From positions 1 through 38,078 of IMG/VR virus record IMGVR_UViG_3300044632_001625: 38,078 nt of DNA. The stretch is one strand, 5' to 3'. A program made the translations under genes and the position numbers. Source of the stretch: a virus. A model generated the notes under the pieces. The model did not search any database, was not told where the DNA came from, and saw nothing but the letters and a program-made list of their open reading frames with translations. Shown here piece by piece: positions 1 to 38,078 of the stretch (positions are counted from its first letter, which is position 1; each line of letters starts with the position of its first letter).

Positions 1-99
1 GCGGAGGTCGTCGCTGGCAATCTTGAGGCGGGGAACGATACCTACCACCATACCGAACTGGCAAACCCGATGTTCCTCGGAGCACTTCGCCGCAAATGA
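1..99 (+). CDS. C-terminal end of a gene cut by the window edge
   Basis: Frame 1 is open from the first base to a TGA at 97-99 and gives 32 residues ending GALRRK. Its last codon overlaps the ATG of the next gene (ATGA, 96-99), the arrangement used by most neighbouring genes here and typical of translational coupling. Too little is left to assign a function. It lies directly upstream of a glycosyltransferase-like gene and on the same strand, so it probably belongs to the same transcription unit. Confidence 0.6.
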   Translation, partial: AEVVAGNLEAGNDTYHHTELANPMFLGALRRK

Positions 100-731
100 A
101 CATCGGCATCCTCGCCTTCACCACTCCATCCTTCGCGCCCGTCGCCGACATCACGGTGCCAGCGTTCAAGGCTTACTGCGCCATGCACGGCTACGCCTTC
201 TGCCTCGCTACCGGAGACGACTGGAAGCCCCGCACGCGGAAGCTCGGCTTCATCAAGACGCAGGCCGTGTTTGACGCGCCGCCTCAGTTCGACGCGCTGT
301 TCGTGGTGGATCTCGACATCCTCATCACGAATCCGCTGATACCGCTCGAAAGCCTCATCCATCCGACCGCCGACATCATCGTTACGTCCGACGTGAACGG
401 CTTCAACTCCGGCGCTTACATCATCCGAAACACGAAAGCAGCCAAGAGTTTCCTGACGATGGTGTTTGAGATGGAGCACGAACCCGGAATCAACGGCGAA
501 CAGGACGCGATGGATTCTGCTCTGAAATTCCAGAAGCCCGGATTCGCCGCATGGCTTCCACAGCGGGCGATGAACAGCTACCTTTACACCGAGTATCCCG
601 ACACGAACGGCGCGGATGAGCCTGGGCACTGGCATCCGGGAGACTTCCTGCTGCACTTGCCGGGGCGCAGCAACGAAAGGCGCGTTGAGATTTTCAACTC
701 ACCGGAGATTCAGTCGAAGATCATCAAATGA
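96..731 (+). CDS. GT-A glycosyltransferase, GT34-like (211 aa)
   Basis: Probable glycosyltransferase using a nucleotide sugar. The first strand motif is near residues 1-10 (NIGILAFTTPSF). A metal-binding DxD lies at residues 72-74 in FVVDLDILITNP. It is followed by FNSGAYIIRNT near 104-113 and an EQDA near 135-138; this order resembles the galactosyltransferase GMA12/MNN10 (GT34) family. There is no signal peptide or membrane segment, so the enzyme should be cytoplasmic. The start overlaps the upstream stop (ATGA). A second sugar-transferase-like gene follows at 1239. In phages such enzymes may modify host surface glycans, phage DNA or virion proteins; the sequence does not show which. Family assignment is from motifs only; donor and acceptor are unknown. 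Confidence 0.75.
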   Translation: MNIGILAFTTPSFAPVADITVPAFKAYCAMHGYAFCLATGDDWKPRTRKLGFIKTQAVFDAPPQFDALFVVDLDILITNPLIPLESLIHPTADIIVTSDVNGFNSGAYIIRNTKAAKSFLTMVFEMEHEPGINGEQDAMDSALKFQKPGFAAWLPQRAMNSYLYTEYPDTNGADEPGHWHPGDFLLHLPGRSNERRVEIFNSPEIQSKIIK

Positions 732-747
732 ACGGCTTCTCTGACCT

Positions 748-972
748 ATGGTAACGCGCAAGACCACTCATGCTTGGGGGCCGTCAATCGGCCTCGGCGC
801 GCTCAAAACCGACCAGTCGAAGCCAACATTGAAGCACGACTGCAAGCGAAAGCATAGGTGGGTTCAACGCAGATTTAACCGTCGCTGCACTCGATGCGGT
901 CGCGAGGAAGAAAAAGACCCCGGAACCGGAGCGTGGGAAAACCCTATCTTAGATAAACAAATCATCAAATGA
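748..972 (+). CDS. Small basic Cys/His protein (74 aa)
   Basis: Unrecognised. The 74 residues are strongly basic and contain HDCKRKH followed by CTRCGRE, so one Cys/His group plus a CxxC could bind one zinc ion, as in small zinc-ribbon proteins. Its stop overlaps the start of the next gene (ATGA at 969-972). The end of the gene carries the 12-base ATCATCAAATGA, also found at the end of the glycosyltransferase gene (720-731), so both proteins end in IIK. No SD sequence precedes the ATG, which overlaps a TAA in another frame. Coding status rests on the overlap and composition. Confidence 0.55.
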   Translation: MVTRKTTHAWGPSIGLGALKTDQSKPTLKHDCKRKHRWVQRRFNRRCTRCGREEEKDPGTGAWENPILDKQIIK

Positions 973-1214
973 CGAAACCCAAGCGAACACGAACCATGAC
1001 GGACGCTGAACAATCGTGCGGTTCGAGTGTATCGCGTGAGTACGCTTCACTGAGAGCGGACATCGAAAGCCGTCTCAGCGAAACGCGCGACCTGATGAGC
1101 CGATGTATGAAATACTTTCCGAAGCATAACTACGACCATCTCGCAGCGGAAATTAGCGCAATGAAGGGACTGCTCCAACGCGACGACAGAAGAATGAAAG
1201 CGCCGCACCAGTAA
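969..1214 (+). CDS. Hypothetical protein (81 aa)
   Basis: Unrecognised small protein with a basic N-terminus (KPKRTRTMTDAEQ) and a probably helical middle (residues 25-55) rich in charged residues. The N-terminal DNA shares 18 identical bases (984-1001) with the start of the next gene (1254-1271), so both proteins begin with KRTRTMT. The real start may be the internal ATG at 996 inside that repeat. The gene overlaps its upstream neighbour by four bases and ends 24 bases before the next one, consistent with one operon. Confidence 0.55.
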   Translation: MTKPKRTRTMTDAEQSCGSSVSREYASLRADIESRLSETRDLMSRCMKYFPKHNYDHLAAEISAMKGLLQRDDRRMKAPHQ

Positions 1215-1238
1215 TCACACGACACAAGAACAGAGAAC

Positions 1239-2159
1239 ATGGAGAAAAAAAAACGAACACGAACCATGACGCCAGCGGCATTGGCCGGACTGGAAAAGGC
1301 ACGCAAGGCGCGGATGGAGGCAAGGCAGGCATTGCTTCCGGTTGAAGCCGTTCCGCCGCTGCCCTTCATTGACCAAGTGAAGGCCATGTCCACGCCAGTC
1401 ACAGTCACCGGAAATTCTGAGCGCACGTTCGCCATCGCTGGCGACATCGGTGACTGCATCGCCATGCTGCCGAGCATCCGGCACATGGGCGGAGGTCACA
1501 TCGTCATCACGCCGCCGCCGCCCGGAGTTGGCACAGGTCAGGGTTTCTGCCGTGAGTCAATGCAGGGTGCCCGCTACGAGTCGATCAAGCCGCTACTGGA
1601 ATGCCAGCCCTACATCCACAGCGTGTCGTGGGGGAAGCTGCCAGCCGGCGCGATTGACGTGTCGCACTTCCGCACGCCACCGCACTTTCAGGAGAACATC
1701 ATCCAGTGCATCGCCCGATACTTGAAGCTCGGCAGAGTGTCCGAGGAACCGTGGCTGACCGTGCCGTTCGACGGCGAGGTAGGGAAGGGGCCGGTCGTGT
1801 TCTCGCGTTCGCCGCGATACCAAAATACGCGGATGCCGTTGCCGGGGTATGCCGCTGAGTTCAGGAACGCGCTGTTCATCGGGTCGCCGGATGAGCACAA
1901 GGCGTTCGAGAAGTACGTTTGCAGGGACGTGATTTATCAGCCGACGAAAAACCTGCTCGAAGTCGCGAAGCTGATGATGGCGGCGCGGTTTGTGATCTGC
2001 AACCAGTCATGCCCAGCATGGGTCGCGATGGGGCTTGGCCGTCCATTCGTCTTAGAGGTCTGCCCGGATGCCTCGATTCAGAACAGCATCGTGGTGCGCG
2101 AGAATGGGCGTTGGATCGGAAACGAGGATCAAGTTGGAGTGAAGAAGAACTGGTTTTGA
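1239..2159 (+). CDS. GT-B glycosyltransferase-like protein, heptosyltransferase (GT9)-like (306 aa)
   Basis: Likely nucleotide-sugar-dependent or degenerate glycosyltransferase. After a basic N-terminal extension (1-50) comes GDIGDCIAMLPSIRHMGG near residues 68-85, which resembles the first Rossmann motif of GT9 heptosyltransferases (GDxGDxxxxxP). The C-terminal half has the second-domain pattern: an IGSPDEHKAFE segment near 211-221, KNLLEVAKLMMAARFVICNQS near 233-253 and a conserved-looking MGLGRP near 262-267, as in the donor-binding lobe of GT9/GT-B proteins. No membrane segment is visible. With the GT-A gene at 96 it forms a sugar-modification cassette beside the structural operon. An alternative start is the internal ATG at 1266 in the shared 18-base repeat. 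Confidence 0.6.
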   Translation: MEKKKRTRTMTPAALAGLEKARKARMEARQALLPVEAVPPLPFIDQVKAMSTPVTVTGNSERTFAIAGDIGDCIAMLPSIRHMGGGHIVITPPPPGVGTGQGFCRESMQGARYESIKPLLECQPYIHSVSWGKLPAGAIDVSHFRTPPHFQENIIQCIARYLKLGRVSEEPWLTVPFDGEVGKGPVVFSRSPRYQNTRMPLPGYAAEFRNALFIGSPDEHKAFEKYVCRDVIYQPTKNLLEVAKLMMAARFVICNQSCPAWVAMGLGRPFVLEVCPDASIQNSIVVRENGRWIGNEDQVGVKKNWF

Positions 2160-2362
2160 AACAAGAATCACCAGACTCTTTATGGGAAGATGCCGGATGG
2201 GAATCGGTCGTGATCATTCATCCAGATGCAGCGAAGGATTTCGTGCGCCTATTCCCGAATGAAGTGATAGAGTTTATTCCAATCGCTTCCAGCACCACGC
2301 CGGAACAGGAGGCAACTCTGTCTCGTTCTTCACCAGAACATCCAGCGGTGCCCACACGATGA
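2156..2362 (+). CDS. Possible small acidic protein, TTG start (68 aa)
   Basis: The reading frame begins at a TTG that overlaps the preceding stop (TTGA, 2156-2159) and runs to TGA at 2360-2362. Residues 1-45 look like normal protein (KQESPDSLWEDAGWESVV, then a FVRLFPNEVIEF segment). The last 30 residues lie over the 3' end of the minus-strand gene 2274-2888 and read like antisense. Either two genes truly overlap tail to tail by 89 bases, or the plus gene was cut by joining to the minus operon. No family recognised. Confidence 0.35.
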   Translation: MKQESPDSLWEDAGWESVVIIHPDAAKDFVRLFPNEVIEFIPIASSTTPEQEATLSRSSPEHPAVPTR

Positions 2363-2888
2363 CGGAGTTTTGGCACCCGCAATGCCCGCATGACTTCAAC
2401 GCCGCATCGCTGGCGGTCTTTTTGCCACCTATGAACTTGAAAACCTCCGCTGCCATGTTGGTGCATCCCGAGCAACCAGTAAGATAAACGGATTGATTTA
2501 GCTCGCAGCCAGCGCAAATGGCGGCGCGACGATCCGCCTCGTCCTGAGGCACGCACTCGCCAGCCTCCCACCACGAAGCGACCTTGGCAAAGAACGCCTT
2601 GATGTCCCGCCAGCCGATGAGCCGCTTCTGTCGCAGCACTTCCGGCGCGGCGTCGCTCATCTTCGCGCACGCCTCGTCACGCAGGCTCTCTGGAAGAGCT
2701 TTGCAACAAGCGTCACTATAAACCGCCAGAGGATTCGAGAACGTAAGACCAAGCTGCTTACACCGCGCGTCGTAAAGCTCGTAGCACTGCTCCGCACTAC
2801 CCGCCCTCACGATCTCATTAGTTCCTGGGATCAGCGCGGCGTCGCGCGGGAAGTTCCTGTTGCGCCACCAGTATTCAACGGCGCTCAC
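2274..2888 (-). CDS. Cys-rich zinc-ribbon protein (204 aa)
   Basis: Starts with GTG at 2888, overlapping the stop of the giant gene (GTGA), so it is translationally coupled as the last gene of the leftward structural operon. The N-terminal 130 residues are mostly helical with no known motif. The C-terminal part carries at least three knuckles: CAGCELNQ, TGCSGCTN and SCGHCGCQNS, followed by VIVWAPLDVLV. The pattern fits one or two zinc sites. Similar Cys-knuckle proteins occur in phage genomes beside virion or glycosyltransferase genes, but I cannot name a family. Role unknown; a virion accessory factor is a guess from position. Confidence 0.75.
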   Translation of the reverse strand: MSAVEYWWRNRNFPRDAALIPGTNEIVRAGSAEQCYELYDARCKQLGLTFSNPLAVYSDACCKALPESLRDEACAKMSDAAPEVLRQKRLIGWRDIKAFFAKVASWWEAGECVPQDEADRRAAICAGCELNQSVYLTGCSGCTNMAAEVFKFIGGKKTASDAALKSCGHCGCQNSVIVWAPLDVLVKNETELPPVPAWCWKRLE

Positions 2889-5800
2889 CGACTGTATCTC
2901 CGCTCCTTGGGTGCAGTCTTGTCCCTCGTCACACTCACGCCGACACCGATGGCTTCCTGCAACTTCGCTACGACAGTCTTTGCGAACCCAGCTCGCTCGA
3001 AAAATTCATCGGCACTCCGCCACGCCAACGGCACCGTCAGGTCGCGAGCAATGCTTGGCACGGTTGGCACCTTCCCGTCGTAGTTGCTCCCCGTGTAAAG
3101 GTCTGTCGCCACGCCCACCCACGGCGCAGAAATCGAGCGAATCTCGCGACCGATAGTTGCGTATGATGTGAATGCCCGCTGCTTGTCGGCTTCTTCTTGG
3201 CCTGACAGCATGGCCTGGATGGTTGTGGAGATGCCTTCAATGAGCGCGGCACCTATCCGAGCGAGCTTAACCTCGCCGCCAGTGTAGTCATACTCCATGC
3301 GGGCGTCACTGTCTGTCACCTTCATCTTGAAAAGGCGCTTAGCCTTATCAAGCATATCTTCGTCATCCCCAGTGTCTCCGTAAAAATAGCGCGAGATGGC
3401 TGAAACCACCATCCATCCAGCTATCGCGCGGAACTGCTCCTTGAGTGCTATCTTTCGGATTCGCATAGAGGAATTCCACCTCCAAATGTGATAGCCCGAA
3501 AGGTTCTTCGCCCGCGCTGCGAGGAAATTCGCAGAGTAGAAGACGAATTGCGCCAGCTTTCCGGCACCGGCCTTTAGTCCGCGCCCACGCCCGCTGTTGA
3601 TCATGTCGCCAAGCGCCTCTTTTTCGATTTTCGACATCGGCTTGTCGCGCAGTTCATTGATGCGATAATCAGCCACGTCAGCGGCCAGTTCATTCAGGAA
3701 GGTGGTGAAGGTTCGACTGCTGGCGCGAACGTAGTGACCGAGCAACTTGGGAACAAGTTTAGGCAGCACAAGCAGCGGATTACCGGACAGCTTGATGTCC
3801 GCCCAATCCTCAATGTTGGAACGCACTCCTTCTTCCGCCATGCGATCATGTGCCTCCGCCTCAACGGACGGCATCTGTATCTTCATGGGCTTATAGAGAG
3901 CGTAGTTCGGGCGCAGCTTCCGCTCGGCCTCGTAGCTCACCGCCTGCTTTTGGCTGAAAATTGTGCGGATCGAGCGCCACATCGCCTTTGCCGCCATTAT
4001 TGGATGAGCTTTAACCATGCGTACGGCTTGGCGGGGAGCCGACAAGTCGCCGCTTCCCATGAGTGAGCGTTCAGCGGTAAAGGCAGTCCACATCGCGTCA
4101 GTGAACTTCTCGTAGCCACCACGCCGCTCCTTGATGTAGTGCAGGAGTCGCTTTGCGTAGTTGCTCTTGATCTCCTGCAAGTCCGAGGCGATTCGCACGG
4201 CTTCGGGGTCTTTAGATAGGTCAACTGGCGGCCTTGGCGGACGCTTCTCGAAGTCACTTTTTGCGAGCCGGTCGGTGAGGTCGGCGATTTGTCGCAGCAT
4301 CGCGGCTTTGCGGTTTGCGATCTTGGTCTGCTCGGTTACTCCTGCGGCGTTCTTTGCAGCATTGTAAGCGGCGAGCGCGGCGTCGCGTAACGCGCGGGCT
4401 TGCGCCACGCGCGCCGAGTCAACGGTTGTCGTTTTGCTTTTTGCCGTGAAGTCAGATTCGTTGACTCGCCGCTCGTATTCAGCGGCAGCCGCTTCCAGCG
4501 CACGAACCTTTGCGTCGTCCGGGTCTGTCGCTGGCTTGGCGTCGCGCCGAATCTGCGCGGCGAGTTCCCTCATTGCGGCGATCTCCATGCGCGCATCTTC
4601 CTCAAGCTGTGTAAGCGATTCCTGCGGCTGCCTGCTTGTCGGCTGCTGCTCTCCGGCAAGCATCTGCTCCCACCGCTCCCGCGCCACAAGCGCGGCGTCG
4701 AGTCGCTTTTGCGCGTCACTCAGCGGAGGATTGGCGAGTTCCTTCAAAGCCTGCGTCTCTGCGCGTGCTGCGTCTGCTCTGGCACGGATGACCAGAACTT
4801 CATTTCGCGTCTCCGCCCCCTTCTGGACAGGTCGCGTAAATACTCCGCGCTTCGCTGCCTCCAGTTCAGCCAACGCCTTCTGTTCCGCGCGCTCCGCTGA
4901 CTTGATGGCGGACTTGAGCTTTTGCTCTGGCGTTGCTTCGCGCCGACCAAACACGGCCAAGTGTTCCGCCTCAACTGTCGCAAGTTCGGCCCTCAGTGCC
5001 TCAAGGTTTGGGGATGTTGGAGTGACGCCGCGATTCTTGATGGTGCGCTCACCCTTCGCGATCTCGAAGCGAAGGTCTTTGATGCGGTTGCGCGTGCGCT
5101 TCTCCAGCGCGTCGAGTGCGGACTGTCGGCGAGATTCCGCCGTGCCTTGTGGTGGCGGAATTTTCTTCTTTAGCTCGTTAAGCTGCTGCGCCAACGCGCG
5201 AGCCTGATCCCGCACTGGAACTCGTTGTTGCCCTGTCAGCTTCAAGTAATCGCCAACATCCTCGCCAGCCTGTGAGCGCACGAGCGCGGCCTCGGCATCT
5301 ATAATCTGACGCACGATCAGCGCCTCTTGCCGGATTTGCGATTGCAGCCTCTTGAGCGCGTCCTCCGTGGCGGCCTTGCCCTTGCCGTAGTCTGTCCATA
5401 AATCCAGCAACACGTCATCAGTCGGATTCCCCATGACGGGATCAAGGAATGCGTGCAGCCTGGCCATCACGCCCTTCACGGTCGTAGCCCCGGATTTCAC
5501 GTATTCATTGGCAAGCTGCTTCACGTAGCGGCCCATGTCATCCGGTAGTCCTTCTTCCGCCATTGCCCGGATGCCGTCCTCAATGGATGCGGCGTCTTTC
5601 GTGGCGGCCTGCTGACGGGCCTTCTGCTTGGATGACACCTTCCTTTCGGGCTGGTTGGCGTTGAAATACTTCATCGCCTTGTCCCATGCAGGTTTGAGAT
5701 ACGGACTCACCCATTCGCCAAACTCTGACGCTGTGCTTGCGGCGAAGTTTCCAAAGGACTCGATGCCCTGCGCGATCTTGCCGCGAGCAAACAGGAAAAT

Positions 5801-8800
5801 ATCGCCAAGGATCGTCGGATCAACGCCGACGTTCACCTGCCCCGCGCGGGCACGCAGTCGCTCACCGGCAGCGTTTCCAGCGGACACCAACTCGCTCAAC
5901 TTCTGCTTTGCGTATTCCAGCACGCGGGACGGAATCTTGCTCCACTCCGCAATCTTCGCTTCGGCATTGGCAATCCTTTCAGCGGCCTCGGTGGCTGCTT
6001 TTCTTGCATCCAAATCAGCCTGAGCCTTGGCGATCCTTGTCGCCTCATCCCTGATTCGATCCACTTCCTCTGGCGTCAGGCCGGACTGCTTGGCCTTGCG
6101 CTCCCTCGCTTCCATTGCGGCTAGCGAGAAGTCTTCATTCGCCATAAGTTTGAGCGATTGCAGCGCCGCTCCAGCCTCGCTGCCAGCCATCCCCTTGAGG
6201 ATTTCGGATGCCTGCAATTTCTTCTCGTAATACTGAAATTGGTCAAGAGCGTCACGCTGCTCTTCTTCGCTGAGGTTCGGGTCGCGCGCACGATCTGCTG
6301 CCTCCTGCCGCTTGTTGTGCAGATCAATTTGCTGCGCAAAAACTCCCGCAAATTCCTCATCTGTCAGCACGGTTTTTTCGCCACTGCTGATCTCGTCAAC
6401 CAGTCGGTCTGCCCATTTTGGTTCCGTCTCGAATCGCTTGACGGCGGCATCCCAAAGAACGGGGTTTGCCTTCGCGAATCTCCGCGCCAAAGGCGGTAAT
6501 CCTCGTTTCGCCCGCTGTGCGTCCATGTTGTCGAAACTGCCACCGTATGTTCGCGGGCCGGATTCGCCTGTTTCCTCTCGGTCCGGCGGCTCGGCGTTCA
6601 TGTCTGCGATGTTGATTTCTGGCGGGGTTGCACCCTGCGCGACATTCGATGCTTCCGCCTGAATCTCCGCTTGCCTTTTTGCGATGAGGCTGTCAATCGC
6701 CGCTATCTGCTGCATCTCCTCGACGGTGGGCGGCCTTCCGCTTTTTCGGATGTCTTGCAGGAGCTTGTCCGCGCTCCCTTGCAGCATGGCGACTTCGCGC
6801 TCTTTATCCATGACGGCTTTCTTGGTCGTGGATGTCGCTTCGGGGTTCTCGTCCTTGAGGCTGAACTTTGGTTCCGCCTTCTCAGGAAACACCTTTGACC
6901 AATCCACGGTGCCGTTTTCGCGGACAGCTTCCTTGGTAATGACTCCGATGTGCTCCGGCTTCGGGCGGTACCCTGGCTTGATGCGCGCTGGCTTGGTGCT
7001 GTGGTATTGCACCCACTCTTTCGGGACATACACGGCTGTTTTTCCAACTGAGCCGTAACGTGTGTTCATCGCGTTTGGGAGTGGGTCTTTCTGCGCCGGC
7101 AGAACCCATCCAGTGAAATCCTTGGACGGGTCAATTTCGCCCCCTCGCAGGTTGATATGAATGGAGCCACGCTCGAAGTCCTTCTCGTCCACTACGCTCA
7201 TCTTCGGCCCATCTCCGCGCGCCTCGCTCACGCGCGCCCGCACGTCAGCCGTCACAGCCGGATCGCGGTTGATGACATACATCGTCTCCTTTGGAGTCAG
7301 CACGACGCCAGCCTCGCGTGCTGCGTAGGTCAGTTCACTGCCGGAAAGCGTATTCACGTCAGCCGCCCGCGCCCTCTGCTTCCGCACGGCATCCACGCCG
7401 CGCCGTAGCAGCGCCATCACGTCGTTTTTGCTCCACTGCTTTACGCCGAGCTTGTTCAGCGCGTTGCGGAGCCAGTCCACCACGCGCTGCCAGCGGGTGC
7501 GGTGCTGCGCGGACATCTCCGGGCCTACGCCTTCCATGATCATCGCCAGCGTCTCGCGCACCTGATTTTGCGGCTCGTATCTGCGCTGCACAGCGGCGTA
7601 CTCCGCCTCGAACAGCCGCTTGAGCATGGCGTCCAGTTGAGTCGTCGCTTTCTCGCCAAAGGCTTGCAGTAGCGCGTCCACGCCGCCGTGCCCTGCCGCT
7701 TCGTGCATAAACACCTCGATAGCCTCGCGCGGCTTCTCGATGGCGGCAGCGTTGATGTAAATCTTGCCCTCCGACACAGCGCCGCGGAGGCGGTTCATGT
7801 CTTCAGTGGTGGGCGGACTCTGCCTTTTAATGAGAGCATCCTTCACTGATTCGGGAAGGCCCGACCAAGCATAGGATGCGTATCCTTTGGGGATTCCTTC
7901 TTCCTTTAGAATCTCAGCCCTTCCAAGCGCGTTGGTCTCTTTCCATTTTTTGGCCGCCATCAATTGACGCATGGCATACTTCAATCCCTCTGGATACTGA
8001 CTGCCGTCCGCAATGACCTCATGCGGCATCGCGCCGGCCAGCCGCTCGGCGACGACACGCACAGCGCGCTGCACGGACGCGACAGGAAGGCTGGTTGCAG
8101 GGGCGGTGTCGGCAATCGCGAACGGATCTTCGCTGATCGGCTGATCCTTGTCGAAGATGTCCTTCTGCGGATCGGGCGCATTGAACATATCCACCTCGGG
8201 GCGGATGTCGTCCTTCGCCAGCAGCCTCTTGCTCTGCGCGAGTCGCCAGTCCTGCTCCTTTTGAAGTCGCGCCTTCTCGGCCTCGTCTGTCAATCGCTCG
8301 GACTCAAGCTGCTCAGGCGTTTTCTTTGCGTCACTCTCAACGAGTTCACCTTGATCTTCGCCAGGGCGGAGCTTGGGGGCAACTGGCTCTGGATTGATTT
8401 CCGTGAGTTTGCCGTAAATCACAGCGTCACCGTCCACGTCCTGAATGCCGTATTTCTCGCCATCCTCCAAAGTCACGTCGAATCCAGCCGTCGCAATCAC
8501 TGTCAACTTCTCTCCATTTATCTCCACTACATCGCCGATGGACAGATCGAGAATGTTGATCCGGGTGGTGCCTTTCTTTTTCTTGGCTGAATCCTCGGCG
8601 AAGTCATTGCTCTGTCGCTGCGCGTCATCTTCCATCTCCTGCATGACGCGCCCCTCGTTCTCATTCATCAGTCGCGCCTCGTATGCACCGTGAATCGCGG
8701 AGTGCATTGTGTCGGCCTTTGCGTCGCGGATCAAGTGCGCGTCGAAAAGCATCTGCGCCGCCTCGTCCAGCGAGACGCCTGAACCGCGCTTCGCGATAAT

Positions 8801-11800
8801 CGCGGCATGTAGGCGCGGCGGGAGGTTCAGGCCATCATATTCGCCGCTGATACGCTTACTGACCAGCTTGAAGAAATTCGTTCCATCTACGTCGCGCGTA
8901 ATCTGGCCGCGCTGCTTCATCTGAATATCAAAGGCGGTTCCGCGTGAGCGAAGTTTTCCGATGTTGTTGATGATGTAGTCAATCACGTCCTCGCCGCCGC
9001 CCGGTGCTGGCGGAAGTTCGCGCGCCTTTCGCTTGAAGGTCTTGGGCGCGGCAGGCTTCGCGGCTTCGGTGACGGGCGCGGGGGCGGCGTTCACTTGCGC
9101 GGCCTCCAGCCACTTTGCGTAGTCATGCTCTGCCTTCGTGACTTCAAACAAATTCCCTTCCGAGTTCTCAAGGCGATACTCGGTTTTCTTTCCTGCCTCG
9201 CGCTTGCGCTTCTCGTAAGCGGCCTGCTCTTTGTTGTCCATCCGGTTCATCTGTGTCCCGGTCAAATCCTTCACGGCGTCCACTTGCGCGGAAGTCGGCT
9301 TGAATCCTGCGGCGAGAAGTTGCTTTGCGACCTGTGCGCGAGTGCCTTCATAGACCTTCCCTGCTGTACGCTTTGCTACCTGCTCCATGAGCGTCTTTTT
9401 CAGCTTCCCCGCGGCCAGAGGCGTTGCACCGATTGCGGCGGTGTATTCGTTCACGTCTCGCTCGCGCAGCTCTTTCGCTGCTTCTTCGTCGCGCTCCTTC
9501 TGCGCTTCGCGCTCGACAACGGCGGCACGTTCCTGCTGGCGAGTCCTTTCAGTGTTCGCGTATTCCTCGGCCTCCGCCTTAGTGTCGAAAATACCGTCTC
9601 CGAATCCGCGCTTCTCACCGGACTGCACCATCCACTTCATACCGTCCTTGCGCTCCATCTGGTAAATGGAAAACTGGCCCTCTGTTGCCCTTGCCTCCAC
9701 CGCCTTCTTGCTCGGCCTCTCCACGGGCAGTCCAAGCCGGTCAATGATGCCGACCTTCTCGTTGTCGTAGAGCCAGTCCATGCCGTGCTTCTCCAGCACA
9801 GCGAAGTCCGATTCCGTGGCCTTGGGCTTCACTGCGTTGCCGCGAATCAGCGCCGCCAGCGTGCCGCCCTGCTGCTTGCTGCGGATGTCCGCCCATGAGT
9901 AGCCGAAGATTCCGCCCTCGGACTGTGTGGCGGCGGGGGATGGCGCGGCTGCTGGCGTCCGCGTCTCCGTGATGGCGCGCTTCCCGTCCACCATGTCGGC
10001 GATAGCAACCTTGTGGCCTGCATCCGTCAGCTTCTTGAAGTAGCCTTCCGCCGCGTGTATCGGGATGCCGGACATGGCGACGCCGTTGCGCTTCGTGAGC
10101 GCCACACCCATCGCCTCTGCGGACACGAGCGCGTCGTCGTTGAAGAACTCGTAGAAGTCGCCAAGGCGCACCGCCACAAGGGAGTCCTGCGCCTGCGCTT
10201 TCAGTGCTGTCCAGTCGCGCTGGAGAGGAGTCTGCGGTGCGGGCGCGGGGGGCTTCGCTGCCGGTCGAATCAGCACGAATCGTCCGTCCGTGGATGCGCG
10301 CAGTCCGCGCTTCTCTGCTGTTTCGATGATCTTCGTCAGGTTGTCCCGGTTTGCGTCAGTGACTTCGATATTCAGTTCCTTTCCCGTCCTTTCGACGCCA
10401 TCTAGCATCAAGTCCAAGCGCGTTTTCGCTCCAGTTGGTGCTGGCGTGGGTGCGGGCCGATCTTGCCGCAATGCCATCTGCGCCTGACTCCATCCTTGTG
10501 CGAAAGCATCGTGCAGCTTTTGCTCCTTCGCGGGAACTCCGGGTCGCTGCTCGGGCAGCGGCTCTCCCGGCTTTCCGTTCGCTGCCTCGAATCCTCTGCG
10601 GAACCACGCTTCTTCGGCTTGCGTCTTGAATGACACACGCGGCTTTCCGCCTGTCTTTGTCGGGGCTTTCAGTAATACCGCAATGCGCTCGTCCATTTCG
10701 GCCTGCGTCATCACCCCCGGCGCGGGTGCCTGCGGGGTGGGCGCGGGCTTCGTGTTCTTCTGCGCCAGTTCGATTGCCTCCGCTGGCGTTTTTCCGAGAA
10801 TTGTCTGCCCGCCAACGCTCACGTCTTTCCCGGATGCGTCCACAGGAATGTAGAGCTTTACGCCTTCGCCGCCCATCGAGCGCGGTGCGGGAACTTCGCG
10901 GACTGTTCCGAGCCAGTTCAGTTCGGAAACGGCATCCGCAATGGCCTGCTCCACCGGCTTCGCCGCTGCGGGTGCCTGCGGGGTGGGCGCTGCGGCGGGT
11001 TGCGAGGGTGTGGGTGCAACTACGGCATCTTTTGCAACGGTTGGCGAAGATGATTCTCCTTTGATTGCACCCGCAAGTCTCCACGGGCTGATTCCAGAGA
11101 ATCCGCTTTCGTATGAATAGACCAGTCCGCCGGGAGTGAACGCATACGACGGGCGCGGGTTGCCGTTGAATCGTTTGTCCACAATCACGTATTCCGTGCC
11201 TTGCGGTAGGTCGCCATCAGGAATTAGCGGAACGTCCTTCGGCGCGTCTCCGAAATCCGGCAAGTCCTCAAAGTCTTTCACCACAGACGATCCACCGTCC
11301 TTGCGAATCGCCTTGGCTGCGATGCTGGTAGAAAATGGATTCACCGGCTTCGCCGCCGCCGGGGTTACTGGCTCCGGCGACGGCGCTGCGGGCGCTACTT
11401 CCTTTTGTGGCAGTCGCACTGGCTCATCGGCTTTTTGCACCGAGGGCACGCTTTGGGCTTTTTCATTCTTGGGTTCACCTGCCTTTCGTTGGACGTTTCC
11501 AAATGCGTCATACACGTCGCCTGTTCTTCCGTAGGCCGCGCGCTCTGTAAGCGGGCCTTCGTTGGCCTGCGTGTGCTCGACGGACTTCAACGCCGGCTTA
11601 GCTGGTGACTCGCCTAGTTTCGTCTCCTTTGGGAGTTCCTCCGGGTTCATTCCGGCGAGTTTCCAGTCTTGACGATCTTGCGGAGTGATCGCCTCGCCGT
11701 TTTTCAGCTTTGCCTTAATCTCCTGCGCGCGATGGTACAGCCGTTCCGCATCCTTCTTTATGTCCTCTGCTGTAACAGCGTGATGAATGTCTATTTCCGC

Positions 11801-14605
11801 CTCCCCGGTAATTTTTCTCCAGTCGTTTTCCGCCTCAACCATCTCTATCTCAAGTCGCAGCTTTTCGCCTACGGTCTTCGCGTCTGCGTGCTCGCGACGT
11901 ATTTGCTGATGGTTTCGAGATATTGATTCCAGACGCCTTTCCGCCCACGCGCGTTCTGGCCCCGTAAGCCTCGCGCCCGCTTCTTCTGCGCGATTCTGAA
12001 GTGATCTCCTATCTTTCTGTGAAAGCGGAGTGCGACGCCTCGACATTTCATCGTCAGAAACACGCGCGGTCTTGGCTTCTTCGACTTTACCTGACTCATG
12101 CGCCTCCAGCTTCGTCTTGATGCCGTCCAAGAGTTCCTTTGTGTCAGGCGAGAGGTTCTTTAACTTTTGATCCAGCCAGCGCAGCAGGCCCTTGAAGAAT
12201 CGGTAGGCTGCCTCAGTCAGCGCACGCGGGCCTTGAAGCAGCACGCGAGCGACTTCAAACGCCTTCTGGTTTGTGTCCAGCCCGTCAAACGCCTCTTTTC
12301 CGTATGCTTCCTCCGCTGCGGCAACCGCATCCTTGTCTTTGAGTATGTCGTACAGCTTCGCTCTGTTCTCTGGCGACTCAGATGCGTATTTGTCTGTCGC
12401 GGCGTGAAGCACTTCTTCCGAGACGGCGCGCTTAATCCACTCGGCCCGCTGGCGTGGTGCCATGCGGGCTGCTTGGCGCTCCAGCGCCACGGGGTCGTAT
12501 TCGATGCGTCCCGTGTTGGGGTTGTATCTCAGTCCGGTATCGCCTTCCGGCACCGTCACAAGCGTAAGTTGCGACGGATGACCAAGTGCCGCAAGCTCGT
12601 TGGCGTGCGCAGCAACCGCGCTGTCTATCATCACGATGACAGGGTGAGGCGCGGGAACCGATGATTCAGGAGGTTTCGGCGGCTTTTGTGGTGCCGCCTC
12701 GTCTGCCTTGGCGACATTCTTCCAATACTGCTCGGTGGCCGCTTTTTCGTCCTGTTTTGCAGCGCGGCGATGTGTCTCTGCGAGTGCTTCAGATGCAATA
12801 GCTGACTCAATGAAGCCATCCTTCCTGAAGCGTTTCGCTTGCGCTTCGGCGGCCTCTGCTGCCGCTGTATTGGTGGCGGCGGCACTCTTGCCGGCCATTT
12901 TTGCCATCTCTCGCCTGTGTTGAAATTTGTGGAAAACTCCCATCACTGCGTTTTGCAGCGCGAACGCGGTGAATGTGCCGGGGGCTTCGTCTGCGATTGC
13001 CTTGAAATCTATGGGCTTGTTGTGAACCGCCAAATCGTAAAGCCCTTCCGCGAAAGTGACGGCGGCGGCATCCTTCACTGCCTTTCCGGTCATCGCCATC
13101 AGGATGCCCTTGGCGGGCTTGAGTATCCCCATCGCTCCACCGGCAATGAAGGAACGAACGCCCTCGTCAATCGGGTTCACGTCCTTGTTGCCCTCGACGT
13201 ACCGCTGCTGAACGCCGCTGCTGAATCCTGCGCGCCCCATTGCGACACCGCTCTGCAATGCGCTCTCCCATCTAGCCGCGGCGGTTCCTGGCTCTAGCGA
13301 CACCTTGGCGGCTTGGGCCATCTTGCCGACAGTGGTGAGCGCGGGCGGGGTTTTCTGGAACATTGACACGAGGAACGGCACGAACGATCCGACCTGCGCC
13401 CAACCAGGGTGAGCACGGGCGTTGGCTTCACGTTGCGCCTGATCCACTTGCCCAAAGACCTTGTTCTGCAACCATAGCGCCGCCGATCCGCCGCTGGCCC
13501 CGCCGACCATTGCGGTGGAAACGTCGCCCTTTGACGCAGCCGCGCCAATGGCGGTTCCCGCTGCGGTGCCAAGTGCCGGCAGAATAGCGGAGCCGAACTC
13601 CTTCACAGCCGTCACAAGACCTCCCTGCGCCTTGGGTCGCGAGGCGAACTCCTTGTCCATCTCCACTCCTGACGGAATCAGTCTTGCTGCTTCTTCGGAT
13701 GTCAGAAGCCCCATGCGTTCAGCCGCCATCATCGCCTCTTCGGCCTTACCCTCCTCCGGCTCGATGTTGAGCATTCCATTTGTCCGAACAACTCTGAACG
13801 GCAATTTTCGGCCCTTGGGATTCCTTTCGCTGCTTTGAGTGGATTCCAGCGCAGCAAGTTTTGCGTTTCGGCGGTATGCGGAAGTGGCCTCCTGCTCCGC
13901 TGCCGCGACGCCAGCCGCGTCCGCGCCCTTGCTGAATGCAATATCGCGGGCGGCTAGTTTTGCGGATTCTTCACCAGCTACCGCGCTGCGATACAGCAGA
14001 TCGTCCGCAAGCGAGTCCTTACCCTTGCTTCTGGCGAAATCCTTGGCTGATTTTTTCTCAGCTTCGCTTGCCGTAAGATCATAGCGATCCTTCCAGAATT
14101 CCTCCGCGCTGGGTGTCCAGTCGAGCGGCTGCACGCCGATGGATGCTTTGCCATGCTCGCCATCCAGCTTCATCACGCCAGATCCGCGTGTCTGCGCGCT
14201 CATGCCGCCTGCGACCTCTAGGCTTCGCTTTACGACGCCACTCACTTGTTCCGGCGTGACCTTCTGCCGCTCGGTGAAGACCTGCATGGACTTGTCCGCC
14301 GCAGCCCTGCGACGCTTTTCATCGGCGTCCCTGCTGTTGTGCTCGGTCATCTTCCCCTGAAGAAATGCCGTCGTGCTGTTGTAAAACGAATCCGCTTCGG
14401 CTGCATCCAGTGACGACTCGGCGCTCGCGAAGGCTTCGTCGAAAACCTCCGCAGTGCGATCTAGATACTTCTGGCGAGTCGGCGCGTCCGCATTTTTCCA
14501 GTCGTCGGACGAGAAGAATTGATCCGCTTCGAGGGCCAAACTTTTCAACTCGTCGCGCGGATGCGGAGGCGGCGCGATCTCGGATGCGGCGGTGGCGGTA
14601 GGCAT
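2885..14605 (-). CDS. Giant polyvalent phage protein with MutS-I-like and metallopeptidase-like segments (3906 aa)
   Basis: One uninterrupted frame fills 31% of the window. The architecture is that of phage polyvalent proteins, large multi-domain virion proteins thought to be co-injected with DNA. Visible parts: Gly/Ala-rich hydrophobic stretch (about 335-380); EEVLHA segment (730-735) resembling a degenerate metallopeptidase; Pro/Ala linkers (about 1070-1300 and 1450); a MutS domain I-like module (about 1460-1548) with RLGDFYEFF, LTKRNG and a GIPIHAAEGYFKKL segment; a beta-barrel-like segment (about 2015-2056; LSIGDVVEINGEKLTV); a metallopeptidase-type motif HEAAGH (H2302, E2303, H2307); long charged coiled coils (about 2690-3450); and a C-terminal region (3500-3906) with amphipathic segments such as FVFYSANFLAARAKNL. 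Function is inferred: anti-host or DNA-protecting activities carried in the virion. Start is ATG at 14605, without an SD sequence. Confidence 0.92.
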   Translation of the reverse strand: MPTATAASEIAPPPHPRDELKSLALEADQFFSSDDWKNADAPTRQKYLDRTAEVFDEAFASAESSLDAAEADSFYNSTTAFLQGKMTEHNSRDADEKRRRAAADKSMQVFTERQKVTPEQVSGVVKRSLEVAGGMSAQTRGSGVMKLDGEHGKASIGVQPLDWTPSAEEFWKDRYDLTASEAEKKSAKDFARSKGKDSLADDLLYRSAVAGEESAKLAARDIAFSKGADAAGVAAAEQEATSAYRRNAKLAALESTQSSERNPKGRKLPFRVVRTNGMLNIEPEEGKAEEAMMAAERMGLLTSEEAARLIPSGVEMDKEFASRPKAQGGLVTAVKEFGSAILPALGTAAGTAIGAAASKGDVSTAMVGGASGGSAALWLQNKVFGQVDQAQREANARAHPGWAQVGSFVPFLVSMFQKTPPALTTVGKMAQAAKVSLEPGTAAARWESALQSGVAMGRAGFSSGVQQRYVEGNKDVNPIDEGVRSFIAGGAMGILKPAKGILMAMTGKAVKDAAAVTFAEGLYDLAVHNKPIDFKAIADEAPGTFTAFALQNAVMGVFHKFQHRREMAKMAGKSAAATNTAAAEAAEAQAKRFRKDGFIESAIASEALAETHRRAAKQDEKAATEQYWKNVAKADEAAPQKPPKPPESSVPAPHPVIVMIDSAVAAHANELAALGHPSQLTLVTVPEGDTGLRYNPNTGRIEYDPVALERQAARMAPRQRAEWIKRAVSEEVLHAATDKYASESPENRAKLYDILKDKDAVAAAEEAYGKEAFDGLDTNQKAFEVARVLLQGPRALTEAAYRFFKGLLRWLDQKLKNLSPDTKELLDGIKTKLEAHESGKVEEAKTARVSDDEMSRRRTPLSQKDRRSLQNRAEEAGARLTGPERAWAERRLESISRNHQQIRREHADAKTVGEKLRLEIEMVEAENDWRKITGEAEIDIHHAVTAEDIKKDAERLYHRAQEIKAKLKNGEAITPQDRQDWKLAGMNPEELPKETKLGESPAKPALKSVEHTQANEGPLTERAAYGRTGDVYDAFGNVQRKAGEPKNEKAQSVPSVQKADEPVRLPQKEVAPAAPSPEPVTPAAAKPVNPFSTSIAAKAIRKDGGSSVVKDFEDLPDFGDAPKDVPLIPDGDLPQGTEYVIVDKRFNGNPRPSYAFTPGGLVYSYESGFSGISPWRLAGAIKGESSSPTVAKDAVVAPTPSQPAAAPTPQAPAAAKPVEQAIADAVSELNWLGTVREVPAPRSMGGEGVKLYIPVDASGKDVSVGGQTILGKTPAEAIELAQKNTKPAPTPQAPAPGVMTQAEMDERIAVLLKAPTKTGGKPRVSFKTQAEEAWFRRGFEAANGKPGEPLPEQRPGVPAKEQKLHDAFAQGWSQAQMALRQDRPAPTPAPTGAKTRLDLMLDGVERTGKELNIEVTDANRDNLTKIIETAEKRGLRASTDGRFVLIRPAAKPPAPAPQTPLQRDWTALKAQAQDSLVAVRLGDFYEFFNDDALVSAEAMGVALTKRNGVAMSGIPIHAAEGYFKKLTDAGHKVAIADMVDGKRAITETRTPAAAPSPAATQSEGGIFGYSWADIRSKQQGGTLAALIRGNAVKPKATESDFAVLEKHGMDWLYDNEKVGIIDRLGLPVERPSKKAVEARATEGQFSIYQMERKDGMKWMVQSGEKRGFGDGIFDTKAEAEEYANTERTRQQERAAVVEREAQKERDEEAAKELRERDVNEYTAAIGATPLAAGKLKKTLMEQVAKRTAGKVYEGTRAQVAKQLLAAGFKPTSAQVDAVKDLTGTQMNRMDNKEQAAYEKRKREAGKKTEYRLENSEGNLFEVTKAEHDYAKWLEAAQVNAAPAPVTEAAKPAAPKTFKRKARELPPAPGGGEDVIDYIINNIGKLRSRGTAFDIQMKQRGQITRDVDGTNFFKLVSKRISGEYDGLNLPPRLHAAIIAKRGSGVSLDEAAQMLFDAHLIRDAKADTMHSAIHGAYEARLMNENEGRVMQEMEDDAQRQSNDFAEDSAKKKKGTTRINILDLSIGDVVEINGEKLTVIATAGFDVTLEDGEKYGIQDVDGDAVIYGKLTEINPEPVAPKLRPGEDQGELVESDAKKTPEQLESERLTDEAEKARLQKEQDWRLAQSKRLLAKDDIRPEVDMFNAPDPQKDIFDKDQPISEDPFAIADTAPATSLPVASVQRAVRVVAERLAGAMPHEVIADGSQYPEGLKYAMRQLMAAKKWKETNALGRAEILKEEGIPKGYASYAWSGLPESVKDALIKRQSPPTTEDMNRLRGAVSEGKIYINAAAIEKPREAIEVFMHEAAGHGGVDALLQAFGEKATTQLDAMLKRLFEAEYAAVQRRYEPQNQVRETLAMIMEGVGPEMSAQHRTRWQRVVDWLRNALNKLGVKQWSKNDVMALLRRGVDAVRKQRARAADVNTLSGSELTYAAREAGVVLTPKETMYVINRDPAVTADVRARVSEARGDGPKMSVVDEKDFERGSIHINLRGGEIDPSKDFTGWVLPAQKDPLPNAMNTRYGSVGKTAVYVPKEWVQYHSTKPARIKPGYRPKPEHIGVITKEAVRENGTVDWSKVFPEKAEPKFSLKDENPEATSTTKKAVMDKEREVAMLQGSADKLLQDIRKSGRPPTVEEMQQIAAIDSLIAKRQAEIQAEASNVAQGATPPEINIADMNAEPPDREETGESGPRTYGGSFDNMDAQRAKRGLPPLARRFAKANPVLWDAAVKRFETEPKWADRLVDEISSGEKTVLTDEEFAGVFAQQIDLHNKRQEAADRARDPNLSEEEQRDALDQFQYYEKKLQASEILKGMAGSEAGAALQSLKLMANEDFSLAAMEARERKAKQSGLTPEEVDRIRDEATRIAKAQADLDARKAATEAAERIANAEAKIAEWSKIPSRVLEYAKQKLSELVSAGNAAGERLRARAGQVNVGVDPTILGDIFLFARGKIAQGIESFGNFAASTASEFGEWVSPYLKPAWDKAMKYFNANQPERKVSSKQKARQQAATKDAASIEDGIRAMAEEGLPDDMGRYVKQLANEYVKSGATTVKGVMARLHAFLDPVMGNPTDDVLLDLWTDYGKGKAATEDALKRLQSQIRQEALIVRQIIDAEAALVRSQAGEDVGDYLKLTGQQRVPVRDQARALAQQLNELKKKIPPPQGTAESRRQSALDALEKRTRNRIKDLRFEIAKGERTIKNRGVTPTSPNLEALRAELATVEAEHLAVFGRREATPEQKLKSAIKSAERAEQKALAELEAAKRGVFTRPVQKGAETRNEVLVIRARADAARAETQALKELANPPLSDAQKRLDAALVARERWEQMLAGEQQPTSRQPQESLTQLEEDARMEIAAMRELAAQIRRDAKPATDPDDAKVRALEAAAAEYERRVNESDFTAKSKTTTVDSARVAQARALRDAALAAYNAAKNAAGVTEQTKIANRKAAMLRQIADLTDRLAKSDFEKRPPRPPVDLSKDPEAVRIASDLQEIKSNYAKRLLHYIKERRGGYEKFTDAMWTAFTAERSLMGSGDLSAPRQAVRMVKAHPIMAAKAMWRSIRTIFSQKQAVSYEAERKLRPNYALYKPMKIQMPSVEAEAHDRMAEEGVRSNIEDWADIKLSGNPLLVLPKLVPKLLGHYVRASSRTFTTFLNELAADVADYRINELRDKPMSKIEKEALGDMINSGRGRGLKAGAGKLAQFVFYSANFLAARAKNLSGYHIWRWNSSMRIRKIALKEQFRAIAGWMVVSAISRYFYGDTGDDEDMLDKAKRLFKMKVTDSDARMEYDYTGGEVKLARIGAALIEGISTTIQAMLSGQEEADKQRAFTSYATIGREIRSISAPWVGVATDLYTGSNYDGKVPTVPSIARDLTVPLAWRSADEFFERAGFAKTVVAKLQEAIGVGVSVTRDKTAPKERRYSR

Positions 14606-14616
14606 TGGATGGATGA

Positions 14617-16101
14617 TTACGACGCGGTGCTTGACGAGTCAATGCTTGCGACGGCTTCGGAGGCTGCTTTTTTAAGCGGCGTTCTGGCACCGTCCGGATC
14701 GACCGTCACGGCGACGGGTTCTCCATCCTCGCCTTGCTCAAACTCAATCGTGCTGCCGTCCGCAACGTAACCACCGGATGCGGCTGCTGCGTCTTCGTCG
14801 TAGCCGAGCGATTGAAGCGTCTGGCTCATGGATTCCGATGCCGCGTTGAACTCGGCATTCAGATCTGGATCGGAGTCAATTTCTTCACGCCTGCCCGAAA
14901 AGCGCGAAAAGTCGCTCGCGGATGCGGTGAGAGTGTCCATGTCCGGTGCGGCTGACGCCTGCGGCTGCGATGGCGGTTCCTTGAGGCGATCCTTGAAGGG
15001 AATCCGCTTCGTGGGCGCGGGCGGCGTGATGGACGCGGGTGGCGTTCCGGTCGTTGGCAGCGCGGGAATGATGGGCGCTGCGCCTGTCGTTGGCGGCACG
15101 GGCTGCTCTGGTGTCTTTTTGGGAACTTCCTTGGGCACTGGCGGGGCGGGGGATTCATCGGGTGCTGGCTGATCGGGAGTCTCGTCGTAGATGGAATCCA
15201 GTAGTCGGTCGCGCTCTGCAAGAAGCTGCCGTTTCTCGTCTGCGATCTTCTCCTTGGACTTCCCTTTCGTCTTGGTTGTGTCGTACAAGTCGTCCAAGGA
15301 AATGTTTATGCCTTTCAGCTTCTCCTTTGCGACAAACCGACGCGCTGCGGCGTCCGCCTTCTCCTTCGCTGCGGCGGCTGCGGCTTCGGCCTTCTCGCGA
15401 TTGTATGGCGGAATCGCTGGCACGCTTTTCCTGTATTGCACCTCTCCGTCCTTACCTAAGCTGACTGACTCGCCCGGAAGCGTGGCGAGATTGCGCGCCT
15501 TGGTCAGCACGGCATTCTGTGCTTCCCTTAACTTGAATCCCATGAACTCTCCGCGTGGGCCGCGCACGGTGAACTGTTCAAGGTCAATACCGGACTTTCG
15601 CAGCGGCGCGTACACGTCGCGACTCTTTGCCGTCATCGCCACGTACTTTTCAATCGCGTCATCCGCCCCTTTGACGTGCGGGATGTCGCTGAATTGCGGT
15701 GACAGCCTGAGTTGCGCCACCTGTGTCTCATAGTCGGGGTCGCGGGGGTCGAGTTCGTCCAGCGCGAGGTTGAAGTTCACAAGCTGATGTCTTCCGTTCA
15801 GCTCGTTTTTCATGTCGAGCATCTTCCGCGCAAAGTTCGCCGCGGCTTCTTGCGCGCGAATTGGTTCCATGAACTGCCGGATTGCGAGATTTTCTCGGGC
15901 GATGCGCTGATCCTCCGCCTTGGCGCGAGCAACTTCGGCCTGGTGATTGACATCGTTCGCGAACTTCCTCTCGGCGAGGCCTAGACGCTCGGCGGCGACA
16001 TCGTTGCCTCCACCGAACACGCCGGCTGCCCGCATGGCCGAAAGGTTACGCCCGGCTGCGGGGACTGCGGACGGCAGGGTTGGAGATTGGCGTGGAGGCA
16101 T
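14617..16101 (-). CDS. Coiled-coil virion-associated protein (494 aa)
   Basis: Unrecognised, probably structural. Residues 35-115 form a long charged helix (AERKFANDVNHQAEVARAK, then AEDQRIARENLAIRQF). Residues 235-300 are again Ala/Lys/Glu-rich. Residues 305-385 are a Pro-rich linker. The C-terminal 90 residues are acidic with DxD-like repeats. The start overlaps the upstream stop by one base (TAATG at 16099-16103 on the minus strand), and the giant gene follows 11 bases after its stop. Position directly before a polyvalent-type giant protein suggests an internal or ejected virion protein, an inference from gene order only. Confidence 0.8.
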   Translation of the reverse strand: MPPRQSPTLPSAVPAAGRNLSAMRAAGVFGGGNDVAAERLGLAERKFANDVNHQAEVARAKAEDQRIARENLAIRQFMEPIRAQEAAANFARKMLDMKNELNGRHQLVNFNLALDELDPRDPDYETQVAQLRLSPQFSDIPHVKGADDAIEKYVAMTAKSRDVYAPLRKSGIDLEQFTVRGPRGEFMGFKLREAQNAVLTKARNLATLPGESVSLGKDGEVQYRKSVPAIPPYNREKAEAAAAAAKEKADAAARRFVAKEKLKGINISLDDLYDTTKTKGKSKEKIADEKRQLLAERDRLLDSIYDETPDQPAPDESPAPPVPKEVPKKTPEQPVPPTTGAAPIIPALPTTGTPPASITPPAPTKRIPFKDRLKEPPSQPQASAAPDMDTLTASASDFSRFSGRREEIDSDPDLNAEFNAASESMSQTLQSLGYDEDAAAASGGYVADGSTIEFEQGEDGEPVAVTVDPDGARTPLKKAASEAVASIDSSSTAS

Positions 16102-17402
16102 TACTTTGGTATTTTGAGGCCGCTCAAATCTGGAACTTCCTTATTTGGATCTGGATTAACTACAGGCTGATCTGCGGCTGGCGGTGCGGACGGGAGTTTC
16201 GGGACGATAGGGACGTTAGTGGCGCTTCCTGAGCCTCCGAAAGCGGGGGCGGTGAATGACCGCGTATCTCCTTCCTGCGTAAATGTGGAGCCGATTAGGT
16301 CGCTTGCCTGGGGTTCGTGCCATCCGGGTGCGAGATCCGCGGCCATCTGTTGACGAAACAGGTCAGCGCGGCGTGCTCGCAGGTCGTCGGGATTTTCGTT
16401 TGGTGCTCCCTCCCACCCTGACGCCCATCCCGCCATTACGGTGCCCATCAACTGCGCTCCGGGCTTGATCGGTTCCGCTGGTGCCTTCGCTCCGGCGTTT
16501 GGCATGTCGGGCGTTCCGGCGCGGTTTGGGAACAGCTTGTTCCACTGCCCCTCTGTGGACATTCCGCCCATCGCGCCCTTTTGCGCGGGAGGGGTCAGCG
16601 TGAAATTATTATCTTCAAGAAAGGTAGCCGGTAGCCCGCTGGTGTCCGCTGCGACGTTTCCGGGCTGTGAATAGATGGTTTTGGCGTGCTTCTCGGCAAT
16701 CTGCCTTGGCGACATTCCGGCCTCGGCCCACTTCACGGAATTGTTGTAGCGGGCAAGCTGCTGCGCTGAGAGAAATACCGGAGGATTCCTTCCCGCGGCT
16801 GCGTCCTGCTCTTTTTGCAAGGCGGCTCTACGCTGAGTTTCCTTCTCCACCTTCGCGCCCCTCTCGGCTCCCCTTTCTTCGGCAGCAGCCTCCCTCTGCT
16901 CCGCTAGCTTATCCATTTCGGGCTTCACGATTCCTCGAATTTCAGCCATGAAGTCCGCAACTCCGGGTGCGTCTGTCGGAACCTGAACGCCGCCTCCCTT
17001 GCGTCTCGGGGGCGGGGCAATGACGCCTTCGACCGGATTCGCTGGCGGAGTGTCACCCTGCGGCGCGGCGGCAGGCGCGGCGGCAGGCGCGGCGGCAGGC
17101 GCGGCGGCAGGCGCGGCGGCAGGCGCGGCGGCAGGCGCGGCGGCAGGCGGCTGCGGCATCGCTGGCTTATCTGACGGCTGCGCCGACTGCTTCGCGAGCG
17201 CGCTCTTGCTGGCCAATTCTGCCGACACGTCATCGATCTCGCCTGTGTTTTTCAGCTTGTTCTTGACCTGATACTCCCTAATCGCGCTCTCGGTTGCCCA
17301 GTTCTTTACCCCGCTAATATCCCCCTTGTAAAAGCCCTGTTCTTTCAGGAGCTTTTGCACCGCTTTGACTGATTCAGGTGATGGTTTTTTCTTTTCAGCC
17401 AT
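16101..17402 (-). CDS. Virion-associated protein with N-terminal peptidoglycan-binding-like domain (433 aa)
   Basis: Residues 8-55 (SVKAVQKLLKEQGFYKGDIS and a WATESAIREYQVKNKL stretch) match the PG_binding_1 helix pattern: repeated Q-xx-L, G-x-Y-x-G-x-x-G and xAxxxYQ. A low-complexity linker follows, with seven identical 12-base repeats coding for PAAA-type units (about residues 86-114). The middle is helical and charged (about 150-200), with a Q-x-A-R-Y-N segment near 215. The C-terminal 150 residues are Gly/Pro/Ala-rich. It begins 3 bases after the stop of the 332-aa gene and overlaps the next gene by one base. A wall-contacting virion or tail-associated function is plausible; no catalytic domain is seen. 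Confidence 0.75.
   Translation of the reverse strand: MAEKKKPSPESVKAVQKLLKEQGFYKGDISGVKNWATESAIREYQVKNKLKNTGEIDDVSAELASKSALAKQSAQPSDKPAMPQPPAAAPAAAPAAAPAAAPAAAPAAAPAAAPQGDTPPANPVEGVIAPPPRRKGGGVQVPTDAPGVADFMAEIRGIVKPEMDKLAEQREAAAEERGAERGAKVEKETQRRAALQKEQDAAAGRNPPVFLSAQQLARYNNSVKWAEAGMSPRQIAEKHAKTIYSQPGNVAADTSGLPATFLEDNNFTLTPPAQKGAMGGMSTEGQWNKLFPNRAGTPDMPNAGAKAPAEPIKPGAQLMGTVMAGWASGWEGAPNENPDDLRARRADLFRQQMAADLAPGWHEPQASDLIGSTFTQEGDTRSFTAPAFGGSGSATNVPIVPKLPSAPPAADQPVVNPDPNKEVPDLSGLKIPK
17062..17145 (+). repeat. Seven perfect 12-bp tandem repeats (GGCGCGGCGGCA)
   Basis: Seven identical copies lie head to tail inside the 433-aa gene. On the coding (minus) strand each unit gives a Pro plus three Ala. 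The absence of any silent change between copies shows recent expansion or active homogenisation. Length changes would be in steps of four residues and would not shift the frame. Confidence 0.95.
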
Positions 17403-17405
17403 GAC

Positions 17406-18404
17406 TTAATATGTCTGGTAGCTCGGCGTCTCGATCTCGTCGAGGTTGATGATCGGCGGCGGACGCTGGCTGGTCGGGTAGAACTTCACCGCCTGACGGC
17501 TCAGTATATCCATCGCCTTCGCCATCGTGCGGTCGCTCCGCTCGTCGTCGTTCGCATCCCGATACGTGATGGACAGCACGCCGTAGTAGAGCGCCCCAAA
17601 GTGATCCACGCACAGCTTGTCGTTGTCCAGCACGGCCTCAACGTAGCGGCGACGGCACAGCGCCGTGATGGTCTGCGTCGTCTCGCCAGTGGGCGGCTTC
17701 GGCACGCGATACCTGCGGTAGTTCGGCGTGCGCTCGCTCGGCTCGTACGACGCGATCAGGTGCTCGGTGGAGTCGTCAGGGTCAATCGCATACACCGTGA
17801 TGATGCCGGACGTGATCGGCTTGACCACCTGAGTAATTCGCGCAAAGGAAGCGGCGGTGGTGGCGTTGCCGCTGCTCGCGAGAAGGTCGAGAGCTTCACC
17901 GCTTCGGATGGCGGTCGCTCCACTGGTTCGGATGATTTCTCCGTCTGCGTTAAGTCCATAAAATTCGATGATACTCTCATACGTCTCCGCGCCGCTCTGT
18001 GCATCGGTGTACACCTTCAACCGGCATCCGGCTGCGTTGACCTGTGACGGCTCGCGGAAGCAGCACCAGCCGTCTCCCATGTCCGCAACTTCGCCGTCAA
18101 GTGCCCCGTCGTCGGTTTCCAGCTTTGAACCAGGGCCAGCAAGCGAGAACTCGAACCATCCGCTGCGGATAATCAGCGGGAACTTGCTACGCAGGATGCC
18201 CTCGCAGCAGGCGTACCAGCGAGGGAGTGTCAGCGTTTGGTCGTATGCCGTGATGCCTACGCGGTCGAGGCTGTCTTTTGGCTTCGTCATCACGTCCATG
18301 ATTTCACAAGCCTCATTTACGAGGCCTTTGAGCGTGGCAGGATCTACCGCCGAAAAAGACGGTTTGCGCTGGAGTTGAAAAACTGCGTTGGCAAGGGTGA
18401 GCAA
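17406..18404 (-). CDS. Probable phage structural/connector protein (332 aa)
   Basis: First gene of the leftward structural operon. The start is TTG at 18404, because the N-terminal sequence LTLANAVFQLQRKPSF looks genuine and no ATG lies upstream in a convincing place; an in-frame Met exists only near residue 37. Composition is mixed alpha/beta with no signal peptide. The C-terminus has a helical segment followed by a Pro-rich tail. Position before the peptidoglycan-binding and polyvalent proteins suggests a head-tail or tail protein, but no family is recognised. The hairpin-pentamer array (18519-18814) lies upstream of it. Confidence 0.7.
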   Translation of the reverse strand: MLTLANAVFQLQRKPSFSAVDPATLKGLVNEACEIMDVMTKPKDSLDRVGITAYDQTLTLPRWYACCEGILRSKFPLIIRSGWFEFSLAGPGSKLETDDGALDGEVADMGDGWCCFREPSQVNAAGCRLKVYTDAQSGAETYESIIEFYGLNADGEIIRTSGATAIRSGEALDLLASSGNATTAASFARITQVVKPITSGIITVYAIDPDDSTEHLIASYEPSERTPNYRRYRVPKPPTGETTQTITALCRRRYVEAVLDNDKLCVDHFGALYYGVLSITYRDANDDERSDRTMAKAMDILSRQAVKFYPTSQRPPPIINLDEIETPSYQTY

Positions 18405-19002
18405 GTTCGACGAATGAGCATTCGACAGACGCGCGGTGGTCGAGGTTTTGCAGCGTTGCGCGGAGATTTTCAGAATACACGAGGCTTGTCAAGGGATTTT
18501 GTTTGACTCTCAGCATGAAACACTGAGGGCGGCACCGTTTCCAGTGCCGCCCTTGTGTTCGCCTTGCCATGCCCAGCCCGGCCCAGCCTCGCCGTGCCGT
18601 GCCTCGCCGCGCCGTGCCGTGAAAGTATTGCACCTGTTCCCGCCCGGTGCGCTCGTGGTTGACTTGCCGTGCCCAGCCTCGCCCTGCCGTGCCCCGCCGG
18701 GCCCTGCCACGCCACGAAAATGTCGCACTGTTTCCGCCCGTGCGTCTCGTTGTTGCCTGTCCTTGCCTTGCATGGCCTCGCCAAGACGCGCCGGGCCCTG
18801 CCTTGCCTTGCCTCGAAATTGTTGAAGTTGAATGTTCATTTGAAAATCCTCCGCCCACGTTGGCGCGTGGGACGGATCGGCCAATGCCGCCGGATGGATT
18901 GTTGCGCGCCAACGCAAGCTGAAGTGACGTGAGATTAACGATACGCCGAGACATCGCAAGAACTTTTTTCGGCTTTTTTGAGCGGTCTGGCAGTGGCCTG
19001 CG
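18405..19002. other. Non-coding block between the leftward operon and the minus-strand wHTH gene
   Basis: About 600 bp with no credible gene. It holds the hairpin-pentamer array (18519-18814) and one arm of a 19-base repeat (18952-18970). On the minus strand a TTGACA hexamer (18487-18492) lies 83 bases before the 332-aa gene, but no good -10 follows at 16-18 bases, so I do not call a promoter. Arg/Gly-rich open frames here are translations of the GGCNN pentamers, not genes. Confidence 0.75.
18519..18814. repeat. Three-fold array: hairpin followed by block of GCCNN pentamers
   Basis: Three units of about 94-100 bp. Unit 1: hairpin with perfect 9-bp stem 18527-18535/18544-18552 (extended by AACAC/GTGTT), then 12 pentamers of form GCCNN, 18561-18620. 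Unit 2: hairpin GCACC/GGTGC at 18630-18650, then pentamers 18661-18715 (first one degenerate). Unit 3: hairpin CGCAC/GTGCG at 18724-18744, then 12 pentamers 18755-18814 (a few degenerate). Hairpin loops share a GTTTCC/GTTCCC core. The 5-bp stems of units 2 and 3 differ in sequence but still pair, which suggests selection for structure. On the minus strand the pentamers read GGC-rich and would be transcribed in the leader of the structural operon if its promoter lies upstream. Confidence 0.85.
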
Positions 19003-19924
19003 TCAAGGCGAAGTTTTCGCCAACCTAGCTGCGTACGTGGCGATCCAGTCGTACACCGGCTTCCCCTTGATGAGCCAACCCGATCTCTCCATCACCGCGA
19101 AGAAGTTGCCGTCATAATCAGGATTCGGCTCTATGCCGTGATGTTCAAGCGTCTCGTGCATCGCTTCCTCCGAAGTTGGATACGGATGCAACGGCTTTTT
19201 TTCTCCGAAAAACAACTGGTGCTTTGCAAAAGCACCCTTTTCTTTCTTTGAAGTCTCAGAAGAAGTCTCAGAGGAAGTCTTAGGTATTGTTCCGTCCTTT
19301 TGGTTCGATGGTCGCGCCTTTTGGTTCTCTCGTCGGTCCTTTTTGCCACATGTCCTTTGGGAGAGCCATTTGTTCACCGCTTCAGGGTAGAAAAGAAAGT
19401 GCCGCGTGTTGTCGAACTTGTAGCGGGTGTTTGGGTTACGATGCACAGAGATAAACCCCATCTCGGTGAGCCTCAGAATCGCTTCGCGGATGCTCCGTTT
19501 ATTGTAGAGCGCCATGATGCCGGAGTGCAGTTCCTCGGCAGTGTGGAACTGGTAAAGGCTCGCGTCTTGGGTTCCGTTGTCGCCGTGACTCACCGCAACC
19601 GCGTTGGCTTGCCGCGCCTTCTCCCGCATTCCGAGCTTTACGTCATGCCAATACTCGAAAAAAGACAGCAGGGCGGCGGCGCAAGTGGTTCCGGTCGCCT
19701 CGATTTGCCACTGCCGAATGATCAGCAGGGATTCGCTTGCGGGATGTTGGATGCAGGATGATTTCATGGATAAAAGTCGCCCCGCTTGCGTTCCTCCCGG
19801 CTCGAATGAGCACGGCACAAGCGGGGCGTAGAAAAGTTGATTCACCGGAGGAAATCGGCGCGTCACAGCAATGGCGACGCACGGACTTTGGCGAATTTCC
19901 AAGAAATCGCAAGAACTTTCTTCG
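18952..19924 (+). repeat. 19-base direct repeat flanking the minus-strand wHTH gene
   Basis: ATCGCAAGAACTTT, then T or C, then TTCG, occurs at 18952-18970 and 19906-19924, one mismatch in 19. The first copy lies just downstream of the minus gene 19003-19767; the second lies in the divergent spacer before the plus gene at 19961. Just after the second copy is the small palindrome CGTGA-CTTT-TCACG (19923-19936), followed by another TTTTCACG (19938-19945). The copies could be operators or remnants of cassette insertion. Confidence 0.7.
19003..19767 (-). CDS. Winged-helix replication-initiator-like protein (254 aa)
   Basis: Residues 71-127 (QFHTAEELHSGIMALYNKRS, then REAILRLTEMGFISVHR and a short hairpin) have the pattern of the winged helix-turn-helix of phage replication initiators and regulators. 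A low-complexity Ser/Thr/Glu/Lys linker (about 164-178) and a C-terminal segment (about 195-250) with Trp/Tyr-rich helices follow. The ATG at 19767 is preferred because longer forms run into antisense of the divergent gene's leader. It is a single minus-strand gene between two non-coding spacers and may recognise one of them. It could equally be a transcription regulator. Confidence 0.7.
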   Translation of the reverse strand: MKSSCIQHPASESLLIIRQWQIEATGTTCAAALLSFFEYWHDVKLGMREKARQANAVAVSHGDNGTQDASLYQFHTAEELHSGIMALYNKRSIREAILRLTEMGFISVHRNPNTRYKFDNTRHFLFYPEAVNKWLSQRTCGKKDRRENQKARPSNQKDGTIPKTSSETSSETSKKEKGAFAKHQLFFGEKKPLHPYPTSEEAMHETLEHHGIEPNPDYDGNFFAVMERSGWLIKGKPVYDWIATYAARLAKTSP

Positions 19925-19960
19925 TGACTTTTCACGCTTTTCACGTAAAAAGTCCCCCTC

Positions 19961-21394
19961 ATGCCGCCGCCACAACAGCAATTCCCCGTGCCGAACAAGT
20001 TGTTCTTGGCGGCGTATCCGACTCCGAACAACAGCGACTTCTACCTCTACCGGCACGAGGACACGAAGAACATCGGCTACGTCTCCCCGATTCACGGCGA
20101 CCCTGTTCCAGAGGCGGACAGGGTGAAGTATCCGAACCACTTTTGCACGAAAATCGTCCCCAACGCGCAGGCGGGGGACGGCTGGGTGACGGTGATCTAC
20201 GCCAGCAAGCTCGCTCCACAGGACGACGACAACTACGACATTGATTACCCGGAGGGCGTGAACGCCTTCCCGACGATCACCCGCACCTACATCTACCTCC
20301 GCAGCGAATACGCCGAGAGCGGCCCGCTGGCGGTCGGCACGGCTGATCCCGGCCGTCTGCCAGACGGCACAGCGCAGTTCCCGGACGCCATTCTGAGCGA
20401 AGCCGAGAAGATGGTCGAGGGCACCGGCGACCCGCTCATTGACAGCCTGTTCGTCAAGGTGACTCGCAAATTCCAGCGCATCCCGAACCTCGCCGACGCG
20501 GGAGACCTCGCCGCGGCGAAGACCTTCGGCTACAAGGTGGAGTATCCGTATGGCGACACAGGCTATCCGCGCGTCACTTGGACGATCCCCTGCACGTCGG
20601 AAACCCCCGCTGCGTTTGGCTCGGCTTGCCCCATCGCGGGATACACGTCGCTCGAACTCATCGATCAGCAATACGTGAACGCGAAAGGAGTGGTGATCGG
20701 AGCGTCGCGGATTTACGAAAAGGTGCCGGGCGTGGAGATCACCAGCTACGATATTGACGGGGAAACACTCACCGACGTTTCGATCACAAAGCAGCTCGTT
20801 GAAAACCCCGGCGCGGACTACCCGCAAGTGGCCGGATCGGAGATCGTCTATCGCGCGCTATCGGCTGCATACGGCCACAAAATCACGACCACGCTGCTGA
20901 ACTTCGCGGACATCTCCATCACGAAGAACAGCACGATTCAAATCCGCTATCCGTCCGTAGTGACAGGATCGCCGTCCTGCACTCACTTGGAAGGCAACGA
21001 CGGCGCGGTGATCGTGAATCTGAACTGGCCGATTGTCGCGGGAGGCTCGCGGCAGGCCAACGCCACGACGACATTCACCTACGCGGCTGCGCCAACCCAA
21101 GACTCGGCGAACGCCTACTTCACGCCAGAGTTGAAAGACCTGGTGTTCAACGGCCTGTTCTACAACGTTTCCATACGCGGAGTAGCGGTGAACGGCACTG
21201 TGACGGTGCCGAACTTCAACACTGCCAGCGACAATCCGAAGTGGGGCTACGTCGGAGTCGTCGGCCCGTCATGGACAGGGACGAGCGGCGCGAGCGCGTT
21301 CCTGTCCCCGGTGTCCGGTATCGTGTTTTCCTGCGACATCCAGAACTGGAAATACAACCTGCGTCGAAAAGCCCTCACAACCGTCACCGGATAA
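19961..21394 (+). CDS. Probable phage structural protein (477 aa)
   Basis: Unrecognised, but composition (beta-rich, high Thr/Asn/Tyr/Gly, few charged runs) is that of a virion protein such as a tail, fibre or decoration protein. The N-terminus is Pro/Gln-rich (PPPQQQFPVPNK). A repeated theme of IxYxxxV and TVT strands appears throughout. The 193-bp spacer upstream contains the 19-base repeat and short TTTTCACG repeats near 19929-19945. Its stop overlaps the next start by one base (TAATG at 21392-21396), so the two products are probably made together. It is transcribed away from the other structural genes, which is unusual. Confidence 0.75.
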   Translation: MPPPQQQFPVPNKLFLAAYPTPNNSDFYLYRHEDTKNIGYVSPIHGDPVPEADRVKYPNHFCTKIVPNAQAGDGWVTVIYASKLAPQDDDNYDIDYPEGVNAFPTITRTYIYLRSEYAESGPLAVGTADPGRLPDGTAQFPDAILSEAEKMVEGTGDPLIDSLFVKVTRKFQRIPNLADAGDLAAAKTFGYKVEYPYGDTGYPRVTWTIPCTSETPAAFGSACPIAGYTSLELIDQQYVNAKGVVIGASRIYEKVPGVEITSYDIDGETLTDVSITKQLVENPGADYPQVAGSEIVYRALSAAYGHKITTTLLNFADISITKNSTIQIRYPSVVTGSPSCTHLEGNDGAVIVNLNWPIVAGGSRQANATTTFTYAAAPTQDSANAYFTPELKDLVFNGLFYNVSIRGVAVNGTVTVPNFNTASDNPKWGYVGVVGPSWTGTSGASAFLSPVSGIVFSCDIQNWKYNLRRKALTTVTG

Positions 21395-22731
21395 TGCCTG
21401 AATCGCCTGACATCCCAGAGAACATCACCGCGAAAATCCGCTCGGTGATGCCGCATTCGCTGCCTTCGCAGGAGCAACCGCTGCCAGGGCAACAGGCAGA
21501 TCCAGACCGGAACGAGCCGATGCCGTATCAGCGCCCCGAGGGGTTGCTGCCAATCCCCGGCCCAAACACCGAGCGCGGCTTTGCCGTGACGCCCGTTCCA
21601 AAGAGCACTTCCGGCACCATCGGCAGCTTCGTGGGACAGGTCTCGGTGTCCCCGGACACGCTGCTAAACGACTTCCCGACCGACATGGACGGGGTGACGC
21701 CGAAGATTCTCAGTGTCAGCGACTCCACAAAGATTTACGCGCACGCCACGGTGAACGGCGCAGGCGTGGTGACGGCGCGGGCCATTACCGCGGGCGCATC
21801 CGTGCCAGCCGACGACCCAAAGACGGGGGATTTCTATTGGGAACTGGCGAGCGTGACGATGGCAGCGGGCGGAGCGGATAACGTGCCCGTGATCACCGTG
21901 GATCAAATCCGATGGGGTCCGATTGAGGAATTGCAGCGATACTACCGGGAGTTCCACATTCAGCCTTCCGGCGCGTATCGCGCGGTAGTGTACAACGGCA
22001 CGCTTTTCGGCAGCCTTCCGACCGGGTTCTCGGTGGACAATAACCCGTTCTTCGAGCTGACCGGCCTCGCGAGCGGGGATAAAATCTACGCGGCGATCAC
22101 ATGGGATAGGCGCGTGCTGGCGAATGGAAATATCGTCGGCACGATCACCTCGCGCACCATCGCGAAAGCGGCAACAGTGCCGTCGAATAACGAGCGGACT
22201 GCGACGCGATACTACCTGCTTGCGACCGTCACTCTCGGCGCTGGAAACATTCCCGTCATTGCACAAAGCCGATGGGGGCCGATTGACGACTTGCCGGGCA
22301 CTGCGCGTTACAACTACTACACGAGCGGCGGCACGACCGCTCAAGCGGACTACTGGGACTTGACAGTGACTGGCAAGGGGAAACAGTCAGATGGCATCAC
22401 CGACATCGCGCCGGATTACGACTCCATCCAGCTTACAGCCGGGGCGTTTATGCGCGCCGAGACAAGCGGAACGAACTTGCTTCTATTCGCCCGCGACGGG
22501 ACTCTTAATTCCCAAGGCCAATTCACGTACGCATCCGTGGAAACCAAGGTCTTCGACAAGCCCGTTGTCTGCGAAACCACCGTCAACGTGCTTGTGGGGC
22601 TGCGGCTGAACGGCACTGAGTTGCAGGGGCAGTACAAAACGATCACGGTGAATGCTGTGGCAATACCTTCCCCTGAGTGGGTGAAGCTGATCGACCTGAC
22701 GACTTCTGGAACGACGATAGATGTCTCGTAG
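21394..22731 (+). CDS. Probable tail/fibre-type structural protein with duplicated module (445 aa)
   Basis: The start is the ATG at 21394 in a TAATG overlap. The N-terminal 70 residues are Pro/Gln-rich and flexible. Two homologous modules of about 75 residues follow, near 108-180 and 226-300: both have a KIYA strand, a long TITAR/ITSR-type strand, an AxVPxxx turn, an ATVT-type strand, IPVI and the closing RWGPIEEL or RWGPIDDL. The C-terminal 140 residues are Thr/Gly-rich beta strands. Such repeated modules are common in receptor-binding or virion surface proteins. No family is recognised. Confidence 0.75.
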   Translation: MPESPDIPENITAKIRSVMPHSLPSQEQPLPGQQADPDRNEPMPYQRPEGLLPIPGPNTERGFAVTPVPKSTSGTIGSFVGQVSVSPDTLLNDFPTDMDGVTPKILSVSDSTKIYAHATVNGAGVVTARAITAGASVPADDPKTGDFYWELASVTMAAGGADNVPVITVDQIRWGPIEELQRYYREFHIQPSGAYRAVVYNGTLFGSLPTGFSVDNNPFFELTGLASGDKIYAAITWDRRVLANGNIVGTITSRTIAKAATVPSNNERTATRYYLLATVTLGAGNIPVIAQSRWGPIDDLPGTARYNYYTSGGTTAQADYWDLTVTGKGKQSDGITDIAPDYDSIQLTAGAFMRAETSGTNLLLFARDGTLNSQGQFTYASVETKVFDKPVVCETTVNVLVGLRLNGTELQGQYKTITVNAVAIPSPEWVKLIDLTTSGTTIDVS

Positions 22732-22765
22732 GTGATCCCGCCCGCCCCGTAGGCGCGCATCGCAG

Positions 22766-23035
22766 TCAGCTCGGCGTGTAGGTGATCCGCTTCGCAGCCG
22801 CGAACGAGTTTTTCCAGACCGGCAGACGCTCCGGCACGATGGCAATCTGCTCCTTTTGCGATGCGCCTTTCAGGTATTGCAGCGTTTTCCAAGTGTCGTC
22901 GTCGATCTCCTTTCCGATCAATCCGGTCAGCCATCCCTTTTGCGCCCTCGTCACCCCCAAAAGAGTCAGTTGCGCCGAGTTGAAGCCGATTCCGTTTTTT
23001 CCAATGGAGTGAAGGTTTTCGCGTGTCAGGATCAT
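22766..23035 (-). CDS. Small phage protein of unknown function (89 aa)
   Basis: The ATG at 23035 gives MILTRENLHSI; an in-frame GTG five codons upstream (23050) is possible. A central pattern FNSAQLTLLGV followed by KGWLTGLIGKEI resembles a widespread small phage protein in which a short helix ending in LLGV is followed by KGW; its function is unknown. It is convergent with the structural gene ending at 22731 and divergent from the cluster starting at 23116. Confidence 0.65.
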   Translation of the reverse strand: MILTRENLHSIGKNGIGFNSAQLTLLGVTRAQKGWLTGLIGKEIDDDTWKTLQYLKGASQKEQIAIVPERLPVWKNSFAAAKRITYTPS

Positions 23036-23115
23036 GTAGTCCACTTCCACCCACCCCGCCTGCTGGCAAGCGAAATGTCGTTGACGGGACGCTCCAAACC
23101 GCGAAACGTCCTGCC

Positions 23116-23304
23116 ATGAACTCCCTGACGCGCTTCATCGCCGACAACAACCTCGACGGCAACGCCGTGCTGTCATGGCTGCAAACCGCCATCCCGAACC
23201 AGCCTGTGTCGGACATCTGCCAAACCCCCGCCGACGTGTGCGAAAGCGACGCCGTTCGCGCTGTGGCCGTAATGATGGAGCACAAGCGCAGGAGGGCGAA
23301 GTGA
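23116..23304 (+). CDS. Hypothetical protein (62 aa)
   Basis: First gene of a tightly overlapped cluster (23116-23791). Small, probably helical, with a basic end (EHKRRRAK). Its stop overlaps the GTG of the next gene (GTGA at 23301-23304), supporting that it is coding. No SD sequence precedes the ATG. A TTGACG lies at 23081-23086 but without a fitting -10. Function unknown. Confidence 0.65.
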   Translation: MNSLTRFIADNNLDGNAVLSWLQTAIPNQPVSDICQTPADVCESDAVRAVAVMMEHKRRRAK

Positions 23305-23531
23305 GCGCGTTCAGGGAGAGGCTGGACAAGATAGTGAGTCTCGAAGCCGGAAAGACGGACATGAAAGCCATCTGCTTTGAACTCGCTCTTGCGTTGATGG
23401 AATGCAGTCACGCCCGCGCTGCGATGCGAATCGGAATGGCGAAGATCGCTGGAGTGGATGCGTACGCGCTCGCCCTCGAACTCGCCAGCGAGACCATAAA
23501 CGCCGTAGTGACGAAAGAGAGAACGCCGTGA
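23301..23531 (+). CDS. Hypothetical helical protein (76 aa)
   Basis: GTG start in a GTGA overlap with the preceding stop, and its own stop overlaps the GTG of the HNH gene in the same way. The protein is almost wholly helical and Ala-rich (FRERLDKIVSLE, then ELALALMECSHARAAMRIG). No motif recognised. Coupling to the HNH gene suggests a shared unit, not a shared function. Confidence 0.7.
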   Translation: MSAFRERLDKIVSLEAGKTDMKAICFELALALMECSHARAAMRIGMAKIAGVDAYALALELASETINAVVTKERTP

Positions 23532-23791
23532 GACGTTCGCCGCTGCGCCGTGTCAGCACCAAGCAGTCCGCCCGGCTCCGCATCTACGCCAAGCTGCGCA
23601 CCGAATACCTGAGCGACCACCCCGCCTGCCAGTGGCCGCAATGCCCTTGCCTCGCGACGGAGATTCACCACCGGGAAGGCCGATTCAAGAACCTGAACGT
23701 CGTGTCCACATGGAGCGGGCTGTGTCACGCCCACCACGTCGAGGTTCACCGCCACCCCGCACAGGCGCGGGCGATGGGGCTGCTGAAATGA
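23528..23791 (+). CDS. HNH endonuclease-family protein (87 aa)
   Basis: GTG start in a GTGA overlap. The N-terminal basic helix (RRSPLRRVSTKQSARL) precedes a Cys cluster C34/C39/C41, then EIHHREGR with H47/H48, an Asn near 55-57, a TWSGLCHAHHVEVH segment (C66, H69/H70, H74) and a HPAQARAMGLL tail. This is the common short phage HNH protein with zinc-binding Cys and the H-N-H metal finger; many phages carry such genes near packaging or replication genes. Cleavage target unknown. All expected metal ligands are present, so it looks intact. Confidence 0.85.
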   Translation: MRRSPLRRVSTKQSARLRIYAKLRTEYLSDHPACQWPQCPCLATEIHHREGRFKNLNVVSTWSGLCHAHHVEVHRHPAQARAMGLLK

Positions 23792-23792
23792 G

Positions 23793-23820
23793 TTGACGGG
23801 GAGGGCTGGGGAGGTATGGT
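23793..23820 (+). promoter_or_regulatory. Candidate sigma70-type promoter for the methyltransferase unit
   Basis: TTGACG (23793-23798), 16-bp spacer, TATGGT (23815-23820), directly after the HNH gene stop. The leader to the methyltransferase ATG at 23941 would be about 115 bases. The -35 matches 5 of 6 and the -10 4 of 6. Sequence match only. Confidence 0.35.
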
Positions 23821-23940
23821 CGCGGTGCCGTGAACAACGGCGGCTGCGTTGAAACAGTCAACCCAAGACAACTTTGCCCGCCTCGTGCCGCAGTCATTCG
23901 ACTCGGTTTCAACCACGGGGCGGGCTACCCTTGCCAAAAT

Positions 23941-24429
23941 ATGAGCGCAACCAACCGCGGAGCGATCCGCCGAGAATCAGACTTCTACGCCACGCCGCTG
24001 TCGGCCTTCACTCCGCTACTGCCGTATCTGGACAAGACAGCGCATCACTGGGAACCGGCCTGCGGCGACGGACGCCTCGTTGACTCCATGAGGCAGTACG
24101 ACATCGAGTGCGACGGAACCGACCTGAACAGCGGACACAACTTCCTCGAATCCACCAGACAGGTGCCCGTCATCATCACGAACCCGCCTTACAGCATCGC
24201 CTTCGAGTTCTGCGTCAAAGCTGTCACGCTCGCGCCCGAGGTCTGGATGCTGCTCCGGCTGAACTTCCTCGCCAGCCAAAAACGGCGAACATGGTTCATC
24301 GGAAACGAGCCGTCCGCCCTGTTCGTGCTCAGCCGCCGCCCGTGCTTCACCGACAACGGCAAAACCGACGCGACAGATTACGCCTGGTTCTACTGGGGCA
24401 CCCGCCACAAGGGCATCATCCACCTTTGA
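23941..24429 (+). CDS. Phage N6-adenine DNA methyltransferase (162 aa)
   Basis: The ATG at 23941 is chosen because SATNRGAIRRESDFYATP is a typical start of this family and the longer upstream frame is poor. Motif I, WEPACGDGRL, is at about 37-46 (SAM binding); the catalytic motif IV, NPPY, is at 81-84, giving N6-adenine specificity. Short length (162 aa) with no separate target-recognition domain is usual for phage Dam-like orphan enzymes of this type. The C-terminal segment WFYWGTRHKG is also typical. No cognate restriction enzyme is nearby, so it probably protects phage DNA or has a regulatory role. Target sequence cannot be read from this. Confidence 0.85.
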   Translation: MSATNRGAIRRESDFYATPLSAFTPLLPYLDKTAHHWEPACGDGRLVDSMRQYDIECDGTDLNSGHNFLESTRQVPVIITNPPYSIAFEFCVKAVTLAPEVWMLLRLNFLASQKRRTWFIGNEPSALFVLSRRPCFTDNGKTDATDYAWFYWGTRHKGIIHL

Positions 24430-24433
24430 ACCG

Positions 24434-24643
24434 ATGAGCGCCCCCATCATCCCATTCCCAAGCGACCGAGAACTCTGCCACTGGTGCGGCGACTTCCGCA
24501 AGGACGTGGAAACCCTCACCCTTTCCCAAGACGGAGCATCCCGATACAGACGAACCACACTCAAAGTCTGCCACTTCTGCATCGAATCTTGGGCATACTG
24601 GGCCAAACAAGCAGAGCGAAAACCCAAGACCAGACTCCGATGA
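24434..24643 (+). CDS. Small zinc-ribbon protein (69 aa)
   Basis: Two CxxC pairs, C15/C18 (CHWC) and C46/C49 (CHFC), about 28 residues apart, give a likely four-Cys zinc site. The C-terminus is basic. The start lies 4 bases after the methyltransferase stop and the stop overlaps the next start (ATGA at 24640-24643), so it is cotranscribed with the methyltransferase and the wHTH gene. Function unknown; a nucleic-acid-binding accessory protein is possible. Confidence 0.7.
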   Translation: MSAPIIPFPSDRELCHWCGDFRKDVETLTLSQDGASRYRRTTLKVCHFCIESWAYWAKQAERKPKTRLR

Positions 24644-25131
24644 AGTGGACCAAACTCTACACCGACATTCTTCGGGAACCGCTCCTGACCGCTTACGCCA
24701 AAACCGTGTACGCCGCCATCAAGTCCTACGCGGACAAAAGCGGCAAATGCTGGCCCTCAAAAGCCCTCATCGCCCTCGACACCGGCTTCGACGAAAAAAC
24801 CATCACGACCGCCATCTACGAACTCTGGTTCTTCGGAGTCCTGACATGGAACAGCGGCCACGACGGAAAGGCCAACACCTACTTCTTCAACGACGAAACC
24901 GCAGCCTCCCGCATCCTTCACCACAAAGCCCCAAAGGTGTCGTTCAAAACCGCCTTCGACGCGAACAAAAAAGCCGCGAATTTACACGAAAAAACAGGCG
25001 GGGATACCCCCCTTGATTTACCGTATCCTACCCTACGTGATTTACCGACCAAGAAGAACCATAGAAGAGCATCACGGTTCATCACTTCGCCAGAACAGCC
25101 GCAAAACAGCGCCAGCCAAGTTTCGGCGTAA
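24640..25131 (+). CDS. Winged-helix replication-initiator-like protein (163 aa)
   Basis: The N-terminal 85 residues (AYAKTVYAAIKSYADKSG, CWPSKALIALDTGFDEKT, IYELWFFGVLTW) match the helix-turn-helix_36-type winged helix found in phage and plasmid replication initiators. The C-terminal half is basic and low complexity, probably flexible. Start by ATGA overlap. It lies immediately upstream of the non-coding block 25132-25921 containing iteron-like repeats, as expected for an initiator gene beside its origin. Helicase and loader are encoded 9-12 kb downstream. A regulator role is possible. Confidence 0.7.
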   Translation: MKWTKLYTDILREPLLTAYAKTVYAAIKSYADKSGKCWPSKALIALDTGFDEKTITTAIYELWFFGVLTWNSGHDGKANTYFFNDETAASRILHHKAPKVSFKTAFDANKKAANLHEKTGGDTPLDLPYPTLRDLPTKKNHRRASRFITSPEQPQNSASQVSA

Positions 25132-25189
25132 AGCAGCCCCGATACGCCCAAATACCGCCAAAGGGCACGCCACGGGGCTGCCATGAAGC

Positions 25190-25252
25190 GGTACGGCCAT
25201 GTACGGGCACGGAGGGCAAGGCTGGCACGGTACGGCCTTGGAGCGGCCACGG
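25190..25252 (+). repeat. Period-5 GG array (degenerate GGCNN pentamers)
   Basis: GG dinucleotides recur every 5 bases, give or take one, for about 13 units (for example GGTAC GGCCA, GGGCA, GGCAA GGCTG). This is the same pentamer type as 18561-18814 but on the opposite strand and more degenerate. Confidence 0.55.
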
Positions 25253-25346
25253 AGATGCGCTGCTTTGGAGCGGCAAAGGCAAAGCCGAAAAGTCGCCAGA
25301 AATTTTTTGGAGGCGGGGTAGCTTATAGAACGCCATTACGCATTCG

Positions 25347-25371
25347 CCCCTCCCCCCCCACCCTCCCCCCC
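25347..25371 (-). other. Strong G-quadruplex motif on the minus strand
   Basis: The plus strand reads C4-T-C8-A-C3-T-C7; the minus strand is therefore G7-A-G3-T-G8-A-G4. Four G-tracts with one-base loops are the most stable class of parallel quadruplex. It lies in non-coding DNA 100 bases before the GTTCCAC repeats. Confidence 0.85.
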
Positions 25372-25474
25372 TTCATCCATGCCAGCCCAGCGCGTGCAGG
25401 CTCATTGCGTGGCCTGCGCTGCCATATGTGGTGGCCCTTGTTGAGACTGAGCACCACAAGAGCGGTGCGGACGT

Positions 25475-25683
25475 GTTCCACGGCGTGCGGTACGGCGGTT
25501 TGAACCTGTTGGAGGGCTTAACATCCTACAACAGCCAGCATCTAAAATGGATGTTCCACAGCGGAATGGGACGGAGTGGATGCGGAGTGGCCGCGGCGAC
25601 ATTGGCGGGGCTGGAATGGACGAGCGCGAGATGTTCCACAGTTCCACGTGGAACGTTCCACAGTGCAAGCTAGATGTTCCACA
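25475..25683 (+). repeat. GTTCCAC iteron-like repeats
   Basis: GTTCCAC occurs at 25475, 25553, 25633, 25641, 25655 and 25676 on the plus strand. The ten-mer ATGTTCCACA is exact at 25551-25560, 25631-25640 and 25674-25683. One inverted copy (GTGGAAC, 25648-25654) abuts the 25641 copy. First intervals are 78 and 80 bases, then they tighten to 8, 14 and 21. TGTTCCACA matches the DnaA box TTATCCACA at 7 of 9, so initiator binding, by phage protein or host DnaA, is plausible. Confidence 0.7.
25641..25654. promoter_or_regulatory. parS-like palindrome GTTCCACGTGGAAC
   Basis: A perfect 14-bp palindrome identical to the core of bacterial chromosomal parS (TGTTYCACGTGRAACA, 14 of 16 including flanks). 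It would be bound by a ParB-type protein. No parA/parB gene is in the window. It lies within the GTTCCAC repeat cluster, so it could also be a two-fold initiator site. Confidence 0.5.
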
Positions 25684-25869
25684 ACATCCCATTTCGCGCT
25701 ATCTTCCGCGCCTGCCAGCACTTGCGCAGGCAATGCGGCACCGTTTCCCGTCCGGTTCATCGCGTGCGCGGGAGTGAAGCTGCGCGGTGCTGCACGGCGA
25801 CGGTGCGTTCTGGTTGTCGGTGTGGCGTGTGCTGGCCGTGTGTTGGCCGTGCTTTGCCCGTGTACGCGA

Positions 25870-25903
25870 AAAGCCCGGCAGCTTGTGAGGCGTGCCGGGC
25901 TTT
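25870..25903. terminator. Bidirectional rho-independent terminator
   Basis: An 11-bp perfect GC-rich stem, AAAGCCCGGCA (25870-25880) with TGCCGGGCTTT (25893-25903), and a 12-base loop. On the minus strand it is followed by TTTTCG-type T residues and lies 19 bases after the stop of the gene ending at 25922. On the plus strand three T residues follow. Confidence 0.75.
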
Positions 25904-25921
25904 GTGGTGGAGCGGGGTGTG

Positions 25922-26158
25922 CTAGCTTGGGTAAAGCCGGCCGTTCTCGGCTTCGCTGATGCGTGAACCGTGGCGGCGGCGGGCGTATGCTTTCACCTTG
26001 CGGGCGGCTTTCCGGCATCGTGCGTGCGCTTCCTCGGTGCGGAGTTTGGCGGGGTTGGTGTAGCGGTTGTAAAGCTCGCAGGCGCGCTCGATGTCGTGGG
26101 CGATGTCGAAGGGGCGGATCGCCCATGCTGGCGTTTGGCAGGCTTTGCAGGCGCTCAC
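25922..26158 (-). CDS. Small basic protein with CxxC (78 aa)
   Basis: GTG start at 26158 overlaps the stop of the upstream minus gene (GTGA). The N-terminus has CKACQTP, a single CxxC; the middle is a helix with ACELYNRYTNPAKL and the C-terminal half is strongly basic (KAARKVKAYARRRHGSR). A terminator lies just after the stop. No family recognised. Possibly nucleic-acid binding from its charge. Confidence 0.65.
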   Translation of the reverse strand: MSACKACQTPAWAIRPFDIAHDIERACELYNRYTNPAKLRTEEAHARCRKAARKVKAYARRRHGSRISEAENGRLYPS

Positions 26159-26463
26159 TTGTCCCCCTTTCCGGCGATGGCGAGCATCGAGGCCGCGGTG
26201 ATCACGAACGTGCGGGCGGCGAATTCCGGCATCTCGTCGCATTTGGCGGACGTTGCCAACTCGGCGAATGGCTCAAGGGCGGCGCGCAGGCTGGCCGCTT
26301 CATCCTTCCATGCGCGGGCGGCTGTCTGATATGCAGTCCGCTCGGCGCGCAGGCTAGCAATCTCGGCGGCGGGATCGGGAATGTCGCTCAAGTGATGGCG
26401 GAGGCGGTTCAAGGGGTGCCCTGCGTCGCGGGCCGCGCTTTGATTGGTGGTGGATGTATTCAC
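26155..26463 (-). CDS. Hypothetical coiled-coil protein (102 aa)
   Basis: The GTG at 26463 is chosen because an AAGG lies 8-9 bases upstream; an in-frame GTG at 26502 would give 115 aa. The middle (IASLRAERTAYQTAARAW) is a coiled coil like that of many small phage proteins, with a conserved-looking LRAALEPFAELA segment. The stop overlaps the next start. Function unknown. Confidence 0.6.
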   Translation of the reverse strand: MNTSTTNQSAARDAGHPLNRLRHHLSDIPDPAAEIASLRAERTAYQTAARAWKDEAASLRAALEPFAELATSAKCDEMPEFAARTFVITAASMLAIAGKGDK

Positions 26464-26541
26464 GAGGCGAACCTTGGCAGCATCACGAGCCTTTGCAAGC
26501 ACTATTTTCGTTTTTCTTTTCAGCTTGTGACTACGCTGCGA

Positions 26542-26751
26542 CTACTCCACACGCCAAGCGCGAACGCCGCCTTGCTCTTTCTTCGTCGCAGTCTTCCACT
26601 TTCTCACTTGTCGCGCCCAGCTCACGAACGCGACCGCGGCGGGACGGTCCGGGAATAGCACAGAATCACCTGGCACCATCTCGCGGAGTTCCGGCGTGAT
26701 GCGTTTCGTGACAGTTTTACGGGGTGGCGGTGGAATGTTTTTCGTGATCAT
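26542..26751 (-). CDS. Small hypothetical protein on a near-leaderless transcript (69 aa)
   Basis: The ATG at 26751 lies only 9 bases after a TATAAA -10 hexamer, so the mRNA would have a 5' leader of a few bases at most. The protein has a Pro/Lys-rich N-terminus (ITKNIPPPPRKTVTKR) and a compact middle (PELREMVPGDSVLFPDRP), then VSWARQVRKWKTATKK and a WRVE end. This resembles small phage proteins with a C-terminal winged motif, but no family is named. It leads the short minus-strand cluster 26751-25922. Confidence 0.7.
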   Translation of the reverse strand: MITKNIPPPPRKTVTKRITPELREMVPGDSVLFPDRPAAVAFVSWARQVRKWKTATKKEQGGVRAWRVE

Positions 26752-26760
26752 AGAGCGCGC

Positions 26761-26789
26761 TTTATAGTGCTTTGCTTTTCCCGTGTCAA
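26761..26789 (-). promoter_or_regulatory. Near-consensus sigma70 promoter
   Basis: On the minus strand TTGACA (26789-26784), a 17-bp spacer, then TATAAA (26766-26761). The -35 is perfect and the -10 is 5 of 6. The start point should be near 26754, directly before the ATG at 26751. It is the best promoter in the window and is typical of phage early promoters read by host RNA polymerase. Confidence 0.8.
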
Positions 26790-26917
26790 TCGGCAAATTC
26801 TTTTTCGTTTGTTGGCATGGTTTCTGTTTCCAGCAGTCGTCATGCCACGTATGGGATCAATCGTGTTTCGTGCTGAAATTATTCTTTTCGTTTTCTGTTG
26901 CAAGGCGTCCCGTCCTC

Positions 26918-26923
26918 TATATT
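26918..26923 (+). promoter_or_regulatory. Possible -10 element for the plus-strand ORFan block
   Basis: TATATT at 26918-26923 lies 65 bases before the first gene (26988) of the ORFan block, in the divergent 236-bp spacer. No good -35 is found at the right distance (CTGTTG at 17 bp). Weak call, included because the block must have a promoter here. Confidence 0.25.
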
Positions 26924-26987
26924 CTCCCTCTCGTTCAGCAGTGCATCCCGCGCCGCTGGCACAACTCAAAACCAAATCATCCCGACA

Positions 26988-27509
26988 ATGAAAAACTCCG
27001 ACGCAATCCACACTATCACCCGCGAACACCGCGGACACACGATCACAGTCAACTGGTTCAGCGACTATGATCACGGCACCCCTTGGGAAAACGAAGACGG
27101 CCACGGCCCTGTTACCGGATGGGAGCGGCGCGACAAGCGAGCCGGCGAGCGCGTACTTTGTTCCGATAGGAACTCGAGGCGTTTTTACGACTTCGCCGAG
27201 GCGATCAAGATCGCCAAGCGCGATGGCTGGGACGCCGAACCTTACGGCACCGGCACCGCCGGCGAACGTGCCGCGCGCGCAGTTGAGGCGAACTTCGCCC
27301 GCTTGCAAGATTGGTGTGAGGATCGCTGGCACTATGTCGGCTTCGCTTGCGAGATCGAGGGGTTCGACTATCACGATTCGTGTTGGGGCTTTGAGTCGGA
27401 TTTCATGGCCGGACCGACCGCCGAGGCGATCAGCGCCGCCATCGCATTTCTCGATCTGGAGATCGCGGAGGCGCAGGATGCCGAGTGCCGCGACTTGATC
27501 ACCGTTTAG
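26988..27509 (+). CDS. Widespread phage/plasmid hypothetical protein (173 aa)
   Basis: The ATG at 26988 follows the variant leader TCATCCCGACAA. The segments PWENEDGHGPVTGW, RRDKRAGERVLCSDR, RRFYDFAEAIKIAKRDGW and FARLQDWCEDRWHYVGF follow the order of a hypothetical protein family common in phages and plasmids of Proteobacteria; no biochemical role is known to me. It is soluble and acidic. It opens the ORFan block and is divergent from the minus gene at 26751. Confidence 0.75.
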   Translation: MKNSDAIHTITREHRGHTITVNWFSDYDHGTPWENEDGHGPVTGWERRDKRAGERVLCSDRNSRRFYDFAEAIKIAKRDGWDAEPYGTGTAGERAARAVEANFARLQDWCEDRWHYVGFACEIEGFDYHDSCWGFESDFMAGPTAEAISAAIAFLDLEIAEAQDAECRDLITV

Positions 27510-27520
27510 CTTGTTCCCGT

Positions 27521-27548
27521 CGCTTTCCGGCACCGAGGCCGGGGAGCG
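27521..27548 (+). terminator. Hairpin between two ORFans
   Basis: CGCTTTCCGGC (27521-27531) pairs with GCCGGGGAGCG (27538-27548), 11 pairs including two G-T, loop ACCGAG. No T-run follows, so it is more likely an mRNA-processing, attenuation or stability element than a full terminator. Confidence 0.45.
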
Positions 27549-27606
27549 AGGGGAGCGAGCCAATCCCGGCGAACTCCGCAACACCAAAAAAACACACATC
27601 CCGACA

Positions 27607-28404
27607 ATGAACACCGCAACAAAAAACGAAACATCCGCACTCATCTTTGAGGGCGCAGGCTGGGAAAAAGCACCATCCTCAGACGTTGGAAATTGCAGAA
27701 TTCGCACGCGCCTTGTGAATAACGACGGCGTGACGATCTACCTTGAGATCAACGGCCTCGAGCGGACGAAATACACCGCGCGCCCGTTCGGTTTCACCGG
27801 CTACGTCTCGCACTGCTACGCCGCCGACTGTAACGAATCATCCGAATGGAAAAGGCTAGAGGGAAAGCCCTTCAACTACACCGCCGCGGGCCTGCTCGCG
27901 TGGGTGAACGAAAATCTGCGCTGCTCATTCACCGCGCTGGAAGTCGTGAACGACGGAAGCGCAGCGGTCCACGAAACGGAAGGCGCGCTCTGCCAGTCCC
28001 CGAAGCGCGAGATCGCTTTTGCGGTCCCGGGGGAAAGCAGCATCATTGACACCGCCGACCCCGTCACGCGCTTGGGCCATTGGAGCGGGGAAAATCTCGC
28101 ACAGGTTCAGATCCGATACCCCGGCGCGCAGATCGTCTTCATGGACGAATGGATCGCAGCGAAAGCCGCCGAACAGAACGCGCCAGGCGAGTGGCAGGAA
28201 TGCACCAAGGATCGGCATTGGGAAATGCTGGAAGTGCTACCGCCGCGCATTCAGCAGGGAGGCGCTTTCCTCGTCGGCGAACCGATGGATCACAACGCGG
28301 GCACCGGGGAGGCACGCTATCAAGCACACCGCGAATTGCGCGGCGAGTTTTTCGTCTATTCCCGGCCCGTCACAGTGCGCGAGTTTCGCGCGCTCATCGC
28401 CTAA
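27607..28404 (+). CDS. ORFan-block hypothetical protein (265 aa)
   Basis: The ATG at 27607 follows the variant leader ACATCCCGACAA. The first half is beta-rich (CRIRTRLVNNDGVTIYLEI, FGFTGYVSHCYA); the second half carries VQIRYPGAQIVFMDEW and, near the end, QQGGAFLVGEPMDHNAG and RGEFFVYSRPVTVREF. No membrane segment or catalytic motif is recognised. It lies in a series of genes with the same leader. Function unknown. Confidence 0.75.
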   Translation: MNTATKNETSALIFEGAGWEKAPSSDVGNCRIRTRLVNNDGVTIYLEINGLERTKYTARPFGFTGYVSHCYAADCNESSEWKRLEGKPFNYTAAGLLAWVNENLRCSFTALEVVNDGSAAVHETEGALCQSPKREIAFAVPGESSIIDTADPVTRLGHWSGENLAQVQIRYPGAQIVFMDEWIAAKAAEQNAPGEWQECTKDRHWEMLEVLPPRIQQGGAFLVGEPMDHNAGTGEARYQAHRELRGEFFVYSRPVTVREFRALIA

Positions 28405-28423
28405 CCCTTCACCACCCCAACCC

Positions 28424-28615
28424 ATGAAGCTAAATCAATCCCAACTCCGCGCCGCCTTCTGGCGTGCATTCCCGCAATTCGCGACGCTCAAACGCTCGCG
28501 CAAAACGCAGAACGATTACCCCACCGATGTCCGAGTGACTTGGTGTGACTTCATCGAGGCCGCGCGCTCGAATTGCGAAATCACCGACCGCGTAGCAGAA
28601 CGCGCCACGCTCTAA
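28424..28615 (+). CDS. Small basic protein (63 aa)
   Basis: Begins 20 bases after the previous stop, with CCAACCC directly before the ATG, a shortened form of the leader motif. Residues LRAAFWRAFPQF and YPTDVRVTWCDFIEAA suggest a compact fold found in small phage ORFs. No motif recognised. Confidence 0.6.
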   Translation: MKLNQSQLRAAFWRAFPQFATLKRSRKTQNDYPTDVRVTWCDFIEAARSNCEITDRVAERATL

Positions 28616-28630
28616 CCGACCCCGCACACC

Positions 28631-28658
28631 CCGCCCCTTGCCACGTCGCAGGGGGCGG
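28631..28658 (+). terminator. Intergenic hairpin, loop CACGTC
   Basis: CCGCCCCTTGC pairs with GCAGGGGGCGG (11 bp, one T-G) leaving the loop CACGTC. The loop and 3' arm together (CACGTCGCAGGG) resemble the dispersed repeat ACGTCACAGGGC. No T-run follows. It may end or process the transcript between genes 28424 and 28710. Confidence 0.5.
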
Positions 28659-28709
28659 ACGTGCGAGGCCATTCCGGCACCGCTAACCAAACAACCCGAC
28701 AAGATACCA

Positions 28710-28985
28710 ATGAAAACGATCCCGCATACCTACATCAGCCGCACCGAAGCCGGCTACCAGCTCCACCACCAGGGCGTACCGCTTACAGCAGACAATCGCA
28801 GCTTCACCGATTGCGTCGCGGTCGCCGCGCGCATGAGGCTCCACATGCACGGCGAAATTTGGATCGGCCCACTGGGGAGATTCGGCAGCATGACGGAGGC
28901 GAAAAATGCAAAATTCCACGAACTCTTGCCCGAAGACCACGGCCAGGATGCACAGTGGGAAACGGCAGAAAACCCCGCCCTTTAA
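28710..28985 (+). CDS. ORFan-block hypothetical protein (91 aa)
   Basis: Preceded by an exact leader motif. Has YISRTEAGYQLHHQGVPL, then a helical segment (DCVAVAARMRLHMHG) and an acidic C-terminus. It looks like a small alpha/beta protein. No family recognised. Confidence 0.7.
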   Translation: MKTIPHTYISRTEAGYQLHHQGVPLTADNRSFTDCVAVAARMRLHMHGEIWIGPLGRFGSMTEAKNAKFHELLPEDHGQDAQWETAENPAL

Positions 28986-29011
28986 TCCAGCAACCAACAA
29001 CCCGACAACCC

Positions 29012-29962
29012 ATGAAAACACAAACGAAAATTGACGACCTGAAAAAGCACATCGCAGCCGCCGCCGCACGTCACAGGGCGGACAGCGATCTTCACATCCT
29101 CACGGCGGCCCTTCCTGCACAGGGGGCGGAATGCTGCCACAAACTGCTAGATCGCTACATGGCGAGCAACAACGCAGCCGCCGACGCAGCCGCCCCGCTC
29201 GCGAAACTCCCAACGGCACGCCGCGATCGCGCCGCAGCCACCGCAAAGGCCGCGCTGGAGCTTGGCCGCAGGGCCGCGCTTTCTGGCATATCGTACAGCG
29301 GGGAAACAGACTTCCGTGCAACGTGGTCTGATTCCGCGAACCCCTACGCCGACACCTACACCGACAAGGGCGATCGGTATTCCCGGAAATGCACCTACCG
29401 GAAAACCGACGCGGATCACGTCGTCCACGTCTCGCCGGAGTGGTCGCCGTTGCTCGTCGAACGCGAGGAACTGCGCACGCTCTCGGACCGTGACGGCCTG
29501 CCTCTCATCGGGATCGCCGAGGACGGGCGATGCGCCTGGGTGAAGAAAAAAGGGAAAGGCATCACTTCCGAAGTCGGCTGGATCGCCTTTTTCGGCTCGA
29601 TCTGCTACCACTCCACGATCTCACAATCGGACGCTGATAAAGGGCTCGCCCGCAAGCTCGCCACCGCTCGTCGCGAGTGGGCGGACGAACAGATCAGACA
29701 GCTTGACCGCGTGAAATCGGCAAAAGAGGAACGCCGCGCACGATTGGTCGCCCGCTTGTGCGGTTCCATCGTCGCCACCGTCGCGGACGCCCGCGCTTTG
29801 GGCTTTTGCCCGCCGGGGATCGAGCAATTCCAAGCGCAGCACGGGATCGGCTCATCCGCCCCGCTCCCGGCGCTCATCCGCACGGGCAACCCATCCGCAA
29901 TCCGGCTCGCGCTCGCCATCGCGCGCCGCGTGAGCAGACACCCCGAAGCGGTCGCCGCGTAG
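29012..29962 (+). CDS. ORFan-block hypothetical protein (316 aa)
   Basis: The largest ORFan-block gene, with an exact leader copy ending 3 bases before the ATG. The N-terminal 90 residues are helical and Ala-rich; the middle has an aromatic-rich beta segment near 96-160; the C-terminal half is a basic coiled coil (KLATARREWADEQIRQL, KEERRARLVARLCGS). It contains one copy of the dispersed ACGTCACAGGGC (29068-29079). No enzymatic motif recognised. Confidence 0.72.
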   Translation: MKTQTKIDDLKKHIAAAAARHRADSDLHILTAALPAQGAECCHKLLDRYMASNNAAADAAAPLAKLPTARRDRAAATAKAALELGRRAALSGISYSGETDFRATWSDSANPYADTYTDKGDRYSRKCTYRKTDADHVVHVSPEWSPLLVEREELRTLSDRDGLPLIGIAEDGRCAWVKKKGKGITSEVGWIAFFGSICYHSTISQSDADKGLARKLATARREWADEQIRQLDRVKSAKEERRARLVARLCGSIVATVADARALGFCPPGIEQFQAQHGIGSSAPLPALIRTGNPSAIRLALAIARRVSRHPEAVAA

Positions 29963-30041
29963 TCTCGCCACTGCCCCGGCAGCGTTCCACCCGCAGCCGG
30001 AGCAAGGCGCAATTCCGCGCAATCCAACAACCCGACAACCC

Positions 30042-30230
30042 ATGAAATCACACGACCTGAACTCCCTCACGCTGTCCATCGCGAACGCCGGCAACCTCAC
30101 CTTTGCCGAGGCGCGCGCGGAACTGTCCCGCCGGGGCGCATTCGTGCGCCATGCGAACCGACGCCGACGCGAGATTGACCGCATTCGTGCGGAGCAAGCC
30201 CGCGCAACGGCGGACAGGATCAGCCCCTAG
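30042..30230 (+). CDS. Small basic protein (62 aa)
   Basis: Exact leader motif 3 bases before the ATG. A helix (SLTLSIANAGNLTF) is followed by an Arg-rich segment (RRGAFVRHANRRRREIDRIR), so nucleic-acid binding is possible. The IANAG string recurs in the 79-aa protein at 32780. No family recognised. Confidence 0.65.
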   Translation: MKSHDLNSLTLSIANAGNLTFAEARAELSRRGAFVRHANRRRREIDRIRAEQARATADRISP

Positions 30231-30256
30231 CACAGCAACCCACAACCCGACAAACC

Positions 30257-30481
30257 ATGAAAAACATCACCACACCACCACCCGCGCCGGCTCAGTCCGT
30301 CGCCACGTCACAGGGCACGCGCGCTCTAACAATGCACTGCACCGAGTCTCCCGACGGCTACGGCTGGGAAGCGTGGGTGACAGACGCAGACGGTGACACA
30401 ATCGGCGAAGCGTGGGGAACCGAACCGCATGAAGCGCGTGATTTCGCGATGCTGGATGCGAAACGCGGACTGGAGGTTTAA
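30257..30481 (+). CDS. ORFan-block hypothetical protein (74 aa)
   Basis: Exact leader motif before the ATG. The Pro-rich N-terminus contains the TSQG encoded by the dispersed 12-mer. The rest (TESPDGYGWEAWVTDADG, then EAWGTEPHEARDFAM) is an acidic beta-hairpin-like fold with a GxxW pattern seen in small phage ORFs. Stops 3 bases before the next start. Confidence 0.65.
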   Translation: MKNITTPPPAPAQSVATSQGTRALTMHCTESPDGYGWEAWVTDADGDTIGEAWGTEPHEARDFAMLDAKRGLEV

Positions 30482-30484
30482 CCC

Positions 30485-30907
30485 ATGAACATCACACTTA
30501 TCACCGCCAAAAACGGCCTTTCGTTCGAGCTTGTCCCCGAGCCCGTCCGCAACGCCGATCTCGGTCCTCAAATTGTCGTCCACGACGGCGATTTCCGCAT
30601 TGCCTCCTACTGCCTCTCCACCTTTCGCGAGAACGTCGCGAAAAAACAGGGCGTGTGCGTCACGGCTGGCAAATTCGAGAAATACCGCGCCATCGAGTCC
30701 GACACGCTCGCCGAGTTGGTCGCGGAAGCTGATGCCCTGCTTTCCGGCACACCGCCGCCGCCCGCGTCACAGGGCGCGCCGGAACTGCTCGCCGCGCTGG
30801 AAGAAAGCGTGATGGCGATGCGGTCGAGCTTCCAATCGCTCCCGATCATCGCTGCGATCAAGATCGCCCGCGCTGCCATTCGTAAAGCGAAAGGAGGTGC
30901 CAAGTGA
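30485..30907 (+). CDS. ORFan-block hypothetical protein (140 aa)
   Basis: Follows the previous gene by 3 bases and overlaps the next start by four (GTGA at 30904-30907). Residues 1-80 are beta-rich (ITLITAKNGLSFELVPEP); after a Pro-rich linker with ASQG (from the dispersed repeat) comes a C-terminal helix (ELLAALEESVMAMRSSF). No family recognised. Confidence 0.7.
   Translation: MNITLITAKNGLSFELVPEPVRNADLGPQIVVHDGDFRIASYCLSTFRENVAKKQGVCVTAGKFEKYRAIESDTLAELVAEADALLSGTPPPPASQGAPELLAALEESVMAMRSSFQSLPIIAAIKIARAAIRKAKGGAK
30890..30899 (+). promoter_or_regulatory. Canonical Shine-Dalgarno (AAAGGAGGTG)
   Basis: GGAGG lies 6 bases before the GTG at 30904, inside the end of gene 30485. It is the only strong SD seen among the plus-strand genes and shows that the host ribosome is expected to recognise SD sequences. 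Confidence 0.8.
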
Positions 30908-31098
30908 GCGCCGCAACCGCAAAGCCCCGCGAGCCAATGATCCCCTATTGCACTTCCGATATGGAGTGGGAAGCCTGCAAGCGTCTCGCCGCTGAATTAT
31001 GGGCATCGGGCCGGTACAGCGCCGTTACGACACGCCGCCGCGAGCCTGAAGGCACTAAGCAATTCGGCAGAATCTACGTGCGGAGGGTGCAGCCATGA
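30904..31098 (+). CDS. ORFan-block hypothetical protein (64 aa)
   Basis: GTG start with a strong SD (30890-30899) and a GTGA overlap; its stop overlaps the next ATG (ATGA at 31095). Small and basic (RYSAVTTRRREPEGTKQF). Its start region SAATAKPREP resembles the N-terminus of the next protein (KPATAKPAP). Function unknown. Confidence 0.7.
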   Translation: MSAATAKPREPMIPYCTSDMEWEACKRLAAELWASGRYSAVTTRRREPEGTKQFGRIYVRRVQP

Positions 31099-31490
31099 AG
31101 CCCGCCACCGCAAAGCCCGCGCCGGCCATTCCGCGCGAGAATACGATCCACGGCACGCGCCTGTTGGTCTGGCGCAACATACTCAGCGACGAACCGACCG
31201 CGCGCCTACTTTGGGCCACGATCTTTCCCGCCGGCTGGGACTGGGACGAAACCGGCACCACGGCGAGCCTGTACGATTGGAAATGGGACAAAGACGCCGG
31301 CACGATCTGCGTCCGCGGAGAATTGCGCCGCAGCAGCGGAAACAGCCAAGGCATCAACGGCACGTTTCCCGCGCAGATGGAAGAAGCGACACTGAAAGCG
31401 CCAGGGCGGAATTTCCAGTGGAACCCGCACGGCTGTCAAGGTCGCGAATGGCGCAACATCAAGACCGGCGAGACAAGGGGGGCGCAATGA
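31095..31490 (+). CDS. ORFan-block hypothetical protein (131 aa)
   Basis: Overlaps both neighbours by four bases. Rich in Trp (LLWATIFPAGWDWDETG, ASLYDWKWDKD), probably a compact beta fold. The N-terminus KPATAKPAPAIP is near-identical at DNA level over 14 bases to the start of the next gene. No motif recognised. Confidence 0.7.
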   Translation: MKPATAKPAPAIPRENTIHGTRLLVWRNILSDEPTARLLWATIFPAGWDWDETGTTASLYDWKWDKDAGTICVRGELRRSSGNSQGINGTFPAQMEEATLKAPGRNFQWNPHGCQGREWRNIKTGETRGAQ

Positions 31491-32185
31491 AGCCCGCCAC
31501 GACGAAAGCGCACATTTTGCGCGCAAAGCTGGCCGAACTAGTCGCCCGCGGAGTGGACGGCGAGAGAGACAGCGCCGCCCGCAAGCTCGCGAGGCTGGAG
31601 GCCGCGTTCGACTTCACCGCGCCGAACCCGGACGGGGGCGATCTGTTCGTGAACACGCCCGGAGCATCGAGCGTTCGCCGTGGACAGTACGCGCGGCCAC
31701 TGGACGAGGTGTTCACAGACTCGGAGATCGCCGTGTTCGTCAAATTCGCCATCCTCGCAGCGTACAAGGTGGATGGCACGATCCGCGACAATCGGGACGG
31801 CACGTTCACCGTGAGCGTCGAGGCGGAGATCGCGAGCATGAAGACCCTGAACTTCATCGGGAAAACGCTCCACGACGCCTTCCGCGCCTTGCTCGCCGCA
31901 TTCCTCAAGTTGCCTGGCGCAAGCGAGCGGGATTCCCGGATGTTCATCCGCGCGGTTTATGACGGCGCGCTGAACGACGAGAAGAAACCCGGCGAGAAGT
32001 TGCCGGAGCGGTCGCCGACGAAAACAGCCAAGGGGCGGAAACGCTCGCTTGTGAACGCGCCGGCACTTGCGCTCCACCCTTACACAATAGGACTTGAAAT
32101 GGGCCGCCGCGTGCGCCTGTGCGTCCCCGTCGAGTCCATCACTGGCGAACTGGCGGAGGCCGAGCGGATCGCACGTCTGAACTGA
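31487..32185 (+). CDS. ORFan-block hypothetical protein upstream of the ribozyme (232 aa)
   Basis: Starts in an ATGA overlap. Helical N-terminus (KAHILRAKLAELVARGVDGE); central alpha/beta segment with TDSEIAVFVKFAILAAYKVD and a DGTFTVSVEAE strand; a basic linker near 165-185; the C-terminus ends in an IARLN stretch. Its TGA (32183-32185) is immediately followed by the first base of a hammerhead ribozyme, so translation termination and RNA cleavage may interact. No family recognised. Confidence 0.75.
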   Translation: MKPATTKAHILRAKLAELVARGVDGERDSAARKLARLEAAFDFTAPNPDGGDLFVNTPGASSVRRGQYARPLDEVFTDSEIAVFVKFAILAAYKVDGTIRDNRDGTFTVSVEAEIASMKTLNFIGKTLHDAFRALLAAFLKLPGASERDSRMFIRAVYDGALNDEKKPGEKLPERSPTKTAKGRKRSLVNAPALALHPYTIGLEMGRRVRLCVPVESITGELAEAERIARLN

Positions 32186-32237
32186 GGACGAAACGGGCGC
32201 GCAGCCCGTCGCCGGTAATGCCCGGCCTGATGAGTCC
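32186..32237 (+). ncRNA. Type II hammerhead ribozyme
   Basis: Every core element of a hammerhead is present in type II (stem-II-open) order. GGAC (32186-32189), stem II 3' strand; GAAA (32190-32193), core; stem III CGGGC (32194-32198), loop GCGCA, GCCCG (32204-32208); U then C (32209-32210), completing the GUC cleavage triplet; stem I GCCGG (32211-32215), loop TAATGC, CCGGC (32222-32226); CUGAUGA core (32227-32233); GUCC (32234-32237), stem II 5' strand pairing with GGAC. All stems pair perfectly, and the A-U pair next to stem III is also formed. Cleavage is expected after C32210, separating the mRNA of the 232-aa gene from that of the 94-aa gene (ATG 32262). Type II hammerheads are known mainly from bacterial, phage and metagenomic DNA. 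Confidence 0.9.
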
Positions 32238-32261
32238 ACCACAAACCAACAACCCGACAAA

Positions 32262-32546
32262 ATGAACGAAATCCCGATCGCATCCATCACCATCGCCCCC
32301 GGCTCCACCATTCACAAGACGATCCTCAACACCGGCCAGCCCGGATTCGGCATCGCCACCGTCGTAACACTGGCGGACGGGCGAGAAGTCGCTTCCTTTG
32401 AGTCATCGAGGCGGAAGCGCGATCTTCTGGCATGGGTCACGTCACAGGGCGAGAAGGCGAAATCCGGAAACATGAAAGCCCTGCTCGACGGCGAAAAATA
32501 CTACGGCACATCCACCGCCTATCGCATCGGCCCCGTCGCAGCCTGA
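32262..32546 (+). CDS. ORFan-block hypothetical protein downstream of the ribozyme (94 aa)
   Basis: The leader motif ends one base before the ATG. After ribozyme cleavage the mRNA would start at 32211, a 51-base leader with stem I at its 5' end. Beta-rich N-terminus (PIASITIAPGSTIHKTIL), then a helical, charged part containing TSQGEKAKSGNMKALL (with the dispersed repeat). Function unknown. Confidence 0.7.
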   Translation: MNEIPIASITIAPGSTIHKTILNTGQPGFGIATVVTLADGREVASFESSRRKRDLLAWVTSQGEKAKSGNMKALLDGEKYYGTSTAYRIGPVAA

Positions 32547-32559
32547 ACCACTCCGAGCC

Positions 32560-32772
32560 ATGAAATCACTCGTAAAGCTGCAAGCCCTGCAAATGATGGC
32601 GAACTCCGCAAACAGCGGGATCACAGTCCACTCGTACCCGCAGCAGGACAAGCGCCGCACCGTGCCGATGTTCTTCGCCAACATCGGAACCGTCACGATC
32701 TCGCCCGTGCTCGACTATACCGCCCTGAATTGCTTCCTGATGGGATACTCCAAGGCGATCCGCTCCAAATAA
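32560..32772 (+). CDS. ORFan-block hypothetical protein (70 aa)
   Basis: Starts 13 bases after the previous stop. Contains LQALQMMANSANSG and a VPMFFANIGTVTIS segment; a mixed fold with a C-terminal helix. No family or SD found. Confidence 0.6.
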   Translation: MKSLVKLQALQMMANSANSGITVHSYPQQDKRRTVPMFFANIGTVTISPVLDYTALNCFLMGYSKAIRSK

Positions 32773-32779
32773 CCAACCC

Positions 32780-33019
32780 ATGAAAAAACCCATAAAACAG
32801 CCCCCATCCATCACCACCACCGCCCTGCTCGCTATCGCGAACGCCGGCCACACAGCGAAACGCCTGCGCGCCGACCTGATGGCCGCCAACGTCGCGCTGA
32901 CGGTCGAAGGCAACGACACCGCAGCCGAACGCCTGGCGCACGGGCATCTACTGCCAATCCTGCAAACGCTCGCGACAATCCAGGACTCCATCGCAGCCCT
33001 CCACAACGCTTGTAAATGA
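32780..33019 (+). CDS. ORFan-block hypothetical protein (79 aa)
   Basis: CCAACCC directly precedes the ATG, a short form of the leader motif. Helical protein; TALLAIANAGHTAKRLRA shares the IANAG string with the 62-aa protein at 30042, a possible distant repeat. Its stop overlaps the next ATG (33016-33019). Confidence 0.65.
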   Translation: MKKPIKQPPSITTTALLAIANAGHTAKRLRADLMAANVALTVEGNDTAAERLAHGHLLPILQTLATIQDSIAALHNACK

Positions 33020-33201
33020 ACCCCGATTCCCTTATCGTTTCCGCCCTGGTGGACACCCTAGAGCGCCGGCACGCCAACGGCCAGCTCTACACGGCCCGCG
33101 AGGTGTTGGCGGTGCTCCGCGGGGCCGCAGACATCCACGACCCGTCAATCGCCGCCAAGATCGGCGCGTATCTGGACGAATCCCGCGCAGCGTCGCTCTA
33201 G
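33016..33201 (+). CDS. ORFan-block hypothetical protein (61 aa)
   Basis: ATGA overlap with the previous gene. Helical (LIVSALVDTLERRHANG, LYTAREVLAVLRGA). Last gene of the plus-strand block; the terminator at 33221-33258 follows 20 bases after its stop. Confidence 0.7.
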   Translation: MNPDSLIVSALVDTLERRHANGQLYTAREVLAVLRGAADIHDPSIAAKIGAYLDESRAASL

Positions 33202-33209
33202 CAGCCAAC

Positions 33210-33482
33210 TCAACACGACAAGCCCGCGCTCCACGTCACAGGGCAGCGCGGGCTTTTTCGTGCCGTCATCGGTCTTATCCTGCCCAGCCCGCGCGCGTAT
33301 TGCTCGACGTGCTCGGCGTGCTCCTCGGCATAACCGGGGCAGCGGCGGAGCAGCCACAGGTGGCAGGCGAGGCGGATGTCGTCGCAGGACTCGCCGTGGC
33401 GTTTGCTGGACAGGGCATCGCGCTCCTTCCAGCGGCTCTTGTAGTTGAGGTGGGTGTTTGCGGAATGGCTTATGTTTCTCAT
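33210..33482 (-). CDS. Last gene of the replication operon, hypothetical (90 aa)
   Basis: The ATG at 33482 lies 9 bases after the previous stop. Helical, basic and His/Cys-rich (RHGESCDDIRLACHLWLLRR, CPGYAEEHAEHVEQYARG). Its 3' end is the antisense of the plus-strand terminator, so its last 15 codons are constrained by the hairpin. No family recognised. Confidence 0.65.
   Translation of the reverse strand: MRNISHSANTHLNYKSRWKERDALSSKRHGESCDDIRLACHLWLLRRCPGYAEEHAEHVEQYARGLGRIRPMTARKSPRCPVTWSAGLSC
33221..33258 (+). terminator. Rho-independent terminator with repeat loop
   Basis: AGCCCGCGCT (33221-33230) pairs perfectly with AGCGCGGGCT (33245-33254), 10 bp, followed by T residues 33254-33258. 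The 14-base loop is CC plus the dispersed repeat ACGTCACAGGGC. Ends the ORFan block. It overlaps the 3' end of the minus gene. Confidence 0.85.
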
Positions 33483-33491
33483 GGGGTGGGG

Positions 33492-33710
33492 CTAGCGGTC
33501 TTGTGCTGCGTCGGCGATGAGCACGCAATCCGGGAGGTATTGCCACCATTCCACAACGATGGAGTCGAATGCCGCCGGATTGTCGTGCCAACAGCGCGTG
33601 CGCGTGCTATACCATACGAGCATTGGCCGGTTGCCCACCACACCGATGACGGTCAGCGGAAGTGTCGGGGGTTTGGTGCCGGGGTTCCAAGGATTTACTG
33701 TTTTGGTCAT
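33492..33710 (-). CDS. DUF551-like protein (72 aa)
   Basis: Short protein with a Pro/Lys N-terminus (TKTVNPWNPGTKPPTLPL), a strand VIGVVGNRPMLVWYS, then a Trp/Asp segment and VEWWQYLPD near the end. The pattern of a Pro-rich start, a short strand pair and a final W-x-x-L-P is that of the small phage DUF551 family, whose function is unknown. It starts close to an extended -10 (33722-33727). Confidence 0.55.
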   Translation of the reverse strand: MTKTVNPWNPGTKPPTLPLTVIGVVGNRPMLVWYSTRTRCWHDNPAAFDSIVVEWWQYLPDCVLIADAAQDR

Positions 33711-33721
33711 AAATTGCAGAT

Positions 33722-33727
33722 TTTATA
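33722..33727 (-). promoter_or_regulatory. Extended -10 element before the DUF551-like gene
   Basis: Minus strand TGC-TATAAA (33730-33722), an extended -10 match. No clear -35. The ATG lies 11 bases downstream (33710), so this transcript too would be nearly leaderless. Same -10 to ATG spacing as at 26761. Confidence 0.4.
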
Positions 33728-33732
33728 GCACC

Positions 33733-34284
33733 TTATTCCGCCGTGTATATCTCCGTTTGTCGTTTCAGCGGTGATGGAAACTCCAGCTTGTTGTCGGTGA
33801 AACTGCGCTCCCGAAAAACAACGTGGTTCGTTGGCTGCACGGTGAGATGGTCGTTGTCGAGCCGCACAAAGCTGAACTCCTTGGCCTGCTCGGGGTATGC
33901 TGAAAACCCGTCACCCACTGGCGACACGGTGAACAGATACTCCCCAAGATGTTGCTTGCGATTTGCCATGACTTTGCACTCCAGCCCTCGCAAAAAGGTG
34001 TATTCTACCGCCGACCAATCCCACCCGTAGCAGTCCCACGTTTGGGCATCGCGCTCCGTCCACTTGCCCTTCGGTTTATTGCTGAACGCAATGGCGTGAG
34101 AGGGGATGTTGCGGTAGATCGCTCCTGACTCCAGCATCACCGTGCAGCCCCAGACGCGGCCAGGATAGCAGACTAGCCCATACCAGACTGCGGGAATGTA
34201 GCCGCACGGAACTCTGTGAGTGTGTCGTGAGTCCACCCAAACGTAAAGGTGGCGTGGAATTTCTCCTGTTAGTGTATTTCTCAT
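33733..34284 (-). CDS. Hypothetical protein (183 aa)
   Basis: Unrecognised. Beta-rich and aromatic (IPAVWYGLVCYPGRVWGCT, CYGWDWSAVEYTFLRG), no membrane segment. The ATG at 34284 lies 33 bases after the stop of the zinc-ribbon gene. The C-terminus contains NHVVFRERSFTDNKLEF. Part of the minus-strand replication operon by position only. Confidence 0.7.
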   Translation of the reverse strand: MRNTLTGEIPRHLYVWVDSRHTHRVPCGYIPAVWYGLVCYPGRVWGCTVMLESGAIYRNIPSHAIAFSNKPKGKWTERDAQTWDCYGWDWSAVEYTFLRGLECKVMANRKQHLGEYLFTVSPVGDGFSAYPEQAKEFSFVRLDNDHLTVQPTNHVVFRERSFTDNKLEFPSPLKRQTEIYTAE

Positions 34285-34317
34285 CGGGTTTCGTCTCTTG
34301 GCACTTAATACACTGTT

Positions 34318-34539
34318 TTATCTGTCCTCCACTGAATCCATTGCCCGGTCTGTCGCTTCTCCGGGGTCAAGTTCAGCGCCGCAATGCAAGCACATGAAAT
34401 TTTCCACCTCCTCGTGTTCGCAGGCCTGCTGCTCGCGGTAGATGCGCGCAGCCTCAGCGCCCATGCACGTGGGGCAGTCAGGCGCGCCGCAGTCGCGCAG
34501 ACGGCAGCCGCGTAGGGAAGGCGTTAGGTGGGTGGGCAT
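34318..34539 (-). CDS. Cys-rich zinc-ribbon protein (73 aa)
   Basis: RLRDCGAPDCPTCMG gives three Cys; ACEHEE and MCLHCGAEL give a Cys/His plus CxxC pair. One or two zinc ions are likely. Starts 4 bases after the stop of the 40-aa gene. Small phage protein of unknown function. Confidence 0.7.
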   Translation of the reverse strand: MPTHLTPSLRGCRLRDCGAPDCPTCMGAEAARIYREQQACEHEEVENFMCLHCGAELDPGEATDRAMDSVEDR

Positions 34540-34543
34540 GGGG

Positions 34544-34666
34544 TTAGGGGTAGGGTTGCCAGAACGTCATCGCCTCAACCGCGCGCAAAAGCTCGGCAAA
34601 CCCGGCGATGATTTCGTCGTGCGTGAGTCGGCGCGGGAGGTGCGGGAACATGTCGAGTTGAGTCAT
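34544..34666 (-). CDS. Micro-protein between two phage genes (40 aa)
   Basis: An ATG at 34666 overlaps the stop of the coiled-coil gene (ATGA), and the frame runs 40 codons (TQLDMFPHLPRRLTHDE, then a helix FAELLRAVEAM and the ending WQPYP) to a TAA at 34544. Start/stop overlap and normal composition support that it is a gene although very short. Function unknown. Confidence 0.6.
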   Translation of the reverse strand: MTQLDMFPHLPRRLTHDEIIAGFAELLRAVEAMTFWQPYP

Positions 34667-35277
34667 TTCGCGAGTTGGGCGAGGGCTGCGCGTGCTACCA
34701 TCCAGTGCGGCTCGGTCTCGGCCTCGTCGGCGATGAATCCATCCATTTGCCGCACCTCCATTTCCGCAATGAGCATTCCTTCCAGCGCGTTCCGTAGCCG
34801 CGCAACGTCGGCCCGTGCCTCGTCCCGCTCGGTGGTCGCGAGGTGCAGCGCGAGCAGGCTGTCGTTGTTGCGCGCGATGTGCTCGTCCCGCTCGGCGAAG
34901 GCTTTTTCCAGCGCGTGCCGTAGCTCGGGGATTTCCTTTTCCATCGAGTGATTGCCGGTCGCGAGGCGTTCGTTTTCGGCGGTGATCAGCGCAACGTCGG
35001 CGCGGGCCTCGTCCCGCTCGGAAAACCAGCCATTCAGCTTTTCTTCCAACTCCGCGATACGCTTGACCTGCGCTGCGATTGTCTCGTCCGCAAATTCCGA
35101 CGAGTAAGGGCGCTTGCCTTTAAGCGCGAGCAAAAGTTGCCTGTTGAGTTCATCCCGCTCGGCGCGGGCTGCGTCGCGCTCGCGCTCCAAGCGCTCGCAG
35201 AAGGCCACGATTTGGCAATCGTCGGGCACGTTTTCCGTGAACATTGCGTCTGTTTCGGGTGTGGGTGTTTGGCTCAT
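34663..35277 (-). CDS. Coiled-coil phage protein (204 aa)
   Basis: Starts in an ATGA overlap with the DnaB stop. The TPTPETDAM start and ERLERERDAARAERDELN region match the common phage coiled-coil proteins with repeated RDEARADV heptads (near 88, 150). Long helical coil with little else; the C-terminal part (MEVRQMDGFIADEAE) is acidic. Function unknown. Confidence 0.75.
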   Translation of the reverse strand: MSQTPTPETDAMFTENVPDDCQIVAFCERLERERDAARAERDELNRQLLLALKGKRPYSSEFADETIAAQVKRIAELEEKLNGWFSERDEARADVALITAENERLATGNHSMEKEIPELRHALEKAFAERDEHIARNNDSLLALHLATTERDEARADVARLRNALEGMLIAEMEVRQMDGFIADEAETEPHWMVARAALAQLAK

Positions 35278-36560
35278 TTGTGTTTTCGTTTTTGGTTGCT
35301 GAAAGATTTTCCGCTGGCCTGCTCCGGCTCATGCGCCAACGGATGCCACTCGAAAGTTTCGCCATTGAATGACACTGGCACCGCTACTCCGGTTTTGCCC
35401 TGCCGCTGTCGCAGCCGTAGCAGCCGCGCGCCGGGTTCATCCTCGCACATTTCGATGGTCACTTGCACGGTGGCATCCATGCCGATTGCACGGCATTCGC
35501 GAAGCTCCCCGTCATCGTTTAGTTGCGCGAGGGCGATGACGGCCAGATTCTCGTCCTTTGCCATGCGGCGAAGTGCCTTTGAGACGATGGCAATCTCCTG
35601 CTCGCGCCGGTCTGCGCTGCCTGCGCCCTCGGTCAACTGGAGGTAGTCCACCACCACCACGGCGAGGTCGGGCTGGACGGCCTTCACCTGCCGCACGTAG
35701 GAGCGGATGCCAGCGAGGTCATACACGTCATCGCGGAAGAATATCGGCGCGAGCGCGAGGTTGTTTGCGGCGGCTTGCAGCTTTGGAAAATCCATTTCCT
35801 GCATCGTGCCGTCGCGCATCCGGCTCGCGCTCACCTTGCCCTCGGTGGCAAGCATGGCCTCCACCGTGTCGTCGCTGCTCATTTCCAGCCCAAAAACGAG
35901 CACCGGCTTCGCTTGGTCGAGCGCGATGGCGCGGACGATGTAGCGCACAAGCGCTGATTTGCCGCCCTTTGTCGGGCCTGCGATCACCCAGTATCCGCCC
36001 TTGCGGATGCCGCCTGTTTCCTCGTCCAGTCGCACGATGCCCGTGGACAAGCCGGCCATTTTCGAGCCATCCGTGCGGCTGTTGAGGGTTCCAAGCACGC
36101 TCATCACGATTTCCCGCGTGCTTTGGATGCGCGCCTTGTCCCGGCCTGCCGCGATGCTGGCAATCTCGGCTTCGATGGCGGCGAGCACGGTGCCAGTCGG
36201 CTCCGTCTTGAGCTGCGCATAGGCTGCTTTGAGCGCGATGGCGAGGCGGCGTTTGGCGTGGCCTTCCTTCACGATTTCCGCGTAATGCGGGAGGGTGACG
36301 GGTTGCGCGGCTCCTTCGATGGCCGTTTGCAGCGTCGCAGCGCCCCCTACAGCGTCGAGACGGTCACCGAGGGCAGTGGCGATGCCCACGAAGCCTCCCG
36401 GAGCCTTGGCGAGCCATGCCGTCGCGATGGCGGTGAAGATGGTCGAGGGGATTTCGTGACTGAACGTGTCGGCCCTGATTCCCGCTTCCGTCAAGAACGG
36501 GAGCGATTCGTCCGGCCATTGCAGCGCGCAGCCGAGGATTGCGGTTTCTTCAAGTGTCAT
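35274..36560 (-). CDS. dnaB: Replicative DNA helicase, DnaB family (428 aa)
   Basis: Unwinds DNA at the phage fork as a hexameric ATPase. The N-terminal domain (5-100, ETAILGCALQWPD, then FSHEIPSTIFTAIATAW) has the DnaB helical pattern. The RecA-like domain carries Walker A GPTKGGKS at 195-202, EMSSDD near 226-231, Walker B VVVVDYLQL at 301-309 and ALAQLND near 344-350. The ATG at 36560 is used: it overlaps the methyltransferase stop (ATGA) and begins MTLEETAIL; a longer frame reads antisense-like sequence. It is slightly shorter than bacterial DnaB. The loader gene lies two genes upstream, so loader, methyltransferase and helicase are one coupled unit. Confidence 0.92.
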   Translation of the reverse strand: MTLEETAILGCALQWPDESLPFLTEAGIRADTFSHEIPSTIFTAIATAWLAKAPGGFVGIATALGDRLDAVGGAATLQTAIEGAAQPVTLPHYAEIVKEGHAKRRLAIALKAAYAQLKTEPTGTVLAAIEAEIASIAAGRDKARIQSTREIVMSVLGTLNSRTDGSKMAGLSTGIVRLDEETGGIRKGGYWVIAGPTKGGKSALVRYIVRAIALDQAKPVLVFGLEMSSDDTVEAMLATEGKVSASRMRDGTMQEMDFPKLQAAANNLALAPIFFRDDVYDLAGIRSYVRQVKAVQPDLAVVVVDYLQLTEGAGSADRREQEIAIVSKALRRMAKDENLAVIALAQLNDDGELRECRAIGMDATVQVTIEMCEDEPGARLLRLRQRQGKTGVAVPVSFNGETFEWHPLAHEPEQASGKSFSNQKRKHK

Positions 36561-37333
36561 TTTACATCCTCCAATTTCAGCACGTCTTGCGCGAGTCGCT
36601 TGTGGCAGATTTCCACGTAAGCCGGATTGATTTCGATTCCGAGCCAGTGTCGTTCCAGTTCCTTCGCAGCCTTGCACGTTGTCCCACTGCCACTGAACGG
36701 GTCGCACACGATGTCACCGGGATTCGACCAGCTTGCGATGTGGTCTTTTGCGAGCGCGATTGGATAGACCGCAGGATGCCCGGTCTTTTCCAGCCCCGTA
36801 GCATACCACCAGATGTTCGGGAGCACCTTTTCCTCGTTGTAGAGTCCGGGCTTGCTCATTTCCTTCACGTCCCCGTTTGCGCGGTAGTATCTCCGGCTGG
36901 AGTTTGTCTTGCCGCCGTGGAGCGACCGGGTTTTCAGTTTGTTGACCGTCTTTGGCGCACCCTTCGACAACACGAACATGTATTCCCATGCGTGCTCGTA
37001 GCGGTTGCTGTTCAGCGGCGGCTTGTCGCTGGCATAGATCATTGTGTCGTGCAGTCGCAGTCCGCACACTTCCATGAAGTGCAGCGCCTGGCGCATGGAC
37101 GTTCCCGATTCGCTTCCGTCTTCCGTCTTGTCCGCCACCACCCACACGATTACGCCGCCCGGTTTCAGCACGCGAGCCAGTTCACGCGCCACGCCTGCGA
37201 AGTCCCACGAGTGCCCTCCATACGTCCGAAGGTCATCGTAAGGCGGCGAGGTCACCACGAGATCAATGCACTCATCGGGAAGCGTCGAGAGGACTTCCAC
37301 GTTGTCGCCGCAAATAATTTGGTCGAGTGTCAC
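36557..37333 (-). CDS. DNA methyltransferase, beta-type, SPPY (258 aa)
   Basis: Transfers a methyl group from SAM to an amino group on DNA. Motif IV TSPPYDDLRTY near 28-38 (SPPY, common in N4-cytosine and some N6-adenine enzymes) comes first and the SAM-binding DPFSGSGTT (211-219) last, with a target-recognition segment between, the beta-class order. KTGHPAVYPIALAKDHI (about 183-199) is the usual sequence before the SAM motif. GTG start at 37333 overlaps the loader stop; stop overlaps DnaB start. No restriction partner is present; it may protect phage DNA or mark the origin. Target unknown. Confidence 0.9.
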   Translation of the reverse strand: MTLDQIICGDNVEVLSTLPDECIDLVVTSPPYDDLRTYGGHSWDFAGVARELARVLKPGGVIVWVVADKTEDGSESGTSMRQALHFMEVCGLRLHDTMIYASDKPPLNSNRYEHAWEYMFVLSKGAPKTVNKLKTRSLHGGKTNSSRRYYRANGDVKEMSKPGLYNEEKVLPNIWWYATGLEKTGHPAVYPIALAKDHIASWSNPGDIVCDPFSGSGTTCKAAKELERHWLGIEINPAYVEICHKRLAQDVLKLEDVK

Positions 37334-38028
37334 GGCGTCACGATTTCGGAAAATTCAGAGAGGCGGCGAACGAGCGCCGGGCCGCGATCCGCTCCCATGC
37401 GTTTGATGAGCCATGCGGATGAGCCGTTGGAAGTCCAGAGAATCGGCCTGTTGTGTGAAGTGCGGATTTCGACAAGCTCCTCCAGTTCCGCGTCCACCCG
37501 CTCAGTCGTCGGCGGCTTGCCGAGGTCGTCGAGTAGCAGCACCTCGCATTGCTGGAATGTGGTCAGTTTTTTGCGGGCGGTCTGGCGTTCTTCATCGGTG
37601 CCGGAAAATGCCGAAATCACCACGCAGGCAAATGCGTTGTGCGTCACGGCTGCGCACGATTGGTTGTCATCGAATGCCCGTTTCAGCGCGATGAAGGCGG
37701 CGCGTGTTTTCCCGGCCCCTGTGCTGCCGATGAATCCAAGTCCTTCCGCGTGCTCTATGCTCCATTCCATCGCGGCCTTTAGGCATTTCGGGTTGATCCG
37801 CGCGGGATCGGTTTCCTGATAAATCGGCGGACAGATTCGATCCCATTGCGCCTTGCGATATTGCGCGTTCCGATCCTCCTGCTGCTTCTTCTCTGCGGCT
37901 TCGCTTTCGGCGAGTTTGATCGCCGTGCAGGAAGGGCAATGGCGGGCGGGCGGAAACCACGGCGACGGCTTGGTTTCAAATTCGCACGAACAAGTCGCGC
38001 ACGTTGTTTGTGTAGGTTCACCATCCAT
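37330..38028 (-). CDS. DnaC-like helicase loader ATPase (232 aa)
   Basis: Delivers the helicase to DNA. An N-terminal zinc site (C10/C13 and C31/C34, two CxxC) precedes an AAA+ core: Walker A GSTGAGKT (101-108), Walker B VLLLDDLG (163-170), sensor-like LWTSNG (197-202) and an arginine-finger RRLSEF (221-226). The pattern is that of DnaC/IstB-type phage loaders. ATG at 38028, no SD. Its stop overlaps the methyltransferase start, which places it first in the coupled unit loader-methyltransferase-helicase. The last 50 bases of the window (minus strand) probably hold the end of another gene, but two frames compete (stops near 38050 or inside this gene) and I cannot choose. Confidence 0.9.
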   Translation of the reverse strand: MDGEPTQTTCATCSCEFETKPSPWFPPARHCPSCTAIKLAESEAAEKKQQEDRNAQYRKAQWDRICPPIYQETDPARINPKCLKAAMEWSIEHAEGLGFIGSTGAGKTRAAFIALKRAFDDNQSCAAVTHNAFACVVISAFSGTDEERQTARKKLTTFQQCEVLLLDDLGKPPTTERVDAELEELVEIRTSHNRPILWTSNGSSAWLIKRMGADRGPALVRRLSEFSEIVTP

Positions 38029-38078
38029 GTTTTTCGGTAGTTGAGGTTGTTACTGCGGTTTCTGAAAACCATTTGTTG

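What the first reader, a model, noticed from the sequence alone, without database searches (positions are those of the whole stretch)
32186..32237. Type II hammerhead ribozyme between two phage genes
All catalytic-core positions (CUGAUGA, GAAA, the GUC cleavage triplet) and three perfectly pairing stems are in the stem-II-open order, in a 76-base gap between two plus-strand phage genes. Hammerheads are established self-cleaving RNAs and type II forms are known from bacterial and phage DNA; here it should cut after C32210 and split a polycistronic mRNA. The gene context (ORFan block, ACAACCCGACAA leader after it) appears undescribed.
Basis: partly seen in the sequence, partly recalled or inferred. 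Interest (0 to 1): 0.92.

Follow-up and report, generated by a model that had tools for sequence, protein, structure and literature searches.

The report
Self-cutting RNA between phage genes
Right after the stop codon of one phage gene lies a 52-base RNA sequence built like a hammerhead ribozyme, which should cut the shared messenger RNA between that gene and the next; the kind was known, but this sub-form is common in phages, falls below the standard database cut-off, and repeatedly sits directly on stop codons.

Summary
Window 32186-32237 (+) is a complete type II (stem-II-open) hammerhead: all core bases present, stems II/III/I of 4/6/5 bp, predicted cut C32210|G32211. Rfam's type II model finds exactly this stretch but below its gathering score (25.8 vs 37 bits, E 0.0038). 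A covariance model I built from 14 unrelated phage/prophage hammerheads gives 57.8 bits, E 4.8e-14; 400 shuffled windows give none. In that set the ribozyme is fused to the upstream stop codon: 54% start within -2..+1 nt of an ORF stop, against 1.2% at random positions; here it is TGA|GGAC. Likely role: splitting a polycistronic mRNA so that each product ends in a hairpin. Cleavage itself is untested. The kind is known (Perreault et al. 2011), so this is a new member; its sub-form, stop-codon fusion and a recurrent core-complementary tail (absent here) are the newer parts.

The parts
31487..32185 (+). upstream gene, 232 aa, no known family; its TGA stop (32183-32185) abuts the ribozyme
   Evidence: no Pfam match; relatives in 2 viral contigs
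32186..32237 (+). type II hammerhead ribozyme
32186..32189 (+). stem II 5' strand GGAC
   Evidence: pairs covary in the family
32190..32193 (+). core GAAA (A15.1 is 32193, pairs with U 32209)
32193..32209 (+). stem-loop III, 6 bp, loop GCGCA (GUGCA in the relative)
32210..32211 (+). predicted cleavage site, C32210|G32211 (GUC triplet)
   Evidence: position fixed by the hammerhead core; cleavage not tested
32211..32226 (+). stem-loop I, 5 bp, with family loop motif G[UAAUG]C
32227..32233 (+). core CUGAUGA
32234..32237 (+). stem II 3' strand GUCC
32185..32185 (+). A flanking stem II on its 5' side, also last base of the stop codon; conserved A in the sub-form
32238..32238 (+). A flanking stem II on its 3' side, conserved in the sub-form
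32249..32260 (+). repeated gene leader ACAACCCGACAA (one of five copies)
32262..32546 (+). downstream gene, 94 aa, no known family

Best explanation
A type II hammerhead ribozyme, placed immediately after a stop codon, that cuts a polycistronic phage mRNA between two genes. Shown by sequence: the complete motif, its family, and its fusion to the stop codon. Inferred: after transcription it folds and cuts C32210|G32211. Because in the type II form stems I and III are both closed hairpins, the upstream message would end 25 nt after its stop codon in the stem III hairpin with a 2',3'-cyclic phosphate, and the downstream message would start with 5'-OH directly in the stem I hairpin, followed by a mostly open A/C-rich leader and the start codon at 32262. 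Most likely effect: separate stability and expression of the two genes, each new end protected by a hairpin. A further, weaker inference: a ribosome ending translation at the abutting stop covers stem II and the GAAA and so delays cutting until it leaves. The confidence given is for an active type II hammerhead; for the mRNA-separating role I would say 0.5.
For: Perfect core and three stems. Independent model R1, built without the window: 57.8 bits, E 4.8e-14. Of 176 exact core-pattern matches found without any stem requirement, 158 have both hairpins, 0.42 expected. Covariation: 99% of cells paired, 13 of 16 pairs with double changes, none of the slid controls close. A 95%-identical relative keeps all paired and core bases, with one change in loop III, while the stop before it changes TGA to TAG. 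Upstream ORF stop within -2..+1 nt in 54% of 127 representatives vs 1.2% at random positions; deposited gene calls agree in Streptomyces phages Puginator and Janus. No mixed strands in 32 multi-copy loci. Related hammerheads in prophage arrays were cut in vitro, and one array in E. coli (PMC3088659).
Against: No cleavage data for this sequence. Below Rfam's cut-off. [quoted passage not shown] With 20 or more upstream bases the folding program gives stem II a probability under 0.01, because CGUCU in the upstream gene pairs with GGACG; but that pairing is broken in the relative, and half of the whole sub-form also scores under 0.05 in its native context, so the program, which ignores tertiary contacts, is a poor judge here. 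Only one copy in this contig and in its relative. No transcript data show that the two genes share an mRNA.
Confidence: 0.8

Rival explanations
1. A true hammerhead by descent, but slow or nearly inactive here: the shortened stem I strand and the upstream hairpin keep it from cutting at a useful rate.
For: 5' strand of stem I one base short of the family; competing hairpin CGUCU/GGACG in native context; 4 of 18 consensus hammerheads tested in 2011 did not cut (PMC3088659).
Against: Family loop G[UNNNG]C kept; similarly bulged stem I occurs in other copies (L009, L056); competing hairpin not conserved in the relative; all core and stem bases kept in the relative.
Confidence: 0.15
2. The element acts only as structured RNA at the gene end (a 3' hairpin or attenuator protecting or terminating the upstream message), and catalysis is not used.
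For: Hairpins sit right after the stop codon; two stable stem-loops.
Against: The invariant core would not be needed for a hairpin; the terminator-like scan does not call this site.
Confidence: 0.04
3. Chance resemblance.
For: Simple motif; Rfam score below cut-off.
Against: 0 in 400 shuffled windows; E 4.8e-14 with an independent model; kept in a relative.
Confidence: 0.01

Closest known systems
Type II hammerhead ribozymes of bacteria and (pro)phages (Perreault et al. 2011, PMC3088659; Rfam RF02276 Hammerhead_II)
   Same: Core, topology, GUC cleavage triplet, placement between phage genes, several copies per phage in related contigs.
   Different: Those usually join loop I to the 3' tail by a pseudoknot; the GGAC/GUCC sub-form does not (10 of 96 vs 7.9 expected, against 26 of 51 vs 10.9 in the others) and mostly falls below Rfam's cut-off.
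Haloarchaeal virus HF1/HF2 hammerhead 13 nt before a helicase gene (PMC3088659)
   Same: Virus hammerhead just before a gene; a mapped 5' RNA end lies within three nucleotides of its cleavage site.
   Different: Variant core, halophile host.
Type I and type III hammerheads of viroids, satellites and retrozymes (PMC6155905, PMC4918200)
   Same: Same catalytic core.
   Different: Other strand order; serve rolling-circle or retrotransposon RNA, not phage mRNA.

Membership tests
Hammerhead ribozyme | core CUGAUGA, GAAA and UH cleavage triplet | tested here: met
   CUGAUGA 32227-32233, GAAA 32190-32193, GUC 32208-32210
Hammerhead ribozyme | three helices I, II, III around the core | tested here: met
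   family covariation
Hammerhead ribozyme | self-cleavage giving 2',3'-cyclic phosphate and 5'-OH | not testable with these tools
   needs transcription and gel or RNA-seq
Type II hammerhead | stem II open, stems I and III closed by loops | tested here: met
Rfam RF02276 Hammerhead_II | score at or above gathering cut-off (37 bits) | tested here: not met
   25.8 bits, full-length match at E 0.0038; 0 hits at cut-off. A database cut-off, not a structural requirement
Pseudoknotted type II form (Perreault 2011) | loop I pairs with the 3' tail over four or more bases | tested here: not met
   loop UAAUGC has no such complement in the tail ACCACAAACC (by eye); the sub-form as a whole shows no enrichment
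GGAC/GUCC sub-form defined here (model R1) | GGAC/GUCC stem II, flanking A...A, loop I G[U...G]C, R1 match | tested here: met
   57.8 bits, E 4.8e-14; A32185 and A32238; G[UAAUG]C

The most novel reading that the evidence does not exclude
Stop-codon-fused type II hammerheads are a widespread phage device that makes mRNA cutting depend on translation of the upstream gene: the terminating ribosome blocks the ribozyme, and its release lets it cut, giving hairpin-ended single-gene messages. In part of the sub-form (not in the window) an AUCAG tail then pairs with the core (CUGAU) to hold it off.
Probability: 0.2. Interest if true: 0.75.

Novelty: new member of a known kind. Interest (0 to 1): 0.45.

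Why it matters
The role of hammerheads in prokaryotes and their phages is called an open question in the literature (PMC6155905). The comparison here gives that question handles: a sub-form that standard annotation mostly misses, a precise tie to stop codons, and cultivable Streptomyces phages (Alvy on S. lividans JI 1326, Puginator, Janus, phiRKBJ001, Yara) with 6-9 matches each to the type II model, not annotated as ribozymes in the stretches I read, where RNA ends and mutants can be examined.

Tried and rejected
Rfam at gathering cut-off: nothing, explained above. Ribozyme as a trait of the flanking genes: the downstream protein has one relative, in the near-identical contig; a 35%-identical upstream-protein relative has no CUGAUGA in the stretch read after its gene, so it is not tied to that gene family. 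Upstream hairpin as a conserved off-switch: broken in the relative. Loop I/tail pseudoknot in the sub-form: no enrichment. AUCAG tail as the window's mechanism: the window lacks it. Leader ACAACCCGACAA as part of the ribozyme: it precedes other genes without ribozymes. Naming the phage: 7.5 kb around the site finds one weak match, a Brevundimonas phage; the DnaB-like helicase matches many phages, under 30% identity in the best rows; host not identified. Literature search for stop-codon-linked hammerheads found nothing relevant in the held library, which lacks most subscription papers. Counts of type I and III in the fetched loci (1 and 2 against 159 type II) are biased because the loci were fetched with a type II pattern.

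Full report
The observation. Bases 32186-32237 on the + strand read GGAC-GAA-ACGGGC(GCGCA)GCCCGU-C-GCCGG(UAAUGC)CCGGC-CUGAUGA-GUCC. This is the order stem II 5' strand, GAAA, hairpin III, cleavage C, hairpin I, CUGAUGA, stem II 3' strand, that is, a type II hammerhead. The predicted cut is C32210|G32211. It begins on the base after the TGA stop of a 232-aa gene (31487-32185) and ends 24 nt before the ATG of a 94-aa gene (32262-32546). Neither protein matches Pfam.

Is it more than chance? None of 400 shuffled windows contains such a motif. Rfam's Hammerhead_II model aligns end to end with it but scores 25.8 bits, under its cut-off of 37. I built a covariance model (R1) from 14 hammerheads of other phages and prophages, none from this window or its relative; it scores the window at 57.8 bits, E 4.8e-14.

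Why Rfam misses it. Of 176 exact matches, 158 have both hairpins, against 0.42 expected from shuffled middles, and the stems covary strongly (that alignment was fitted to the model, but the pattern scan behind one search was not). Most belong to a sub-form: stem II GGAC/GUCC, an A on each side of it, and a short loop I that opens with U (92 of 96; 57 of 96 G[U...G]C). The loop-I/3'-tail pseudoknot of the published type II consensus is not enriched in it (10 of 96, 7.9 expected) but is in the other copies (26 of 51, 10.9 expected). Rfam at its cut-off found none of the 38 R1 matches in eight contigs but did find pseudoknotted copies in Streptomyces phages. The window belongs to the sub-form, with stem I one base short on its 5' side, leaving 5 bp plus a bulged C or a 6-nt loop.

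Conservation. A 95%-identical contig (IMGVR_UViG_3300044638_005822) keeps the ribozyme with one change, in loop III, and has TAG instead of TGA as the abutting stop. At that divergence few changes are expected in 52 bases, so this is consistent with, not proof of, constraint.

Placement. Over 127 representatives, 54% start within -2 to +1 nt of the end of an upstream ORF of at least 60 aa; random positions in the same loci give 1.2%. Deposited annotation in phages Puginator and Janus shows the same. The conserved A before GGAC is often the last A of TAA or TGA, or the A of TAG. Distances to the next start are far more spread. In 32 multi-copy loci no copy lies on the other strand; 20 of 40 viral records hold two or more copies, up to 11. 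These loci were fetched because they hold copies, so this is not a frequency among phages.

How it most likely works. The ribozyme cuts a shared mRNA between two genes. In the type II form both hairpins are closed, so each product would carry a hairpin at its new end: stem III at the 3' end of the upstream message, stem I at the 5' end of the downstream one. This follows from the anatomy; that it stabilises the products is inference. The abutting stop codon means that a terminating ribosome would sit on stem II and the GAAA, which suggests cutting waits for the ribosome; this is a hypothesis.

Caveats. No cleavage was tested. In native context the folding program prefers an upstream hairpin (CGUCU/GGACG) over stem II, but this pairing is lost in the relative and a low stem II probability is usual for the sub-form (median 0.03). 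Whether the two genes share a transcript is not shown; the sigma-70-like and terminator-like scans do no better than shuffles.

Relation to known work. Perreault et al. 2011 described type II hammerheads, their clusters flanking genes in prophages, activity of tested arrays in vitro and of one in E. coli, and proposed mRNA processing. The window is therefore a new member of a known kind. The pseudoknot-free sub-form as a group, its near-absence at Rfam's cut-off, the stop-codon fusion and the AUCAG tail were not found in the papers I could read; the 2011 supplementary alignments were not available to me, so I cannot claim that the sub-form was unseen.

The tail. In 22 of 128 representatives with a GAC/GUC stem II, the core bases CUGAU have a complement of at least 5 nt (AUCAG) in the bases just after stem II. 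The 16-mer CTGATGAGTCCATCAG occurs 93 times in the loci then held and 87 of these carry a full hammerhead, 49 distinct. The tail lowers the predicted stem II probability from 0.65 with shuffled tails to 0.05. It could hold the spent core after cutting or restrain the ribozyme. The window has no such tail.

Noticed in passing
window 28691, 28997, 30027, 30242, 32249 (+): The 12-mer ACAACCCGACAA stands a few bases before the ATG of five + strand genes and nowhere on the - strand; CATCCCGACA variants precede two more genes. Similar leaders (CAACAACCCGACAA...ATGAA) occur three times in the relative, L160. Some neighbouring genes use Shine-Dalgarno-like leaders instead.
   Followed up: partly
window 28992-31108 vs L123 1621-4014: The alignment with the relative is a mosaic whose block borders (28992, 30020, 30270) fall near these leader repeats, as if genes were exchanged there.
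   Followed up: no
L003, L011, L013, L025, L070 and others: Tail AUCAG right after GUCC, complementary to the ribozyme core CUGAU; 87 of 93 occurrences of CTGATGAGTCCATCAG carry a full hammerhead.
   Followed up: partly
L144-L148 (Streptomyces phages Alvy, phiRKBJ001, Puginator, Janus, Yara): 6-9 type II hammerhead matches per genome, all on one strand, none annotated in the stretches read; Alvy gene 84 (25 codons with stop) overlaps one and is probably not a gene.
   Followed up: partly
window 2885-14605 (-): One open frame of 3906 aa takes nearly a third of the contig; not examined.
   Followed up: no
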